Position numbers and translations under genes: made by a program. Under the pieces are notes generated by a model. That model searched no databases, was not told the origin of the DNA, and saw nothing but the letters and a program-made list of their open reading frames with translations. 64,000 nt of DNA. Origin: Lewinella sp. W8 (GTDB lineage Bacteria > Bacteroidota > Bacteroidia > Chitinophagales > Saprospiraceae). The stretch lies in contig NZ_SNAQ03000003.1 of the NCBI RefSeq assembly GCF_004375085.3, positions 310,001-374,000 of the forward strand, written 5' to 3'. Positions 1 to 64,000 of the stretch are shown here, in pieces (positions within the stretch are counted from its first letter, which is position 1; every line of letters begins with the position of its first letter).

Positions 1-3000
1 GTTTCCGAGGGGTGCGGGTAAGCTGAAGAGGCTGGGGTCGGTGAGGTTAAGGTCGTATCCCTTACTGGGGTCAAAGATTGGGGTGTAGTCCAGCCCCCCC
101 GTAGTGGAATGGTGGTGGAGCTGGAAACCAATGGCTTTGTAGCGAACCTTGAGGGGCGGAGCCGTCGCGTTGGCTACGTTGCGGTCTGCGCCGATGCCGA
201 TGCTGGGGACCACCAGGTCAAATTCGACCCCGTAGTCAAACATGATTGCGACCTGAATGGAATTGGGGCCGGGAGCACCGGGCTCGCTGAATTTCACCAT
301 TAATTCGCCGCCATAAAGGACAACCCTTCGGGTCCGGACGATGCCTAACGCGCCGATGGCAACCGGCACGGCCAGGCTCGCTCCCAGACCAAGCCAGGCA
401 CCTGCGTCCTCGCTATTATCTGCCGTGTTTACGGCGGCGGCGTTGATGATTGGCGCAAAGATCATCAGCGCTCCAAAAATGTTTTTGAAGGCATCCGACT
501 GTGGTCCCGTACCGTTTTGCAGGTGCACCAGGCCGTCGGTGTCTCCGGGGTCCGACCCGAGGGCCAGCCCTACGCCGTATTCGCTGGTGGCCGTATTATA
601 GGTGTAGAGCACCTTGAAGTCCACTACCCCATCCTCGTTGTTCTGGTTACCGTTGCCGTTGCGTAAAGCCAGCGCTCCAGCACTATTGCCCGACGCCGTC
701 CGGAGTTGTTGCTCCATCGCCGTTTCGAAGTCCACCTTACCGTTCAGTTCGAGCAATACCATGGTGTTGCGCTCGAAGCGCACCCGAAAGCCCAGGCGGC
801 GGATCACCGTCGGCATTTCGTTGGGCGGGGGATTGCCGGTTCTTTCGGGAGTCGGTGGCGGAACGACGGTTGGGGGTGTCGGTGGAGTGCCCCGGCCGAT
901 GGTCGCCTGAATATTGATCGCCGTAGTAGCGGTGAAGGATCCGGTGATCCGGAAGGCCTGGAAGGTGCGTGTTGGCCCATTGGCGCTACCGCTGCCGGCG
1001 TAATTTTGGTTGCTATTGGCCTGTACGGTGTGGGTGGGGGTACTGATGCCCATCAGACTGGCCAGCTTGGTGAGCAGGGCGGCGCCAACCGCCGCCCGGT
1101 TTTCACTTAGTTTCTGGTCGTGGCTAAGGTTGGTTCGGTAACTGGCGAAACCATCTACCTGTGTAGTACCCGTCAGGTTCCCCAGGTGCGGCAGCCAGGC
1201 GTTAAATCGGGCTAGCTGGCTGACGAACTGCGGATCTCCACTGGCTGGACTGGCGGGTAAATTCAATCTCGGGCGCAGGGGGTCGGAGTTATCCAGGGTC
1301 AGCGCGTTAACGTCCGCCCGGTAGTTGGCCAGTTCGGCGGCGGTGTAGGGCTTATCGATGGTGAAGGTGACTTCCAGACTGGCGGCGGGGGGCGAGGTCG
1401 CAGGTGCCACGAAGGCCACGTTGTAGCTGGCGCCCTGGGGTAAGGAGAAGCTTAAATCCCGATCCTGGTTGGTAATCTGCTTGGTCAGATCCGGTAGTCC
1501 ACCACCCCGGGAGATGGTCAGGTCGCCGGCGCGGTTGCCGGCCACCGTGAGCCGTTCAACCAAGCCGCTCCGGGCGGGAACGTGATCCAGCCGGTGCTGG
1601 GCGGTAAAGCCGCTGACGGGCGTGAGTACGGCGGCGATGTAATCCGGCGACGGGTTGCGATCCTGTGGGGTGCCGGTCCCTCCCCGGCTGCTGTCGTTTT
1701 CCAGCCGCTGCACGTTGACGTTCAGCCATTCGGCGTACTTGCGGGGAGTGGGTGATAGGCTGTCCTCCACGTAAACCAGGTAGCGCTGGTCGGTGCCAAT
1801 GGTGTCAAAAACGGCCCGTCGCTGGGCCGATTGCCACACGTCCGAAGACCCCCGGAATACCCGAATGGTGTAGGGCGGATGGCCGCCACTGATGTCCACC
1901 GTAAGCACCGAGTTCTGGGTGACGGTGGCGCGCCCCGGCGGGGCACTCGGACTGGTGACGGAAGGCGGGCTGGCGGGGGCGGAAATGATGCCGTGCGTAA
2001 AGTCTTTTTCCTCGTTACCGGTAAAAATTTTGGTTTCTACCCGTAGGGACGTCACTTCCTGGTTCAGGAAAACGTCGAGGGCTCCTTCAAGGCTTACCTC
2101 CCCGGCAAAGGAAATAAGGGCATCGTTGACGCGTAGGTTGAAGCCAACCCCCTGATCATTGCTGTAGTAGACGAGCATTTGCCCGAAGTACAGACCGGTA
2201 AAGTCCTCTGAGGTCCCGAAGTGTTGCAGGATGGCCGGTGGGGTACTTTCGGTGCTGAGATCCAGCATGATTTGATCAACGCTGAAGGCAAACTGCCCGC
2301 TGGCGTGGAGGGCAATTTGGGGGTCCATGCTGATGAAGTTGCCCACCTTCAGGTCATGGGCACTGTCGATTCCCGCTCCGCCCCAGGAGTTTATGGCGAA
2401 TTGTACGTCTTCTCCCAGATTAGCTCCCTGACGGTATTCAAGGACAGCTCGGGGTAATACAATATTGACTCTCTTGTTGACGTAGGTGGGGCTGGTCTCC
2501 GCAATCACCCGGTGGCTTGCGGGGTCGAGTTTTCCGGGCTTCCAGTCTTGTCCGAGGCTGAAGTTCAGCACGTCCACCAAAAGTTCCAGTTTAAAGGCGA
2601 ATCCCGGATAATCCGTTACCGTTTCGTCGAAGGCACCAGCCGGATTGGGGTGGGCAATATCGCGATCCGTATCGGGTTCGGAAGCCGGACGGAGATCCTG
2701 TAACAGCTCCACGACATTGTCCAGATCGGAGTTAGCGGTTGGAGGGTTACCCGCAGGATTGATTACGTCATTAATCTGATTGGTGGCGTCGCGGGAGACC
2801 GTCATCCGGAAGGGAAAGCGGTTGCCGTTCCAGCTAAAGGATGTCCCACCGGGTTGCTCTTGTTCAAAAGCCCCGCCTTCCCCATCGCCGTTGAGGACCA
2901 GGGTGCCCACGTAGATGATCAGCGCATCGTCATAGGTGGTCTCGAATTCGTCAACGGCCAATAGACTCAGAACCCGATCAATGTAGTCGGGAAAGCTGAA

Positions 3001-3057
3001 CCCCAACTGAAATTGCGGGCCCAAAAGATCGTAGAGGTCAAGCTTGCGGATTGGCAT
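1..3057 (-). CDS. Giant protein of unknown function with an OmpA-like segment, cut by the left edge
   Basis: An uninterrupted minus-strand frame runs from an ATG at 3057 to base 1: 1019 codons without a stop, with the C-terminus outside the window. There is no signal peptide; the protein begins MPIRKLDLYDLLGP. I do not recognise the whole protein. Around residues 600-670 the stretch VDGFASYRTN followed by KLSENRAAVGAAL resembles the OmpA C-terminal peptidoglycan-binding pattern (G-[YF]-[AT], then LSxxRA). A Pro-rich linker (residues about 715-740) follows, then a Gly/Ala-rich, partly hydrophobic stretch near residues 855-905. The region around residues 360-450 has beta-rich, Ig-like composition (SGGHPPYTIRVFRG). 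It is the only gene seen left of the sugar locus. It could be a structural or scaffold protein of a large assembly, but nothing visible proves that. The frame is certain; the function is unknown. Confidence 0.85.
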   Translation of the reverse strand, partial: MPIRKLDLYDLLGPQFQLGFSFPDYIDRVLSLLAVDEFETTYDDALIIYVGTLVLNGDGEGGAFEQEQPGGTSFSWNGNRFPFRMTVSRDATNQINDVINPAGNPPTANSDLDNVVELLQDLRPASEPDTDRDIAHPNPAGAFDETVTDYPGFAFKLELLVDVLNFSLGQDWKPGKLDPASHRVIAETSPTYVNKRVNIVLPRAVLEYRQGANLGEDVQFAINSWGGAGIDSAHDLKVGNFISMDPQIALHASGQFAFSVDQIMLDLSTESTPPAILQHFGTSEDFTGLYFGQMLVYYSNDQGVGFNLRVNDALISFAGEVSLEGALDVFLNQEVTSLRVETKIFTGNEEKDFTHGIISAPASPPSVTSPSAPPGRATVTQNSVLTVDISGGHPPYTIRVFRGSSDVWQSAQRRAVFDTIGTDQRYLVYVEDSLSPTPRKYAEWLNVNVQRLENDSSRGGTGTPQDRNPSPDYIAAVLTPVSGFTAQHRLDHVPARSGLVERLTVAGNRAGDLTISRGGGLPDLTKQITNQDRDLSFSLPQGASYNVAFVAPATSPPAASLEVTFTIDKPYTAAELANYRADVNALTLDNSDPLRPRLNLPASPASGDPQFVSQLARFNAWLPHLGNLTGTTQVDGFASYRTNLSHDQKLSENRAAVGAALLTKLASLMGISTPTHTVQANSNQNYAGSGSANGPTRTFQAFRITGSFTATTAINIQATIGRGTPPTPPTVVPPPTPERTGNPPPNEMPTVIRRLGFRVRFERNTMVLLELNGKVDFETAMEQQLRTASGNSAGALALRNGNGNQNNEDGVVDFKVLYTYNTATSEYGVGLALGSDPGDTDGLVHLQNGTGPQSDAFKNIFGALMIFAPIINAAAVNTADNSEDAGAWLGLGASLAVPVAIGALGIVRTRRVVLYGGELMVKFSEPGAPGPNSIQVAIMFDYGVEFDLVVPSIGIGADRNVANATAPPLKVRYKAIGFQLHHHSTTGGLDYTPIFDPSKGYDLNLTDPSLFSLPAPLGN

Positions 3058-3082
3058 GAGTCAAGGGTGTATACGTGTCCGT

Positions 3083-3101
3083 TCTTTGCCACCGGCAAAG
3101 A
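3083..3101. other. 8-bp perfect hairpin in the leader of the left-edge giant gene
   Basis: TCTTTGCC and GGCAAAGA form an 8-bp stem around a 3-nt loop, 26 bases upstream of the ATG at 3057. No T-run follows in either direction, so it does not look like a terminator. It could be a leader structure or an operator; only the inverted repeat itself is seen. Confidence 0.35.
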
Positions 3102-3255
3102 GCAATTTTAATACGAGAGCCAATCCTAAGTATCGCTTCTTTATGACACCAGAAATGAAAGTGTCACGGCGAATTCCATTTAAATTTAGGCTTTTAACCT
3201 ACTCGAAGCAAGAGCAACGTGAAATTGGGATCAATAAATGCTTTGCGTTAGGGAA

Positions 3256-4437
3256 TTATACGCTAATTCCGTGCTGCAATCCCGTGAGTTCCGCCAGCCC
3301 CTTCATTCTGCCGATAATCGGGTAGCCCGGATTGATTTTCGACACTTCTTTGTCAAGGTCATCCAGCATCCGGTGGCCGTGGTCCGGCCGCATGGGGATG
3401 GGCGAAGTACGGGTCTGGTTTTCCCGGAGCAATACCCGGACCACTTCCCGCATGGGAACGTCCCCTTCCAGATGATCCGCTTCATAAAAACTGCCATCGG
3501 CGTTTCTTTTGGTGCTTCTCAGGTGGATGAAGTGAATGCGATCCCGGAAGGCTTCGGCTATCCCGACCAGATCATTATCCGGGCGGACGCCCAGACTACC
3601 GGTGCAGAAACACAGACCATTGGCCGGCGAGGGGACCTCTTCGATCAATCTTGCAAAGTCGGCCTGCGTGCTCATAATCCGCGGGAGCCCCAGAAGCTGG
3701 AAGGGGGGATCGTCGGGATGAATGACGAGCTTAATGCCCAGGGATTCGGCCACCGGACAGACCCGCCGCAGGAAGTTGATCAGGTTTTCCCGGAGGCGCT
3801 CTTCGTCAATATCGCGGTAGGTAGCCAGGGCTGCCCGAAATTCCTCCATCGTAAAGCTCTCTTCGCTTCCGGGAAGGCCCTTGATGATGTTCGCGGTAAT
3901 TCTTTCGACGGCGTCCGTATCCAGTTGCGGGTAGAGCTTTTCGGCGGCGGCCAGGGTCGCCGCATCGTAAGCGGCATCCGCTTCGGGCCGCTGCAGGATG
4001 TACAAATCAAAAACCGCAAGCTCAATCAGGCTAAACTGAATAGCCGATTTCCCGTCGGGTAGGTAATAGTCTAGATCCGTTCGGGTCCAGTCCATCACCG
4101 GCATGAAGTTGTACGTAACGATGGACAATCCACAGGCCGCCAGGTTCCTCAGGGATTCCACGTAGTTGGTCAGGTGGCGCTCCATGGCGTCCCCCCGGGT
4201 TTTGATGGCTTCGGAAACCGGCAGGCTTTCCACCACCGTCCATTGCATGCCCGCATTTTCTATCTCCTCCTGCCGTTTCCTGATCTCGGCTGTTGACCAT
4301 ACCTCCCCCACCCCGATGTGGTGTAAGGCCGTTACGACGCCGCGGGCCCCGGCCTGACGTAAATAGGATAAAGGAGTGGGATCCTTGGGGCCAAAGTGCC
4401 GCATGGTGGGCTGTAGAAGCTGCTTCATGATCTCCAT
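3256..4437 (-). CDS. uxuA: Mannonate dehydratase UxuA
   Basis: Converts D-mannonate to 2-keto-3-deoxygluconate in the hexuronate pathway, in the cytoplasm. The 393-residue length is normal for the family. The N-terminus (RHFGPKDPTPLSYLRQAGARG) matches the usual start, and the family signature YNFMPVMDWTRTDL sits near residues 109-122. A Cys-containing CFCTGSLG metal-site segment is near residue 275, followed by the FIHLRSTKR segment. No signal peptide. It is the second gene of a two-gene unit: the SDR reductase ends 3 bases upstream, so the two are probably co-transcribed and translationally linked. Alternative start at Met4. Together with the divergent GH67 alpha-glucuronidase it points to use of glucuronic acid released from glucuronoxylan. 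Confidence 0.95.
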   Translation of the reverse strand: MEIMKQLLQPTMRHFGPKDPTPLSYLRQAGARGVVTALHHIGVGEVWSTAEIRKRQEEIENAGMQWTVVESLPVSEAIKTRGDAMERHLTNYVESLRNLAACGLSIVTYNFMPVMDWTRTDLDYYLPDGKSAIQFSLIELAVFDLYILQRPEADAAYDAATLAAAEKLYPQLDTDAVERITANIIKGLPGSEESFTMEEFRAALATYRDIDEERLRENLINFLRRVCPVAESLGIKLVIHPDDPPFQLLGLPRIMSTQADFARLIEEVPSPANGLCFCTGSLGVRPDNDLVGIAEAFRDRIHFIHLRSTKRNADGSFYEADHLEGDVPMREVVRVLLRENQTRTSPIPMRPDHGHRMLDDLDKEVSKINPGYPIIGRMKGLAELTGLQHGISV

Positions 4438-4440
4438 AAT

Positions 4441-5265
4441 TTATACGCCTGAAAATGCGGAAAATCCTCCGTCAACCGGCACTACCACGCCCGTGACGAA
4501 GCTGCTGGCGTCCGCACAAAGGAATACCAGGGTGGTGATCAGTTCGTGGGCCTCTCCGAACCGGCCCATCGGGGTGTTGGCGATGATGGTGTCTCCCCGG
4601 TCGGTCAGGCTTCCGTCCTCCTTCAGCAGTAGCGTCCGGTTTTGTTCCCCAATGAAAAAGCCCGGCGCAATGGCGTTTACCCGCACCTTTCCCCCAAACT
4701 TTTTGGCGAATTCCACCGCCAGCCATTTGGTGAATATATCAATGCCGGCCTTGGCCGTGCTGTAACCCACTACCCGGGTAATGGCCCGGTCGGAGGCCAT
4801 GCTCGAGATGTTTACGATGCTCCCACTCTCCCCCTGCATCAACAATTCCCCGAAAATCATACTCGGAAGCACCGTTCCGTCCAGATTTAGGCGACTGACC
4901 TTGGCGAAATCTTCCATGTCAAGATCAAAGAACGATTGCTCGGGAGCAATCGTAGCCCCCTTCTGGTTTCCTCCCGCGGCGTTGACAAGAATGTCCAGAC
5001 CTCCCCACTCGCGTTCCAGATTTTTCCGGGCCTCAGTGAGGCTTTTTTTATCGAGTACGTTGCCCGGCAACAGGAGAAGATGGTCGTTATCTACTTGCTG
5101 ACTCTCCCTTATTTTTTCTGCCGCCGCATTTAAGTTATCGGGGTTTCGGCTCAGCAGAGCAACCCGGCATCCCGCCGCGAGCAGTCCGGAAGCCATGGCG
5201 GTGCCTAACGCTCCAGTACCGCCCGTAAGCAAAGCCGTTTTACCGGACAGGTCAAATAAATTCAT
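4441..5265 (-). CDS. uxuB: SDR-family D-mannonate oxidoreductase (fructuronate reductase)
   Basis: A 274-residue classical short-chain dehydrogenase. The Rossmann motif TGGTGALG is at residues 14-21, NAAGG at 95-99, the catalytic Ser at 154/155 and the Tyr168-x3-Lys172 pair in YSTAK. The C-terminal GVVVPVDGGFSAFSGV is typical of the SDR-type mannonate/fructuronate reductases that replace the unrelated long-chain UxuB of E. coli. It would reduce D-fructuronate to D-mannonate with NAD(P)H and pass it to UxuA, encoded 3 bases downstream. Assignment to mannonate rather than another polyol rests on this pairing and on the neighbouring GH67 gene; SDR substrate specificity cannot be read from motifs alone. 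Confidence 0.85.
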   Translation of the reverse strand: MNLFDLSGKTALLTGGTGALGTAMASGLLAAGCRVALLSRNPDNLNAAAEKIRESQQVDNDHLLLLPGNVLDKKSLTEARKNLEREWGGLDILVNAAGGNQKGATIAPEQSFFDLDMEDFAKVSRLNLDGTVLPSMIFGELLMQGESGSIVNISSMASDRAITRVVGYSTAKAGIDIFTKWLAVEFAKKFGGKVRVNAIAPGFFIGEQNRTLLLKEDGSLTDRGDTIIANTPMGRFGEAHELITTLVFLCADASSFVTGVVVPVDGGFSAFSGV

Positions 5266-5540
5266 ATTACGATTTTGATCAGAGGGAGGACGCTATCCTG
5301 ACGGAGCTGCCCCTGCTCAACCATGAACTATTTAGAATAAAATGTACGGTCTTTGGCGATTTGGTCTTGGTCCGTTAAGTGCATGTGGCAGCATTTCTCG
5401 TCATCAAGACCGATTAGGAGGCCAACCATGAGAATTCAGTATTATTAAACTCCACCTTCGGTATTTAATGTTAGCTACCTTATTCTCACAATACTGTCTT
5501 CCCCAGACAAAATTTATTGTCACCAAAACTTACAGTTAGT

Positions 5541-7661
5541 ATGCGTAATTTACTGTTTTTCATCATTTTAAGCGCATCCTTTGGGGTGAAAGCAGAAGAT
5601 GGTTATCGCCTGTGGCTACGGCATGATTTGATTGAGGATACTGACCTCCGAACGAAATACGTGAAATCGGCCGCTTTTGTGCACTGCGAAGAGGTGTCCC
5701 TCGTAGCCGAAACTGCGACCCGGGAACTGCGTAAGGGACTCGGGGGGCTCCTGGGAATTACGTTGTTCGATGAACCGGGAAAGCAGGGTGATCAGGGAGT
5801 GTACCTGGGCATTCGGGGGAAGTCTTCCCGGATTGAGGACTTCCTGAAGGACAACAATGTCCCCGACCTCGGCAGTGAGGGGTACCACCTTGCGGCGGAT
5901 GAGGGCGATTTGCTCATCATTGCCGACGACGACAAAGGCTTGCTCTACGGGGCCTTTGACCTACTGCAAATGATGAGTCGGGGAGAAAGTCTCGCGACCC
6001 TCAACCGCACGGAGCGCCCCGCCTACGAACACCGCATCCTCAACCACTGGGACAATCTGGACCGAACGGTAGAACGGGGATACGCCGGATTCTCCATCTG
6101 GAATTGGCACCAGCTCCCGGACTTCATTGACCAGCGCTACGTCGATTACGCCCGCGCCAACGCTTCCGTGGGCATCAACGGGACGGTAGTGACCAACGTG
6201 AACGCTAACTCCCTGGTCTTCCGGGACGATTATCTGGACAAGGCCGCGGCGCTGGCGGACGTTTTTCGCCCCTACGGCATTAAGCTTTACCTCACCGCCC
6301 GCTTCAGCTCCCCCATGGAATTGGGGGGACTGGAAACTGCCGACCCCCTGGACCCAGAAGTAATGGCCTGGTGGAAGGATAAAGTAGAAGAAATTTATGC
6401 CCGTATCCCGGATTTTGGCGGCTTTCTCGTCAAGGCGAATTCGGAGGGTCAACCCGGTCCGCGGGAATACGGACGGAGCCACGCCGAAGGCGCCAACATG
6501 CTGGCCGATGCCCTGGAACCCCACGGGGGAATCGTGATGTGGCGGGCCTTCGTGTATACCGACAAGGAAGGAGGCGATCGCTTTCGGGAAGCGTACGATG
6601 AATTCCGGCCGCTGGACGGAAAATTCCGCAAAAACGTTATGCTGCAGATCAAAAATGGCCCGATTGATTTTCAGCCGCGGGAGCCCGTTTCTCCCCTGTT
6701 TGCCGCCATGCCCCGCACCCCTCTACTGCTGGAATTACAGATCACCAAGGAATACCTCGGGCAGGGAACGCATACCGTCGGCCTGGCCAGTATGTATGAG
6801 GAAATACTGACCACCGATATGCATCCGGAGCAAGCGGGTGGTAAGGTGCATGAGCTGGTCAGTGGGATTGCCGGGGTAAGTAATATCGGAACGGCCAGAA
6901 ACTGGACCGGCAATCTGTTCGGACAGGCCGACTGGTACGCATTTGGTCGCTTGAGCTGGTCTCCGGAAACCAGCGCCCGGACCATATTTCGGGATTGGTC
7001 CGCCCTGACCTTCGGCACGAAACCCACGGTAGTGGACCGGGTAACCCAAATGCTCACCATCTCCTACCCCGCCTGCGTGAATTACATGACGCCCATGGGA
7101 CTGCACCACATCATGGCAACCGGACACCACTACGGCCCGGGGCCCTGGGTGAACGACCTCGGGCGTGACGACTGGAATCCCTACTACTACCACTGGGCTA
7201 CAAAGGACAGCGTTGGCTTTGACCGTACGGCAACGGGCAGCGGGGCACTTAGCCAGTATCCTCCAGCCTTTGCGAAGCAATATGAGGATCCCGACAACTG
7301 TCCGCCCGAGTTTTTGCTCTGGTTTCACCGGGTTCCCTGGTCAATGACCCTGGCCAACGGAAATGATTTGTGGCGGGAAATCGGACTGCGGTACCAGCGC
7401 GGGGTGGACCAGGTTGACGAAATGCAGAAAATGTGGAACAGCCTGAAGGCAGACATTGACCCCGAGCGCTTCGTGTATGCCGCCCAGCACCTGAACATCC
7501 AACGTAAAGAAGCAGCGTGGTGGCGGGATGCCTGCCTGTCCTATTTCCACTCCGTTAATGCGCGGCCATTACCCCACGAAGTACCCGTTCCGGCGAGGAG
7601 TTTGCAAAGCTACGTAGACGAGTTTTACCCCTACTCCCCGGGCATCCGGCCGCGGTGGTGA
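5541..7661 (+). CDS. aguA: GH67 alpha-glucuronidase, exported
   Basis: Removes (4-O-methyl-)glucuronic acid from the non-reducing end of xylo-oligosaccharides. The chosen ATG at 5541 gives 706 residues and a clean signal peptide (MRNLLFFIILSASFGVKA); a TTG at 5517 would only add eight residues in front of it. Family motifs are present. VKANSEGQPGP carries Glu302, the candidate general acid. EYGRSHAEGANML follows. IKNGPIDFQPREPVSPLF holds Asp376, and LELQITKEYLGQGTH holds Glu404; by analogy with Geobacillus AguA these are the two general bases. The 275-base gap to the divergent uxuB gene presumably holds both promoters, but I could not identify a convincing one. Convergent with the downstream GH43 gene, with a hairpin between them. 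Periplasmic location is inferred. Confidence 0.95.
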   Translation: MRNLLFFIILSASFGVKAEDGYRLWLRHDLIEDTDLRTKYVKSAAFVHCEEVSLVAETATRELRKGLGGLLGITLFDEPGKQGDQGVYLGIRGKSSRIEDFLKDNNVPDLGSEGYHLAADEGDLLIIADDDKGLLYGAFDLLQMMSRGESLATLNRTERPAYEHRILNHWDNLDRTVERGYAGFSIWNWHQLPDFIDQRYVDYARANASVGINGTVVTNVNANSLVFRDDYLDKAAALADVFRPYGIKLYLTARFSSPMELGGLETADPLDPEVMAWWKDKVEEIYARIPDFGGFLVKANSEGQPGPREYGRSHAEGANMLADALEPHGGIVMWRAFVYTDKEGGDRFREAYDEFRPLDGKFRKNVMLQIKNGPIDFQPREPVSPLFAAMPRTPLLLELQITKEYLGQGTHTVGLASMYEEILTTDMHPEQAGGKVHELVSGIAGVSNIGTARNWTGNLFGQADWYAFGRLSWSPETSARTIFRDWSALTFGTKPTVVDRVTQMLTISYPACVNYMTPMGLHHIMATGHHYGPGPWVNDLGRDDWNPYYYHWATKDSVGFDRTATGSGALSQYPPAFAKQYEDPDNCPPEFLLWFHRVPWSMTLANGNDLWREIGLRYQRGVDQVDEMQKMWNSLKADIDPERFVYAAQHLNIQRKEAAWWRDACLSYFHSVNARPLPHEVPVPARSLQSYVDEFYPYSPGIRPRW

Positions 7662-7707
7662 TGCTCGTGACCAGGTCTGGTATTATCTCGTTGGAGTAAA
7701 GTATTTT

Positions 7708-7771
7708 TTGGGCGCGGAGCGCAGGTGCAATGCTCATACCTAAGAGCACTGCACCTGCGCTCCGCGCCCAA
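7708..7771. terminator. 22-bp perfect inverted repeat between convergent genes (REP-like element acting as terminator)
   Basis: Two perfectly complementary 22-base arms, 7708-7729 and 7750-7771, flank a 20-base loop. The left arm contains GGGCGCGGAGCGCAGGTGCA and is preceded by a T-run (7704-7709). It lies between the GH67 gene (ends 7661) and the convergent GH43 gene (ends 7777), the right place for a bidirectional terminator. The sequence is the best-formed copy of a motif repeated elsewhere in the window (13101, 24666, 31817, 52858, 59251), so it is probably also a dispersed palindromic element. Confidence 0.8.
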
Positions 7772-7776
7772 CTATT

Positions 7777-8805
7777 CTAATTCTCCTCAGCCCCCTCGAT
7801 TTGGTAAGGTTGTAAGGGATTAATTGCGCCACGGTCATCGTAGGTTATTTCGCTCATTTTAATGGAACGCAGATGGGTGATCCCGCCGGACAGGATGGAA
7901 TCGTGGTAAAACAGATACCATTTTCCCCGCCATTCGCAAATGGAATGATGCGTCGTCCAGCCTACGACGGGTTCCAGTATCCGTCCCCGGTAGGTAAAGG
8001 GCCCGTAGGGTGAATCCCCCGTTGCGTAGCACAGAAAATGAGTATCTCCGGTAGAGTAGCTGAAGTAGTACGTGCCGTTATACTTATGCAGCCAGGCTGC
8101 TTCGAAGAAACGACGATCGTTGTCTCCGGCGAGTAATAGTTGTCCGTTTTCGTCCAGTATCTCTACTGCTCGTGGTGCTTCGGCCAATTCGAGCAGGTTA
8201 TCCTTGAGCCGGGCAACCCGCGGCAGTAAGGCCGGTTGATCGTCGGCCGGTAGCTCGTGGGCTTCATCGTACTGGTTGTTACGGTACTTCTGGAGTTGTC
8301 CGCCCCAGATTCCCCCAAAATAGAGGTAGTAGGCACCATCATCGTCCGCAAAAACTGCGGGGTCGATCGAATAGGTCCCAGCAATGGGATTTTCTTCCGG
8401 GGTGAAGGGACCTTCCGGCGCATCACCCACCGCAACGCCGATGCGGAAAATGCCGTCGTGATCCTTTGCGGGGAAATAGAAGTAATACTTGCCCCCCTTT
8501 TCGGTAGCGTCGGGGGCCCACATTTGACGGGCGGCCCAGGGAACATCCTTTACGTGCAGCGCCACACCGTGGTCCGTCGCTTCTCCTCCCGGGGCATCTA
8601 GTGAAATTACGTGGTAGTCTTCCATCGCAAAATGGTCGCCGTTGTCGTTAAAGGCGATGCCAGCCTCAATGTCGTGGCTGGGATAGATGTATAATTTCCC
8701 GTTGAACACGTGTGCGGATGGGTCGGCGGTATAAATATGACTTACCAGAGGGGCGGCAATGGCTCGCTTGGCTAGTTTCTGGTAGTCAGCTTCTGGGGTT
8801 GGCAT
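7777..8805 (-). CDS. Cytoplasmic GH43 beta-xylosidase / alpha-L-arabinofuranosidase
   Basis: A 342-residue, single-domain, five-bladed propeller glycosidase without signal peptide, expected to split xylo- or arabino-oligosaccharides after import. Catalytic residues follow the GH43 pattern: Asp28 in YTADPSAHVF (base), Asp in YSIDPAVF near residue 148 (pKa modulator) and Glu in RRFFEAAWLHK near residue 219 (acid). It also has WAPDATEKGGKYYFYFP, typical of the subgroup containing short xylosidase/arabinofuranosidase enzymes. It is the last gene of the long minus-strand block, 40 bases after the GPH symporter gene, which suggests the symporter supplies its oligosaccharide substrate. Choice between xylosidase and arabinofuranosidase activity is not possible from sequence. 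Confidence 0.9.
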   Translation of the reverse strand: MPTPEADYQKLAKRAIAAPLVSHIYTADPSAHVFNGKLYIYPSHDIEAGIAFNDNGDHFAMEDYHVISLDAPGGEATDHGVALHVKDVPWAARQMWAPDATEKGGKYYFYFPAKDHDGIFRIGVAVGDAPEGPFTPEENPIAGTYSIDPAVFADDDGAYYLYFGGIWGGQLQKYRNNQYDEAHELPADDQPALLPRVARLKDNLLELAEAPRAVEILDENGQLLLAGDNDRRFFEAAWLHKYNGTYYFSYSTGDTHFLCYATGDSPYGPFTYRGRILEPVVGWTTHHSICEWRGKWYLFYHDSILSGGITHLRSIKMSEITYDDRGAINPLQPYQIEGAEEN

Positions 8806-8845
8806 GCGGTAGATATTTTAGGAATGATGGATTGATGCTGCGAAA

Positions 8846-10318
8846 TCAGTTCGTGCGGCGAGCTAAAAGATCCTGCTCCAGTTGGATTTCCATCTTCTTG
8901 TCGATTTCATAGAAATAAAGGGAAGCACAACCGATCAGGAAGGGAATGGAAGCGAATACGCTCACCATCAACTTAATGCCCGTTACCGTTGCCGGTGCCT
9001 GTTGGGCGAGTTCAGCATTGTAGTTGTAGGCGGACAGCAGGGTCGCCACGAGGGCCCCTCCGATGGAAAGACCCACCTTCAGACCAAAGATCATGGCCGA
9101 GAAGACGATGGCGGTGGCCCGACGGTTATTTTTCCACTCCGAATAGTCGGCCACGTCCGCGATCATCGCCCACAGGAGGGGAACGGTCACGCCGTAGGAA
9201 AGCCCGTGAGCGACCTGAGCCAGGAAAACGAGCTTAACGGCATCCGGCGGGAAGAACACGTAGACCAGGAGAAAGCAGGTGGAGACAAAAAGTCCGATGC
9301 CAAATACGTTCCGCTTCCCGAAGCGGTCGGCCAGCGACTTACTGAAGAAAATTCCGATGATCTGACAAATGATGCTGGTGGCGTTGAAGAAGCTGAAGGC
9401 AGAAGTCGCTGGGTCCTCAGGCCACTGAAATTCGGCTAAATTCATGCTGGCCAGGATGCTGTTCAGGTTGTCAATGAGTCCGTTGAAGCCCGTGTTCTCC
9501 AGGAAAAGCGCCAGGGCATTTTCGTCCATGTATTCCGAGAAGTAATACACGTAGGAGCCGCCCTTCAGGGCCAGGGTCACAAACACCAGAGTGGTCAAAA
9601 TGACCATCACGATCCAGGGGCGATTCTTGGACAAGTCACGCAGATCATCCAGGACACTGGACTCTTGCTCTGGCTTGGGAATGATGCGCTCCCGGGTGGT
9701 CAGAAAGGTGATGATGAACATGACAATTCCCGCGCAGGCGAGGAAAAACATGGTCCGTTCGAAGCCAATGGCCTTGTCGCCATCTCCCAAAATGAGGACC
9801 AGCGGCAAGGCCAGCACCTGGATGATGAACTGGGCCACCATTACGGCGACGAACCGGTAACTGGACAGGCTGTTCCGTTCGGCCATGTCTCCGGTCAAAA
9901 CGCCGCTTAGGGCAGAGTATGGGAGGTTATTGGCCGAATACACCAACACCAGCAGGAAGTAGGTGATTCCCGCATACAATACCTTGCCACTGGGGCTGAA
10001 GTCGGGCGTAATGAACGTCGCCATGACAATTACCCCAAAGGGAATGGCGGTCCACAAAATCCAGGGGCGAAACTTGCCCCAGCGGGTCCGGGTCCGGTCG
10101 GCAATGACGCCCATGACGGGCGTGAAAATGGCGCCTCCGACAATCCCCGCCCAGAATATGATCAGGGCGGCCGCTCCGGCAGAAATTCCGTAAACGTCGG
10201 TGTAATAGAAGGCGATGAAGGTTACCAGGGTCTGGAAGACCAGGTTCGCCGCTAGATCGCCTAAGGCGTAGCCTACCTTTTCGGTAACGCTAAGTTTGTG
10301 TGCTTGACTTGTTGTCAT
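8846..10318 (-). CDS. GPH-family sugar:cation symporter (MelB/XynB type)
   Basis: A 490-residue integral membrane protein with about 12 hydrophobic segments, belonging to the glycoside-pentoside-hexuronide:cation symporters of the major facilitator superfamily. The diagnostic loop between segments 2 and 3, GVIADRTRTRWGKFRPWIL, is present near residues 70-90, and a second characteristic loop (KSLADRFGKRNVFG) lies near residue 330. It sits between the GH10 xylanase and cytoplasmic GH43 genes with short gaps (30 and 40 bases), so it likely imports xylo- or arabinoxylo-oligosaccharides across the inner membrane with H+ or Na+. A glucuronide substrate is also possible given the uxu and aguA genes. 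Confidence 0.9.
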   Translation of the reverse strand: MTTSQAHKLSVTEKVGYALGDLAANLVFQTLVTFIAFYYTDVYGISAGAAALIIFWAGIVGGAIFTPVMGVIADRTRTRWGKFRPWILWTAIPFGVIVMATFITPDFSPSGKVLYAGITYFLLVLVYSANNLPYSALSGVLTGDMAERNSLSSYRFVAVMVAQFIIQVLALPLVLILGDGDKAIGFERTMFFLACAGIVMFIITFLTTRERIIPKPEQESSVLDDLRDLSKNRPWIVMVILTTLVFVTLALKGGSYVYYFSEYMDENALALFLENTGFNGLIDNLNSILASMNLAEFQWPEDPATSAFSFFNATSIICQIIGIFFSKSLADRFGKRNVFGIGLFVSTCFLLVYVFFPPDAVKLVFLAQVAHGLSYGVTVPLLWAMIADVADYSEWKNNRRATAIVFSAMIFGLKVGLSIGGALVATLLSAYNYNAELAQQAPATVTGIKLMVSVFASIPFLIGCASLYFYEIDKKMEIQLEQDLLARRTN

Positions 10319-10348
10319 ATAATTGGTGAGTGTTCAGATGAATGTATC

Positions 10349-11491
10349 CTAATCCCGGTTCGCCGCTAACTGCATCAGGCGCTCGTGGGCCTTTTTGGGT
10401 TTGAACTGCCGGTCAAACAGCAGCGGGTAATTGGTTCTGCCCCGGATAGGCCAGCCGTTCAGCCAGCTTTGATTATCGTGAATTCCCCAGAAAGTAACCC
10501 GGGTGATGTGCTCATGCTTTTCCAGGAAAAGCCGAAACAGCTCCTCGTAGCGATCGGCCAGGCGTATCTGGACGGAGTCGGGAAGTCCGCCGGGATAGGG
10601 GTTCATCATTTCGCTCTCCTCGAAGTTCTGCTCCACGGCCGCCCCTTCCAGGTCCCAGGGGTTGGGCAATACGGTCAGGTCGAGCTCCGTGATCATCACT
10701 TTGACCCCGGTGGCAGCGTAGGCGTCGATGCTGTTGCGCACCTGACTGATCGGTGGGCCATTCAAATTGTAGTGGGCCTGCATACCAATACCGTCGATAC
10801 GCACGCCGTTGTCCTGTAAAAGCTTGGCAATACGGATGGCCCCCTCTCTTTTCTCTGGGTTGTTCAGGTTGTAGTCGTTGTAGTATAGTTCCGCATCCGG
10901 ATCCACCTCCTGCGCTAACCGGAAGACGTCTACAATGTACTGCTCTCCCAACACTTTATAAAAAACCGATTCGCGATAACTACCATCCTCATTGAGGGCT
11001 TCGTTCAGTACATCCCAGCCATCGATTTTGCCCTTGTAGCGTCCGGCTACGGCCCGGATATGTTCTTCCAGGTACGTCCGTAACTGATCCGGGTCGGTGG
11101 TCTCCTTTACGTAGTCGGGAAGTTGACTGTGCCAGACCAGTGTATGCCCGACAATCCACATGTCTTGTTGCTCACCTAGTTCCACGTAGGCATCGGCCAT
11201 GTCCCACTCAAAGCGGTTGGCCTCCGGTTGGATATTCTCCCATTTCATGACGTTTTCCGGAGTAATGGAAGTGAACTCCCGTTCCAGGATCGCCAACCCG
11301 GCGGAGTCGGTACCGTCCAACTGGACCCGATTTACGGCGGCACCAATATAGAAGTTAGGGGCGTATACGGCACCTAGCGAGGGCGCGGACTCGGTGTTTG
11401 ATGCTGTCTCAGATACATCGGCGGTGGATGGTCCACAGCCCAGGTAGATTAGCGAGCAAAGTAGCAGGAATCCATAGTTGATTAAGCGCAT
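10349..11491 (-). CDS. GH10 endo-1,4-beta-xylanase, lipoprotein
   Basis: Cleaves the xylan backbone. A lipoprotein signal (YLGC, lipidated Cys19) is followed by an acidic/Ser/Thr-rich linker and one complete GH10 barrel. The catalytic residues are visible: acid/base Glu164 in WDVLNEAL and nucleophile Glu269 in VMITELDL. Substrate-binding motifs VGHTLVWHSQLP and YYNDYNLN are also present. No carbohydrate-binding module. Its place between the CE15 esterase and GPH symporter genes fits depolymerisation at the cell surface or in the periplasm. The GH10 call is very safe; location outside versus inside the outer membrane is not determinable here. Confidence 0.96.
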   Translation of the reverse strand: MRLINYGFLLLCSLIYLGCGPSTADVSETASNTESAPSLGAVYAPNFYIGAAVNRVQLDGTDSAGLAILEREFTSITPENVMKWENIQPEANRFEWDMADAYVELGEQQDMWIVGHTLVWHSQLPDYVKETTDPDQLRTYLEEHIRAVAGRYKGKIDGWDVLNEALNEDGSYRESVFYKVLGEQYIVDVFRLAQEVDPDAELYYNDYNLNNPEKREGAIRIAKLLQDNGVRIDGIGMQAHYNLNGPPISQVRNSIDAYAATGVKVMITELDLTVLPNPWDLEGAAVEQNFEESEMMNPYPGGLPDSVQIRLADRYEELFRLFLEKHEHITRVTFWGIHDNQSWLNGWPIRGRTNYPLLFDRQFKPKKAHERLMQLAANRD

Positions 11492-11583
11492 AAATTGACG
11501 ATTTTGTGGGTGATGATAATTTACTTCCCGATAGGGGGGGCTTGATTAGTTGTTCTGCTGGATGATTCTTGCCGCTGATGGAG

Positions 11584-13194
11584 CTATTGCATAAAGCGTT
11601 CGGCCCAGGGGATGAAATACTGGACGTTTGGCTGGTCGGTATGGCCGCCATCGTGCTGCCTCCAGGCAAGTTCTCCTTCAAGCAAACCAGTATTGACGGC
11701 GGGCATCTTTTCGCTCCAATAATCGTTTGATACTCCCAGGTCTTTTGCCCCAAGCAACTTGTAGGCCACTCCGGCAGCAATGGTTGCCATATAGCTGCCC
11801 TTCTGATCCAGCCATTCGGCGTCACCCTTTTCCGGAATACCGTAGCTGACAAAGACGGGCCTCGGGGCGCAAAGTGCGAGCATCATGTGGGCATCCACGG
11901 GTAGATCGCAGCCGGTCATTTTTCCGTAGGGAGAGCGATCAGCGCCGTACTTAAGGTAATTTCCGGCCATCCAGTGACTCCCCCACCCCGTGAGGTTTTC
12001 TACCGTCTCGCCGAATATTCTGCGGTGTAAGGTAACGCCACCCTTCCCCGATGATCCGATCAGTGCGGTGGCGAAGCGTGGCTCAAAGGCCATGGCCACC
12101 AGCGCGGCTTTTCCGTAGCGGGAAACACCCTCAATGCCTACGCGTTGGGCGTTTACCAGCGTATCCGTTTCGAGGTAATCCAACCCCCGTGCGGCGCCCC
12201 AGGCCCAGGCGCGTAAGGCGCCCCAATCGTCGGGTGACCGGGGTTGTCCCTTGTTGACGAGTCCGATGATACCCCGGGTGAGCCCCGCGCTGTTGTCCGC
12301 CTGAATGCTGGAGGGGCTGATGGTAGCGTAGCCCCAACCGGCGGCCAGCAATTGCTCCGTAGCGGGAGAGTCTCCATTGGGTGGTGGAGCAAACCAGTTG
12401 GGAGGAGGAAGACGGGTGATGGGTTGGTATGCCGGATAACGATCAAAAATTTCCTTTACCGAAGGTTTTGCTTCGATCATCATTTCCTTAAAGGCCGTAT
12501 TCAGCGCTTCCAGATCTTCTTTATTTGGCTGGGCGGGAGCGGGGAAGGCCGGGCGACCAAACATCATGAGTACCGGAACGGGACCTTCAACGTTGGTGGG
12601 TACCACCAGCATCATCTCGATCTCGACTTCGATGGCCGGATAATCGCGGTTGTTCACGCGACCAATCAGTTGTTTGGCGACTACTGGTGTTCTACCGACA
12701 AACTCCCGGTCTTCCACTTTGACGGTCCAGTTCACCGCAGGAACCCGGTCGGGGACTTTACCATATACCTCCTCGCTCAACATTCTTGCCAATTCCGGGC
12801 GTCGCTCCTGCCACCATTGTTCGGGGTTGGTAACGCGGTCTCCGCTTAGGGTCTTCAGGATGGGGGGAAGTTTGGGGCAGGGGTTGGCGAGACTTTCGTC
12901 ATAGTTGGTGGCGTTAGGCGAGGCCGGATCAGCACTCTTGCCTGGCCTTAAGGCCGTGATGCCCATGCGCTGCAACATATCCGCGCGGGCTTCTTCATCG
13001 GTAAAGGTGACCGGCTCCGACTGTCCGGAAAGTGCAACGGGAAGGATGAGCAGGTAGCAGCCGAGGAGAACGAGCAGACCTGGCCACCTTACTGGATACT
13101 TTGCACCTGCACCGGCTGAGCCGAGTATTCCGCTTCGCTTCACGCGCGCGCCCAAATTATTTATTGAATTATCCTGGATATTGTTCTTGATCAC
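11584..13194 (-). CDS. CE15-type glucuronoyl esterase
   Basis: An alpha/beta hydrolase expected to cut the ester between lignin alcohols and glucuronoxylan glucuronic acid. The nucleophile is Ser358 in GVSRYGKAAL (CE15 pattern G-x-S-R-x-G-K), and the His is His518 in DGGHTDQP. The DWGALRAWAWGAARGLDYLE segment is also typical. The start is a GTG at 13194 that overlaps the stop of the preceding gene (GTGA), implying coupled translation. Its N-terminus is odd: about 40 residues precede the hydrophobic signal segment (LLVLLGCYLLILPVALSGQ), and residues 15-35 are encoded by a dispersed-repeat-like stretch at 13101-13156. A GTG at 13143 (Val18) is an alternative start. Some annotation pipelines would call it an acetylxylan esterase. 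Confidence 0.85.
   Translation of the reverse strand: MIKNNIQDNSINNLGARVKRSGILGSAGAGAKYPVRWPGLLVLLGCYLLILPVALSGQSEPVTFTDEEARADMLQRMGITALRPGKSADPASPNATNYDESLANPCPKLPPILKTLSGDRVTNPEQWWQERRPELARMLSEEVYGKVPDRVPAVNWTVKVEDREFVGRTPVVAKQLIGRVNNRDYPAIEVEIEMMLVVPTNVEGPVPVLMMFGRPAFPAPAQPNKEDLEALNTAFKEMMIEAKPSVKEIFDRYPAYQPITRLPPPNWFAPPPNGDSPATEQLLAAGWGYATISPSSIQADNSAGLTRGIIGLVNKGQPRSPDDWGALRAWAWGAARGLDYLETDTLVNAQRVGIEGVSRYGKAALVAMAFEPRFATALIGSSGKGGVTLHRRIFGETVENLTGWGSHWMAGNYLKYGADRSPYGKMTGCDLPVDAHMMLALCAPRPVFVSYGIPEKGDAEWLDQKGSYMATIAAGVAYKLLGAKDLGVSNDYWSEKMPAVNTGLLEGELAWRQHDGGHTDQPNVQYFIPWAERFMQ
13101..13156 (-). repeat. Expanded copy of the dispersed GC-rich element inside the CE15 gene start
   Basis: Read on the minus strand, this stretch begins TTGGGCGCGCGCG and ends GTGCAGGTGCAA, the same ends as the elements at 7708 and 52858, with about 30 unrelated bases between. 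It is in frame with the CE15 gene and encodes part of its unusually long N-terminal region. Confidence 0.45.
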
Positions 13195-15857
13195 GGCCGA
13201 CGTGATTTAAGGTGTTTAGCCGCAGTAATCATGGTGGTCACCCACAGTTGATCCTGGTGTGCGGCGAGATAGTCAATCAGCTGCTGGTGAGCCTGCGTGG
13301 AGACATTAAGGTTGTGCTCTCCGCCAACCCCGTGAAAGAGGAATACGATCAGCGCATTATTTTCTTCGGCGTTCTTTACCATGCTAATCAGTTCGTCTCC
13401 CGTCTGTCCATTGATGCCGTAGGCGTAGAAGTTGTGGAGATCGTAATCATGGGCCGCGTTGAGCTCGGCTTGCACCCCACGGGCAGCCAGGAAGCTTTCC
13501 GCGATGGCTTCCGTGAAGTCCCCTTCCCCCGTTGCGGTATCTCCGCAGGGGTAAGCGAAAGTTCGTTCCCGTTTCCCGTCCAGGCTTTCCAGAAAAACGT
13601 TGGTCATTGCTACCTCATCGAGCAGACGGCTGGTCGAATAACGGCTTAGGTCTCTTTCCAGACTAACCCAGTCACGACCGGGCTTGGATCCGTCACAGGG
13701 GTGATACAGGGTGTGATTACCCAGCTCATGTCCCGCGGCGGCCGCACGTCGCCAGTCCTCCAAACGGTTTTTGCTGCCGGGGAAGGCGGCTGAGAGGTAA
13801 AAGGTAGCCTTTATTCCGTGGCGGTCCAGAGCGGGGATTACTTCGTCGAGGTGGACGTTTAAAGCATCATCGTAGGTTAAAACAACCGTGGCCTTTTTCC
13901 CGCGCCAAAGCGGAGGGCGATCCGGACCGACGGTCAGTTCAAAGGGGGAAGCAGGCAGTCCTTCCTGATTATACAGATTAACCTGCGGGTTGTCGGACCA
14001 GGCATACCGGACGTAACGGGGATGCTTAATGTCCGGATGTTTGAGCACCACCCTATCCTCCTGAATCCTTGCTTGCGCCCAATGAAAAACGCCATCGTAG
14101 CCCGCGAGGGCAAATTCACGCAGCGCTTCTCCGTCTTTACTCACCAGACCTTTACCGACGTCTGTGAAGGTGATCATGACGGAATCACCGGTCCGGACTG
14201 CTTTCCGGGGCATTGGCCCCGTAGCGACCAACTCCGACTCGCCGTAGACCCGTTGGCGGGCGAGCCGGGCCAGACGAAGGCCCACGTCTTTTTTGTTATC
14301 GGGGTGAATGTCGTTCCACTCCCCGAGGTCAATGGCTACGGCCATTCCGGTGTGGGGAACGCGAAGGCTTTTGCGTTGTGCCTCCCGCAGTGCGGCCCAG
14401 TTGCTCTCTTCCGGGAGGTAGGAATAATCCTGAAATCCGGGTAGTTGTACGAACAGGAAAGGCAGCTGGTCGTCGCCCCATTTTGTCCGGAAGTCCTGGA
14501 TCTGCGCGGCCTGCAGCCGGGCGTAGGTTTTCGGACGGCCGGCGTTGGATTCTCCCTGGTACCAGAGCACTCCCTTAATGCCGTAATTGGTGGCCGGGGC
14601 AATCATGCCGTTGTAGAAGGAAGCAGGTTGACCGCGCAGGGAAATTCTTGGTGGCGGGGCCGTTTTTCGGGGCGGGCGTACCTGCCCTACCCGATAACTC
14701 CAGGTTCCCTTCAGGTCCACCGTATCCGTTTTCGAAAAAATCTGGTAGGGGCGATCGGGCACGAAGCCTCCCTTTCCGCCGAAGTTAGTCACTCGGACGG
14801 CCAGGAGGTTTTGCCCTGCCCGGAGTAGTCCGGCGGGTACCGGGTAACGCCGTTGGGGATACTGATACCCCGTGCCCCCAATGCGTTTACCGTTGATGAA
14901 TAACTCGTCAGCATCAACGATTCGCCCCAAAAACACTTCTGCTTCCTTTCCGGCCATGTCCAGTGGAAGGTAGAGGTATTTTCGGTACCACACTGTACCA
15001 TTCAGGTCCTTCAGTCCCTGGTCTTCCCAGAAGCCCGGAACGTTAATGGGGCGCCAGTTCTCGTTCTCCACTAGTTCCTCGGCGTACCAGGCGGGAGCAG
15101 CCGCAGTTCCCCGATCGGGGGGAAGGGGCATGCTACCTTCGGGGTCCGGCTGGGAGTTGACCCGTTTCACGTAGGCAGTATCCCGGTTGCGGTTGACGGT
15201 CGCGACCATGTCGGGGAATTCCCGTAAGCCCGCTTCACTGATCCATGCTTCAATCGGGGAGCCGCCCACGCTGGCGTTGATCAGGCCAATCGGGACGCCG
15301 TAGCGCTGATGCAGGTCAAGGGCAAAGAAGTAGCCAACGGCGGTGAATTCCCTGACGCTTTCGGGGGTAGCGCTTTGCCAGCTACCGCCCGGAAAATCCT
15401 TTACCGGGCCGGTAAAGACGGCATTGGTCGGCACCGCAAAGTGCCGGATGTCCGGATAGTTCGCGCTGGCAATGTCCTTTGCGTAAAGAATGCGGTGCAG
15501 CTTCATCTGGTGCACCATATTGCTTTGCCCCGAACAAAGCCACACATCCCCAAAGACAATGTTTTTCAGGGTGATTTGATTAGTCCCCTTCAGGGTTATG
15601 TCGTGAGGGCCACCAGCGGGAGTCGGCTTCAACCTTAACGCCCATTTTCCGGAGTCATCCGTGGTAGTTTCGTAGGTTTTCCCAACGAATTGCATCACGA
15701 TTTTTTCTCCGGGACTCGCCCACCCCCAAACGGAGATTTCGGTATCCCGTTGTAATACCATATTGTCACCGATCAACCTCGGTAATACGATCTCAGCCTC
15801 AAGGGAGACCTGGAGCATCATACAAAGGATAAGCAACTTGTGGGCAAGAAATTTCAT
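13191..15857 (-). CDS. Two-domain esterase: SGNH sialate-O-acetylesterase-like plus CE4/NodB polysaccharide deacetylase
   Basis: An 888-residue exported protein (signal peptide about residues 1-20) with two deacetylase modules. The N-terminal half is SGNH/SASA type: CSGQSNM with nucleophile Ser112, GVPIGLINASVGGSPIEAW, LWYQGESN, and an Asp-x-x-His pair in EWNDIHPDNK. A beta-sandwich segment (about residues 260-380, with DADELFINGKRIGGTG) is inserted in it, as in GH2-like jelly rolls. The C-terminal about 240 residues are CE4: VVLTYDDALN (Asp663/664) and NHTLYH (His715, His719), followed by FAYPCGD. It probably removes acetyl groups from xylan at two positions or from two partner polymers. Its stop overlaps the CE15 start by four bases. 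Confidence 0.88.
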   Translation of the reverse strand: MKFLAHKLLILCMMLQVSLEAEIVLPRLIGDNMVLQRDTEISVWGWASPGEKIVMQFVGKTYETTTDDSGKWALRLKPTPAGGPHDITLKGTNQITLKNIVFGDVWLCSGQSNMVHQMKLHRILYAKDIASANYPDIRHFAVPTNAVFTGPVKDFPGGSWQSATPESVREFTAVGYFFALDLHQRYGVPIGLINASVGGSPIEAWISEAGLREFPDMVATVNRNRDTAYVKRVNSQPDPEGSMPLPPDRGTAAAPAWYAEELVENENWRPINVPGFWEDQGLKDLNGTVWYRKYLYLPLDMAGKEAEVFLGRIVDADELFINGKRIGGTGYQYPQRRYPVPAGLLRAGQNLLAVRVTNFGGKGGFVPDRPYQIFSKTDTVDLKGTWSYRVGQVRPPRKTAPPPRISLRGQPASFYNGMIAPATNYGIKGVLWYQGESNAGRPKTYARLQAAQIQDFRTKWGDDQLPFLFVQLPGFQDYSYLPEESNWAALREAQRKSLRVPHTGMAVAIDLGEWNDIHPDNKKDVGLRLARLARQRVYGESELVATGPMPRKAVRTGDSVMITFTDVGKGLVSKDGEALREFALAGYDGVFHWAQARIQEDRVVLKHPDIKHPRYVRYAWSDNPQVNLYNQEGLPASPFELTVGPDRPPLWRGKKATVVLTYDDALNVHLDEVIPALDRHGIKATFYLSAAFPGSKNRLEDWRRAAAAGHELGNHTLYHPCDGSKPGRDWVSLERDLSRYSTSRLLDEVAMTNVFLESLDGKRERTFAYPCGDTATGEGDFTEAIAESFLAARGVQAELNAAHDYDLHNFYAYGINGQTGDELISMVKNAEENNALIVFLFHGVGGEHNLNVSTQAHQQLIDYLAAHQDQLWVTTMITAAKHLKSRRP

Positions 15858-15987
15858 GAAGGTAGTGAGCGGATTTACGTCATCGATTGGGTGACAAGTG
15901 GGATTAAGTCGTAAATGATACGTTCAGCGTTGGTGGGTTGCCCGGGGAAGATTCGCCAGAAAATGGCCCGGCCGAAGGTGACGCCAG

Positions 15988-17673
15988 CTATTTCCGAAAG
16001 ATTTGATCATCGCCCGTATAACTGAACCAGTCAAAGGCCGCGACCTGATCGGAATTCTTTCCGGAAGAGGTGGCGTACATGCCGATGGTTACTCCGACGA
16101 AGCCCCCCGCTTCCTGAGTGCTGAGGTACTTGCCCGCAACATCTGCCACCAACGTTATGTACTCTTCCGCACCTTCTTCCGCGTAGCTAAAGTTGTACTT
16201 GTCGTTTTCGAAACTAACCCGCAAGCGTAATGGCCCCTCAGCAATGGATGCCTCGGCGAGTACTTCGTTAACCTCCTCGCTAGCTTTAAGGAGCTGTACC
16301 GTCTCCTGGTCACCAACGATCGTCTTGACGAAGGTATAATGATGCTCGCTACTCTGGAAGACGACCAGCCCCGCCCGTTCGCCTTCCGCTTCCGGCGTAA
16401 AGGATACCAGGGTAGCAGCTTCTCCCGCAAGATGGTGCTGCCGGAAACCGACGTAACTGGGATTGGAGCGCTCGTTGACGGTGGTTGGGCGAAGCCGCAA
16501 TTTTAGTTGACTGTCCTCCAGCTGGTACCATCTTTCGGTGGGAGTACGTAAAAGAAGGTACCGTAGGTTAAGACTGTCCTCCGAGAATTCATCCCGGAAG
16601 GTGAAGTTGCCGGCAAAGCGGGGTAAAGTCGTATCCGCCGGGGCGCCGGATGGCATGGGATAGCTATACTGTACTTCCTCAAAGTCGGGATTGATCACCG
16701 GCCAGCCGTCGTCCGTCCAGCGTACCGGGGCGAGGAAGGTCTCCCGCCCCGTATTAAAGTAGTTGCCTTCGTAGGGCCGGACGGCCAGGAAAACGGCCCA
16801 CCAGTCGCCATTGTCCAATTGAACCATATCGGCGTGTCCGGCCGTGGTTACGGGGTTTGGCCGGTTGGGATCAAGATGACGTTGGGTAAGGATTGGGTTA
16901 TTCTCCCAGGGCTCGTAGGGGCCCCAGAGTTCTTTGCTGCGGAAGATTACCTCAGAATGCTGAGGACCGGTTCCCCCTTCCGCACACATCAGGTAATAGA
17001 AATCGTTGATGTGGTAAATATGGGGAGCCTCAATCCAGACCGGTTCTTTACTGATGTCCGTACCGCCGTTCACCAATATTTTGTTCTCCCCCAATACTTC
17101 CATGGTTTCCCGGTCGAACTCCACCATTCGGATGGTACGGTGTCCGCTGTAGAGCGATTTATTATCGGGCGGAATGCTGTTATATACCAGGTAGGATTTG
17201 TCTCCCTCAAAGAAAGTGGAAGGGTCAATACCATCAACTTCCGGTAAAAAATATGAATCGGACCACGGGCCGGCTGGGTCAGTAGCGGTGACGATATAAT
17301 TCCCTCCGGCATCCGCCAGGGTACAAACCACGTAGAACACCCCGTCATGAAAGCTGATGCCCGGAGCAAAGTTGCCCCGGGAAATCCCGAGGCCTTCCAG
17401 TTGCATCTGGCTCGCGCGATTCATGGCGTTTCCGACTTGTTTCCAGCTCACCAGATCGTCACTTTCAAAAATTGGCAGGCCGGGGAAATAGGCGAAGGTG
17501 GAAGTGGTCAGATAAAATTTACCGTTTGCCTCACACAGAGCGGGGTCCGGGTAAAAGCCCGTTAACACCGGGTTTTGGAAGGTCGGAACTTCTGTCTTTA
17601 CCTCGGAATCCGATGGGGCGGTATCCCCACACGAAACGAAAAGCAAAAAAAGCAGGAGCGATAGATAACGCAT
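15988..17673 (-). CDS. GH43 beta-xylosidase/arabinofuranosidase lipoprotein with C-terminal lectin-like domain
   Basis: A lipoprotein signal (FVSC, Cys15) leads into a GH43 propeller (about residues 30-335) with Asp43 in GFYPDPALC as base, Asp in EVDGIDPSTFF as modulator and Glu in WIEAPHIYH as acid. A C-terminal beta-sandwich of about 200 residues (NFTFRDEFSEDSLNLRYLLLR onward) is the concanavalin-like module usual in the long GH43 xylosidases. Likely acts on xylo-oligosaccharides or arabinosyl side chains in the periplasm or at the surface. A 182-base gap on its 5' side and a 130-base gap on its 3' side separate it from neighbours, so an internal promoter is possible. Confidence 0.92.
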   Translation of the reverse strand: MRYLSLLLFLLFVSCGDTAPSDSEVKTEVPTFQNPVLTGFYPDPALCEANGKFYLTTSTFAYFPGLPIFESDDLVSWKQVGNAMNRASQMQLEGLGISRGNFAPGISFHDGVFYVVCTLADAGGNYIVTATDPAGPWSDSYFLPEVDGIDPSTFFEGDKSYLVYNSIPPDNKSLYSGHRTIRMVEFDRETMEVLGENKILVNGGTDISKEPVWIEAPHIYHINDFYYLMCAEGGTGPQHSEVIFRSKELWGPYEPWENNPILTQRHLDPNRPNPVTTAGHADMVQLDNGDWWAVFLAVRPYEGNYFNTGRETFLAPVRWTDDGWPVINPDFEEVQYSYPMPSGAPADTTLPRFAGNFTFRDEFSEDSLNLRYLLLRTPTERWYQLEDSQLKLRLRPTTVNERSNPSYVGFRQHHLAGEAATLVSFTPEAEGERAGLVVFQSSEHHYTFVKTIVGDQETVQLLKASEEVNEVLAEASIAEGPLRLRVSFENDKYNFSYAEEGAEEYITLVADVAGKYLSTQEAGGFVGVTIGMYATSSGKNSDQVAAFDWFSYTGDDQIFRK

Positions 17674-17855
17674 GATTTACTTAATTGATGGTTAGAACTA
17701 GCGCCAGGTAGTAAGCGTATTGGCATTTGCCCTTTGGTTATTGATTTGGGGCGTTGGTGATTTCTGAGTAAGCAAGAAGCAATTAGCTTCGTGACCATGG
17801 TGTGAACAATAGAGCAAGTCCCCTTTATGGTACTCAATTAGTGAATGGGCTGAAG

Positions 17856-19403
17856 TCATCCATCGGAGATTTTGAAGTAGTCAAAGTCAACGTAACCTCC
17901 TGATTCCTTCGTAGCGTAATTGAATAATCCAAAACGGTACCCCATAAAATGCGGTAACGTATAGGGCATGGGCATGGACGTACCAATGGGCCTCCATGAT
18001 TTACCCTTCACTTTGTAATAAAAGGTAGCGGTATCCGCTTGATCGCGGAAATCACAGTTGATCCTGAGTTGAACCGTATTCTGGGCAAGGGGAATGCGTA
18101 CTCGCTCTACGGCCTTACCGTTTTCGGTACTCACCATGACCAAGTACTTTTTGCCACTGATGACTTTGACCCCAACCAAACCATAGTTCTTCTGTAGCAA
18201 ACTTAGGCCGGCAAAATCTCCGTTTCGCATGTGCGACACGTCAATCTTGGTCGTCCCGGTACACACCGGACCAATTGTCCGTTGGGTGAGGGTATTTCTG
18301 GTCGACACAAAACTGGTGTCCAGGCGCTCGGTGGTCAACCGCAGGAATCCTTTTCTGGCGCGCACCGACCAGTAATCAGGAACCGGATTATGGTTCCACT
18401 GCCAGACAAGCGGGAGATCAGAGCTTTCTTTCTTCCGATTGAAATTGTCGGAAGCAACGATTCCCGGCATCAAGCCCTTCTGGGGCGGTAAATCGAGCAT
18501 TTCGGGAACCTTGTTGTCTACTCCCAATACGGGCCATCCATCCTCCCAACGGACCGGGACCAGATAGGGTACGCGCCCTACCCCACCGTTATCGCGAAAC
18601 AGGTATGCATACCAGCGTTCGTCCGGTGTCTGAATCAGTCCTCCCTGCGCTACTCCCAAATCCTGCAATCCCACTTTCCCCTCCCAGGGGCCGGTGAGCT
18701 TATCGGACCGGTGAATGATTACGGTGCGCATACCTTCCCGTGGCCAACAGATATTGAAGAGGTAATACTGTCCGTTGACTTTAAACAGCTGAGATCCCTC
18801 TGCCCGTAACATGATATTGTCACCGGCCGGAGCACTGGCGTTTTCAATCAATACCCGTTCTTCGCTTCCGGGCTTTACTCCGCTCAGGTCCTCCTTCATT
18901 TCCACGATTTTGAGATCCCCCACCCCGTAGATCATGTAGACCCTGCCATCATCGTCAAAGAACATGGTATGATCGTGGTACGCCGGGGTGAAGCTCCGGG
19001 CTCGCCAGGGTCCTTTTTCAATATCCTCGGTGGAATACACGTGGGTTTTCCCCGTGGTGCTGGAGAAAGTGGAGGCGTAATAAGTGCCCTCGTGATACTT
19101 TAAACAACTGGCCCAGGAACCCCGGCCGTAGGCACTCTGCCCGTCGATCAGGTTGATGGCATCGTTTTCGGCTAGTCGGTCATAGGCATAGCCGACGATT
19201 TCCCAGTTGATCAGGTCCTGCGACTTCATGATGGGCAGACCCGGACTCAAATGCATGGTCGTGCTGCTCATGTAATATGTATCCCCAACGCGAATCATGG
19301 ACATGTCGGGGACATCGGCGTAAATGACCGGATTAACTGCCTGGGCCTTCAGGGGCGGAAAGCAGAGAAAAAAGGCGAGAATAATGCAGGTCAGGTATCT
19401 CAT
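17856..19403 (-). CDS. GH43 glycosidase with C-terminal lectin-like domain, exported
   Basis: Signal peptide (MRYLTCIILAFFLCFPPLKAQA), then a GH43 propeller with VIYADVPDMSMIRVGDTYYM (Asp33 the likely base) and RAEGSQLFKVNGQYYLF (Glu acid), followed by a concanavalin-like C-terminal module from about residue 315 (IVASDNFNRK onward). This form is common among beta-xylosidases and arabinofuranosidases of the GH43_12-like group; the subfamily is my judgement. The base motif reads DVPDMS rather than the usual D-[FV]-PDPS, a mild deviation. It begins 4 bases after the aldose epimerase gene and is almost certainly in the same transcript as the arabinose genes. Confidence 0.9.
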   Translation of the reverse strand: MRYLTCIILAFFLCFPPLKAQAVNPVIYADVPDMSMIRVGDTYYMSSTTMHLSPGLPIMKSQDLINWEIVGYAYDRLAENDAINLIDGQSAYGRGSWASCLKYHEGTYYASTFSSTTGKTHVYSTEDIEKGPWRARSFTPAYHDHTMFFDDDGRVYMIYGVGDLKIVEMKEDLSGVKPGSEERVLIENASAPAGDNIMLRAEGSQLFKVNGQYYLFNICWPREGMRTVIIHRSDKLTGPWEGKVGLQDLGVAQGGLIQTPDERWYAYLFRDNGGVGRVPYLVPVRWEDGWPVLGVDNKVPEMLDLPPQKGLMPGIVASDNFNRKKESSDLPLVWQWNHNPVPDYWSVRARKGFLRLTTERLDTSFVSTRNTLTQRTIGPVCTGTTKIDVSHMRNGDFAGLSLLQKNYGLVGVKVISGKKYLVMVSTENGKAVERVRIPLAQNTVQLRINCDFRDQADTATFYYKVKGKSWRPIGTSMPMPYTLPHFMGYRFGLFNYATKESGGYVDFDYFKISDG

Positions 19404-19407
19404 GGGG

Positions 19408-20610
19408 CTAGCGTACGGAGAAGCGGTATACCGTGGTGGACCGATAGGTTTCTCCCGGACGCAGTTCCGTGGACGGGAAATCCGGCTGGTTGGGAGAATC
19501 GGGCCAATGCTGAGTCTCGAGGCATAGGGCGGAGCGCTTTTCGTAGGACTTTCCGTCTTTCCCCGTCAAACTACCGTCCAGGAAATTGCCGGAATAGAAT
19601 TGTAGTCCGGGCTCGGTGGTAAGTACTTCCATGAAGCGCCCGGAACTGGGGGCATAGAGGGTGGCGACTCTCTCCAGCGCGTAATCGGTCTTACGGTCCA
19701 GCACGAAATTGTGGTCGTAGCCCAATCCAAGCTCCAGTTGCTCGTTCTCCTCCCCAATGCGGGCACCGATGGCGTGGGGCTCCCGAAAGTCAAAGGGTGT
19801 TCCCGCCACGTTCTTCAATTCTCCGGTGGGGATGAGGCCCTCGTCAACGGGGGTGAAGCGCTCGGCCTCAATCATGAGTTCGTGCTCGAGAATGGTCGGT
19901 TGATTGCCGAGATTGAAGTAGGCGTGATTGGTCAGGTTTACGACGGTTGGTGCGTCCGTTGTGGCCTCGTATTCGATCCGAAGCTCGTTTTCATCGGTGA
20001 GTAGGTACCGGACGGTATGGTCCAGATTTCCGGGGTAGCCTTCTTCTCCGTCTGGGCTGACCCGCCGGAGGGATACCCCCCGAACGCCCGCTTCGGGATT
20101 GATCGTTTTGGCTTCGTACAACTGGCGGTGAAAGCCCTTTGGCCCACCGTGCAGGGCGTTATCGCCATCGTTACGGTCCAGCTCATACGTAGTACCGTCG
20201 AGGGTGAAGACTCCACCGCCAATCCGGTTTCCGTAGCGCCCGATGAGGGCACCAAAGTAGGGGTGTTCCCCGAGGTACCCCTTTACGTCCGCAAAGCCCA
20301 GGACGACATCACCCATTGCCCCGCGATTATCCGGTACGCGAATGGCGGTAATGATGCCTCCGTAATTGGTAACGTCCACCTCCATACCGTTGACGTTACG
20401 GAGGGTGAAGAGCGTGGCTGAGCCGTCTGGCGTCTCCCCGTAGGAGCGTACCTGAACCGTATCTGCCGTCGAGGATTCCTCAGCGGTGGCGGGAGCCTCT
20501 TCTGAGCCGGAAGTGCCACAGCTGGTAAAGCTGAACAGGAGCACAAATAAGAACAGCACGGCACCAGGTGCCAGCCAGTCGTTCAGGGGAGCAAATCGGG
20601 AGTCTTTCAT
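19408..20610 (-). CDS. galM: Aldose 1-epimerase (mutarotase), lipoprotein
   Basis: Interconverts alpha and beta anomers of free sugars, here probably L-arabinose or xylose. A lipoprotein signal ends FTSC (Cys31) and is followed by an acidic Ser/Thr-rich linker. The epimerase fold shows GRYGNRIGGGVF, the DGDNALHGGPKGFHRQ segment, the catalytic His in VVNLTNHAYFNLG and the catalytic Glu in TTEPGLQFYSGNFLDG. Export as a lipoprotein puts the reaction outside the cytoplasm, just before uptake by the SSS symporter encoded 44 bases upstream. Length is normal apart from the 45-residue export extension. Confidence 0.94.
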   Translation of the reverse strand: MKDSRFAPLNDWLAPGAVLFLFVLLFSFTSCGTSGSEEAPATAEESSTADTVQVRSYGETPDGSATLFTLRNVNGMEVDVTNYGGIITAIRVPDNRGAMGDVVLGFADVKGYLGEHPYFGALIGRYGNRIGGGVFTLDGTTYELDRNDGDNALHGGPKGFHRQLYEAKTINPEAGVRGVSLRRVSPDGEEGYPGNLDHTVRYLLTDENELRIEYEATTDAPTVVNLTNHAYFNLGNQPTILEHELMIEAERFTPVDEGLIPTGELKNVAGTPFDFREPHAIGARIGEENEQLELGLGYDHNFVLDRKTDYALERVATLYAPSSGRFMEVLTTEPGLQFYSGNFLDGSLTGKDGKSYEKRSALCLETQHWPDSPNQPDFPSTELRPGETYRSTTVYRFSVR

Positions 20611-20654
20611 GACGTTTACGTTAAAGGTGATGTGAATAAAGTGGTTGTACTCCC

Positions 20655-22409
20655 CTACCCGCTGAAGTAGCCGTAGGCGATGAGAATCAGCACGACGACC
20701 AGTACGGACCAGATGACGTCTGACCGGGTATAACTGGATTTGACGTCGGCCTGATCCTCCGCGGAAACCATTCCGAAGGCGAGCCCGCGTACCTTTTCCG
20801 GTGGTGGTGGTGCGGTGGCCAGGCTCACGCCCACCATGGCAGCAGCACTCACCAGGAAGATCAGTAGGCTATAGTACTGGAAAAATGTATTGTTGATGAT
20901 CCAGAGAAAGGAGCCTTCGGGGTAGGCAAATCCCTCGCCAAGGGCTACGGGCGTATCGACCACCAGGCGGAACAGCCCCATCACGAAGCCAATCCCAAGC
21001 GCGGCCAGGGCTCCCTTGGCGTTCATCCGTTTGAAGAAAATACCGAAAAAGAAGACCACAAAGATCGGCGGGGCCAGGTATCCCTGGACACTCTGGAGGT
21101 AATCATACAGCCCCCGGCTGCCCTGAATAACCGGAATCCACAACAGGCCAATGATCACCATTGCAACGGTGGCGAAACGGCCAATTTTGACGAGATCTTG
21201 CTCACTGGTCTTGGGCCGGAATTTATGGTAGAAATCCATGGTAAAGAGTGTAGACGAGGCATTGAATACGCCGGCCAGGGAGCTCATCAGTGCCGCCAGG
21301 AGCCCTGCTACCACCAGTCCCCGGATGCCGGAAGGTAAAACCGTGGCCACCAATAAGGGAAAGGCCTGCTGGGCGTTTGCCGTGATCAGGTTACCTTGCT
21401 CGTCGAGCATTTCCGTGGCCATGGTGTCCATTTTCCCACTGCTGGCCAGCGCAAAGGCGATAATGCCGGGAATGATGAAGATGAATACCGGGAGCAGCTT
21501 CAGCAGGGCCGCAGCGATGGTGCCGCGCCGGGCCTCGGTCAGGTTTGCCGCACCAAGGGTTCGTTGTACAATGTACTGGTCCGTACACCAGTACCATAGG
21601 CCGATGATCGGCGCGCAAAACAGCATTCCCAACCAGGGGTAGTTATCGTTAAAGTACCAGGCCATGGTCGTTTCCGTGCGCACGGGAGACCAGGTGCCGG
21701 CAACTCCATCCGGAACCAGTGGTTTCCATAGGTTAAACATTTCTGACCCGGCAATGCGGCGCAGCTCACTCCAGCCCCCGAGTGCATCAAGCCCGTAGTA
21801 GGTAACCAGGGTCGCACCGAAAATGAGAATAATCGTCTGGATACTTTCGGTATACGCCACCGCCTTTAGTCCGCCAAGTACGGTATAAGCGCCCGTGAGT
21901 AGAATGACGAGAATGGAGCCAATCCAGAAACTGTCCAGTCCCATAAAACTGATCTCCGGCATTAAAACACCGAAAACGATTCCCCCGGCAAAGATGCCGA
22001 CGGCAATTTTGGTGAGCACGTAGGCCACCAGGGAAATGAGGGAAAGGATGACCCGGGCCGTTCCGGAAAAGCGTCGTTCCAAAAATTCCGGCATGGTAAA
22101 TACCCTGGAGCGCATGTAAAATGGTGCCAGCACCCAACCAAGTACCAACAGACACCAGGCGTGCAGCTCGTAGTGGGCCAGCGCCACGCCGTCCGTCGCT
22201 CCGGAACCCGCCAGCCCCACCAGGTGCTCCGAACCGATATTGGAGGCGAAAATGGAAGCCCCGACGACGAACCACCCGAGGTTACGACCAGCCAGGAAAT
22301 ATTCGTCGGAACTATCGTTCTTCTGCCGGATTACCCACCAGGCAATGCCCAGAATGAGGGTGAAATACAGAAAAATGATGATCCAGTCAATGGTTGATAA
22401 TACGGTCAT
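20655..22409 (-). CDS. SSS-family sodium/sugar symporter (SGLT type)
   Basis: A 584-residue inner-membrane transporter with about 14 hydrophobic segments. It has the sodium:solute symporter features SSDEYFLAGRNLGWFVVGASIFASNIGSEHLVGLAG and the AYTVLGGLKAVAYTESIQ segment, close to bacterial SGLT proteins. It lies between araA and the extracytoplasmic aldose epimerase gene (gaps of 32 and 44 bases), so L-arabinose is the most likely substrate; xylose or galactose are alternatives. A Na+-coupled sugar importer would suit a marine host, which is inference. Confidence 0.93.
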   Translation of the reverse strand: MTVLSTIDWIIIFLYFTLILGIAWWVIRQKNDSSDEYFLAGRNLGWFVVGASIFASNIGSEHLVGLAGSGATDGVALAHYELHAWCLLVLGWVLAPFYMRSRVFTMPEFLERRFSGTARVILSLISLVAYVLTKIAVGIFAGGIVFGVLMPEISFMGLDSFWIGSILVILLTGAYTVLGGLKAVAYTESIQTIILIFGATLVTYYGLDALGGWSELRRIAGSEMFNLWKPLVPDGVAGTWSPVRTETTMAWYFNDNYPWLGMLFCAPIIGLWYWCTDQYIVQRTLGAANLTEARRGTIAAALLKLLPVFIFIIPGIIAFALASSGKMDTMATEMLDEQGNLITANAQQAFPLLVATVLPSGIRGLVVAGLLAALMSSLAGVFNASSTLFTMDFYHKFRPKTSEQDLVKIGRFATVAMVIIGLLWIPVIQGSRGLYDYLQSVQGYLAPPIFVVFFFGIFFKRMNAKGALAALGIGFVMGLFRLVVDTPVALGEGFAYPEGSFLWIINNTFFQYYSLLIFLVSAAAMVGVSLATAPPPPEKVRGLAFGMVSAEDQADVKSSYTRSDVIWSVLVVVLILIAYGYFSG

Positions 22410-22441
22410 GACAATAACTTTATGATGAATTATCGGGTTGC

Positions 22442-23902
22442 TTAACGGACCTGATTAAAGTGGTTTTGAAATTCACGGAGCCGCGAATGCTCGTCGATGA
22501 CCACGCATTCGATCCCCGTAAAGGTGGCGTAATCGATCAACTGTTCGGTACTGATATTCTGGCTGAAGCAAGTATGGTGAGCCCCCCCCGCGTAGATCCA
22601 CGCGGCTACTCCGGTTTCCATATCCGGATGGGGCTCCCAGAGAACTCGCGCAACGGGAAGCTTGGGTAATTTGGCACGGGGACTGCGGCCCGTGACCGTA
22701 TTAACCACGAGGCGGAACCGGTCTCCCATATCCACCAGCGAAGCGTTGAGGGCCGGGCCTTCCCGGCCGTCAAAGACCAGCCGACAGGGATCGGCTTTGC
22801 CACCAATCCCGAGGGGGTGGCATTCAATCCGTGGACGGCCCCCCGCAATCGACGGACAAATTTCCAGCATATGTGCCCCCAGGACGGCTTCCGCTCCGGG
22901 TTCAAAATGGTAGGTATAATCTTCCATGAAGCTGTTGCCGCCATCCAGGCCTTCACCCATGACCTTCATGGTGCGCACCAGCGCGGCCGTTTTCCAGTCG
23001 CCTTCCGCTCCGAACCCGTATCCCTGACTCATCAATCGCTGGGTGGCCAGTCCGGGGAGTTGCTCTAGCCCATGAAGATCTTCAAAGGTATCGGTGAAGG
23101 CCGTATAGCCGCCCTCCTCCAGAAAGTTTTTAAGCCCGAGTTCGAGGCGAGCGCTGTACTCCAGATGCGTCCGCCGGTCTCCTCCCGACCGGACGTTAGC
23201 CGCTAGATCATAGGTGTCTTCGTACTCTTCCAGCAGTTCCGCTACCTGGGCTGTTTTAACGGCCCGGACCCGCTCGACGAGGTCCCCCATGCCGTAGCCA
23301 TCCACCTGGTAGCCGAAGGTCACGTGGGCACTTACCTTATCGCCCTCCGTCACGGCAACATTGCGCATATTGTCTCCGAAGCGTGCCACCTTCATCCGCC
23401 GTTCGCTGGAAATGCCGCGGGCAACGCGGATCCAGTTTTCCAACTGACGCTGCACCTGCGCTTGCGCCCAATGGCCCACAATTACCCGCCGACGTACCCC
23501 CATTTTGGCGCACATATGGCCGAACTCCCGACCGCCGTGCGCCGTCTGGTGGAGGTTCATGTAGTCCATGTCGATGTCCGGGTAGGGAATGTCCCGGTGC
23601 ACCTGGGTGTGCAACTGGCAGAGGGGCTTGGTGAGGATGCTTAGGCCGCGAATCCAGATTTTGGCGGGAGAAAAAGTGTGCATCCAGGCAATTACTCCTG
23701 CGCATTCCTCGTCGGCTTCGGCCCGCCTGATGGTTTGATACACGAGCTCCGCGTCCGTCAGCGTGGGCTGCCAGACGATTTCGGCTGAATTGGTCAGGTT
23801 ATCGTTTAGGGAGGCAACAATTTTTTTGCTGTTCTCTGCTACCTGTACCAGGGTTTCGGGGCCGTAGAGATGCTGGCTGCCAGTAAGAAAGTATATTTTC
23901 AT
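22442..23902 (-). CDS. araA: L-arabinose isomerase
   Basis: Converts L-arabinose to L-ribulose in the cytoplasm. The 486-residue length and the start KIYFLTGSQHLYGPETL are standard. Metal and catalytic residues are in place: Glu in GFGAEGDWKTAAL, Glu in GNSFMEDYTYHFEPG, His in GAHMLEICPSI and His in YAGGAHHTCFSQN, matching E. coli Glu306, Glu333, His350 and His450. First sugar-converting step of the araBAD set; 27 bases after araD and 32 bases before the symporter gene, clearly one operon. Confidence 0.98.
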   Translation of the reverse strand: MKIYFLTGSQHLYGPETLVQVAENSKKIVASLNDNLTNSAEIVWQPTLTDAELVYQTIRRAEADEECAGVIAWMHTFSPAKIWIRGLSILTKPLCQLHTQVHRDIPYPDIDMDYMNLHQTAHGGREFGHMCAKMGVRRRVIVGHWAQAQVQRQLENWIRVARGISSERRMKVARFGDNMRNVAVTEGDKVSAHVTFGYQVDGYGMGDLVERVRAVKTAQVAELLEEYEDTYDLAANVRSGGDRRTHLEYSARLELGLKNFLEEGGYTAFTDTFEDLHGLEQLPGLATQRLMSQGYGFGAEGDWKTAALVRTMKVMGEGLDGGNSFMEDYTYHFEPGAEAVLGAHMLEICPSIAGGRPRIECHPLGIGGKADPCRLVFDGREGPALNASLVDMGDRFRLVVNTVTGRSPRAKLPKLPVARVLWEPHPDMETGVAAWIYAGGAHHTCFSQNISTEQLIDYATFTGIECVVIDEHSRLREFQNHFNQVR

Positions 23903-23929
23903 GATGATTTTTCGTCAGTTCTGGGAGAA

Positions 23930-24628
23930 TTATTGTTGGCCGTAGTAGGCGTCCTTTCCGTGCTTTCGCTGCCAGTGCTTTTGCACCAGACTTTCTTTCA
24001 GACGGGGGGCGTCTGGATTGATTTGCCGCGACAGATAGGCCATGCGGGCCACCTCCTCGAGGACAGCGGCGTGGTAGACGGCTTTCTCCACCGATTTGCC
24101 CCAGGTGAAGGGAGCGTGATTACCAACCAGGATCATTTCCACCTCGGAGGGGTCAAGACCCAATTCCCGGAAGTGCTCGATGATCTGCCAGCCGGTTTCG
24201 TGCTCGTAGTTCCCGCTGATTCTGGCGTCAGCCATGGGCGGTGCGCAGGGAACGTCCACCGTCAGGTGGTCGGCGTGGGTAGTGCCCATGATCGGGATGG
24301 GAAGCTGGGCCTGGGCCCAGGCGGTGCCGTAGGTGGAATGGGTGTGGACAATCCCGCCGATATTGCTCCACTCTTTGTACAGGAGCGCGTGGGTTTTGGT
24401 ATCGCTACTTGGTCGCAGATTTCCCTCCACTACCCTACCCTCGTAGTCGACGATGATCATCATCTCGGGGGTCAGCTCCCGGTACGGCACCCCGCTGGGC
24501 TTAATCGCAAATACCCCGGCTTTCCGGTCCACCGCGCTGGCGTTTCCGAAGGTAAAAAGCACCAGGCCTAATTCCGGTAGTTGCATATTGGCCGCGTAGG
24601 CCGCTTGTCGGATCGCTGCGTGGGTCAT
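23930..24628 (-). CDS. araD: L-ribulose-5-phosphate 4-epimerase
   Basis: Converts L-ribulose 5-phosphate to D-xylulose 5-phosphate. The ATG at 24628 gives 232 residues beginning MTHAAIRQAAYAANMQLP, lining up with the 231-residue E. coli enzyme. An upstream ATG at 24706 would add 26 residues partly encoded by a repeat element and is unlikely. Class II aldolase-type motifs are present: FTFGNASAVDR, IKPSGVPY, the zinc pair in VHTHSTYGTAWAQ and MGTTHADHLT. Sits between araB and araA; the 92-base gap to araB holds a REP-like element at 24666-24686. Confidence 0.97.
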   Translation of the reverse strand: MTHAAIRQAAYAANMQLPELGLVLFTFGNASAVDRKAGVFAIKPSGVPYRELTPEMMIIVDYEGRVVEGNLRPSSDTKTHALLYKEWSNIGGIVHTHSTYGTAWAQAQLPIPIMGTTHADHLTVDVPCAPPMADARISGNYEHETGWQIIEHFRELGLDPSEVEMILVGNHAPFTWGKSVEKAVYHAAVLEEVARMAYLSRQINPDAPRLKESLVQKHWQRKHGKDAYYGQQ

Positions 24629-24665
24629 AGTTGAAGGTTCGGCATGAAGGAGGTCATTATTTTTT

Positions 24666-24686
24666 GGGCGCTTACGCGCGGGTGCC
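24666..24686. repeat. Copy of the dispersed GC-rich element in the araB-araD gap
   Basis: GGGCGCTTACGCGCGGGTGC preceded by a T-run, in the 92-base gap between araB and araD. It shares both ends with the element at 7708 (GGGCGC, then GCGC-GGTGC) and a similar T-run. It could attenuate or process the ara transcript between araB and araD; that role is inference. Confidence 0.5.
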
Positions 24687-24720
24687 GGGTAATTACCGGG
24701 GAGCATTGCTGGTCGGAAAG

Positions 24721-26340
24721 TTAGTCTCCACTCGCAGCCAGTTGCTCAGCGGCGGCGCCCAGTTGCCGGTAGCGGGTATATTTTTCTTCGTAATACTTCA
24801 CCCGGTCCGGTTCGGGGTGGTAGGTGGCGTCAAAGCCACTGCCCATGGCGGAGACTGCGGCCGGAACGTCCGGGTGCACCCCCGCCGCCACGGCGGCAAA
24901 CATCGCTGCTCCGAGAGCACAGGTTTGCTCACTGCGGGCCACCTGGATGGGGCGATTCAGTACGTTGGCCAGCGTCTGCATAACGAAGGGGTTCTTTTTG
25001 GCCACCCCACCCAGGCCAATGATGCCCTCCACGGGAATCTCCTCCGACTCAAAGCGGCTCACGATGTGGCGGGCTCCGAAGCAAATAGCTTCGACTAGGG
25101 CGCGAAACACCCGGGGAGCGTCGGACCCCAGGTTAAGTCCCGCGATGGCACCCCGCAGTCGCTGGTTGGCGTCCGGCGTCCGGCGACCATTAAACCAGTC
25201 AACGGCAATTTCCTCCCCGCCCGGTGGCAGGTCCGCGGCGGCACGACTCAACTCGGCGATGAGGGCACCTTTACTGGCTTCCGGCCTCCCCCAGCTGAGC
25301 AGGTCGGTGAACCAGGCCAGGACGTCGCCGAAGGCACTCTGTCCGGCCTCTAACCCCAGCATTTGGGGAATGACTGATCCATCCACTTGGCCACAAATAC
25401 CCCGGACCAGCTTTTTGGCTGCCGGATGATCGTCCGGGATAACCAGAATGTCACAGGTTGAGGTTCCCATTACGCGGGAGAGGTAAAAGGGCTTAATCTC
25501 TCCACCCACGGCTCCCATGTGGGCGTCGAAGGCGCCCACACTCACGGGGATGCCCGCGGGCAGTCCTAGCCGTCCGGCCCAGTCATCGCTAAGGAGACCG
25601 GCCACGACGTCGGAAGTATGGGTATCTACGTAAAGGCGGTCCCTCAATCCGGCCAGCAGCGGGTCCAGCTCAGTGAGGAATTCCTCCGGCGGCAGTCCTC
25701 CCCACTCGGGGTGCCAGAGGGCCTTGTGCCCGGCAGCACACCGGCTGCGGAGCATCTGTTTTATGTCCTTACCACCGGTCAATAGAAAGGGAATCCAGTC
25801 GCAGTGCTCCACCCAGGAGTGGGCGGCTGCCCGCAGACCTTCGTCGGTCCGCAGCACGTGAAGGATCTTGGCCCAGAACCACTCGGAACTGTAGATGCCG
25901 CCCTCGTATTTGGTGTAATCGGTTTCCCAGTTACGGCAAAGATTATTGATCTCTTCGGCTTCCTGGATGGCGGTATGGTCCTTCCAAAGCACGAACATGG
26001 CGTTGGGGTTGTCCCGGAATTCTTCCCGTAGCGCCAGGGGAGTTCCGCTGGCGTCTACCGCTACGGGGGTAGAGCCCGTGGTGTCCACGGCAATCCCGAC
26101 CACCTCGTCCGCCGTTCCTGCGGGGGCATCGGCCAGGGCAGCCTTCACGGCGGCCACCAGGCCATCAACGTAATCCTGAGGGTGTTGCCGAAACTGGCTC
26201 AGGGAAGCCTGGCAGTATTTGCCTGCCTTCCAGCGTGGGTAATAACTTACCCCGGTCCCTACTTCCTGCCCGCTACTGACGTCCACCAGTAGTGCCCGGA
26301 CGGAGTCCGTACCGAAATCTAGGCCAAGCGTGTATTTCAT
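24721..26340 (-). CDS. araB: L-ribulokinase
   Basis: An FGGY-family kinase of 539 residues that phosphorylates L-ribulose. The phosphate-binding start LGLDFGTDSVRALLVD, the YYPRWKAGKYCQASLSQ substrate segment, VGAFDAHMGAVGGEIKPFYLSRVMGTSTCDI and the C-terminal GLGGVAKKNPFVMQTLANV are all characteristic of AraB rather than XylB. It begins 6 bases after the araR stop codon, so regulator and kinase are co-transcribed. Complete, with no oddities. Confidence 0.97.
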   Translation of the reverse strand: MKYTLGLDFGTDSVRALLVDVSSGQEVGTGVSYYPRWKAGKYCQASLSQFRQHPQDYVDGLVAAVKAALADAPAGTADEVVGIAVDTTGSTPVAVDASGTPLALREEFRDNPNAMFVLWKDHTAIQEAEEINNLCRNWETDYTKYEGGIYSSEWFWAKILHVLRTDEGLRAAAHSWVEHCDWIPFLLTGGKDIKQMLRSRCAAGHKALWHPEWGGLPPEEFLTELDPLLAGLRDRLYVDTHTSDVVAGLLSDDWAGRLGLPAGIPVSVGAFDAHMGAVGGEIKPFYLSRVMGTSTCDILVIPDDHPAAKKLVRGICGQVDGSVIPQMLGLEAGQSAFGDVLAWFTDLLSWGRPEASKGALIAELSRAAADLPPGGEEIAVDWFNGRRTPDANQRLRGAIAGLNLGSDAPRVFRALVEAICFGARHIVSRFESEEIPVEGIIGLGGVAKKNPFVMQTLANVLNRPIQVARSEQTCALGAAMFAAVAAGVHPDVPAAVSAMGSGFDATYHPEPDRVKYYEEKYTRYRQLGAAAEQLAASGD

Positions 26341-26346
26341 GATCGC

Positions 26347-27039
26347 TTAAGGTTTCAATAAAAAAGGAATCCCGTTGCGTCGGGCGTCGGCGTATTGGTC
26401 CGGAAGGAACTGGTAGTACCAGGCGCCACGCCGGGATTCGGAAAAGTCTTTTTCGTCGGTTTGTTCCAGATAGTCCATTTTGCGTAGTCGGCGACGGAAA
26501 TTCCCGGCGTCAATCGGCTGATCGAAAATGGCCTCATACAATCGTTGGAGCTGGGTCAGGGTAAACTTTTCTGGGAGCAACTCAAAGCCAACCGGTTCGT
26601 GGGTGGCCCGGTACCGGAGTGCCGCCAGGGCAGCATCGACCATCTCCTGGTGGTCAAAAATCAGGGGGGGAAGTTCCGTGAGGGGTGTCCAGCGCGCCGC
26701 GTATCGTTCGGAGAGTTGGGCCGTCGCCCGTTTCTGGTTTACCAGGGCATAGTATCCGACGGATATAGTGCGTTCCACACTATCGCGTCCTACCTTACCG
26801 AAGGTATGGAATTGCTCCAGGTATACATCCTGCAGACCGGTCAGGTCCTTTACCACCCGCTGGGCACCGGCGTCGAGGTTTTCTGCCCGCCGCAAAAAAC
26901 CACCCATCAGGGACCATTCCCCCCGGTGGGGTTCAAAGTCGCGCCGAATCAACAGTAGATTCAACTGATCCTCCTGAAAGCCGAAAATGATACAATCAAC
27001 GGCAAGGAGGAGACGGTCCTGGGCGGGATAGTTTTGCAT
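26347..27039 (-). CDS. araR: Nudix-family arabinose-responsive repressor (AraR of Bacteroidota)
   Basis: A 230-residue regulator with an N-terminal Nudix fold (about residues 1-140) and a C-terminal winged helix (about 150-230, with TLTQLQRLYEAIFDQPIDAGNFRRRL). The Nudix box is degenerate (GGFLRRAENLDAGAQRVV instead of the REUXEE core), so it is expected to bind rather than hydrolyse a ligand. Known Bacteroidota AraR proteins of this type sense L-arabinose and repress arabinose genes. It heads the araBDA transcript and diverges from the GH51 gene; a palindrome 25 bases from its start codon is a likely operator, which would also give autoregulation. An NrtR-like NAD regulator is excluded mainly by context. 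Confidence 0.93.
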   Translation of the reverse strand: MQNYPAQDRLLLAVDCIIFGFQEDQLNLLLIRRDFEPHRGEWSLMGGFLRRAENLDAGAQRVVKDLTGLQDVYLEQFHTFGKVGRDSVERTISVGYYALVNQKRATAQLSERYAARWTPLTELPPLIFDHQEMVDAALAALRYRATHEPVGFELLPEKFTLTQLQRLYEAIFDQPIDAGNFRRRLRKMDYLEQTDEKDFSESRRGAWYYQFLPDQYADARRNGIPFLLKP

Positions 27040-27063
27040 AAGTGCGATAAAAGTAATTTATAA

Positions 27064-27078
27064 TTGTCATTTTGACAA
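27064..27078. promoter_or_regulatory. Candidate AraR operator between araR and the GH51 gene
   Basis: TTGTCA-TTT-TGACAA, a perfect 6-bp inverted repeat with a 3-base spacer and A/T flanks. It lies in the 149-base divergent gap, 25 bases from the araR start, and coincides with the -33 region of the predicted GH51 promoter, the expected place for a repressor site. A second palindrome, GTTAC-G-GTAAC, lies at 27093-27103. That AraR binds here is inferred from position and symmetry. Confidence 0.65.
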
Positions 27079-27093
27079 ATAACTTTATATTTG
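27064..27093 (+). promoter_or_regulatory. Bacteroidota-type promoter for the GH51-GH127 operon
   Basis: TATATTTG at 27086-27093 matches the Bacteroidota -7 box TAnnTTTG exactly, with a TTG at 27064-27066 placed 19 bases upstream as the -33 element. Transcription would start near 27100, leaving a leader of about 90 bases before the ATG at 27189. Confidence 0.65.
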
Positions 27094-27188
27094 TTACGGT
27101 AACCCGCAAATGTTTCGTTTCCGTAACCTAAGTTTTGGAACCGGGACAAGGTAGAACATCATTATTGCTTTGGCCTTAAAATCGTATC

Positions 27189-28745
27189 ATGCAACTACGC
27201 TTCTCAAAAATTCTTACGCTCCTCTCCCTCCTCTTTACCACCGCCGTAGTGAGCGGACAGGCGGTAGAAATCAAGGTGGCCCCCGAGGAGGACGCTCCCG
27301 TCATCAGTCGCCATATCTACGGGCATTTTGCCGAACACCTCGGGCGGTGCATCTACGGTGGCTTTTACGTTGGGGAGGACAGCGAAATCCCCAACACCAA
27401 CGGGGTGCGTAATGATATCGTGGAGGCCCTGCGGGCACTAAAAATTCCTAACCTCCGCTGGCCCGGAGGGTGTTTTGCGGATACCTACCACTGGAAAGAT
27501 GGGATCGGTCCGAAAGAAGACCGACCGTCGATTCTTAACGTCTGGTGGGGTAACGTAAAGGAAGACAACAGCTTCGGCACCCATGACTTCCTGAATATGT
27601 GTGAACTGCTCGACACCGAGCCCTATCTCTCGGCAAATGTCGGTAGCGGAACGCCCCAGGAATTAGCCGACTGGATCAAGTACACGACTCACCCCGCCGG
27701 GACCAGCCCCATGCCCGACCTGCGGGCCGAAAACGGACGGGAAGAACCCTGGAAAGTAAAATACTGGGGAGTAGGTAACGAAGCCTGGGGCTGTGGCGGA
27801 AACATGCGCCCGGAATATTACGCTGACGTGTACCGGCGGTTCGCCACTTTCATGACCAACTGGAACAATGATGATGGTATTTACCGGATCGCCTCGGGCG
27901 CCAGTGGTAACGACTACAAGTGGACGGAGGTATTGATGAAGAATATTCCCAAAAGCCTCATCGAAGCCATCGCCTTGCACCACTACTCGGTGATCGACTG
28001 GAGTGCTAAGGGATCCGCCAAGGATTTTACCGATGATCAGTACTTCCTTACCATGAAGGAGGCGCTCAAAATGGAGGAACTCATCACCCGCCACGTGGCG
28101 ATCATGGACAAGTACGACCCGGATAAGAAGGTTGACTTGCTGGTGGACGAATGGGGTGGCTGGTACGACGTGGAGCCAGGGACTAATCCGGGCTTCCTTT
28201 ACCAACAGAACACCATGCGCGACGCCATCCTGGCCAGCGCTTCGCTGAATATTTTCAACAATCATGCGGACCGGGTAAAGATGGCCAACATTGCTCAGGC
28301 CGTCAACGTGCTGCAGGCGGTTATCCTCACCGAAGAGGAAAAGTTGGTACTTACGCCTACCTACCACGTTTTCAGGATGTTCAACGTGCATCAGGACGCC
28401 AAGCTGATTCCCCTTTCCTTTATCTCTCCTTTATGGGTGCATAAAGGAGAAGCTCTGCCCGCCATCTCGGCTTCAGCCTCGGAGGATGCGGCGGGAAAGG
28501 TGCACTTTTCACTGGTCAACATCGATGATGAGCGTACTCACCAACTTGAGTTGGACGTCGCCGGGATGAACCTGAAAACCGTAAGCGGAGAAATCCTGAC
28601 GGCCGACAAAATTCAGCAGTACAACACCTTTGAGGCTCCGGATCGCGTGCAGCCCAAAGCGTACACCGGGGCAAGTCTGCGGAACGGTAAGCTGCGATTA
28701 AGTCTTCCGCCCGCTTCGGTGTTGGTGTTGGAGGCCACTAAATAA
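27189..28745 (+). CDS. GH51 alpha-L-arabinofuranosidase, exported
   Basis: Removes alpha-linked arabinofuranose from arabinan and arabinoxylan. A signal peptide (about residues 1-23, ending VVSGQ) precedes a full GH51 barrel and C-terminal beta domain. Acid/base Glu198 is in GVGNEAWGCGG and nucleophile Glu321 in LLVDEWGGWYD; IYGHFAEHLGRCIYGG and LRWPGGCFADTYHW are diagnostic. Many GH51 enzymes are cytoplasmic; this one is exported, matching the extracytoplasmic epimerase and Na+ symporter for free arabinose. First gene of a two-gene plus-strand operon divergent from araR, with its own predicted promoter under the candidate AraR operator. Confidence 0.96.
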   Translation: MQLRFSKILTLLSLLFTTAVVSGQAVEIKVAPEEDAPVISRHIYGHFAEHLGRCIYGGFYVGEDSEIPNTNGVRNDIVEALRALKIPNLRWPGGCFADTYHWKDGIGPKEDRPSILNVWWGNVKEDNSFGTHDFLNMCELLDTEPYLSANVGSGTPQELADWIKYTTHPAGTSPMPDLRAENGREEPWKVKYWGVGNEAWGCGGNMRPEYYADVYRRFATFMTNWNNDDGIYRIASGASGNDYKWTEVLMKNIPKSLIEAIALHHYSVIDWSAKGSAKDFTDDQYFLTMKEALKMEELITRHVAIMDKYDPDKKVDLLVDEWGGWYDVEPGTNPGFLYQQNTMRDAILASASLNIFNNHADRVKMANIAQAVNVLQAVILTEEEKLVLTPTYHVFRMFNVHQDAKLIPLSFISPLWVHKGEALPAISASASEDAAGKVHFSLVNIDDERTHQLELDVAGMNLKTVSGEILTADKIQQYNTFEAPDRVQPKAYTGASLRNGKLRLSLPPASVLVLEATK

Positions 28746-28758
28746 ATATCCAGGAATC

Positions 28759-30747
28759 ATGAAGCAGATTTTTTCAAGACTTCACCCAGTCGTTGGAATC
28801 TTGTTAATAAGCATCACTTTTTCCTGTACATCCGGTGAGCCTGCCGAAATGGACTCCGGACCAGTCAGTCAGTATGCGAGCTACCCTATCGAGCCGGTTG
28901 ACATCCGAAACGTCCGGATGGAGGATGACTTCTGGTTGCCCATCATCGAAAGAGTACAGGAGAAAACCATCGAGTACGCCATCGCCAAGTGTGAAGAGGA
29001 GGGGCGAATGGAAAACTTTCTGATTGCCGGTGGTCAAATGGAGGGAGAAGTTCGGGGGGAAATGCCCTTTGATGATACCGATCTGTACAAGATCATCGAA
29101 GGGGCCTCCAATTCCCTCATCAGCGCTCCGAATGACGAACTTGAATCCCTCGTTGACAGTCTGATTTCCATCATTGCCGTAGGGCAGGAGGCCAACGGCT
29201 ACCTGACGACCTGGCGTACGATTGATCCGGCCAAACCACCGGCTCCCTGGGTGGAAGTCAGGGAGGGTAGAGTCTGGGAGTCACTGGCCGCAAGTCATGA
29301 GTTGTACAATGCCGGTCATCTCTACGAAGCAGCGTATACCCACCATCTGGCTACCGGTAAACGAAACTTTCTGGACATCGCCCTGAAAAACGCCGACCTG
29401 ATGGTGGCTACTTTCGGAAATGGCGAGGGTAAAATCAGCGCCGTCCCCGGCCACCAGATCATTGAAACCGGCCTTCTCAAACTTTACGAGTTGACCCAGC
29501 GGGAGGAATACCTGCAATTGGCCCGGTACTTTTTGGACCATCGCGGAAAGCCCAAACACCACGACTTATTTGGCCCCTATTCTCAGGATCATCTTCCGGT
29601 GGTCAATCAGCGGGAAGTTACCGGCCATGCGGTCCGGGCGGTGTATATGTACGCCGCGATGACGGACATTGGTGTCCTCATGCAGGACGAAGCCTACCAA
29701 CGGGCCGTTCGTGCGCTGTGGGAAAACATGGTGCACAAAAAGCTGTACATCACCGGAGGAATCGGTGCCCGACATGAAGGAGAGTCCTTTGGGGAGAATT
29801 ACGAGCTGCCCAACCTGACGGCCTACAGCGAAACGTGTGCGGCGATTGGAAGCGTGTACTGGAATCATCGACTCCATCGGCAAAACGGCGACGTCGATTA
29901 CCTGGACGTGCTGGAACGAACGCTTTACAACGGGCTCATTTCCGGCTTATCCCTGGACGGAACAAAATTCTTTTATCCCAACGCACTCGAATCCGACGGA
30001 AAATATACCTTCAATCGGGGAGCTTGTACCCGGCAAGGTTGGTTTGACTGCTCCTGCTGTCCGACCAATCTCATCCGCTTCATACCCGCCATTCCCGGTC
30101 TGTTGTACGCCAAGCGTGCGGACTCGGTGTACGTAAACCTGTATGCGGCCAGTACCAGTGACCTGACGGTCTCCGGCCAAAGCATCACGCTTACCCAGCG
30201 AACGGGCTACCCTTATGATGGCCGGGTTGATTTAACCGTGAGCGTAGAGCAACAGCAATCGTTTTCCCTCAAATTAAGGATTCCCTCCTGGGCGCGAAAC
30301 CAGCCGGTGCCGGGACCGCTCTATTCCTACGTGGACTCCCTGGCCCCTACCCCATCCCTACTGCTGAATGGTCGTCCCCTGGACGCGCCGGTTGAGGGAG
30401 GCTACTGGATCGTGAGTCGGCAATGGGCGGATGGAGATCAACTTACGCTGGACTTCCCGATGCCCGTCAGGATGGTAACCGCCGACGCCCGTGTTGAGGA
30501 AAACCGGGGGAAATTCAGCCTGGAGCGTGGACCGTTGGTGTACGCCATCGAGGAGATGGACAATGCCCAAATTGACCGGGTAACGATTGAGCCCAATACG
30601 GCATTAACTTCCCGGCACCGGACGGATATCCTGGAAGGCGTACAGGTCATTGAAGGCGATCAAATTACCGCGATTCCCTACTACCTCTGGTCCAATCGGG
30701 GGATCGGTAAAATGAAGGTTTGGATTCCCGGGACCGCATCCAAATGA
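28759..30747 (+). CDS. GH127 beta-L-arabinofuranosidase, lipoprotein
   Basis: Releases beta-linked L-arabinofuranose. A lipoprotein signal ends TFSC (Cys23). The unusual Cys-based active site of the family is intact: Glu358 and Cys360 in YSETCAAIG, and Cys433-Cys434 in DCSCCPTNLIRF, matching Glu338, Cys340, Cys417 and Cys418 of Bifidobacterium HypBA1, where Cys417 is the nucleophile on a zinc site. The alpha/alpha barrel segment VTGHAVRAVYMYAAMTDI is also present. It starts 13 bases after the GH51 stop and so shares its transcript. Substrates could be extensin-type or arabinan-terminal beta-arabinofuranosides. Confidence 0.95.
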   Translation: MKQIFSRLHPVVGILLISITFSCTSGEPAEMDSGPVSQYASYPIEPVDIRNVRMEDDFWLPIIERVQEKTIEYAIAKCEEEGRMENFLIAGGQMEGEVRGEMPFDDTDLYKIIEGASNSLISAPNDELESLVDSLISIIAVGQEANGYLTTWRTIDPAKPPAPWVEVREGRVWESLAASHELYNAGHLYEAAYTHHLATGKRNFLDIALKNADLMVATFGNGEGKISAVPGHQIIETGLLKLYELTQREEYLQLARYFLDHRGKPKHHDLFGPYSQDHLPVVNQREVTGHAVRAVYMYAAMTDIGVLMQDEAYQRAVRALWENMVHKKLYITGGIGARHEGESFGENYELPNLTAYSETCAAIGSVYWNHRLHRQNGDVDYLDVLERTLYNGLISGLSLDGTKFFYPNALESDGKYTFNRGACTRQGWFDCSCCPTNLIRFIPAIPGLLYAKRADSVYVNLYAASTSDLTVSGQSITLTQRTGYPYDGRVDLTVSVEQQQSFSLKLRIPSWARNQPVPGPLYSYVDSLAPTPSLLLNGRPLDAPVEGGYWIVSRQWADGDQLTLDFPMPVRMVTADARVEENRGKFSLERGPLVYAIEEMDNAQIDRVTIEPNTALTSRHRTDILEGVQVIEGDQITAIPYYLWSNRGIGKMKVWIPGTASK

Positions 30748-30764
30748 CCAACATTAACCTTAGG

Positions 30765-31496
30765 TTACTTTAGTTCCCGGCCCTCGACGAAGGCCTTTAC
30801 CCCACCCCGGTACGTATCGCTGACGGGGATGAGCTGGCCGGCCACCAAAATATCGTCGCGTTGGACCTCCTCAATCCAGTCCACGCCAACGATGTAAGAG
30901 TGGTGAACCCGGAGGAAATCAGTATCCGAAAGGACTTCCACCAGGTGCTTCAGACTTTGCAGTGTGGTTACTTTCCGATCCGGCGTGTGAATGCGGACGT
31001 AATCCTTCATGCCCTCGATGTACTGAATGTCGGCAAAGTTTATGCGGACCGATTTGGTGCCGTCCTTTACAAATAAGTATTCGACGGGAGTTTCGGCGGG
31101 GGCCGCAGGTGCCATGGTTGTCGGACCGGCAGTGTTTCCGCTTAAGCGCGTTTCAATCTTTTCCACGGACTGCAGGAAGCGCTCGTAGGTAATCGGTTTG
31201 AGCAGGTAATCGGCAACGTCGAGGGCATAGCCTTCGATGGCGTATTCGGAGTAGGCCGTGGTCAAAACCACCAGTGGCCGTCGGGGCATGATCTTCAGCA
31301 GGCCGATGCCCGTGATTTCCGGCATCTGGATGTCGAGAAACAACAGGTCGGGCTGGTTTTCTTTCAGGTAGGTGAGGGCTTCGAGGGGATGGCTGATGGT
31401 GGCCATGAGTTCAAGCCCGGGAGTAGTCTCTACGTAGTGGGTGAGCAATTTGCGAGCCAGTGGCTCGTCTTCAACGATGACGCAACGGATGGTCAT
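30765..31496 (-). CDS. LytTR-family response regulator
   Basis: A 243-residue two-component regulator. The receiver domain occupies residues 1-120, with acidic pocket VEDEP, phosphorylation site Asp55 in LFLDIQMPE, Thr in LTTAYSE and Lys in DYLLKPITY. A Pro/Ala-rich linker (about 125-140) leads to a LytTR DNA-binding domain (about 145-240; YLFVKDGTKSVRINFADIQYIEGMKDYVRIH). Its start codon overlaps the stop of the kinase gene by four bases. Its target is unknown; the divergent outer-membrane receptor gene at 32813 is an obvious candidate. Its stop lies 17 bases from the convergent GH127 stop. Confidence 0.95.
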   Translation of the reverse strand: MTIRCVIVEDEPLARKLLTHYVETTPGLELMATISHPLEALTYLKENQPDLLFLDIQMPEITGIGLLKIMPRRPLVVLTTAYSEYAIEGYALDVADYLLKPITYERFLQSVEKIETRLSGNTAGPTTMAPAAPAETPVEYLFVKDGTKSVRINFADIQYIEGMKDYVRIHTPDRKVTTLQSLKHLVEVLSDTDFLRVHHSYIVGVDWIEEVQRDDILVAGQLIPVSDTYRGGVKAFVEGRELK

Positions 31497-32608
31497 GTGA
31501 GCTCAAGTTGGAGGTGAACGGCGTATTCGTCGTCGGTTTCCCGGACGGTAAGCTGATGGCGATCGGGGTAACTCAATTCCAGGCGCCGACGGACGTTGAC
31601 GAGGCCAATACCCGACTTTTCGGTTACTGTCTTCTCGGATTCCCCCACCCTGCTGTTTTTGACGGTATAACTCAGCTGACTACCGGAGAGCCGCAACGCC
31701 ACGGTGATCCATCCCTTTCCGTTACCGATGCCGTGCTTGAAGGCATTTTCCAGGAAGGTAATCAGAATGAGGGGGACGATGCGGACGTTACTGTTCCTGG
31801 CTCCTCCCGGGTTCACGGCACCTGCGCTTGCGCCCCCTTCAGATACCTTAGCCGATTGCATGTCCACTTCAAAGGCAATCGGCACCTCGTCTTCCAGCCG
31901 CATCCTTTCCAACTCAATGTAGCTTTCCATGTATTCGATCTCCCGCGACAGACTGACCGTGGGGTGGTTGCTGTCGTGCAGCATATAGCGCATCATACCG
32001 GATAGCTTGGCAATCACTTCCGGTGTTTTTTGTGACTGCTTGACCGCCAGGTAGTAGAGGTTATTGAGCGTATTGAAGAGGAAGTGGGGGTTCACCTGGG
32101 CCCGCAAGAATCGCAGTTCTGAGGTCAGTTGCTGATTCTCATTCTCCTTGCGTTCCGCTTCGTGGCGGAAGTAGTCTTCCACGAAGCGCAGCAGGCCCAC
32201 AAAAATGACGATAAACAGGGACGTCAGAATAACGCTTACGGCGAAGCGTGGGGAGTACAACCAGGAACTCAGTCGGGAATTGGTCTCGGCGTAGGGGGAC
32301 AACAGCCAGCGTTTGCCCAACAAGATCAGGTAGCTTAGCACGCTGAAGACGGGTAAGAACCGCAGCAGGTAGCGACCCAGCGCCTGGTCGCGCAGAAGTT
32401 GGGGAAGGAAAAAGAAGTAGTTCAGATAGCTGAGGGCCAGCAGAGAGACGATGTGGAAACTAACGTCCGGTACAATCCGACTCCAGTCCGGCTCGTCCCT
32501 CCGGCCAAAACTGATCTGATAAAAGAAAAAGGAAGCGTACACCAGCCAGAAGGCTACGTGCAGCAATGGTTTCCGATTCCTGGTGAAGAAGGAGGACATA
32601 GAATGCAA
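31493..32608 (-). CDS. LytS/YehU-type membrane sensor histidine kinase
   Basis: Four hydrophobic segments (about residues 12-150) are followed by a short coiled segment (EAERKENENQQLTSELRFLRAQ), the His_kinase domain with His175 in VNPHFLFNTLNNLYYLA, and an ATPase domain with N-box LITFLENAFKHGIG and GIGLVNVRRRLELSYP. It pairs with the overlapping LytTR regulator gene. An atypical loop (about residues 255-275, SEGGASAGAVNPGGARN) precedes the N-box and is partly encoded by a copy of the dispersed GC-rich element at 31817-31836. Met4 (32599) is an alternative start. Confidence 0.94.
   Translation of the reverse strand: MHSMSSFFTRNRKPLLHVAFWLVYASFFFYQISFGRRDEPDWSRIVPDVSFHIVSLLALSYLNYFFFLPQLLRDQALGRYLLRFLPVFSVLSYLILLGKRWLLSPYAETNSRLSSWLYSPRFAVSVILTSLFIVIFVGLLRFVEDYFRHEAERKENENQQLTSELRFLRAQVNPHFLFNTLNNLYYLAVKQSQKTPEVIAKLSGMMRYMLHDSNHPTVSLSREIEYMESYIELERMRLEDEVPIAFEVDMQSAKVSEGGASAGAVNPGGARNSNVRIVPLILITFLENAFKHGIGNGKGWITVALRLSGSQLSYTVKNSRVGESEKTVTEKSGIGLVNVRRRLELSYPDRHQLTVRETDDEYAVHLQLELT
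31817..31836 (-). repeat. Copy of the dispersed GC-rich element within the kinase coding sequence
   Basis: On the minus strand this reads GGGGCGCAAGCGCAGGTGCC, matching the GGGCGC / GCGCAGGTGC ends of the intergenic copies. It lies in frame and encodes part of a Gly/Ala-rich loop not expected in this family, suggesting an element inserted into the gene without breaking it. Confidence 0.45.
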
Positions 32609-32736
32609 AAATAGTGGATGTGCCCCCTAAAATCGGTCAATTCGACCATCCCCCCCGATTGCTCTACGATTCGGCACTTAGCGGGTACGGTTCCCGCGAA
32701 GCCCCCCCAAAAGCATAAAACCCGGATTGTCGATCA

Positions 32737-32773
32737 TTCTACCCCAACGGTAGAAGTATTCCATACTATATGG
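32737..32773. promoter_or_regulatory. Two small inverted repeats upstream of the outer-membrane receptor gene
   Basis: TTCTACC-ccaac-GGTAGAA (32737-32755) and CCATA-cta-TATGG (32761-32773) lie 40-76 bases before the receptor ATG, in the gap shared with the divergent LytS/LytTR operon. They could be regulator sites; no promoter box was recognised with confidence. Confidence 0.35.
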
Positions 32774-32812
32774 AGGAGGGCCCGTGCTTTGTGTCATCAA
32801 AATTTTCTAACC

Positions 32813-35416
32813 ATGACCATACGGTTCCTACTCACCACCCTGTTTATTTTCCCGCTGATCTTCCTTCAGGCCCAACCTTCTGCCCCGGAAAATTTAGCCA
32901 TTCCGGATGTAAAGGGCACCATTACCGGTGTCGTCGTTGACGCCAACGACGGTACTCCCGTCGGATACGCTACCGTTAGCCTCTATGCCGGTGAAGACAT
33001 CGTAAACGGTACGATCACCGAGGATGATGGGAAATTTGAAATTTCCGGCGTGGACAACGGCACCTACCGGATCGACATCTCCTTCATCGGCTACGAAACG
33101 ATCACGCTGACCGAAGTAGAAGTGAAGGGAAAAAAGACGGATCTGGGCACCATCCAGCTGGGAACGGCAGCCGCATTGCTGGAAGAGGTTACCGTAACCG
33201 GACAGCGCGCGCTGATCGAAGAAAAGGTTGACCGTCTGGTCTACAACGCGGAGCAGGATCAGCTGAGCCGCGGCGGCGATGCCGCCGACGTACTGCGCCG
33301 GGTGCCCCTGCTGCAGGTGGACCTGGAGGGCAACGTTTCGCTGCGGGGAAGTTCCAACATCCAGGTCCTGATCAACAACAAGCCTTCCACCATTGTGGCC
33401 GGTAGCGTGGCCGATGCCATGAAGATGATTCCGGCCGACCAGATCAAGTCGGTGGAGGTGATCACCAGTCCGTCGGCGAAGTATGACGCCGAAGGTGCGG
33501 GAGGCATCATCAACATCATCACCAAAAAGAACAGTCTGCAGGGTTACTTCCTCAACGTGGATACGGGAGCTGGCATCCGGGGTTCTAACCTCGGTCTGCA
33601 GGGCAGCTACCGCAGCGGTAAATTCGGGATGACCCTGGGCGGTTTTGGCCGGGCCTTCTACAACGAAGCCGAAACCAAGCTGACGCAGGAATTCGTCAAC
33701 AGCAGTACCGTTCAATTTGGCGACGCCGACGACAACGGCATTTTCGGCCGCTTTAACCTGGGCCTCGATTATGACATCTCGGAAAATCAGTTCCTTTCTG
33801 GTGGCGTCCGTTACGGCGTGCGCAACTTCTCCCGTGAGCAACTGCAAACCACTGACGTCCTGATCAACGACGAACTGGCGTCCACCTTCCTGCGCAACAT
33901 CGACGCCGACCGTGCCTCGGGCACCTACGATTTTAACCTTGATTACCTGAAGCGGTTTGCGCCCGGTCACGAGTTTAGTATCTCTACGCTGTACAGCACG
34001 ACCAGCGAAAACTCGGACTTCATTTCGGCTGACCTCGACGACAACAACGCCATCGAGCGCCAGCTCGAAAACATCAACGACAACAACAACCGGGAGTTTA
34101 CCGTCCAGGCGGACTACATCCTCCCGCTGGGCGAAACCCAGATCATTGAGGTGGGGGCCAAGGGAATCATGCGGATGGTAAACAGTGACTTCAGCTACCT
34201 GAGTGCGGAAGGAAACGGTGACTTTGTGCTCGACCCCACCCGACCTGCGGGTATCCTGGACTACGACCAGAACATTGCGGCGGCCTACGCTGCCTACACC
34301 CTGCAGCTTCCCGGAGAAGTGACGGTAAAGGCTGGCCTGCGCTTTGAGCAGACGATGCTGGAAGCCAGTCAGAACGGCGAGGCGATCAATCTAGAGAACT
34401 ACAATAACCTCGTGCCCAGCGTGAATATGTCCAAGCGACTCAGCGACCGGACCACGGTCAAACTAGGCTACAGCCAGCGTCTGCAGCGTCCCTGGTTACG
34501 GCAGCTGAACCCCAACGTAAACCTACAGAATAGCCAGAGTATTGAGGTAGGTAACCCACTGTTGCTGCCCGAGCTGACGGACAACCTGGAGCTGGGACTC
34601 AGCACCTCCCTGGGTAAGACGTACCTGAACGTTTCCTTCTTCGGCCGCAACTCCAACAACGCCATCAACCAGGTCCGCTACCCGGTCGATAGCCTGGACG
34701 GTACCCTGCTGACCACCTACGCCAACATCGGTAAGGAGCAGGCCATTGGTACCAATATTTTCCTGAACGTATACCTCACCAAGAACTGGACCATCAACGG
34801 TGGCATCGATCTTGACTACGCCTTCCTGGAGGGGCAGGTCATCAACTCCGAAGGGGTGTCCGTGGCGGCCAGCAACTCCGGTCTGAACTACGGTGGTCGA
34901 TTGATGAGCACCCTCAAACTAAACAACGGCTGGTCTGGCCAGGCCTTCACCTTCATGCGGGGGCGCCGTCAGCAGTTGCAGGGCTTCCGGGGTGGATTCG
35001 GGATGTACGCCCTGGGGATCAACAAGGAATTCAACGATGGAAAGGGCTCCATCGGGCTGGCGGCCGAAAACTTCCTGGCCCGCGGCTGGACCTTGCGTTC
35101 CGAGCTACAGACGGCTTCCTTTTCCCAGATTCGCGAAGACGTACTGCTGAACCGCAACATCAAGATTACCTTCGGTTATAAATTTGGTGACCTGGACGCC
35201 AGTAGAACCCGGAAAAAAACGCGTGGCGTCAGCAACGATGACCTCATGGGAGGTGGCGATGAAAACGGCGGTGGCCAGGGCGCGGCTCCCGCTCCTCAGC
35301 AGTCACGTCGTCAAATCCGGAGATCCAACAACGCGGCCAAAAAGGCGGAAGGATCAACGCCAAAGAAGGATAAAGAAACGGACGAAGAAAAAGAGAAATC
35401 AGAGGAAAAGAATTAG
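32813..35416 (+). CDS. TonB-dependent-receptor-like outer-membrane beta-barrel protein
   Basis: Starts at the ATG at 32813 (867 residues), which gives a proper signal peptide (MTIRFLLTTLFIFPLIFLQAQ); the frame is open 65 codons further upstream without an export signal. The order is a carboxypeptidase-D-like beta-sandwich (about residues 34-115), a plug-type domain (about 125-235; DAADVLRRVPLLQVDLEGNV, VEVITSPSAKYDAEGAGGIINI) and a long beta-barrel of the OMP_b-brl_3 kind (about 250-800). It is not a SusC: no SusD partner is adjacent. The last 65 residues are an unusual hydrophilic tail with GGGDENGGGQG, then Lys/Glu-rich sequence (KKDKETDEEKEKSEEKN), expected to sit in the periplasm. Substrate unknown. 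Followed by a PepSY-type protein. Confidence 0.9.
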   Translation: MTIRFLLTTLFIFPLIFLQAQPSAPENLAIPDVKGTITGVVVDANDGTPVGYATVSLYAGEDIVNGTITEDDGKFEISGVDNGTYRIDISFIGYETITLTEVEVKGKKTDLGTIQLGTAAALLEEVTVTGQRALIEEKVDRLVYNAEQDQLSRGGDAADVLRRVPLLQVDLEGNVSLRGSSNIQVLINNKPSTIVAGSVADAMKMIPADQIKSVEVITSPSAKYDAEGAGGIINIITKKNSLQGYFLNVDTGAGIRGSNLGLQGSYRSGKFGMTLGGFGRAFYNEAETKLTQEFVNSSTVQFGDADDNGIFGRFNLGLDYDISENQFLSGGVRYGVRNFSREQLQTTDVLINDELASTFLRNIDADRASGTYDFNLDYLKRFAPGHEFSISTLYSTTSENSDFISADLDDNNAIERQLENINDNNNREFTVQADYILPLGETQIIEVGAKGIMRMVNSDFSYLSAEGNGDFVLDPTRPAGILDYDQNIAAAYAAYTLQLPGEVTVKAGLRFEQTMLEASQNGEAINLENYNNLVPSVNMSKRLSDRTTVKLGYSQRLQRPWLRQLNPNVNLQNSQSIEVGNPLLLPELTDNLELGLSTSLGKTYLNVSFFGRNSNNAINQVRYPVDSLDGTLLTTYANIGKEQAIGTNIFLNVYLTKNWTINGGIDLDYAFLEGQVINSEGVSVAASNSGLNYGGRLMSTLKLNNGWSGQAFTFMRGRRQQLQGFRGGFGMYALGINKEFNDGKGSIGLAAENFLARGWTLRSELQTASFSQIREDVLLNRNIKITFGYKFGDLDASRTRKKTRGVSNDDLMGGGDENGGGQGAAPAPQQSRRQIRRSNNAAKKAEGSTPKKDKETDEEKEKSEEKN

Positions 35417-35480
35417 GGAGATATTCTCAATCTTGTGACCTCATTGTATTCGTAACCACCCATCAAAACAACGCATTTTA

Positions 35481-35999
35481 ATGGCTAAATCAACCGCAAA
35501 GGGCGCACTTCAAGTCCGCATTATTCACCGATACCTGGGTTTTTTCCTGGCCGGAATCATGGCCATCTATGCCCTGAGTGGCATCGTCCTGATCTTTCGC
35601 AGCACCGACTTTCTAAAGGTCGAAGAGAAAGTGTCGCAACAACTGGCGACCAACCTGAATGCGGAAGCACTGGGACAACAACTTCGCATCCGTGGATTGC
35701 GCGTAGAGCGGACCGTGGGTGAGATGCTCTACTTCAAAGACGGTAGCTATAACCAGGCTACCGGCGAGGCTGAATACGTCAAAAAGGAACTGCCCCTCGT
35801 GCTGGACAAGCTCACGCATCTGCACAAAGCAACGACCAACGACCCCTTGTTTTTCCTGAATATCTTCTTTGGCCTCTCGCTGCTCTTCTTCGTCATTTCG
35901 GCGTTCTGGATGTACTTGCCGGGAGGACCAATTCTGCGAAAAGGCCTGTGGTTTACCCTGGGAGGGGTCGTACTGGTCTTAATCATGTTGTTCGTTTAG
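35481..35999 (+). CDS. PepSY-type membrane protein
   Basis: A 172-residue protein with one N-terminal membrane segment (about residues 18-40, HRYLGFFLAGIMAIYALSGIVLIFR), a soluble segment of about 80 residues and two C-terminal membrane segments (about 125-147 and 152-171). The N-terminal H-x-x-x-G pattern and layout match small PepSY-associated transmembrane proteins that often accompany TonB-dependent receptors. It lies 64 bases after the receptor gene and is probably co-expressed. Its biochemical role is unknown; iron- or redox-related functions are only suggested by the family. Confidence 0.8.
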   Translation: MAKSTAKGALQVRIIHRYLGFFLAGIMAIYALSGIVLIFRSTDFLKVEEKVSQQLATNLNAEALGQQLRIRGLRVERTVGEMLYFKDGSYNQATGEAEYVKKELPLVLDKLTHLHKATTNDPLFFLNIFFGLSLLFFVISAFWMYLPGGPILRKGLWFTLGGVVLVLIMLFV

Positions 36000-36018
36000 C
36001 ATAAATCTAATAGCTTCA

Positions 36019-36080
36019 TTTACCAGATTCGGGGTCGTTACTGGAAGCTCATCGCTTTTGGTAACGACCACTCTGGTAAA
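36019..36080. other. Nested inverted repeats between the PepSY gene and the hydrolase gene
   Basis: TTTACCAGA (36019-36027) pairs with TCTGGTAAA (36072-36080), and inside it GGTCGTTAC (36033-36041) pairs with GTAACGACC (36061-36069). Together they form a long interrupted stem around a loop of about 19 bases. No T-run follows on the plus strand. It may be a processed or terminator-like RNA structure, or a regulator site for the hydrolase gene that starts 30 bases later. Confidence 0.5.
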
Positions 36081-36109
36081 CTACGACCCCATTTATACCC
36101 TCCAGAACC

Positions 36110-37087
36110 ATGGTGAGACCCTCCGGGAAACTACAGCAACCTGATCGTTCAGCACACGATTTTCTATTGGCGCAGGACGTAATCTGGGCCTCTCCCCGGG
36201 GTTTTGACCTTACGATGGACATTTATACCCCGCAAACGGCAAAGACCGCCTACCCCGTCATCATCATTTATCACGGCGGGGGCTGGTTGATCAACGACAA
36301 GGGGATCATGGAGGATGCCGCAGCCTATTTGGCCAGTCACGGAGAATACGTGATCTGTAACGTTAACTACCGATTACTTGGTGACCTCAACAACACCGTG
36401 ACGATGGACGAAATCATCGGTGATGCTTTTGGGGCTGCCTTATGGGTAATGGATAACATCGCCGAATACGGAGGGGATCCCCATCAGCTGATTGTCACCG
36501 GAGACAGTGCGGGCGGTCACCTGGCGACCCTGGTCGCCACCGAAGGGCACCGCACCGGTGACCAGCAATTTGAGGCGCCACATTTTGGCTTTCGGCCCTC
36601 CTATATTCCATCAAGCGACTGGGAGGGAAAGCAACTCTCCGTGAAGGCAGCGCTCATCAGCTACGGAGCCTTTGATCTGTATGCCGCGGCAAAAACCGAC
36701 TTTGAAGGTCCCGAAAATGACCTTTGGGCGCGGGGAGAAACCGTGCCACGGGGCATTTTTGGTAACCATCGGAATCCGGAGACGGATGCGGAATACTATT
36801 ATGCCGTTTCTCCTCTGTATCTTGTTGCGCCGGCAAGTGCCGTGACCTACCCTCCCATGCTCTTCACCGTAGGAGCCAGGGATAATATCACGACCCCGGC
36901 ATCCATCCAAAAATATATTGAAAAACTTCAGCAAGCCGGGCACCGTGATCTCACCTATTGGGTGCATGATGACCGGCCACATGCTTTCCTGGATTCCGGG
37001 AGTAATGACCTCCTGGAAACGGAGTTTAACAAAGATGCCGTTCCGGCATTGGAGTATATGCTCGACTTTCTTGAGCACCTCTTCTAA
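36110..37087 (+). CDS. Alpha/beta-hydrolase (carboxylesterase/lipase-like)
   Basis: A 325-residue hydrolase of the BD-FAE / hormone-sensitive-lipase-like group. The oxyanion motif HGGGW is near residue 52, nucleophile Ser133 is in VTGDSAGGHLATL and His291 is in DDRPHAFLD; a charge-relay Asp is likely near residue 260 (VGARDNITTP). There is no evident signal peptide, so cytoplasmic action is assumed. An esterase acting on acylated oligosaccharides is plausible beside a xylan locus, but the substrate cannot be read from the sequence. It lies 27 bases before the ThuA/PQQ gene and may share its transcript. Confidence 0.85.
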   Translation: MVRPSGKLQQPDRSAHDFLLAQDVIWASPRGFDLTMDIYTPQTAKTAYPVIIIYHGGGWLINDKGIMEDAAAYLASHGEYVICNVNYRLLGDLNNTVTMDEIIGDAFGAALWVMDNIAEYGGDPHQLIVTGDSAGGHLATLVATEGHRTGDQQFEAPHFGFRPSYIPSSDWEGKQLSVKAALISYGAFDLYAAAKTDFEGPENDLWARGETVPRGIFGNHRNPETDAEYYYAVSPLYLVAPASAVTYPPMLFTVGARDNITTPASIQKYIEKLQQAGHRDLTYWVHDDRPHAFLDSGSNDLLETEFNKDAVPALEYMLDFLEHLF

Positions 37088-37114
37088 CCATTGCGAACCC
37101 CACATTGATTGATC

Positions 37115-40100
37115 ATGAAGAAGTACATATTTTCCACTTTATCATTATTGCTGCTCCTCCTGCTGGTAGCCTGCGAGAGCGGCGCTCCGGCCGAACCGGG
37201 AGGACTACTCGTATTCAGCAAAACGGCGGGGTTCCGCCACCAGTCCATTGAGGCCGGGCAGGCAGCCCTGAAAAAAATGGCGGAGGAAAAAGGATTTACG
37301 GTTGAATTCACCGAGGATGCCGGCGAATTCACCAACGCCAACCTGCGCAACTACGCTGCGGTGCTGTTCCTCAACACCACCGGCGACGTGCTGAACGGTA
37401 AGCAGCAGGGCGCCTTCGAACGCTTTATTCAGGCCGGCGGCGGGTACGTTGGGGTGCATTCCGCCACGGATACGGAGTATGACTGGCCGTGGTACGGCCA
37501 GTTGGCCGGTGCTTATTTCCTGGACCATCCCTCCCAACCGAGTAACGTGCAAAAGGGTACCTTCCACGTGCTGGAACGGGACCACTGGGCCACCCAGGGA
37601 ATGCCCGATACCTTCTCCCGCACGGATGAGTTCTACAGTTTCCAGAACATCTCGGATCACATCAATCCCCTGCTGGAAATTGATGAGACCACCTACATCG
37701 GTGGCAGTAATCCCGATTTCCACCCCATGAGCTGGTACCACGAATTTGACGGTGGTCGCTCCTTTTACACTGCCATGGGCCATACGGACGAAACCTTTTC
37801 CGAAGAGCTTTTCCTGAACCACCTTTACGCGGGCATTAACTACGCAATGGGGGGCGATGATCCGCAACCGCTGGATTACGAAAAGGCCCGTCCCGAGGAA
37901 AACCGCTTCACTAAGGTAGTCCTGGCGGAGAAGCTCGACGAGCCCATCGAACTGACCTTGCTCGACGAAAACCGCATCCTCTTTATCCAGCGCAAGGGTG
38001 AAGTCATGCTCTACAATGAGGAAACGGAAGAGCTGAGTGAAATTGCCAAACTGGAAGTCAGCAATTACTACGTGGACAAGGAAGGCAAGGAATCCATGGG
38101 CGAAGATGGCCTCATCGGGATGAACAAGGACCCCAACTTCGCCGAAAATCAGTGGATTTACCTGTTTTACTCCCCCACCGATAAATCCGTGAACCGTCTG
38201 TCGCGCTTCACCATGAACGGAGATGAATTGCCGTTGGACTCGGAAGTTGTGATGTTGGAAGTCCCCGTGCAGCGGGAACAGTGCTGCCATACCGGTGGCT
38301 CCATCGCCTGGGATGCCGACGGTAATCTCTACGTCTCCACCGGAGACAACACCAACCCCCACGCAAGTAACGGCTACAGCCCCAGCGATGAGCGCCCCGG
38401 CCGTGGGCCCTGGGACGCGCAGAAGTCTTCCGCCAACACCAATGACCTGCGGGGAAAAATCCTGCGCATCAAGCCGGAAGCCGACGGAACGTACTCCATT
38501 CCGGAAGGGAACCTCTTCCCCGAAGGAACGCCCAACACCCGTCCGGAAATCTATACCATGGGGCACCGTAACCCCTACCGGATCAGCGTGGATCAGCATA
38601 CCGGTTACGTATACTGGGGCGACGTAGGCCCCGATGCCCGTGATGACGATCCTACCCGCGGAGCCCGCGGACACGACGAGGTCGGACAGGCCAGAGGACC
38701 CGGTAACTTCGGTTGGCCCCACTTCATTGGTGACAATAAGGCTTACCACAAGTACGACTTTGCCAAAGAAGAGTCACTGCAGCCCTGGGATGCCGCTGCT
38801 CCCACCAATACCTCTCCAAATAACACCGGACTGGAGACACTCCCCCCTGCGCAACCTGCCTTCATCTGGTACCCTTACGCCAGTTCGGAGGAGTTCCCGC
38901 TGATGGGCAACGGTGCCCGTAACGCCATGGCCGGACCGGTGTACTACCAGGAGGATTTCGCGGATGCAGAACGCGCTTTCCCCGCCTACTACGACGGTAA
39001 ATTATTTGCCTACGAATGGATGCGCGGTTTCATCTACACCGTAAAAATGGACGAGGAGGGCAACTACGTTTCCATGGATCACTTTATGCCCACTTACCGG
39101 TTCAGCAACCCCATGGATATGGTCTTCAGCGACGAGGGAGACCTCTATCTGCTGGAATATGGTTCGGGTTGGTTCTCGCAGAATGATGACGCCCGGCTGG
39201 TCCGCATCGAATATAATGGCGGCAACCGTCCCCCCGTTATTCAGATGGTCGCCAGCACCATGGGTGGGGCTGCACCACTCCAGGTTAGTCTTGACGCCGA
39301 GGGTACTGAAGACGCCGATGGCGACGCTCTGGAGTATTCCTGGTCCGCTGCTTCGGACAATGGCTTCAACGAAACCTATTCCGGGCAAGTGGCCGATTTC
39401 ACGCTGGAGGAACCGGGCATTTACCAGGTGGTCCTTACGGTTGACGACGGTAACGGCGGCACCGCCAAACAGACTCTGGAACTGGTCGTGGGTAACGAGC
39501 CCCCGGTGGTGGAACTTGATCTCAGTGGCAACCGCTCTTTCTTCACCCCCGGCCAGCCCATCCAGTATGCGGTTAACGTCAACGACGCCGAGGACGGAAG
39601 TCTGGGTGAAGGCATTCCCGAACGCCGGGTCGCCTTCAGTGTGGACTATCTCGCGGAGGGCTTTGATAAAGTAGCCGTAGAGATGGGACACCGTGGCGCG
39701 GACGCAGGTGCCATGTTGAGCCGCGGAGAAGCATTGATGGGAGAAAGCGACTGCCAATCCTGTCACAAAGTGGCCGGAGAATCCATTGGTCCCAGCTACC
39801 TGAAGATCGGACAGCGCTACGCCGAAGACGACAATGCCCTCGAATACCTGACCGGTAAAATTATTTCCGGTGGTGGTGGCGTCTGGGGCGAAAATGCCAT
39901 GGCCGCTCACCCCGATCTGGCCACGGACGAAGCAGCGGACATGGTCCGCTACATCATGGGGCTGGCCAAAGCCGAGAAAGAAAAATTACCTTTGAAGGGA
40001 GAATACCTCGCGGCCCTGCCCGAAGGGGACCCCGGAAAGGGTGTCTTCATTCTGCGCGCAGCCTACCAGGATAATGGTTCCGACGACCTTCCATCCCTCA

Positions 40101-40576
40101 GCAGCGAGCGGACCCTCGTCCTACGCAATGCTTTCCTCGATCCGCATGGGTTTGATGACTTCCACGAGGTGCAAAAGCTGTCGTTTGGCGGCAGAAATCT
40201 GGCCCTCCCCGGAGCCGCGGGAGCCTACATGGCCCTCAAAGACATCAGCCTCAACGGGGTTTCCGGAATCACCCTGATGGCCTCCGCCCCTAAACCAATG
40301 GTCAATGCGGTCGGCGGATCGGTCGAGCTGCGCCTGGGAGGTCCGGATGGAGAATTGCTAGGAACGTCCAACGTGCTTGAACCCACCGAGGGCATGCCCG
40401 GCCCCAATAGCCCACCGTCGGTGCTGCAGGTTCCGGTAGAATTGCCCGCAGGCTTCGATGCGACCAAATCTCATGATGTATACCTGGTCTTCAAACCCAC
40501 GGGAGGCGGAGACGGTACCATCATGATCATTATGGGAGTGCAGGTACAACTAACTGGAGGAATGCCCACCAAGTAA
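37115..40576 (+). CDS. Multidomain lipoprotein: ThuA, PQQ-type sugar dehydrogenase, PKD, cytochrome c, C-terminal beta domain
   Basis: Starting at ATG 37115 (1153 residues; a TTG two codons earlier is less likely), with a lipoprotein signal ending LVAC (Cys20). The order of parts is as follows. A ThuA trehalose-utilisation-type domain (about residues 28-245; GGGYVGVHSATDTEYDWPWY). A six-bladed quinoprotein glucose/sorbosone dehydrogenase-like propeller (about 255-705; CCHTGGSIAWDADGNLYVSTGDNT, MGHRNPYRIS). A PKD domain (about 708-800). A monohaem cytochrome c with CQSCH at 880-884 and a possible Met ligand in ENAMAAHPDL. A C-terminal beta-sandwich (about 965-1150). It probably oxidises a sugar outside the cytoplasm and passes electrons to its own haem. 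The substrate is unknown. Confidence 0.92.
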   Translation: MKKYIFSTLSLLLLLLLVACESGAPAEPGGLLVFSKTAGFRHQSIEAGQAALKKMAEEKGFTVEFTEDAGEFTNANLRNYAAVLFLNTTGDVLNGKQQGAFERFIQAGGGYVGVHSATDTEYDWPWYGQLAGAYFLDHPSQPSNVQKGTFHVLERDHWATQGMPDTFSRTDEFYSFQNISDHINPLLEIDETTYIGGSNPDFHPMSWYHEFDGGRSFYTAMGHTDETFSEELFLNHLYAGINYAMGGDDPQPLDYEKARPEENRFTKVVLAEKLDEPIELTLLDENRILFIQRKGEVMLYNEETEELSEIAKLEVSNYYVDKEGKESMGEDGLIGMNKDPNFAENQWIYLFYSPTDKSVNRLSRFTMNGDELPLDSEVVMLEVPVQREQCCHTGGSIAWDADGNLYVSTGDNTNPHASNGYSPSDERPGRGPWDAQKSSANTNDLRGKILRIKPEADGTYSIPEGNLFPEGTPNTRPEIYTMGHRNPYRISVDQHTGYVYWGDVGPDARDDDPTRGARGHDEVGQARGPGNFGWPHFIGDNKAYHKYDFAKEESLQPWDAAAPTNTSPNNTGLETLPPAQPAFIWYPYASSEEFPLMGNGARNAMAGPVYYQEDFADAERAFPAYYDGKLFAYEWMRGFIYTVKMDEEGNYVSMDHFMPTYRFSNPMDMVFSDEGDLYLLEYGSGWFSQNDDARLVRIEYNGGNRPPVIQMVASTMGGAAPLQVSLDAEGTEDADGDALEYSWSAASDNGFNETYSGQVADFTLEEPGIYQVVLTVDDGNGGTAKQTLELVVGNEPPVVELDLSGNRSFFTPGQPIQYAVNVNDAEDGSLGEGIPERRVAFSVDYLAEGFDKVAVEMGHRGADAGAMLSRGEALMGESDCQSCHKVAGESIGPSYLKIGQRYAEDDNALEYLTGKIISGGGGVWGENAMAAHPDLATDEAADMVRYIMGLAKAEKEKLPLKGEYLAALPEGDPGKGVFILRAAYQDNGSDDLPSLSSERTLVLRNAFLDPHGFDDFHEVQKLSFGGRNLALPGAAGAYMALKDISLNGVSGITLMASAPKPMVNAVGGSVELRLGGPDGELLGTSNVLEPTEGMPGPNSPPSVLQVPVELPAGFDATKSHDVYLVFKPTGGGDGTIMIIMGVQVQLTGGMPTK

Positions 40577-40600
40577 AATTGCCCACGTCCCGAACCTTCG

Positions 40601-40640
40601 AGCGGCAAGCAGGAAATCCTGCTTGCCGCTTCTTGTTTTA
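40601..40640 (+). terminator. Intrinsic terminator after the ThuA/PQQ gene
   Basis: A perfect 14-bp stem, AGCGGCAAGCAGGA (40601-40614) against TCCTGCTTGCCGCT (40617-40630) with a 2-base loop, followed by TCTTGTTTTA. It lies 25 bases after the stop at 40576. Confidence 0.9.
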
Positions 40641-40669
40641 GACTATTTACTCCCCCAAAAATTGAAAAT

Positions 40670-40882
40670 TTACCGCCGCAAATATCCCTTGAATCCGGAA
40701 CGCTTCTCCAGGGGAACGGGCTCACTGTCGTCCCGTAAGATGGCGTAAGCCTGCCAGAGTACCAGCCCAGAAATTACCAGGGCCGTAAGTCCGATCATGG
40801 TGGGAGAGGGAAACAATCCCGTAAGTACGAGCAACAAGATGGCCAGGAATAAAATGACGGCAGAAGCGGATTGAAGTCTCAT
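40670..40882 (-). CDS. Small two-segment membrane protein
   Basis: A 70-residue frame with two hydrophobic segments (about residues 5-25 and 28-48) and a charged C-terminal tail (LRDDSEPVPLEKRSGFKGYLRR). It fills the space between a terminator and the CE15 gene, and the positive-outside/inside pattern looks like a true membrane protein. No family recognised. It starts 69 bases after the convergently oriented CE15 stop on the same strand and could be co-transcribed with it. Confidence 0.65.
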   Translation of the reverse strand: MRLQSASAVILFLAILLLVLTGLFPSPTMIGLTALVISGLVLWQAYAILRDDSEPVPLEKRSGFKGYLRR

Positions 40883-40950
40883 CGGATATTTTTGCAGCCT
40901 AACGGGAAAGAAGCCCGATTGTTGGCCCGCAATTTCCTGGATTGTCCCTC

Positions 40951-42222
40951 TTATCGCTTCAACAGGGCCAAAAATGCCCGGTAATCACTTTCCTGCAAGT
41001 CGTGCGGCCCTCGTCGCATATGGTACCCCACCAATCCGCTACCGTAGGCGTAACCATCCTGCGGGGCTGGCATGGATTCGGGAAGGTTACTTCCCGGCGC
41101 AAAGGAACGGTAGGCAGGCAATGCTTCCCGGAGTCCCAGGAACTCTCCTTCCGGGTCCGCCCAGGCGTCTTCGGTGGCCGAGGCGATAAGGACTTTGCGC
41201 GGGGCAAGACTGGCCAGGAGCCAGTCCTGATCGTAGGGAATCAGGTGGTCCCGATGGGCCCACCCGTGGAATTTATCCCGGAACCAGTGGGGGAACCGAC
41301 TGGTGATGTCGCCAATGGTTTCCCCTTGCGCACGGCGAAAGAGCGCCGCTCCACCACAGCCAGAATTATTGACGTGCACGGCCCGAATTCGATCATCGGT
41401 GGCTGCCGCCCAAAGTACTGCCTTCCCGAGTCGGCTATGACCGGTGGCCACCAGGTGCCCGACCCGAAAGAAGCTTTGTCGCTCGGCGTAGTCGGCAAGC
41501 CAGTGGTATCCCCTGGCCCAAATGGCGATGGCCCCGGTTTCGGCGGGAGGCAGTCCATAGAAACTTTCCATGATCGGCCGGGCGGCCGCATCGTCATCGG
41601 GGAGGATATCCTGATAACCTGCGGTCACTACCGCATACCCCTCCGCCAGTAAGTACTCCACGGGTAAACGTCCCCGGCGGATACCCCTGCTCTTTTCCGT
41701 CGGGCGTAAATTGATAAAACCGCGTTCCTCCGCCCGACTGGTATACACCTCGTGGTCGCTCAGGATAATTTCCGGCGCTTCACTAGTCGCGGCGTTCCCC
41801 AAAAAATTCAGGTTTAGCAGCACCGGTACTTTCTGCGTCCCTACCGAGGCCGGATAGTAAAGCAGGAGGAGGAGTTTTCGCTGGTCACCATTTCTCCCTT
41901 CCAGGGTTAGAACAATTTGAGCACGGTATCCTTTGCCCCCGAATACCCTGGTGGGGCCTTCAAGGACTTTATCTTCGGTCTTTAACAACTCCTTGTCCGG
42001 AAACTCACCGTACACCTCTCGCTCGAAGTGATCAAGAATTTGGGGGCGCAAGTCAGTCCATTCAGCGGTGGATAAATCTGGTACGGAAGGCGGGGCATCC
42101 ATTCCCTCCTCAAATTTCCAGTTGGCCAGGGTGGGAGTAAAAGTTTGCACGTCGGTATGATCTGAATTTTGGCAGGCGATACACAAACCGCCAAAAAGGA
42201 TTAGGGGCCAGAATCTGTCCAT
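40951..42222 (-). CDS. Second CE15-type glucuronoyl esterase, lipoprotein
   Basis: The ATG at 42222 gives 423 residues with a lipoprotein signal (MDRFWPLILFGGLCIAC, Cys17); an ATG at 42249 adds nine residues. The alpha/beta hydrolase core has nucleophile Ser263 in ATGHSRLGKAVLWAA (CE15 pattern G-x-S-R-x-G-K), NNSGCGGAALFRR just after it, and His407 in RRGPHDL. The WARGYHWLADY helix is typical. It lacks the long N-terminus of the paralogue at 11584 and is much diverged from it, so it may prefer a different alcohol or uronate. Outside the main locus, without glycosidase neighbours. Confidence 0.87.
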   Translation of the reverse strand: MDRFWPLILFGGLCIACQNSDHTDVQTFTPTLANWKFEEGMDAPPSVPDLSTAEWTDLRPQILDHFEREVYGEFPDKELLKTEDKVLEGPTRVFGGKGYRAQIVLTLEGRNGDQRKLLLLLYYPASVGTQKVPVLLNLNFLGNAATSEAPEIILSDHEVYTSRAEERGFINLRPTEKSRGIRRGRLPVEYLLAEGYAVVTAGYQDILPDDDAAARPIMESFYGLPPAETGAIAIWARGYHWLADYAERQSFFRVGHLVATGHSRLGKAVLWAAATDDRIRAVHVNNSGCGGAALFRRAQGETIGDITSRFPHWFRDKFHGWAHRDHLIPYDQDWLLASLAPRKVLIASATEDAWADPEGEFLGLREALPAYRSFAPGSNLPESMPAPQDGYAYGSGLVGYHMRRGPHDLQESDYRAFLALLKR

Positions 42223-42406
42223 CGGGAGATGTATTAAGGGGCTTGTCATGCTAGGGACGCTCCCGGGGTTCTATCTACCGTAATGCTGGTACCAAATATC
42301 ATCCTGGTATCATTTTACCCCCTTGCCTTCAGGACTCACCAAACATCCCCCCACCCTTGTTCCGTTACGATAAAGGATTAGTAACTAAACACAAGTACCT
42401 AACTAC

Positions 42407-43261
42407 ATGAATTTTAGAGTTTTCCTGTTTTTCCTTTTGGCCATTGGTTTTACGGCCTGCAGCAATTCCGAATCCAGCCCCACCGAAGAAATTATCCAAC
42501 CCCTACCCGATCGTGCCGGCGAAGTAATCGGCGTTGACGAAGACCTCGTCCCCGAGCACCTCACCCCCGGCTTCTGGAAGGTTCTCAAGGTCCACGGCAC
42601 CCTTGAACGCTGGCAACAACAGCGCGCGGTTAGCTTTATACTCCGGGATTTCCCCACCGGAGGCAAGAAGAAACTGACGGACCGACACTGGGTGAATCTC
42701 GACTCCCGCAAACACCTGATTGAAGGCGATGAGTATCGGGTGGTATTTGATGGCAAAGCTACCCATGCGGTACCTGACCTCAACCAAACCGGATTCCCTC
42801 CCCACATGTACCAGGCGGCCAGCTTTTTCATGTTGGGTATGCCCTTTGTGCTGGCCGACGAAAACTTTAGTGTGACCGACGCGGGCATGGCCGAGGTGGA
42901 TGGCCACGTCTACAAACAATTCAACGTCCGCATACTGGAAAACGTGGGAGATGGGGGAAACGACTATCAATTGTACGTGTATCCCGATACGGAAGTCCTT
43001 CGTTTTGCCAGTTGGGACCTTAAATACCCAAGCCTGGAAAATCAGGGCCTGCGGCAAATTGCGGATTTCCCCTCCTGGCAGGAAAAAAATGGTGTGCTGG
43101 TTCCCGAGGTCGTACGGCTTTACACCGCTTCAGAAGAAATCACGACCGATACCGAGCCGGATATTTTCTTTTACGACGAAGTAAAATTCTCCACGACCTC
43201 CTTTGACGAGGCCCGTTTCCGGGTCCCGGAGAATGCCGTGAAGGATACCTCAACGGAATAA
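42407..43261 (+). CDS. Lipoprotein of unknown function (DUF6503-like)
   Basis: A 284-residue lipoprotein (lipobox FTAC, Cys18). The mature part alternates beta-strand-like segments (ERWQQQRAVSFILRDFP, NDYQLYVYPDTEVLRFASWDL) and resembles DUF6503-type Bacteroidota proteins that recall LolA/LppX lipid-binding folds; this is a tentative likeness. No catalytic motif seen. Monocistronic: it diverges from the CE15 gene and ends just before a strong terminator. Confidence 0.8.
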   Translation: MNFRVFLFFLLAIGFTACSNSESSPTEEIIQPLPDRAGEVIGVDEDLVPEHLTPGFWKVLKVHGTLERWQQQRAVSFILRDFPTGGKKKLTDRHWVNLDSRKHLIEGDEYRVVFDGKATHAVPDLNQTGFPPHMYQAASFFMLGMPFVLADENFSVTDAGMAEVDGHVYKQFNVRILENVGDGGNDYQLYVYPDTEVLRFASWDLKYPSLENQGLRQIADFPSWQEKNGVLVPEVVRLYTASEEITTDTEPDIFFYDEVKFSTTSFDEARFRVPENAVKDTSTE

Positions 43262-43290
43262 TTACCGTCAGAAACAAGAATTTTATTGGC

Positions 43291-43330
43291 AGGGCTACCC
43301 GATTACACTTCGGGTAGCCCTTTCTGTTTT
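43291..43330 (+). terminator. Intrinsic terminator after the DUF6503-like lipoprotein
   Basis: An 11-bp stem, AGGGCTACCCG (43291-43301) against CGGGTAGCCCT (43311-43321) with a 9-base loop, followed by TTCTGTTTT. 29 bases after the stop at 43261. Confidence 0.9.
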
Positions 43331-43639
43331 GTTGACTTAAGTAACTGATAAACAGATTCGTAGGACAAATAATCACTGGATATGCACGATATGTCCTGAT
43401 GTGAATAACCTCCTTGCACGATGTGTCTTTGCCCTTGCCGGATACCTGCGGTGGGGGCGGCACATTGCCCCCGCACTTTTGTGGTGTCCTCAGTAATCAA
43501 CCCTTGATGAGGTGGACAAACATCAACTCACCAACCACAAAACCCAGCGTATATGTTATCCTTCATCCCTCGTTTAATCCGGATTAAAGACGCCCAAACC
43601 CTCGCTGATTATTCGGCCTCCTACGAAAGCTGTTCCGGA
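43331..43639. other. Gene-poor 309-base stretch with a direct repeat, next to a truncated kinase
   Basis: No gene can be supported here. It contains a near-perfect direct repeat, TGCACGATATGTC (43383-43395) and TGCACGATGTGTC (43415-43427), 32 bases apart, and a 16-base palindrome TTTAATCCGGATTAAA (43573-43588). The continuation of the truncated kinase ATPase domain is not present in any frame. The stretch may be the scar of a deletion. Confidence 0.5.
43383..43427. repeat. 13-bp direct repeat, 32-bp period
   Basis: Two copies, 12 of 13 bases identical, spaced by about three helical turns. Such spacing is typical of sites for dimeric regulators bound on one DNA face; there is no gene evidence to link it to a particular regulator. 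Confidence 0.4.
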
Positions 43640-45373
43640 CTACCCATTCCGGCGGATTATCTGGAGTCTCCCAATAACCGTGTGTGTGGCATTTTCTACC
43701 TGCCCACCCTCCGGCGTAAACTTTATGGCATTAGATAGTAAATTATAAACAATTTGCTGAAGCTTTTCGGGGTCATAATCCATTTCCATGGCCGCAACCT
43801 CCGAGTAAAAGGTCAGCGTAATTCCCCGGTCTTCCGCCAGGGAGTGGAAGGATTCCGCGAGGTATTTTAGGTAACTGACGATCTCACCGTATACGTACTC
43901 GGCCGTGACCTGCTTGGCCTCGAGGCGAGCAAGGCCCAGCAGCTGATTGATGAGGCGCAGCAATTGCTGCGCATTCCGCCGAATTAGTGAGCTTTCTTTG
44001 GTTTGCCCCCTGAGCTGGTCCACCATCCCCAGAATGACCGTAAGCGGGGTGCGAAATTCGTGGGTGATGTTCGTGTAGAAGCGACTCTTCATCAGGTCAA
44101 TTTCCCGGGTCCGCTGCAGTTCGAGGTCATTTTGTCGGCGGCGGTAGCCCATGCCCATCGCGAAGGTGAGCAAGTGAAGGATGACCGCCGCGTGCACCCA
44201 GTAGAACTGAAGAAAATTCGTGCCCGGGATGTGCTCCGCCAGGTTGAGTGTGGCGGTAGAATTTCCGGTAACGGTCACGGCCGAAAAGAAAAACTCGGCA
44301 CCTGCGTTCAGCGCCACCGCAACCGCCGTAATGCAGCCGGCAAGGGCAAAATAGCGGGCCACCGTATCTCCGGAGCGGAAAAGCACCCAACAGACCCAGA
44401 GGCCGAAGGCCGCAAAGGGGATGATGAGAACTTTGGCGAGGACCAGGCCCAAACCATCGCCCGTCAGGAATAGGATGAGCCCCAGCAGCGCCAGAACGAC
44501 CAGATTGCCCGCGATGAAACGCTGGACGATCCGGTCCCAACGCGGATTGAGCCGCCGGAGCTGGACGAAGCTGCGCATAAAAACGAGGGTCAGAATGCCC
44601 GTCACGTACTGCAAGAGTTGATAGAGGTGCCAGCCCAGGACCGGGTGATTTTTGAACCATCCCGTTTGCCAGTAGCCGAGGTCACCCAGGGTCAGAGCCG
44701 AAATCGAAACCATGTAGAGGCAGTACCAGAGGTAGGAGCTTTCCCGAACGGAGTAGTACAACAACAGATGATACAAAATCAGCACCCAGATCATTCCCTG
44801 GAAGAGTCCGCTGAAGAAATGACTGAAGCCCCTTCTGGTATTCATCTCCAGAAAGCCGGGGCTCATCAGCACGAGGGCCCGCGGGGTTGGCTTGTCGATC
44901 AATTCCTGGAAAGTGACGATCACTTCCGTCGGAATTCCCCCGCGAATAACGAGGGGAGTATGCGCCGAGTAGCCCTCCTGACGGAGGAAGAAACGGGGCT
45001 CCGGTTGCCCTTCAGTATTGGCTTCCGCCACCAGCGTGCCGATTCTGGCGGGTGGGCCACTGCCGGAGACCGTAGCGTCCTGGGCGTAACCAAGAAAGAG
45101 CATTGGGCGGAGATCAACGGCACTCTCCAGCGTGAAGCGGATTTCCTCCCGTTCCGCGTACTCCTCGTCAGTCATCCCCAGCGCGGGGAGGAGCGAAAGC
45201 GTATCCCGCATCGTCAGGGGTTGTCCGTTTACGGAAAGCTGTACGGCCTCCTGCTCCGGGAGCGTGGGGGCCATGGGCCCCGCACAGGCCGGCAACATCA
45301 GCAGGGCCAGGCCAAGTAGCAGCGGCAAGTATTGATCCCGGTAAGTGGACAGTTGCATGGCGAACACCATCAA
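43640..45373 (-). CDS. 7TMR-DISM sensor histidine kinase, truncated in the ATPase domain
   Basis: Signal-like N-terminus (Met6 at 45358 is an alternative start), a periplasmic 7TMR-DISM extracellular beta domain (about residues 35-185), seven membrane segments (about 190-405), a HisKA dimerisation domain with the phosphorylatable His in YTNITHEFRTPLTVILG, and the N-box LQQIVYNLLSNAIKFTPEGG. The protein then ends after 21 further residues, so the G1 (DxGxG), F and G2 ATP-binding boxes are missing, as are any receiver and AraC-type DNA-binding domains that usually follow in hybrid systems of this kind. It should be unable to bind ATP properly. Most likely a degraded gene; a sensor-only role is possible. 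Confidence 0.85.
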   Translation of the reverse strand: MMVFAMQLSTYRDQYLPLLLGLALLMLPACAGPMAPTLPEQEAVQLSVNGQPLTMRDTLSLLPALGMTDEEYAEREEIRFTLESAVDLRPMLFLGYAQDATVSGSGPPARIGTLVAEANTEGQPEPRFFLRQEGYSAHTPLVIRGGIPTEVIVTFQELIDKPTPRALVLMSPGFLEMNTRRGFSHFFSGLFQGMIWVLILYHLLLYYSVRESSYLWYCLYMVSISALTLGDLGYWQTGWFKNHPVLGWHLYQLLQYVTGILTLVFMRSFVQLRRLNPRWDRIVQRFIAGNLVVLALLGLILFLTGDGLGLVLAKVLIIPFAAFGLWVCWVLFRSGDTVARYFALAGCITAVAVALNAGAEFFFSAVTVTGNSTATLNLAEHIPGTNFLQFYWVHAAVILHLLTFAMGMGYRRRQNDLELQRTREIDLMKSRFYTNITHEFRTPLTVILGMVDQLRGQTKESSLIRRNAQQLLRLINQLLGLARLEAKQVTAEYVYGEIVSYLKYLAESFHSLAEDRGITLTFYSEVAAMEMDYDPEKLQQIVYNLLSNAIKFTPEGGQVENATHTVIGRLQIIRRNG

Positions 45374-45561
45374 ATGAAGGAGGGAAGGGGAGATTGGTGC
45401 CCTGAATGAACGAAGTCCGGAGGGCGAGCTCCGGTTAGATCCGGGGTTTTCATCGTAATTGGGTATTTACCCGGGGCCATTGAGCCGGTATGCGGGCAGG
45501 ATTCCGGACAACAACGGGCGGACATGCCGCAACAAAGATCGCTGGGTTTTCTTCCTTCCTT

Positions 45562-46908
45562 ATGCGCACCATTACACTATTCTTCCCCCTGCTGATTCTC
45601 CTTGGCTGGTCTTCACCGGCAAACGCCCAGTTTACTGCTCCGCCCCTGACGGTACCAGAGGGAGATCCACGGGCAGATACCCTGACGGGCCTGATCGTCC
45701 GCGACTACCCCTCCGGACAGCCCGCCCTGCGGAGGCTGGTCAAAGACGGCAAAGCGGAGGGGCAGTGGTTGGAATGGTACCCCGACGGGACCCTGCGCTA
45801 CCGGGCCGACTGGAAAGACAATATGGGCGAAGGCACCTGGGAATACTTTTATCCCAATGGCCAGTTGCGGTCCGTTGGCGTCTACGAACGGGACATCCCG
45901 GTTGGTCTGCACTACAGCTACCACCCAAACGGGCAAATTTCGCGGGAGATTCCCTACCTGAACGGGAAGCTCCACGGCATCGAACGGACCTACGATCCGG
46001 ACGGCACCCCCCTGACCGCCCAGCGCTTCGTGGACGGTAAGCGGGCCCTTGATCGGCCCGTTCTCTTTGCGCCGGGCGTCATTTCTACCACCACGAACAA
46101 TGAATACCACCTGAGCTTTACCCCCGACGGTAACACGCTTTACCTCTGCCGCAGAAAAACGGACGGATCACCCCAGAAAATTTACGTGTCTACGCGCGGG
46201 GATGCCGGCTGGTCGCCCCCCACGGTAGCCGATTTCTCAACGGGGACCGACGAGGCACCCTCCGTCAGTCCGGATGGCCAGCGCTTGTATTTTGCCTCCA
46301 CCAGATCGCTGCCCGGAAAAGCCAAGAGCGGTTTATTTGACATGAATCTCTGGGTTATGGACCGGGCGGGAGAAAGCTGGTCTACTCCCCGTCCGCTAAC
46401 CGGAGTGAATCAGACCATGGAGGCGGGTACCCAGTGGCCGGAGCGCTACGAATCCAATCCCCACGAAGGAAAAGACGGAAACGTTTATTTCTGGACCAAA
46501 GGAAAAAATAAGTCTGGGACCAGCATTTATCAGACCCGGCGACTGGCGGACGGTAAGTACGCCACGCCCCGGGAACTACCCTCCCCGCCCAACGGGCCGG
46601 GCTACGACCTGGCGGCGGTAATTTCGCCGGACGGCAACCTCATGGTATTCGCCTCCTCGGGGCGCCCGGAAAGCTACGGCGGCGAAGACCTTTACTATTC
46701 TTTCCGCACGGCGGAGGGCTGGTCCAAACCCCAGAACTTCGGGCCCGTTGTCAACAGTGGCCGCTACGACGCCAGCCCTTCCTTTTCTCCCGACGGCAAG
46801 TACCTCTACTTCGCCAGCGACCGCGGCCCGGAGCGGGACGCCGATGGCGAACCCATCTGGAGTATCTACTACCTGGAGACCCAGTATTTGCCGATCTTGA
46901 GGCGGTAG
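45562..46908 (+). CDS. Exported MORN-repeat and PD40 beta-propeller protein
   Basis: The ATG at 45562 gives 448 residues with a signal peptide (MRTITLFFPLLILLGWSSPANA); an upstream ATG at 45490 would bury it. Residues about 45-180 hold MORN-type toxin-immunity-like repeats (WYPDGTLRY, FYPNGQLRS, YHPNGQISR, TYDPDGTP). Residues about 195-445 hold WD40-like PD40 blades (SFTPDGNTLYLCRR, SVSPDGQRLYFAS, VISPDGNLMVFAS, SFSPDGKYLYFAS), similar to TolB-type propellers. No enzyme motif. Probably a periplasmic or surface binding protein; partner unknown. Confidence 0.87.
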   Translation: MRTITLFFPLLILLGWSSPANAQFTAPPLTVPEGDPRADTLTGLIVRDYPSGQPALRRLVKDGKAEGQWLEWYPDGTLRYRADWKDNMGEGTWEYFYPNGQLRSVGVYERDIPVGLHYSYHPNGQISREIPYLNGKLHGIERTYDPDGTPLTAQRFVDGKRALDRPVLFAPGVISTTTNNEYHLSFTPDGNTLYLCRRKTDGSPQKIYVSTRGDAGWSPPTVADFSTGTDEAPSVSPDGQRLYFASTRSLPGKAKSGLFDMNLWVMDRAGESWSTPRPLTGVNQTMEAGTQWPERYESNPHEGKDGNVYFWTKGKNKSGTSIYQTRRLADGKYATPRELPSPPNGPGYDLAAVISPDGNLMVFASSGRPESYGGEDLYYSFRTAEGWSKPQNFGPVVNSGRYDASPSFSPDGKYLYFASDRGPERDADGEPIWSIYYLETQYLPILRR

Positions 46909-46960
46909 AATTTAGAATTGTATCCGCTACCTTCTAATTATCTTACCCCAAAACCACTGC

Positions 46961-47962
46961 ATGCGCGCCCTAGTCCTTGAAGCCGACCAGCAACTAGTCC
47001 TGAAGGAAGTACCCACGCCGGAGCCCGGGGAGGGGGAGGTCCTGGTAAAAATTCGTGCGGCGGCCCTGAATCACCGGGAGATATGGATTTCCCGGGGCTT
47101 GTATCCCGGAATGAAACTTCCCAGCATCCTCGGCGCCGATGGCGCCGGCGTCGTGGCCGCCGTGGGGCACGGAGTAGACGGCGCCTGGATCGGAGAATCG
47201 GTGGTGGCTTACCCCGCCACGGGGTGGTACCCGGAAGCCGAATGGCCCACCCGCGACTTCAAAGTTCTCGGCATGCCCCAGGACGGCACCATCGCCGAAT
47301 ACGTTCTGCTGCCCGAAGAAAACCTCTGCCGCAAGCCAGAATACCTCTCCTTTGAGGAGGCCGCCAGCCTACCCGTGGCCGCCCTCACCGCCTGGCGCGG
47401 ACTCACCCAGCGCGGACGGGTATACGGCGGGCAGAAGGTCCTCATCAACGGCATCGGTGGTGGCGTGGCGCAGTTTGGCTTAGCCTTTGCCCTGGCGCTG
47501 GGAGCGGAAGTCTTCGTGACCAGCAGTCGGCAGGAAAAGATCGACCGGGCCATCGACATGGGCGCGACGGGTGGTGTGCGCTATACCGACGGGGACTGGC
47601 CCGAACAATTACGCTCCCTTACGGGAGGCATCGACGTGGTGCTGGACGGTGCCCCTCTGCCCGAACTCGATCGCTACCTGAAGTTTCTCAACGTGGGGGG
47701 AAAGGTGGTCTACTACGGTTCTACGGGCGGAAGAAACGCAACCATTAATCTCAGCAAGTTTTTTCTGCGCCAGATCAGCTTGCTGGGCACCACGATGGGG
47801 TCCCCGCAGGACTTTGTCGACATGCTTGCCTTCATGGAACTGCATGAACTGCGTCCCCTCATCGATTCCGTCTTCCCCTTCGAGGAGGCCATCGCGGCCT
47901 TTGATGCCCTCCGGAACGGAGGACAGTTCGGTAAAATCGTCATCAGCGACTTTCCCGCTTAG
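46961..47962 (+). CDS. Medium-chain dehydrogenase/reductase, zinc-independent (quinone-oxidoreductase-like)
   Basis: A 333-residue cytoplasmic oxidoreductase with an N-terminal GroES-like domain (PGEGEVLVKIRAAALNHREIWISRG) and a Rossmann domain with GIGGGVAQFGLAFALALGA at about residues 164-182. The four structural zinc cysteines of alcohol dehydrogenases are absent, so it belongs with the quinone oxidoreductase/enoyl reductase-like members. It would use NAD(P)H on a small carbonyl or quinone. Stands alone, 52 bases after the MORN/PD40 gene, and converges on the phosphoesterase gene. Confidence 0.9.
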   Translation: MRALVLEADQQLVLKEVPTPEPGEGEVLVKIRAAALNHREIWISRGLYPGMKLPSILGADGAGVVAAVGHGVDGAWIGESVVAYPATGWYPEAEWPTRDFKVLGMPQDGTIAEYVLLPEENLCRKPEYLSFEEAASLPVAALTAWRGLTQRGRVYGGQKVLINGIGGGVAQFGLAFALALGAEVFVTSSRQEKIDRAIDMGATGGVRYTDGDWPEQLRSLTGGIDVVLDGAPLPELDRYLKFLNVGGKVVYYGSTGGRNATINLSKFFLRQISLLGTTMGSPQDFVDMLAFMELHELRPLIDSVFPFEEAIAAFDALRNGGQFGKIVISDFPA

Positions 47963-47972
47963 CCCCTCCATT

Positions 47973-47990
47973 CCGATGATCTTCCATCGG
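47973..47990. terminator. Weak hairpin between convergent genes
   Basis: CCGATG (47973-47978) and CATCGG (47985-47990) form a short stem with a 6-base loop in the 35-base gap between the MDR gene and the convergent phosphoesterase gene. There is no clear T-run; terminator function is inferred from place only. Confidence 0.35.
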
Positions 47991-47997
47991 TCAGCCC

Positions 47998-50900
47998 CTA
48001 AAAAAAGAACGATGCTCCCGCGACCGGTCGGTTTACGCCCTGGTTACCCCGGAAGATGCTGAATTTGAGCGTAAAGATGTCGAGTGGACTTACCCAGATT
48101 CCCCCGCCATAGCTGCGGTGCCAGGTGGAAGAGTCCTCACCGGGCGCCCACACCCGTCCGAGGTCGAAGCCCGCAACGATACCCAGGGAGAAGGGAATCA
48201 GTCGACGTTTGGCGTTAATGAGGCGTAGCCGCACGTCATTATTCAGGTAAAGGGCCGACCTTCCCGAGAACCGTTCCCTGCGGTAGCCCCGCAGGTTAGC
48301 GTCGGGGCCAACGCCCCCGAGGGTGGCCGCCTGGAAGTACTGAAAATCGTCGGAGAAAACGGTGGCGAAACCCACCCGGTTGGCCACCACCAGCGTGCCG
48401 TTCTTATCCAGTTGTTGGGTAATACTCAGCGAGGTTTTCAGATGAGCGACGTTGGCGGCATTGTCCCGGAGCGACCAGTTGTTGCCAAGTTCGGCGAAAA
48501 AAGTCAGCCCCTTGGTGGGTTGGGCGGCTGAATTGCGATTGTCGAAGGAAAACCGGGCCTTCAGGGAGAGGAATTCAAATTTGTCGAAGACTCCCGTGCC
48601 CTCCGGGTCTTCAAAGTTATCCGCCAGAAATCGCTCCTCGGTGCGGTTGGTGCTGATGGAGGTGTACTCCGGGCCGAGGTGAAGGATGGACGCTCCGTCC
48701 AGTCTGCGGGCAATGGAGGGGGCAAGTCTGATGAGTTCCTGTCGTACCCGGTGGTAATCATCTCCGTTGATGGCTTCGGTATTTTCAGTGTCGTTGCCGA
48801 TGCCGTAAAAATTGACGCCATAAAAGGCGCTGCGGAAGGCACCGGTGAAGACCAGCTCGTTTTCTCCAAACAGATCCGTAAACTCCCCGTGATAATCAAA
48901 CCGGGCGCCACCCGTGGAAAAAGCATACTGGCCACTGATGGACTGTCGGGTGGCAAAGGGACGTTTTTTAAAGCCGTAGGTGGTGTAAGTTCCCCCCGCT
49001 CCCAGCAGCAAGCCGTTGTCGGGATTGACCCCAATGATGGGCAGGAGGCTGAAGAAGTTATAGTTCTTGTCCAGCGAGAGTCGGCTGTAGGTATTGTAGC
49101 GGGGATGGACCGACCTACGGTCCTTTAAGCCCCCAAGATCACCCAGATCACTTGTCTCGATCTCTTCGGTATAATCATAGAACGCGGTGCGGGATTGACG
49201 ATGGCCCACCGGAGAGGTTACTCTATCCTTGCCGGGGCCGCCTACGAGTCGGATTTTTACCCTACTTTTTTCTTCTCCCGAAAAGTCGAAGGTATCATCG
49301 CCATCCAGTGCGTAGAGGATGATTTCGTCGGTTTCGGTAGCGTAGAAGTAGCGTTGGTACCGGGCCTCTCCCTTAGCTTCTCCCTCCTTGTTGGCGTCGA
49401 AGAGTTTGACCTCAAGGTCGCCATTGGAATGGGTGATGAGGTCGAAGTGGTCTCCCTTGTCAGTACCGGCAATCTCTACCTCCCGGGCACGGAATTCGTA
49501 AAGGTCCCGGATAATTTCCCGCAGCTTATCCCGCCGTTCCTTCAGGATGGCAATGATACCCGGGCCATCGGCGGCAAAGACCTCTTTGGGCCAGGCCTCT
49601 CGGAAGGCGGCCTCGATGACGTCATCCGTGACGGTCGCTTGCAGGTGACGAATTTCTCGTTCCCAGACCTCCCAGCTGATTTCGGAGAGAAAGGTAGCGT
49701 CGAAAAAGCGGTTGCCGTGGGTGGCCCAGTGGATGCGTTTGGGATGCGCCCGGAAGGGCGCCAGTGGCCGGGTATCGGGCGCCAGGAGTCGGGCGAAAGC
49801 CAGGAGGAGCCCGTCGTAATTGGAAAAGGCCTGATCGCGGTCGCGGGGAATGGGAATGTAGTATTTGGCGTCTCCCCGTTTATCGACCACCCAGCGCCAC
49901 TGATCATCGTGTCGGTCCCAGTCGCCCAGGAGCAAGTCAAAGGCCCGCGCCCGGGCCATGGCGGGTACGTCCAGTCGGTAATCGTGGTCTTTCCGTAGAC
50001 CGGCCAGTACCTTCGGCGTGGAGACGATATCGGCGGGATTGCCAAATTGCTCCTGATCTTCCCACAGATCATCGTCCGGACGCTCCTCCACGAGATAGAC
50101 CTTATTCCCGAACTGCGGATTATACTTGCCCAGTGATGGTTGTGCCGGGATGTAGAAAAGCTCCGGATGAGTGTGGTTCACCGTCGCCGCTTCGGCCAAT
50201 CCGGTTACGGGGAGAGCGGAAAGCGGATGGGCGGCGGTAAAGGCGTCCTTGATCAGTTTACGGACTACCCGACTCTGACTCAGCGTATACCCCACCGTAG
50301 CCGTGGGATCTTTCTCCAGGGAACGCATGGTGTACTGCCGACCGTCTCCGGCCTCCAGCCGGACGGACTGGGTCTGGTTCCCCCCACCCTTCTTCACGGG
50401 AATCACTCCTCCACGATATTGCCCCAGATCGAGCATGGGAATGGACAGGGTCTGGGCAAAGCTTTTCCGGTAATGCTCCCCCAGCACGAGCAGGCCCAGC
50501 CTGCTGCGGGTATAATCCCCGTTGACCAGTTTACTGCTGATGGTCGCGTCTTCCGGTAGAGGATAATGGTCAAAGGATGACGGTAATTCATAGTTGTCGG
50601 CCGGTGGGGGTGCCTGGATTTCCCGACGGTACAGTAAAGTGTTTTGCTTGCCGTACTCATCTACCGAATAAAAACTTACCCACATGGATCCGTCCGTATA
50701 GAGGTCGAGCACCGAATAACCCAGTCCGCCGTAGGAGAAAAAGCTTCCCTCCCCTAGCCCCACGGGAGCCACCTTGGAGGCCGAACCGCTGACGATGTAC
50801 CGCTGGTTGTCGTTTTCGATGTACTGCAGACTGTGCTCGTGGCCGGACACAAAGGTGACGTTGCCGTTGAGCTGCACGGTCTCCAGGAGACTCCGCTTCA

Positions 50901-51771
50901 ATTCCTGAAAGGAGGCGTTGAAGTTGTCCTGTTTACTGCCCACGTTCGTTCGTAAAAAGGGCATGATGGACCCCAGCCCCGGTAGGGGGATCCAGAGATT
51001 CTTGTTTACCGTCCGCCGCAGTGGAAACAGATGGTCGCTCAGGGGAAAATGCCCCCCGTGAGGACCGAAGGTTTCCATCGGGTGGTGCATCACCACCACG
51101 ATGTTTTTCTCCTTATTTCCCTTCACGGCGTCGGTGAATCGACGCAGGAAGTCAACGCGGTTACTGGCGTCACAGCCTTCGTTGATTCCCGGATGCTTAT
51201 TCCATTTAGCCAGCCACCACTGACTGTCGATGACGATGTAGACAAGGTTGTCGTGAACTTCCAGAACATCCGGTCCGCCACAGCCCTCTTTTGGGGCCCA
51301 GATTTTCTTTTGATCGAGTGCTTTCTCCAGGTATTTTCGTTGACGCTTCAGTCCTTCGATGCTGTGGCGATACCAATCGTGGTTCCCCGGTACGAAGAGT
51401 ATTTTACCCCCAAAATCCATCAGGGGAGCAAGCTGGGCGTCCAGGCGGTGTTCGGCCAGTTCCCGCTCGGGGGCCGAACGGGGAGGCATGCCGTCGGGGT
51501 AAAGATTATCCCCGAGGAAAATGATGCTGGTGGAAGCGGGTGCGGTCGCCAGTTCCTCCTCCAGGTAGGTCATCACCGCCAGCGGTTTGCCTTCTTTGGC
51601 GTTACCCGCATCGCCGATGAGGTAGGTCCGGTAGGCAAGGTCAGCCGCTTCGGGTGGTGCCTCTAATGCCCACCCCTTGCCGGCCCTGGCGTAGTGCTCG
51701 TGGTAACTGGCACAAGTGAAAAGAAGTGCTCCCATGAGGAGCACGGTAGTAAGTCTGAATAGGTGTCCCAT
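47998..51771 (-). CDS. Outer-membrane lipoprotein: metallophosphoesterase, kinase-like middle domain, BamA-type beta-barrel
   Basis: The ATG at 51771 gives 1257 residues and a lipoprotein signal (LLFTC, Cys18); the frame extends 34 codons upstream without an export signal. Residues about 40-400 form a calcineurin-like phosphoesterase with all metal motifs: IGDAGN, LGDNLYPDG, VPGNHDWYR, VMHHPMETFG, SGHEHSLQY. Residues about 450-800 hold a segment with a Gly-rich strand (KKGGGNQTQSVRLE), LLLGDWDRHDDQWRW (GDWDRH at 616-621) and PIPRDRDQAF (Asp644/Asp646). This arrangement recalls the catalytic and metal-binding loops of Fam20/HipA/PI3K-like kinases. The last about 350 residues are a bacterial-surface-antigen (Omp85/BamA) barrel ending in Phe. 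Stand-alone gene; substrate unknown. Confidence 0.88.
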   Translation of the reverse strand: MGHLFRLTTVLLMGALLFTCASYHEHYARAGKGWALEAPPEAADLAYRTYLIGDAGNAKEGKPLAVMTYLEEELATAPASTSIIFLGDNLYPDGMPPRSAPERELAEHRLDAQLAPLMDFGGKILFVPGNHDWYRHSIEGLKRQRKYLEKALDQKKIWAPKEGCGGPDVLEVHDNLVYIVIDSQWWLAKWNKHPGINEGCDASNRVDFLRRFTDAVKGNKEKNIVVVMHHPMETFGPHGGHFPLSDHLFPLRRTVNKNLWIPLPGLGSIMPFLRTNVGSKQDNFNASFQELKRSLLETVQLNGNVTFVSGHEHSLQYIENDNQRYIVSGSASKVAPVGLGEGSFFSYGGLGYSVLDLYTDGSMWVSFYSVDEYGKQNTLLYRREIQAPPPADNYELPSSFDHYPLPEDATISSKLVNGDYTRSRLGLLVLGEHYRKSFAQTLSIPMLDLGQYRGGVIPVKKGGGNQTQSVRLEAGDGRQYTMRSLEKDPTATVGYTLSQSRVVRKLIKDAFTAAHPLSALPVTGLAEAATVNHTHPELFYIPAQPSLGKYNPQFGNKVYLVEERPDDDLWEDQEQFGNPADIVSTPKVLAGLRKDHDYRLDVPAMARARAFDLLLGDWDRHDDQWRWVVDKRGDAKYYIPIPRDRDQAFSNYDGLLLAFARLLAPDTRPLAPFRAHPKRIHWATHGNRFFDATFLSEISWEVWEREIRHLQATVTDDVIEAAFREAWPKEVFAADGPGIIAILKERRDKLREIIRDLYEFRAREVEIAGTDKGDHFDLITHSNGDLEVKLFDANKEGEAKGEARYQRYFYATETDEIILYALDGDDTFDFSGEEKSRVKIRLVGGPGKDRVTSPVGHRQSRTAFYDYTEEIETSDLGDLGGLKDRRSVHPRYNTYSRLSLDKNYNFFSLLPIIGVNPDNGLLLGAGGTYTTYGFKKRPFATRQSISGQYAFSTGGARFDYHGEFTDLFGENELVFTGAFRSAFYGVNFYGIGNDTENTEAINGDDYHRVRQELIRLAPSIARRLDGASILHLGPEYTSISTNRTEERFLADNFEDPEGTGVFDKFEFLSLKARFSFDNRNSAAQPTKGLTFFAELGNNWSLRDNAANVAHLKTSLSITQQLDKNGTLVVANRVGFATVFSDDFQYFQAATLGGVGPDANLRGYRRERFSGRSALYLNNDVRLRLINAKRRLIPFSLGIVAGFDLGRVWAPGEDSSTWHRSYGGGIWVSPLDIFTLKFSIFRGNQGVNRPVAGASFFF

Positions 51772-51876
51772 GAAAACTGCGAATGTGCACCTTAGCGGGT
51801 AGTTCCGCTGCGGCCCGGTGCAACAAACTACGCACGAGCGAGAATCTGCGCAAATAGATCCCCTACTCCACACCCC

Positions 51877-52491
51877 CTAAAGCCGGGAAAATACGTAGAG
51901 TATTTCCCGTCCGATTTGCCGGGTACGTTCCAGGTATTTGGACGCTTCTTCTGCGGTGCCGTCCGCAACTTTGGGGTCCTCATAGGTCAGCGGAAGACGG
52001 AACGAGGCCCCCGGGATAAAGGGACAATTGTCGTCGGCCTCGGCGCAGGTCATGATGGCCGCAAAATCGCGGTCCGGATTATCTGGATGATCGTAGACTT
52101 TGCTGAAGCACACTAGGGGCTGATGGTCCGCCGAAAACGATACCCGATAGGTAGGATTGTCACCCGCCGCGGGGGGGATGCGGAAACCAACGGACCGTAG
52201 GGCCGTTACGGCCCGGGGATTAAAGGCCGTAGCCTCCGTCCCGCCCGAATACGTGCATACTCCCTCCACCCCGTAGACCGCCGCGGCTACGGCAGCCCAG
52301 ATCATCCCCAAATGACTCCGCCGGGAATTGTGGGTGCAAATGAAGTTTAGGTGAATGCTTTTACCCCGATGATTACCAAGGTATTGAGCAAATCTATTGA
52401 GCCGATCTATGCGGGCCTCTGGAATGAGGGAAAATGAAGACTGAAGTTCTTGAACGGTATTATGGAGTTCGGGAAAAAGAATTTCGCTCAT
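51877..52491 (-). CDS. arsC: Low-molecular-weight phosphatase family protein, probable arsenate reductase
   Basis: A 204-residue protein with the LMW-phosphatase P-loop FICTHNSRRSH (Cys52-x5-Arg58) after a 45-residue helical lead. The C-terminal catalytic segment differs from classic LMW-PTPs; Cys149 and Cys155 in MTCAEADDNC may serve the Cys relay used by thioredoxin-type arsenate reductases. Third gene of a minus-strand set: the ArsR gene ends 12 bases upstream. The context (ArsR, DUF6428-like) supports arsenate reduction over tyrosine dephosphorylation, but no arsenite exporter gene is seen nearby. The symbol is provisional. Confidence 0.8.
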   Translation of the reverse strand: MSEILFPELHNTVQELQSSFSLIPEARIDRLNRFAQYLGNHRGKSIHLNFICTHNSRRSHLGMIWAAVAAAVYGVEGVCTYSGGTEATAFNPRAVTALRSVGFRIPPAAGDNPTYRVSFSADHQPLVCFSKVYDHPDNPDRDFAAIMTCAEADDNCPFIPGASFRLPLTYEDPKVADGTAEEASKYLERTRQIGREILYVFSRL

Positions 52492-52503
52492 TTGGGATAG
52501 AGA

Positions 52504-52836
52504 TTAACAACAGCCACTGCCGCCGCCCTTAAAGGTGTTGAACATTTGATTGATCATGGTCTGGACCTCCCGCCACCGTGCGGCGTTAATGCAGTAACTC
52601 ACGCTGGTCCCCTCGATGGTCCCGGAAATCAGTCCGACTTCTTTGAGGGCCTTCAGGTGCTTGGAGACGGTGGGTTGGGAAAGGGGGATTTCATCGGTAA
52701 AATCCCGGCAGATGCAACAGTCCGTAGACAGTAGTTGCTGCAAAATGGCTACCCGTGCGGGATGGCCGATGGCCTTGCAAATCTCGGCCAGTTTGTTCTG
52801 TTCGTCGGAGTAAATGTCCGTCTTGGTTACGCCCAT
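52504..52836 (-). CDS. arsR: ArsR/SmtB-family metalloregulator
   Basis: The ATG at 52836 gives 110 residues of typical ArsR length; the frame is open to 53010, but that extension is made of the palindromic repeat and is not a likely protein. Winged-helix core: LAEICKAIGHPARVAILQQLL, then the metalloid-site segment STDCCICRDF, then recognition helix PLSQPTVSKHLKALKEVGLI. The C-terminus ends GGGSGCC, a vicinal-Cys tail that could add a metalloid ligand. Likely a repressor released by arsenite/antimonite, acting at the palindrome near 53461. Confidence 0.93.
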   Translation of the reverse strand: MGVTKTDIYSDEQNKLAEICKAIGHPARVAILQQLLSTDCCICRDFTDEIPLSQPTVSKHLKALKEVGLISGTIEGTSVSYCINAARWREVQTMINQMFNTFKGGGSGCC

Positions 52837-52857
52837 GATCGAGTGGTTTTGTGATTT

Positions 52858-52952
52858 GGGCGCGGGGCGCAGGTGCAAAGATTCTGGAAACCTTTGAGAC
52901 AAGGCATGCCTTGTCTCTACAATACCCATTGCATGGCACCTGCGCTCCGCGC
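52858..52952. repeat. Composite palindromic element between arsR and the DUF6428-like gene
   Basis: Outer arms GGGCGCGGGGCGCAGGTGCA (52858-52877) and GGCACCTGCGCTCCGCGC (52935-52952) pair over about 17 bases with one mismatch. Nested inside is a perfect 22-base palindrome at 52896-52917 (GAGACAAGGCA and its complement), followed by TAC. The outer arms are the same motif as at 7708-7771. The element separates two genes of one operon, so it may stabilise, cut or attenuate the transcript. Confidence 0.8.
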
Positions 52953-52960
52953 AAAAAAGA

Positions 52961-53440
52961 TTAGCAGCAGCCTCCCCCGGGAGTACAGGCCTCCTCCTGC
53001 TTGCCGGCAATGAAGGCTCCTAAAGATACCTTCTTACCTGCGGCCGGAATGCCGCAATCAGCTTTGGCCAGGCAGTCCGTTTGGGTCCCCGTCAGCTGAA
53101 GGCGGTTATCGCGGACGTCCAGTCCGTACTTGACGATCGCATCCGCTCCCTGGTATTCCACCTCGACGTCCAGGTCCCCCAATCCGAGTTTGGATTCCGC
53201 CAGGGAAAGGATGTGGACCAGTTTCTCGGGGTGCAGCCGGTGGTCGTAGTCGTTGGCGCTCCACAGCTGAAGGTTCACCTTCTTCTCGTGTCGCATCGTA
53301 CCCCCACAGTCAATGAAATGTTTTGTGGACTCCCCCACTTCCGTAACGTGAAAGTGAGCGGGCACTTCCTCCCCGTTGGGTAGAGCAATGGCGATGGTCT
53401 CCTGACCCGCGAGGTAGGTTTTGAGTTCAGATAAGCGCAT
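52961..53440 (-). CDS. DUF6428-like protein of the arsenic operon, Cys-rich C-terminus
   Basis: The ATG at 53440 gives 159 residues (MRLSELKTYLAGQET); a start at 53461 would lie upstream of the predicted transcription start. The sequence resembles small DUF6428 proteins commonly found beside ArsR genes in Bacteroidota: FHVTEVGESTKHFIDCGGTMR, SANDYDHRLHPEKLVHIL. The C-terminus has several Cys (DCLAKADC, then ACTPGGGCC), similar in style to the ArsR tail. Metalloid binding or delivery is a fair guess, not shown. First gene of the operon. Confidence 0.85.
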   Translation of the reverse strand: MRLSELKTYLAGQETIAIALPNGEEVPAHFHVTEVGESTKHFIDCGGTMRHEKKVNLQLWSANDYDHRLHPEKLVHILSLAESKLGLGDLDVEVEYQGADAIVKYGLDVRDNRLQLTGTQTDCLAKADCGIPAAGKKVSLGAFIAGKQEEACTPGGGCC

Positions 53441-53458
53441 AGTTGTACTGTTTGATTG

Positions 53459-53490
53459 CAAATATAGCTATATTGCTATCAATGAATCAA
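53459..53490 (-). promoter_or_regulatory. Promoter and probable ArsR operator of the arsenic operon
   Basis: On the minus strand TATATTTG (53466-53459) matches the Bacteroidota -7 box TAnnTTTG, with TTG at 53490-53488 spaced 21 bases away as the -33 element. A perfect 14-base palindrome, AATATAGCTATATT (53461-53474), overlaps the -7 box, the classic place and A/T-rich symmetry for an ArsR-type repressor. The start codon at 53440 lies just downstream. Confidence 0.7.
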
Positions 53491-53509
53491 GGGTGACGAA
53501 ATATTTCTT

Positions 53510-56500
53510 TTACCGGATCAAGCTGAATTCTCCCTTGAAGGTGACTTCCCGCCCGTCAATCAAGCGCACGGTAGCCGAATAGACGAACACGGCGGGGTTC
53601 ATGATCCGGCCGCCGAAAGTGCCATCCCAGCCCGCCGCCAGCTCATTGGGCGGAAAATCTTCGTTCGAAAAAACCAGATCCCCCCACCGGTCGTAAATCT
53701 GAAACTGGTTTACCCGCTCAACGGCCTTCAAATCCGCGAAGGGAACGTACCGGTCGTTGACCCTATCTCCGTTGGGAGAAAATGCCGTGGGGAAATATAT
53801 CGCCGAGCGGCGATCAACAATGATCCGGATTCCTCCCTCCACCGGACAACCATCCTCGTCAACCACGGTGATGCGGTATTGGGTACTGCTGCTCGGACGA
53901 GCGACGGGATACAAACAGTCGACGCAACTGAGCCCTTCGGCGGGCGTCCAGCTTACTTCCCCGATCTCATCGGTCGGGAAATTCAACTGGGGCCGCAGTC
54001 GTACCTCCTCCCCCAAGCGGATGACTTCCTCGGTGGGTAAAAAGAGCTCCAGCGTGGGCAGCGGGACGATGGTCTCACTACCCCTCAGTTCACAACCAAA
54101 AATATCCTGAACGACCAGCGGGTAGGTGCCCGCTTCCAGCCCGGAAAAAGTGGGCGTGGTCCGGTAATTTCTTCCGCCGTCGATGGAAAAGGTATAGGGG
54201 CCTTCGCCACCCGTCACGTCCGAAAAATCAATCTGACCAAAGGGAAGCATACAGTTGGGTTGCTGCACCTCGAGGGCAAAATTCCGCACCGGGTCGTCAA
54301 TCACCGTAAAGCTGTCCCGGGCCACGCAACGGTTCCTTTCGTTGAGAATGGTGGCGTAATACGTTCCGCCCGCTCCGACCAACAGCTCTAGTCCGCCATC
54401 CTCTCCGAGGATACTTCCGGTCCCCTCCCAGCTTACTTGAAAATTAGCCTCCAGGTCCGTAACGGCCCTGAGCTGGGCGGTTCTGCGGTCACAATCCAGG
54501 CGTTCCTCCCCGGTCATCGTCAGGGAAGGAAGGCTGATGTCCTGAACGACCACGACCGACGTAGAATCCCGGCAACCGGTAAGCGTATTGAGTACGAGCA
54601 ACTGGTAATTACCCGGCGCATTGATCAGGGGCATCGGCCCCTGCCCCCCGCTGAGAACGTTGCCGTCCTGAGTGGACCACGCCAGGGAAAAGTTATTGTC
54701 CTGATCACTGCGGGAGGCATCCAGCCGGAATTGGTCCCGGGCACAGTTCAACTCTGGAGGCGGAAGAATACTGACCACCGGTAGTTCGCGATCTTCCAGC
54801 ACCTCTACCCCACCCATGGTGTCGCATCCGTTCCGAATATTCGTAATCTGAATCCGATAAACTGCGGGTGCATTCACCACAATGTCTGCATTGTCGGTAG
54901 GTCCCAGGATGTTCCCTTCGGTGGTGGTCCAGGCGTAGCGAAGGGGCGCGCTGCCGCTACCTTCTTCTACCGATACGGAAACGCTGGGCCTCGAGCAGGT
55001 AATGACCGGCGGCGTCCGCAGGATTAGGGAGGGCCGGGTGAAGTCTTCCCGGACCATTACCGTCTCTTCCTCCCGGCAAAAGTTTTCCTGGTTGAGGACC
55101 TGAATTCGGTAGGTTCCGGCCCGATCGTACATAATTCCCGCCTGGTTGCTGGGGCCCAGAATATTGCCGCCTTCGGTTGTCCACGTGTACTGAAGGGAGC
55201 TTCCGTTTGTAACGTTCGCCTCGATTTGTCCGATGGGGCGACGACAATTGAGTTCATCCTCGTCCGCCATCATAATGCGTGGTACCCGAACGTCTTCCAT
55301 CACGAAGCTCGTATCCCGATCCTGACAACCATTCCGGAAATTGGTAACCTCCAGGATAAAGGTGCCCGGCACCCGGGTCGATAGAAAAGAGTCGCGATCA
55401 TCACTTAAGGCAGCATCCGGTGATTGCCACCGGTAGGTGTACGGACCGGACTGACTCGTTCCGGAGCCGCTGAGGAGAATCAAACTATCTCGACAATTCA
55501 GCACACCATCGGGTCCCGCATCCGCCGTGGGGAATAACCGGTCTTCTTCGACAAAGGTGCTGTCGGCGGTGCGGCAACCATTATCCGGGTTGAAGACGTC
55601 CAACACGTACCAGCCCGGGGCATCTACCCGGGGAGCAGCCGGGTCGCTCAGGTCCCGAAAATTACCCGTTTCGGTGGCCCAGGTATAATCGAAATTGACC
55701 GGAGAAGCAGAGCCCGTGGTGGAGATCATCACCTCCTCCCGTCGGCAATTCAGGGTGTCCACGGCAGACAGGACGACGGTGGGAAACTCCAGGTCTTCCG
55801 TAACAATGACTCCTGCTTCGCTGGTGCAGCCATTGCGGTCATTGGTTACCTGCATCCGGTAATTACCTGCTTCCTCAGTCGTAACACTCAGGCTGGAGGG
55901 ATCTCCCGTAAAGCTTCCAGCAATGGCCTCCCACTCCACCGTAAAGTCCCCGGACAGATCAAGGGTAGCCTCCAGGGTTTGGGCCGGGGAGAAACAATTA
56001 ATCTCTAGCGCATCCGGCAGGGAAATGCTGGCCGATACGGTGTCTTGGTCAATGGTTACTTCTGCTTCGCCCTGGCAACCATTGTCAACGTTTATGGTGA
56101 CGAGGTGATAGGTGCCCGGCCTACCAATGCGGGCGATCACTCCCATCGTGTCGGCGAAACTTCCACCGTCGCTGGCCGTCCAGCGATGTCGGAAATTCAC
56201 TCCGGTCTCACTCTGCTGTCCGAGTTGGATCAAGGTATCGAGGCAGGTCAGCGTCTGGGTCGGCCCAAGGCTTACCAGGGGCGCCCGGAAGTCCTGGGAG
56301 ACGACGACGCTATCGGAGGCCACACAACCGTTGCGCGTGTTTTCAATGCGTAACCCTACCGTAGCCGCCCCGCTGACGAGGGCCGTGGTATCCCCCACGA
56401 GGGGCAGCTGATCGCTGCTGGTAGTACTCCAACTGTACCGGAAAATACTCCCGCGGGAGGACCCTACCGTGGATAGATTTGCGGTTGGGGAGTTGCAGTC

Positions 56501-59125
56501 AAGCCGCAGATCGTCCGGCAACGTCAGGAGTGGCGCATGGGTGTCCTGCACTACGGTGACCGAGTCGATTCCACGGCAACCGTTAAGGGTATTGGTGATT
56601 TCCAGCCGGTAGCGACCGGGAGCGTTCACCCGTGGCGTTAAGCCTTCCGCATTATCCAGGATGTTTCCGTCTTCCGTGCGCCAATTAATGGTAAATCCGG
56701 CTCCACCGGAGGAGCCGCTGGCGTCCAGAACGATGCTGCGGTCGGTGCAGCTAAGGAATCCCGGAGCGGCAATGGCCAGCGTGGGCAGGTCATCATTGGT
56801 GGTGACCTGAATGGAGTCTGCGGACCGACAACCAGTAACCGTATTGAGCACCGTAAAGTGATAGGTCCCCGCACTACCGATCTCGGCCACCACGCTGTCC
56901 ACCCCAGCGGTGATGGATCCCGAGGAAGTCTCCCAAAGGTATTGGAAAGGAGGGCCCTGGCTGGAACCCAGCCCGGAGACCACGGCCGAGGTGGTATTAC
57001 AATCCAGCTCAAAGTCGGGACTCACCTGAACCAGCGGAGCCAGGGTATCCTGGACGACCCGAACCGAGTCCACGGTGGAGCAACCGTTGCCGTCGTCCAG
57101 GACCGTCAGGAGGTAAAGACCGGGGGCGATCACCGCAGGTGCCAGGCTATCGCGGTCGGCGCCGAATTGTCCGCCGGTGGTCGACCACACCAGCGACCGG
57201 TCAGGCTCGGCCACCGAGGTGGTGGCCAGAAGTCGCAGCGTGTCACGCACGCAGGTGAGGGTATCGGGCGGGGAGATGGACAGGTCGGGGATTTCCCGGT
57301 CCACGGCGACGATTACCGTATCCCGGCGCTCGCAGCCCGAGCCATTATCCCGGGCGGAAAAGGCGTAGGCCCCTCCGGCGGTGGCCACCGCGACGAGCGT
57401 ATCGGTTGGCCCCGTCAGTTGTCCCGTAGTGGTTGTCCAGTTCAGGGTCAATCCGGATATCCCGCCCGGAATGCTCGCCGCCAGGGAAATGGTGTCCTGA
57501 CGGCAGTTCAGGGTGTCGGGGGTTGCCAGGGTGACATCCGGTCGTGCGAAGTTACCCTGGACTTCCACGCTGGTGCTGTCGGAGCAACCATTATCGTTGT
57601 TGAGGACCACGAGGGAGTAGAGCCCCTCCGCCGTAACCCGTGGCCGTCGGGAAGATTGTCCGGATTGAATGGCGCCGTCCGTAGTTGTCCAGGTGTAGAG
57701 AAAATTACCTCCTCCGCTGGATTCACTCCCGTCAATGACAATACTGGTGTTCAGACAAGACAGCTCCTCCTCCACCCTGGCCTCGGCCAGCGGTGCATTA
57801 GTATTCTCCACGGCGATCTCCGTGGCCATCGCCACACAACCGGTGCGGGTATTGGTGACGACCAGATGGTAATTACCCGCCTGATCGAAATTGATGGCCG
57901 GTTGGTTGGGATCCGTGGTGATGTTTCCGTCCGTAGTGCTCCATACGTAAGTGGTGTTTGACGGGGAGCCGTTGGTGGCCAGCAATAGCCCCTGGTCGTT
58001 GCGGCAATCAATGCTCAGCACCTGATCGATGGTCGCGTCGGGGGCATCATCGTCTACGCCGACGACTACGCTAAATTGATCCGAACAAATCGCAGTCCCG
58101 TCATCGTAGGTGACCGTCAGGGTGTAGGTACCGGGCGCATCCGCTTCGGCCAGTACATCGGTGGCGCCACGGACGATATTTCCGTTTGGGGTGCTCCACT
58201 GGTAGCTGATGTTTGTCCCGGTGGTGGACGGACTGCCGTCCAGGATCACCGTGCTGGTGGAATTCAGGCAGGGAAGATCCAGGGGTGGGAAGACGTTTGC
58301 CTCTACGGAAAACACCTCGATGGTGACGTCGTCCGTTTGCTCACACACCGGACCGAAGAAGAGGTCATCGATGGCAAAATCATTGCCGCTTCCCACCGTG
58401 TTTTGGTTAACGATGCAGATTTCGCCCGCGCTCGCACCCCCTGAATTCCAGACTTCATTGAATTCCTCCCAGTTGCAAGTTGTGGAAGAAGCTCTGAAGG
58501 GGTTACCCAGTAATTGCCCGTTAATGGAAAACTGAAGCAGCGCCGGATTTTCACTGATTACGGACTGTATCCAGGCGTTGAAGATGTAGTCCGTGTTGGG
58601 GGTAATGGAGATGTTCTGGCACCAGACCTGCACGTTGGCGGTCGTGGAGCCGTTGACGACGAGCATCTCTCCGCCGCCCGTATGGTCACCACAGGAGGCA
58701 AAATTGGTGTGGGTTGAGGCGGAGTTATTGCTAACGGCAAACTGCCCTTCTAAAGACAGCAGCCCAAAGGCACCTCCCGTACCGGGAATATACTGACTCG
58801 TAAACCCAACCTGCCCGCCACTGAAGTCTCCATTAACGATCAGATTATTGGATGGATCAAAAACCTGTCCGGTGAGCGTAAAGGTAGTCGTCGCACTTAC
58901 CGTAACGGTTTGCGCCAGACTGGTGGGATCGGCGAAACTTCCTGCGGGAGACCAGATGGCACCGAGGTAATTTGCTCCCCCGGCGCTTCCCAGTAATTGC
59001 ACCTGACCACCGGGGGCGCAAATCCGCTGGTCCGGTCCGGCGTTTACGGTAATACCACACTGTGCTTTAGCCACCTTACCCCCACCCCATCCAGTGAGGA
59101 ACAGGAGGATAAAAATTCTGTACAT
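53510..59125 (-). CDS. Giant surface protein with about 16 Ig/PKD-like repeats and T9SS type B sorting domain
   Basis: A 1871-residue exported protein (signal peptide ends KVAKAQ). An N-terminal Ig-like segment is followed by a jelly-roll-like region (about residues 90-265; NLIVNGDFSGGQVGF). Then come about 16 repeats of 80-90 residues, each ending in a pattern like AGxYxLxVxNxxNGCxxxDSVxVxxD with paired Cys. Near the C-terminus is a PKD/SprB-like stretch (GGEGPYTFSIDGGRNYRTT), then the gliding-motility-associated CHU_C domain (YFPTAFSPNGDRVNDRYVPF, IYDRWGDLVF, GWDGT), which marks type B substrates of the type IX secretion system. Likely an adhesin or cell-surface scaffold. Repeats are diverged, not recent duplicates. 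Confidence 0.95.
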   Translation of the reverse strand: MYRIFILLFLTGWGGGKVAKAQCGITVNAGPDQRICAPGGQVQLLGSAGGANYLGAIWSPAGSFADPTSLAQTVTVSATTTFTLTGQVFDPSNNLIVNGDFSGGQVGFTSQYIPGTGGAFGLLSLEGQFAVSNNSASTHTNFASCGDHTGGGEMLVVNGSTTANVQVWCQNISITPNTDYIFNAWIQSVISENPALLQFSINGQLLGNPFRASSTTCNWEEFNEVWNSGGASAGEICIVNQNTVGSGNDFAIDDLFFGPVCEQTDDVTIEVFSVEANVFPPLDLPCLNSTSTVILDGSPSTTGTNISYQWSTPNGNIVRGATDVLAEADAPGTYTLTVTYDDGTAICSDQFSVVVGVDDDAPDATIDQVLSIDCRNDQGLLLATNGSPSNTTYVWSTTDGNITTDPNQPAINFDQAGNYHLVVTNTRTGCVAMATEIAVENTNAPLAEARVEEELSCLNTSIVIDGSESSGGGNFLYTWTTTDGAIQSGQSSRRPRVTAEGLYSLVVLNNDNGCSDSTSVEVQGNFARPDVTLATPDTLNCRQDTISLAASIPGGISGLTLNWTTTTGQLTGPTDTLVAVATAGGAYAFSARDNGSGCERRDTVIVAVDREIPDLSISPPDTLTCVRDTLRLLATTSVAEPDRSLVWSTTGGQFGADRDSLAPAVIAPGLYLLTVLDDGNGCSTVDSVRVVQDTLAPLVQVSPDFELDCNTTSAVVSGLGSSQGPPFQYLWETSSGSITAGVDSVVAEIGSAGTYHFTVLNTVTGCRSADSIQVTTNDDLPTLAIAAPGFLSCTDRSIVLDASGSSGGAGFTINWRTEDGNILDNAEGLTPRVNAPGRYRLEITNTLNGCRGIDSVTVVQDTHAPLLTLPDDLRLDCNSPTANLSTVGSSRGSIFRYSWSTTSSDQLPLVGDTTALVSGAATVGLRIENTRNGCVASDSVVVSQDFRAPLVSLGPTQTLTCLDTLIQLGQQSETGVNFRHRWTASDGGSFADTMGVIARIGRPGTYHLVTINVDNGCQGEAEVTIDQDTVSASISLPDALEINCFSPAQTLEATLDLSGDFTVEWEAIAGSFTGDPSSLSVTTEEAGNYRMQVTNDRNGCTSEAGVIVTEDLEFPTVVLSAVDTLNCRREEVMISTTGSASPVNFDYTWATETGNFRDLSDPAAPRVDAPGWYVLDVFNPDNGCRTADSTFVEEDRLFPTADAGPDGVLNCRDSLILLSGSGTSQSGPYTYRWQSPDAALSDDRDSFLSTRVPGTFILEVTNFRNGCQDRDTSFVMEDVRVPRIMMADEDELNCRRPIGQIEANVTNGSSLQYTWTTEGGNILGPSNQAGIMYDRAGTYRIQVLNQENFCREEETVMVREDFTRPSLILRTPPVITCSRPSVSVSVEEGSGSAPLRYAWTTTEGNILGPTDNADIVVNAPAVYRIQITNIRNGCDTMGGVEVLEDRELPVVSILPPPELNCARDQFRLDASRSDQDNNFSLAWSTQDGNVLSGGQGPMPLINAPGNYQLLVLNTLTGCRDSTSVVVVQDISLPSLTMTGEERLDCDRRTAQLRAVTDLEANFQVSWEGTGSILGEDGGLELLVGAGGTYYATILNERNRCVARDSFTVIDDPVRNFALEVQQPNCMLPFGQIDFSDVTGGEGPYTFSIDGGRNYRTTPTFSGLEAGTYPLVVQDIFGCELRGSETIVPLPTLELFLPTEEVIRLGEEVRLRPQLNFPTDEIGEVSWTPAEGLSCVDCLYPVARPSSSTQYRITVVDEDGCPVEGGIRIIVDRRSAIYFPTAFSPNGDRVNDRYVPFADLKAVERVNQFQIYDRWGDLVFSNEDFPPNELAAGWDGTFGGRIMNPAVFVYSATVRLIDGREVTFKGEFSLIR

Positions 59126-59250
59126 ACGTGGAGCTTATCTCCTCCTCAAAGGCTCTAAACTAGACATTTCTCCTGATTCGCCCGGGCAAGCTCCCGGGCA
59201 GAATAATTCACTTATCTCGTTCCCAACGTCCTGGCGCTGCACCGAAGCCA

Positions 59251-59270
59251 CTGCACCTGCGCCCTTGCGC
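59251..59270. repeat. Partial copy of the dispersed GC-rich element
   Basis: ACTGCACCTGCGCCCTTGCG, in the 193-base gap between the T9SS type B gene and the unknown helical protein gene; the minus strand reads GCGCAAGGGCGCAGGTGC. Only one arm is clear. Nothing else was recognised in this gap. Confidence 0.4.
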
Positions 59271-59318
59271 CTCCGTACTCTTCCGGACGGGACGCCAAAA
59301 TGAGCCTACCGTGGACAC

Positions 59319-60743
59319 CTACCCGCCGGGGAGACCGTGCAACGCAACATTCTTCAGCCATTCCCGGTCCGTCAGTAAGCTCGTTTCTTCGATCCGACGC
59401 CCCAACGCATCCGGACTTTTACCCCTCAACCGGAGGATGCTGTTCAGGATTTTACAGAAATTGAGGAAGGTCGCCTGAAGGTTCCGGGAGATTTTTTTGT
59501 TGCGCTGCAGAAATATGGTAAAGGCCGCCAAATGGGAAAGCAGCGCCTCCTCCTCTCCGGTCTCGAAGTAAATTTTTGCGAGCAGCACCCGCGCTCCCAG
59601 GTAATAATTCAGATCCGTGTAGGCCACGCGTTGTAAATATTCCTGCGCCGCCGCCTTCTGGTCGGTGTAATAAAGTAATTCCGCCAGATTGTAGTTACGT
59701 GCATTCTGACGAAATTCGGTGGGGAGCTGTTTCTCGTATTCCTCGATGAAGTGCTGGGCGTAGGTATATTCCTTTTCCCGTAAGGATAATTTCACCACGT
59801 TGGTAAAGGCCCAGGGAGAGAGTTTGCCTTCATTATCCAAAAGCCAGGCGTTCTCGATGCCCACCCGATAGAGTGCCAGTGCCTCACGGACGAATTGCTG
59901 TTTTCCCTGGCGGATTTTACGGGCACAATAGTTGATCGCAAACTGGGTGACTTCCCGGAGGATTTCCGGATTCGGCACCGACAGTTGTTTGCCAAGCATT
60001 TCCTTCAGCGTCCAGAAGTATCCCTCCCGATCCGGTTCCCGTAAAGCCCGGAAGATGGTCAGGTAAATTTGAATGATGGGCTCGGAGGAGGCCGGCGATT
60101 GCTCCAACTGATCAAGCCAGTCCGTAGTGATCTGATGGTCAATGGGCCCCGCCAGGATATTTTGCCGGTCCAGGAGAGAACACGCAATCTGGAGCTTCTT
60201 CGCGTAGTAAAAGGCATCCAGGGAGTCACTGGCCAGTTGAAGATTGTTGTCCTCCCTCCGAATTTTATTTTGTATGTAGTGCTCATCCTGAAGCAGGAAG
60301 TACTGGGTCTGCCGGAGAAACTCCTCGGGGCCCTTGACGCCAGAAGAAAACAGTCTCCTTCGAACTCTTTTGTTCTCGGCCCGGAAATGTTTGTCTAGCG
60401 TAAGCCGGGAATATTGCTTTAGCTTGTTCAGCGATAGAAAGACCTCTTCGGATTCTACGGAGCGCCAGGCTAAGAAATCCTCTCCTGCCTGGTTTAAAAA
60501 GCTCAGCACATAATTGATCTCTTTTGCCGTAAAATCTACGTTTCCGAAAACCCGACGGAAAAAGGCTGGTTTGTTTTCTGGAAAATCTTTTTCCTGGTTG
60601 ATCAGCTCAACCATTGTGGTCGCTAGTTTGATCCCCTGTTGATCGTCCGGAAGGCGGTGCCGCAAAAAATGAAGATAATCTTCCCGCATTTGGGGAGAAA
60701 TTTGCTCGAGCAGCTGAATGATTTTAGTAGATTTCACTGGCAA
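59319..60743 (-). CDS. Unknown helical-repeat (TPR-like) protein
   Basis: A 474-residue protein made almost entirely of predicted helices, with TPR-like alternation toward the C-terminus (AELLYYTDQKAAAQEYLQRVAYT, LAKIYFETGEEEALLSHLAAF). No signal peptide or membrane segment, so cytoplasmic. There is no ATG at the start: TTG at 60743 or GTG at 60737 are the options. I do not recognise a named family, though the composition fits Bacteroidota-specific proteins found beside surface-protein genes. Function unknown. Confidence 0.8.
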   Translation of the reverse strand: MPVKSTKIIQLLEQISPQMREDYLHFLRHRLPDDQQGIKLATTMVELINQEKDFPENKPAFFRRVFGNVDFTAKEINYVLSFLNQAGEDFLAWRSVESEEVFLSLNKLKQYSRLTLDKHFRAENKRVRRRLFSSGVKGPEEFLRQTQYFLLQDEHYIQNKIRREDNNLQLASDSLDAFYYAKKLQIACSLLDRQNILAGPIDHQITTDWLDQLEQSPASSEPIIQIYLTIFRALREPDREGYFWTLKEMLGKQLSVPNPEILREVTQFAINYCARKIRQGKQQFVREALALYRVGIENAWLLDNEGKLSPWAFTNVVKLSLREKEYTYAQHFIEEYEKQLPTEFRQNARNYNLAELLYYTDQKAAAQEYLQRVAYTDLNYYLGARVLLAKIYFETGEEEALLSHLAAFTIFLQRNKKISRNLQATFLNFCKILNSILRLRGKSPDALGRRIEETSLLTDREWLKNVALHGLPGG

Positions 60744-60931
60744 TTAACCATTTCAAATATAATTATAATTAAATTTAAAGGCGCAAATAGCTGATAAGCA
60801 ATTACTTGCAGATTACCTGCTCACACGATAGGCTTCCCTAAGCTACGATAAATGTGAAAATTTGTAGTTGTTTCTACTCGCAATTCCCCCGACTTTTGGA
60901 TTGTAATCGTGATCAAGTAATGTCACTACTG

Positions 60932-62056
60932 ATGAAATGCTATCAATTAATTGTTCTTCTCTTTCTACTGGCGGGTGTGCCGTTGAGCGGACAGTCCATC
61001 TGGCCGGGGGACGTCAACAACAACGGTAGGGTTGGTGCCGTAGACCTCCTCTACTGGGGGATAGCCAACGGCAGTACCGGGCCGGCAAGAAGTACGCAGA
61101 GTACGGACTGGATGGCTCAGCCCGGCGGTGCCGCCTGGTCACAGTCCTTCCCCAACGGAATAAACTACGCCTTCGCCGATTGTGATGGTAACGGGGTGGT
61201 CGACGAAACCGACTTCGACGACGCCATTGAAAATAATTACGGACTGGAGCAGGGTGGAGAAATTCTGCCCGACGGCTACGCTAATGCGGAAGAAGGTGAA
61301 GCCGGTCCGATGCTTAAACTCAGCTCGGCCGTTAACCTGGTCGAGCCCGGTGCGGTGCTGGACATCGATCTTTCGATTGTCGATAATGGTGTTCCCGTCA
61401 CGGACTTCTACGCTCTAGCGCTCCAGATCAGTTACACCACCGGATTACTGGAGGGGGATGACGGACCCGACTTTGATTTCGTGGAAGGTGCCTGGTTTGA
61501 GGGGGGCGATGAGGCCTTTCAGGCCCTTTACGAAGATGAAAGTGGCTCCGGACGGGCTGAACTTGGCCTTACCCGAACCAATCAGCTTTCCGTGCCCATT
61601 GAACCGGGTGAAATGGGGTCCTTCAACATCATCGTTGAAGACATCATCGTCGGACTCGAGCGGGAGGATTTCATTCTGAGAATTGACAGCGTACTGCTGA
61701 TCGGCCCGGATTTGACCGCCATCCGGACGCATACCGATTCCATCGTGATTACCATTGTGCCCGACACCTCGAAGGTTACTTCCGTCAATTCGCCGGAAAT
61801 TTCTCGCAATGCTGACGTTAATCTGTTCCCTAACCCCGTCCACCGGGAACTTTTCATCGACAGCGCCATGGACCTGAAGGCGGTATGGCTGATGACTCCC
61901 CTGGGGCAAAGACGGCCATTGCCAGTTGATTACACCACCGGCGACGGGACCCATCGGATCCTCCTGCCCCGGCTACGCCCTGGTCCTTACTGGATTGGGC
62001 TACGGGGAAATGACGCCGTAGTGGTCCGTAAAATCATTGTTGCCCCACCCGACTAA
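60932..62056 (+). CDS. Secreted protein with dockerin-like Ca-binding motifs and T9SS type A sorting domain
   Basis: The ATG at 60932 gives 374 residues with a signal peptide (MKCYQLIVLLFLLAGVPLSGQ); an ATG at 60920 adds four residues. Two dockerin/EF-hand-like calcium loops follow: GDVNNNGRVGAVDLLYWG and ADCDGNGVVDETDFDDAI. A cohesin-like or Ig-like beta domain covers about residues 125-280 (VEPGAVLDIDLSIVDNGVPVTDFYALALQISY). The C-terminus has the type A sorting pattern (ADVNLFPNPVHRELFIDS through VVRKIIV). Expected at the cell surface or released. The AT-rich 188-base gap upstream should hold its promoter; none was identified. Confidence 0.88.
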   Translation: MKCYQLIVLLFLLAGVPLSGQSIWPGDVNNNGRVGAVDLLYWGIANGSTGPARSTQSTDWMAQPGGAAWSQSFPNGINYAFADCDGNGVVDETDFDDAIENNYGLEQGGEILPDGYANAEEGEAGPMLKLSSAVNLVEPGAVLDIDLSIVDNGVPVTDFYALALQISYTTGLLEGDDGPDFDFVEGAWFEGGDEAFQALYEDESGSGRAELGLTRTNQLSVPIEPGEMGSFNIIVEDIIVGLEREDFILRIDSVLLIGPDLTAIRTHTDSIVITIVPDTSKVTSVNSPEISRNADVNLFPNPVHRELFIDSAMDLKAVWLMTPLGQRRPLPVDYTTGDGTHRILLPRLRPGPYWIGLRGNDAVVVRKIIVAPPD

Positions 62057-62190
62057 ACGGAATACCTCCACCGGCCTGCTTTTTCCTTTTCGTGCCCACC
62101 TGCAATGGGTCGCGCCGGAAGCCTGCTGCCAGGAGTGGAGCTTTCCCTAATCCCAAAAACTATCCCAATCACTAATTAAATTCATTTACC

Positions 62191-63549
62191 ATGCTTAATC
62201 GCCTGTTTATTTTTCTTGCGGCCCTGACCATTACCCTGAGTTCGGGCTGCGAATTCCTCCGCGAAGATGATTTTGAGATCGTCGGTCCTCCCATTCCCGA
62301 ACTGGCCTCCTCCTTCATTGAGGAAAACTTTCCCAACTTCCGGATCAACAGCTCCGAAACCGAAGACCTCTGTGACAACTCCATCGTGCTGGAAGTTGAG
62401 CTCGAAGACGGCCCGGGACCAGACGTCGACCTGTATTTTACCCCGGATGGGCAATTCCTTTTTTCCTCACGGGACATCAGCCTTCAGGACATTCCGGAGG
62501 ACATCCTGGCGAGTATCGAGGCAGCCTACCCCGGATACACCATCAGTTCTGATGACGCAGAACTCTACACTTTCCCCGATGGCACCCTTCAGTACAAGGT
62601 TGAACTGATCAACGCTCAGGGAGACGAGGATGACCTGATCGTGGCCGAGGACGGAACCGTTGTCTGCTTTGAAGAAGATGAAGACGATGACCCTAACGAC
62701 GACGATGACGATGATTCTCATGATGACGACGAGAACGAGAATGCGGTAGAAATCCCCGAAACCATCAGAATGTGGATCGCCACGGAATATCCCGGCTACC
62801 GGATTGAAAGCGCTGAACTGGAAGATCTGTGTGACGATCAGAACTACTACGAAGTGGAACTGGAAGATGGTCCCGGTCGGGACGTTGACCTGTATTTTGA
62901 CCAGGACTGGGTATTTCAGTTTTCCGCCACGGAAATCCCGGAAGCCAACCTGCCGGAAGCCGTCCTGTCGGCCATCGCCGCAGAGTTCCCAGGTTATCGC
63001 CTTTCCCCCGATGAGGAAATCGAACGACTGGATTACCCCGACGGTACGGTTCAGTACCTCGTGGAGATTCAGCGGGGAGACGAAGACGACATAGACGTGG
63101 TTTTCGGTGAAGACGGAACCCTGGTTTGTACCGAAGATGATAACGATGATGATAATTCCACGCTACCGTCAGCCGTCCGGGAATGGATTGACGTGGAGTA
63201 TCCTTCGTACCGCATCAGCAGTGTCGAACGGGAAGACATCTGCGACGACCAGATTTTCTACGAGGTAGAACTGGAGGACGGCACCGGTCCGGATCTGGAA
63301 TTATACTTTGACCTGGACTGGGAGTTGGCCTTTACGGCCACCGAAATTGCGTCTTCCGGACTGCCTGCGGCCGTCGTTACCGCCATCAATGATCAGTTCC
63401 CCGGCTTCCGGGTGGATACGGATGACGAGGTGCAGGAGTTTGCGTACCCCGACGGGGCGATCGCCTACTACTTTGAAATTACCAACGGAGATGATGACGT
63501 GGAAGTCCTTTTCTCCGCAGCGGGTAACCTTGAATGCTACGATGACTAG
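62191..63549 (+). CDS. Acidic lipoprotein with three tandem PepSY-like repeats
   Basis: A lipoprotein (lipobox LSSGC, Cys20) of 452 residues with three repeats of about 140 residues. Each consists of two similar halves: one with a CD-[ND]-x(4)-EVELEDGxGxDVDLYF pattern, the next with FPGYxxxxDxExxxxxYPDGxxxYxVEI and an ending like VxFxEDGTLVC. The halves resemble the PepSY-like (DUF2874/BLIP-like) fold of Bacteroidota periplasmic proteins. Linkers are extremely acidic (runs of Asp/Glu about residues 160-185 and 310-320) and could bind Ca2+ or other cations. One Cys pair per repeat is regular. Ends just before a strong terminator. Role unknown. Confidence 0.88.
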   Translation: MLNRLFIFLAALTITLSSGCEFLREDDFEIVGPPIPELASSFIEENFPNFRINSSETEDLCDNSIVLEVELEDGPGPDVDLYFTPDGQFLFSSRDISLQDIPEDILASIEAAYPGYTISSDDAELYTFPDGTLQYKVELINAQGDEDDLIVAEDGTVVCFEEDEDDDPNDDDDDDSHDDDENENAVEIPETIRMWIATEYPGYRIESAELEDLCDDQNYYEVELEDGPGRDVDLYFDQDWVFQFSATEIPEANLPEAVLSAIAAEFPGYRLSPDEEIERLDYPDGTVQYLVEIQRGDEDDIDVVFGEDGTLVCTEDDNDDDNSTLPSAVREWIDVEYPSYRISSVEREDICDDQIFYEVELEDGTGPDLELYFDLDWELAFTATEIASSGLPAAVVTAINDQFPGFRVDTDDEVQEFAYPDGAIAYYFEITNGDDDVEVLFSAAGNLECYDD

Positions 63550-63578
63550 AAGGACATAAATTAGAGGGCCTGAACGGA

Positions 63579-63607
63579 AAGGGACACCGCGAAACGCGGT
63601 GTCCCTT
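63579..63607. terminator. Bidirectional terminator hairpin between convergent genes
   Basis: A 13-bp perfect stem, AAGGGACACCGCG (63579-63591) against CGCGGTGTCCCTT (63595-63607) with a 3-base loop, between the acidic lipoprotein gene and the convergent TROVE gene. Confidence 0.88.
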
Positions 63608-63621
63608 CATTCGTTATGGCG

Positions 63622-64000
63622 CTACCACTCCAGGGAACGAATTTCCGTAATGAGTGCCTTCGGATCACGTTCACAACGTTCCATGATGTCGAAGATCTTC
63701 TCACTCCATCCGGCGAGCTTGTACTCCCCTACCCGAAAAACGGTGGTTCCGTATCCACGCAGGTCCACACTGAAGACCTTCACCTCGGGGTTGATCTTCC
63801 GGTAAGCTTCGTAAAGCTTGTTGAAATCACCACCCCGGCGACCGTCTCCGGTGTACCAACGGCAGCCCTTTCCGATCTGGAGATCGGAGAAGATGACGAT
63901 TCGATCGACCATCTCCCGCTGCTCAATCAGGCGCTCAAAAGCATCAAAGATTCCCGTTTCCGTGGCTCCGCCGCACGACTGCGCCTGACGATTCAGGGTC
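63622..64000 (-). CDS. Ro60/TROVE-type RNA-binding protein, C-terminal part
   Basis: A minus-strand frame entering from the right edge; 125 residues of the C-terminus are visible. The vWA (MIDAS-type) domain is clear: CGGATETGIFDAFERLI (metal-site Thr), MVDRIVIFSDLQIGKGC, then VKVFSVDLRGYGTTVFR. This is the C-terminal half of Ro60-like proteins (bacterial Rsr), ring-shaped binders of misfolded or Y RNAs; the HEAT-repeat ring would lie outside the window. Bacterial Ro genes are often near Y-RNA and RtcB/RNA-repair genes, which should be sought to the right. Confidence 0.85.
   Translation of the reverse strand, partial: TLNRQAQSCGGATETGIFDAFERLIEQREMVDRIVIFSDLQIGKGCRWYTGDGRRGGDFNKLYEAYRKINPEVKVFSVDLRGYGTTVFRVGEYKLAGWSEKIFDIMERCERDPKALITEIRSLEW

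Follow-up and report, generated by a model that had tools for sequence, protein, structure and literature searches.

A family of predicted outer-membrane proteins of Bacteroidota joining a phosphatase-type domain and a kinase-fold domain to an Omp85-type barrel

Results

Gene and protein layout

Within the window, that is, the whole stretch of 64,000 nucleotides of Lewinella sp. W8 that was analysed, a gene on the minus strand (47998..51771; start at 51771 and end at 47998 by the ORF reading of the window sequence) encodes a protein of 1257 residues, as an earlier note made from the sequence alone had claimed. A GTG at 51873, upstream of 51771, is a possible alternative start, and a database copy (P0002) has 1245 aa, being 12 residues shorter and starting at Met13. 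From its N-terminus, the window protein (P0001) contains a signal peptide with a lipobox-like end (residues 1-20, 51712..51771), a purple-acid-phosphatase-type (PAP) domain (residues ~46-390, 50602..51636), a kinase-fold domain (residues ~410-763, 49483..50544), a beta-rich linker (residues ~764-905, 49057..49482) and a 16-stranded Omp85-type barrel (residues ~906-1257, 48001..49056), all on the minus strand. The predicted location of this three-domain protein of Bacteroidota is the outer membrane.

The architecture is that of a widespread family and no isolated oddity. The segment of residues 390-900 has 1498 matching proteins at E<=0.001 among 7998 candidates scored, and a five-sequence profile built mainly from stand-alone forms matches 928 proteins. 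Matches at 1e-5, single-domain ones included, were found in 134 of 296 sampled Bacteroidota genomes. Judging by their titles, the 80 named loci listed, of 565 confirmed, all belong to Bacteroidota save one metagenome bin titled Thalassovita; Dyadobacter fermentans (L176) is among the carriers of a member. The Lewinella sp. W8 genome contains a second copy with 35% identity, in which the phosphatase is degenerate and the kinase site intact.

The description of the protein as a lipoprotein agrees with the presence, by a simple pattern, of a signal peptide with the lipobox Cys20. C20 and A21 are conserved in at least 90% of the rows of alignment A1 (31 rows, one of them an empty placeholder), and a simple regular expression for the lipobox matches 71 of 108 database rows longer than 1200 aa. 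A hydrophobic N-terminal core occurs in 153/166 full-length, 73/91 intermediate and 59/61 short rows, the intermediate class including several rows truncated at contig ends, and in 21/323 interior segments used as control. The surface-export signal of lipoproteins is an acidic run after the Cys. Here the residues after the Cys are mostly ANY and ASY, with no acidic run, which argues against surface export, and the phosphate-handling domains would most likely lie on the periplasmic side.

The calcineurin-type metal motifs that had been read as complete are all present (D54, G87-D-N-L-Y91, G129-N-H-D132, V226-V-M-H229-H230 and G310-H-E-H313), and a PAP fold was found for the N-terminal domain. 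We take this motif set to be of the purple acid phosphatase kind, whose signature comprises five metal-ligand motifs, GDXXY among them. Of 166 full-length rows, 134 match the nine-residue phosphatase signature exactly, 29 carry two or more changes and 3 carry one. Moreover, the kinase domain is found without the phosphatase in 147/323 rows (86 with the barrel and 61 alone), some of them cut by contig ends.

At the other end of the protein, the C-terminal model has 16 strands and a TamA/BamA fold. A 16-stranded barrel with an RG(F/Y) motif is the hallmark of the Omp85 superfamily, and the R1161-G1162 motif is conserved in the full-length rows (R1161 in 163/166, G1162 in 162/166). The window protein reaches 21.1 bits with Pfam PF01103, just under the cut-off of 24, and the surface-antigen barrel of the earlier note is borne out by this match together with the model. 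The linker lies at the usual place of POTRA domains and shows strands in both models; no POTRA-like pattern was seen in the model secondary structure, where residues 764-905 were part of larger models, nor in Pfam.

Fold and active site of the middle domain

The AF2 model of residues 395-880 (pLDDT 90.5, pTM 0.90) presents a two-lobed kinase fold, and the Foldseek check for a fold unrelated to kinases likewise returned a kinase-like one. Among the 50 VIA entries listed, the closest folds are those of PI4KII, CotH and CtkA, followed by mTOR/PI3K, HipA and Fam20, which include the three groups (Fam20, HipA and PI3K-like atypical kinases) to which the segment had been likened. The Gly-rich stretch expected upstream was also located: G462-G463-G464 (50380..50388), ~155 residues before the catalytic-loop motif, joins two N-terminal strands (62-69 and 73-80 in model numbering), and its three glycines are kept in 314, 316 and 298 of 323 rows. 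On the following strand, R483 and K487 (50311..50325), predicted to be phosphate-binding basic residues, are both present in 166/166 full-length rows.

At the sequence level, Pfam and PDB profile searches failed to place the middle domain directly in a kinase family. The Pfam scan of the window kinase-domain fragment gave no row up to E 10; CotH (PF08757) gave none for P0001 (E up to 1) nor for sets of 5 and 10 kinase-domain proteins (E up to 10), and no Fam20 or PI4KII row appeared in the kinase-domain proteins scanned. HipA_C (PF07804), whose cut-off is 30.5 bits, gave weak rows of 14.1 and 11.4 bits in a scan of 10 proteins. These two rows fall at the catalytic loop of two stand-alone relatives; one stand-alone relative is labelled 'HipA domain-containing' by its source. 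A profile of 33 kinase-domain rows searched against PDB sequences found no kinase at E<=10, and its top rows (a monooxygenase and HDAC6) were dismissed as short and functionally unrelated.

Profile comparison by hhalign in local mode scored the middle domain at 37.3 with CotH and 22.7 with HipA. The CotH score exceeds those of all six control families compared with the middle domain (best 28.8), and the HipA score falls below two of them. The PAP domain compared with CotH as a control gave 32.4, and the related pair HipA-CotH gave 43.3. At the level of profiles, the evidence for a kinase relationship appears weak.

The two segments singled out by the earlier note, G616-D-W-D-R-H-D-D-Q-W-R-W627 (catalytic-loop motif, 49891..49926) and P642-R-D-R-D-Q-A-F649 (within the predicted metal-binding motif P640IPRDRDQAF649, 49825..49854), are both present in the window protein and highly conserved, the GDWDRH and DRD residues being retained in most of the 323 homologue rows (D617 in 323, D619 in 290, R620 in 311, H621 in 317, Q624 in 306, D644 in 320 and D646 in 319). 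By the motif and a weak profile alignment, rather than by coordinates, the predicted catalytic D619 and metal-binding D644 stand at canonical places. The proposal of D619 as the catalytic Asp fits its conservation, but the invariant acid is D617. Classical kinases have a catalytic-loop Asn, a polar residue five places after the catalytic Asp; here Q624 takes its place in 306/323 rows. Chance or misread motifs as an explanation are excluded by a conservation and a fold far beyond chance.

Architecture classes were assigned from the domains found in the 323 rows, some cut by contig ends; sorting by length alone puts 7 phosphatase-bearing rows into the middle class. The complete set of D619, D644 and D646 is retained by 167/169 three-domain, 54/86 kinase+barrel, 60/61 kinase-only and 7/7 phosphatase+kinase rows. 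Of the 33/323 rows that lost D619, 30 are among the 86 with a barrel and no phosphatase. In 30 rows the residue at this place is G, A or S (27/86 kinase+barrel, 1/61 kinase-only and 2/169 three-domain), and in the kinase+barrel rows so changed the remaining site is intact in nearly all. The signature R483, K487, D509, E562, D619, H621, Q624, D644 and D646 is exact in 160/166 full-length rows. On a single FastTree tree of the 323 rows, counted by fewest changes, D619 requires 7 changes and architecture by length 27; for the phosphatase state, counted over the full-length rows, the minimum is 18. By these signature, architecture and tree counts, it is the kinase-like domain that stays constant as the core and the phosphatase that can be dispensed with.

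Genetic neighbourhood

A PycTM cluster, whose scanned member consists of HD plus PycTM, occurs in 32/56 loci (the window plus L032-L086, with several genomes represented more than once). In 28/30 genomes hand-picked from the 134, mostly with loci already inspected, and in 38/42 further genomes with long matches, PycTM is matched no more than 15 kb from a family member; at ~1.4 and ~1.1 PycTM copies per genome, respectively, we estimate that chance would give such proximity in the order of 1% per genome. Of these 66 genomes' PycTM matches, 42 have, by frame length, the size of the HD fusion (>=390 aa) and the remaining 24 measure 190-301 aa, which means that the HD portion is frequently missing or separate. 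With regard to a possible defence role of the PycTM neighbour, PADLOC gave PycTM rows for that protein and none for P0001.

The polyphosphate kinase gene PPK1 lies within 20 kb at 40/124 family loci (among the matches listed, leaving aside fragment and weak rows), in 37/106 PPK-bearing genomes, where ~1-2% would be expected by chance. These 40 loci are not independent events, since 18 come from family f23, most with a shared spacing of 11-20 kb. One of the linked loci has a stand-alone kinase (G118), another a stand-alone phosphatase (G152). In a set of 28 loci, chosen for PPK1 nearness or as own-genome PPK1 controls lacking a family member (L154, L155), five (L070, L081, L144, L146, L147) have PycTM, PPK1, an SdiA-regulated-type propeller and the family member consecutively on one strand, and four (L138-L141) group PycTM, His_Phos_1 (SixA-like), PPK1 and the family member in mixed orientation. 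A 790-aa GAF-like protein is often adjacent in this set. Of the named loci, 51 exceed 13 kb in length; 31 of these have the PycTM protein, 21 have the GAF-like protein and 8 have PPK1, and SdiA-type propellers occur at 21 with one query type and at 8 with another. The recurring neighbours that were scanned carry phosphate, HD, propeller, GAF-like, peptidase or TPR/cyclase domains.

The window copy itself sits behind DUF6428-, ArsR- and ArsC-like genes and has no adjacent PPK1, PycTM, propeller or GAF-like gene; the PycTM gene of Lewinella sp. W8 adjoins the second copy. Since the window copy lies in this ArsR/ArsC-like stretch with neither PPK1 nor PycTM beside it, the linkage data describe its relatives. 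An arsenate role was rejected as a family trait, as ArsC-, ArsR- and DUF6428-like genes were found at 0/80 loci listed (51 of them >13 kb; tblastn 1e-6). Table 1 of PMC8115612, on phosphate starvation, contains no Omp85-annotated row and one pf00149 row; it would bear on the family only if Flavobacterium johnsoniae carries a member.

Discussion

We lean, by a small degree, towards an enzyme of the envelope that handles phosphate or polyphosphate, with an active kinase-fold core and an optional PAP partner on an outer-membrane barrel. The protein would be an outer-membrane lipoprotein anchored twice, by the N-terminal lipid and by the C-terminal 16-stranded Omp85 barrel. The kinase-fold domain would be its constant, catalytically active part, moving a phosphoryl group from a nucleotide or a polyphosphate-derived donor to an envelope substrate, and the PAP domain, as an optional partner, would cleave off phosphate or degrade the donor. 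As a whole, the protein would serve envelope phosphate/polyphosphate metabolism and not outer-membrane protein assembly. Going by the motifs and the models, phosphate may be added and removed outside the cytoplasm by one protein, which would make it the putative phospho-signalling or scavenging device suggested in the earlier note. The phosphoryl donor is the weak point of this reading, as no ATP is expected in the periplasm. Also, the loss of D619 in 27/86 kinase+barrel rows counts against a simple kinase story. The similarity of the modelled fold to PI4KII and CotH says nothing about the substrate; PI4KII handles inositol lipids and Bacteroidota make inositol lipids, which may be taken as a lead only. 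Our own, more specific proposal is tentative and less likely than not: an outer-membrane kinase-phosphatase pair in which an atypical kinase at work outside the cytoplasm might be fed by polyphosphate or scavenged nucleotides, the PAP would reverse or fuel its action, and both would be coupled across the envelope to the PycTM protein and the polyphosphate kinase.

The kinase fold includes non-kinase activities, as noted in KINtaro (PMC10870513), and a possible but rather doubtful alternative is that the middle domain performs another chemistry, for example nucleotidyl transfer (as SelO), hydrolysis of nucleotides or polyphosphate or polyphosphate phosphotransfer, within a scavenging enzyme. 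Its site is unusual, with D617 invariant, Q624 standing for Asn and D619 dispensable in some members, and polyphosphate kinase and HD-domain proteins are among the neighbours. The general view that ATP is not expected in the periplasm would also suit such chemistry, but D619 is retained in 290/323 rows, and the polar residue that classical kinases have five positions further along is there too.

Less probable, and in our opinion unlikely, is a pseudokinase, limited to binding a nucleotide or phosphate and to gating either the phosphatase or the barrel. The G, A or S at D619 in 27/86 kinase+barrel rows, with the other site residues nearly always kept, is the pattern of binding without catalysis; however, the three acids D619, D644 and D646 persist in 167/169 three-domain and 60/61 kinase-only rows, and it is the phosphatase, the enzyme supposedly served, that decays more often. 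An ordinary phosphate-scavenging PAP on a barrel, with the middle domain as a structural adaptor, is very improbable given the stronger conservation of the kinase-like domain and its presence in 147/323 rows that have no phosphatase (some cut by contig ends). We give equally little credit to the idea that the barrel, like BamA/TamA or PlpD, serves assembly or secretion and that the N-terminal domains act on its clients, which would fit the TamA/BamA-like 16-stranded barrel with its RG motif and the precedent of PlpD, an enzyme fused to an Omp85-type barrel, but not the lack of a POTRA-like pattern in the model nor the scanned recurring neighbours, which are without assembly-factor domains.

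If the kinase-phosphatase pair of our more specific proposal were real, Bacteroidota would have an envelope phosphoryl-transfer system for which we found no counterpart described. A general mechanism for phosphorylation outside the bacterial cytoplasm is missing, since the periplasm is thought to be ATP-free, and a family present, whole or in part, in 134/296 genomes, with a conserved kinase-type site borne on an outer-membrane barrel and a steady genetic partner, makes the question testable in laboratory bacteria that are not pathogens. With the middle domain, the kinase fold would gain a branch that lacks annotation, and the Omp85 superfamily a new kind of N-terminal cargo. Neither the protein nor the cassette was found described in the full-text literature searched (titles and abstract openings, mostly open-access), and a term search of PMC7948968 gave no match; the middle domain may already be listed elsewhere as a kinase-like family. 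The Omp85 survey PMC4104836 uses none of the terms metallophos, phosphoesterase, calcineurin and kinase in its main text.

That survey names PlpD and describes lipid-anchored Omp85 proteins of Bacteroidetes with an N-terminal lipid anchor, a barrel and three POTRA domains (PMC4104836); the family reported here shares with them the phylum, the lipid and the barrel, whereas theirs carry three POTRA domains. With the Omp85 superfamily (TamA, BamA, PlpD) the family shares the 16-stranded barrel and the RG motif, but here no POTRA-like pattern is seen and kinase and phosphatase domains stand in its place. From the atypical kinases of the PI4K type II, CotH, CtkA, HipA and Fam20 group the middle domain differs by its D-W-D-R-H-x-D-Q motif and its place on an outer-membrane barrel; it shows no Pfam match over the cut-off and no kinase in the PDB profile search. 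In relation to purple acid phosphatases of the TRAP/ACP5 type, the domain is here the N-terminal part of a membrane protein and is degenerate in 29/166 full-length relatives. In animals, the extracytoplasmic Fam20-type kinase Fam20C and the PAP TRAP act on the same secreted phosphoproteins; while these are two separate animal proteins, the kinase-fold and PAP domains described here are joined on one bacterial polypeptide.

Within the family of P0001, the window protein with a kinase-fold domain, the predicted catalytic Asp (D619) is replaced by Gly, Ala or Ser in 27 of the 86 rows that join a kinase domain to a barrel and lack the phosphatase, P0144, P0149, P0169 and P0176 among them. The rest of the kinase-like site is almost wholly kept in these 27, which constitute a naturally occurring set of candidate pseudokinases.

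Directly upstream of the P0001 gene, also on the minus strand, lie ArsC-like, ArsR-type and DUF6428-like genes (window 51877-53461). The names ArsC and DUF6428 are our own reading, and the ArsC-like product had no Pfam match. Among the matches listed, these genes were found at none of the 80 named relatives. The minus strand also encodes a 1871-aa protein (window 53510-59125), in whose translation we read repeated Ig-like segments and a gliding-type C-terminal end, and a 577-aa sensor kinase-like ORF (window 43640-45373) that apparently ends within its own ATPase domain, possibly by frameshift or truncation.

At other loci, a protein of 790 aa that matches GAF weakly (L050:4160-6529) repeatedly adjoins family members. 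Another protein regularly encoded near family members (L082:11651-12832, and relatives) bears a membrane domain of the Pycsar-effector type (PycTM), frequently fused to an HD domain. Because this protein is so regularly present near the P0001 family, a housekeeping role is suggested for the PycTM domain, though it is named for a defence effector.
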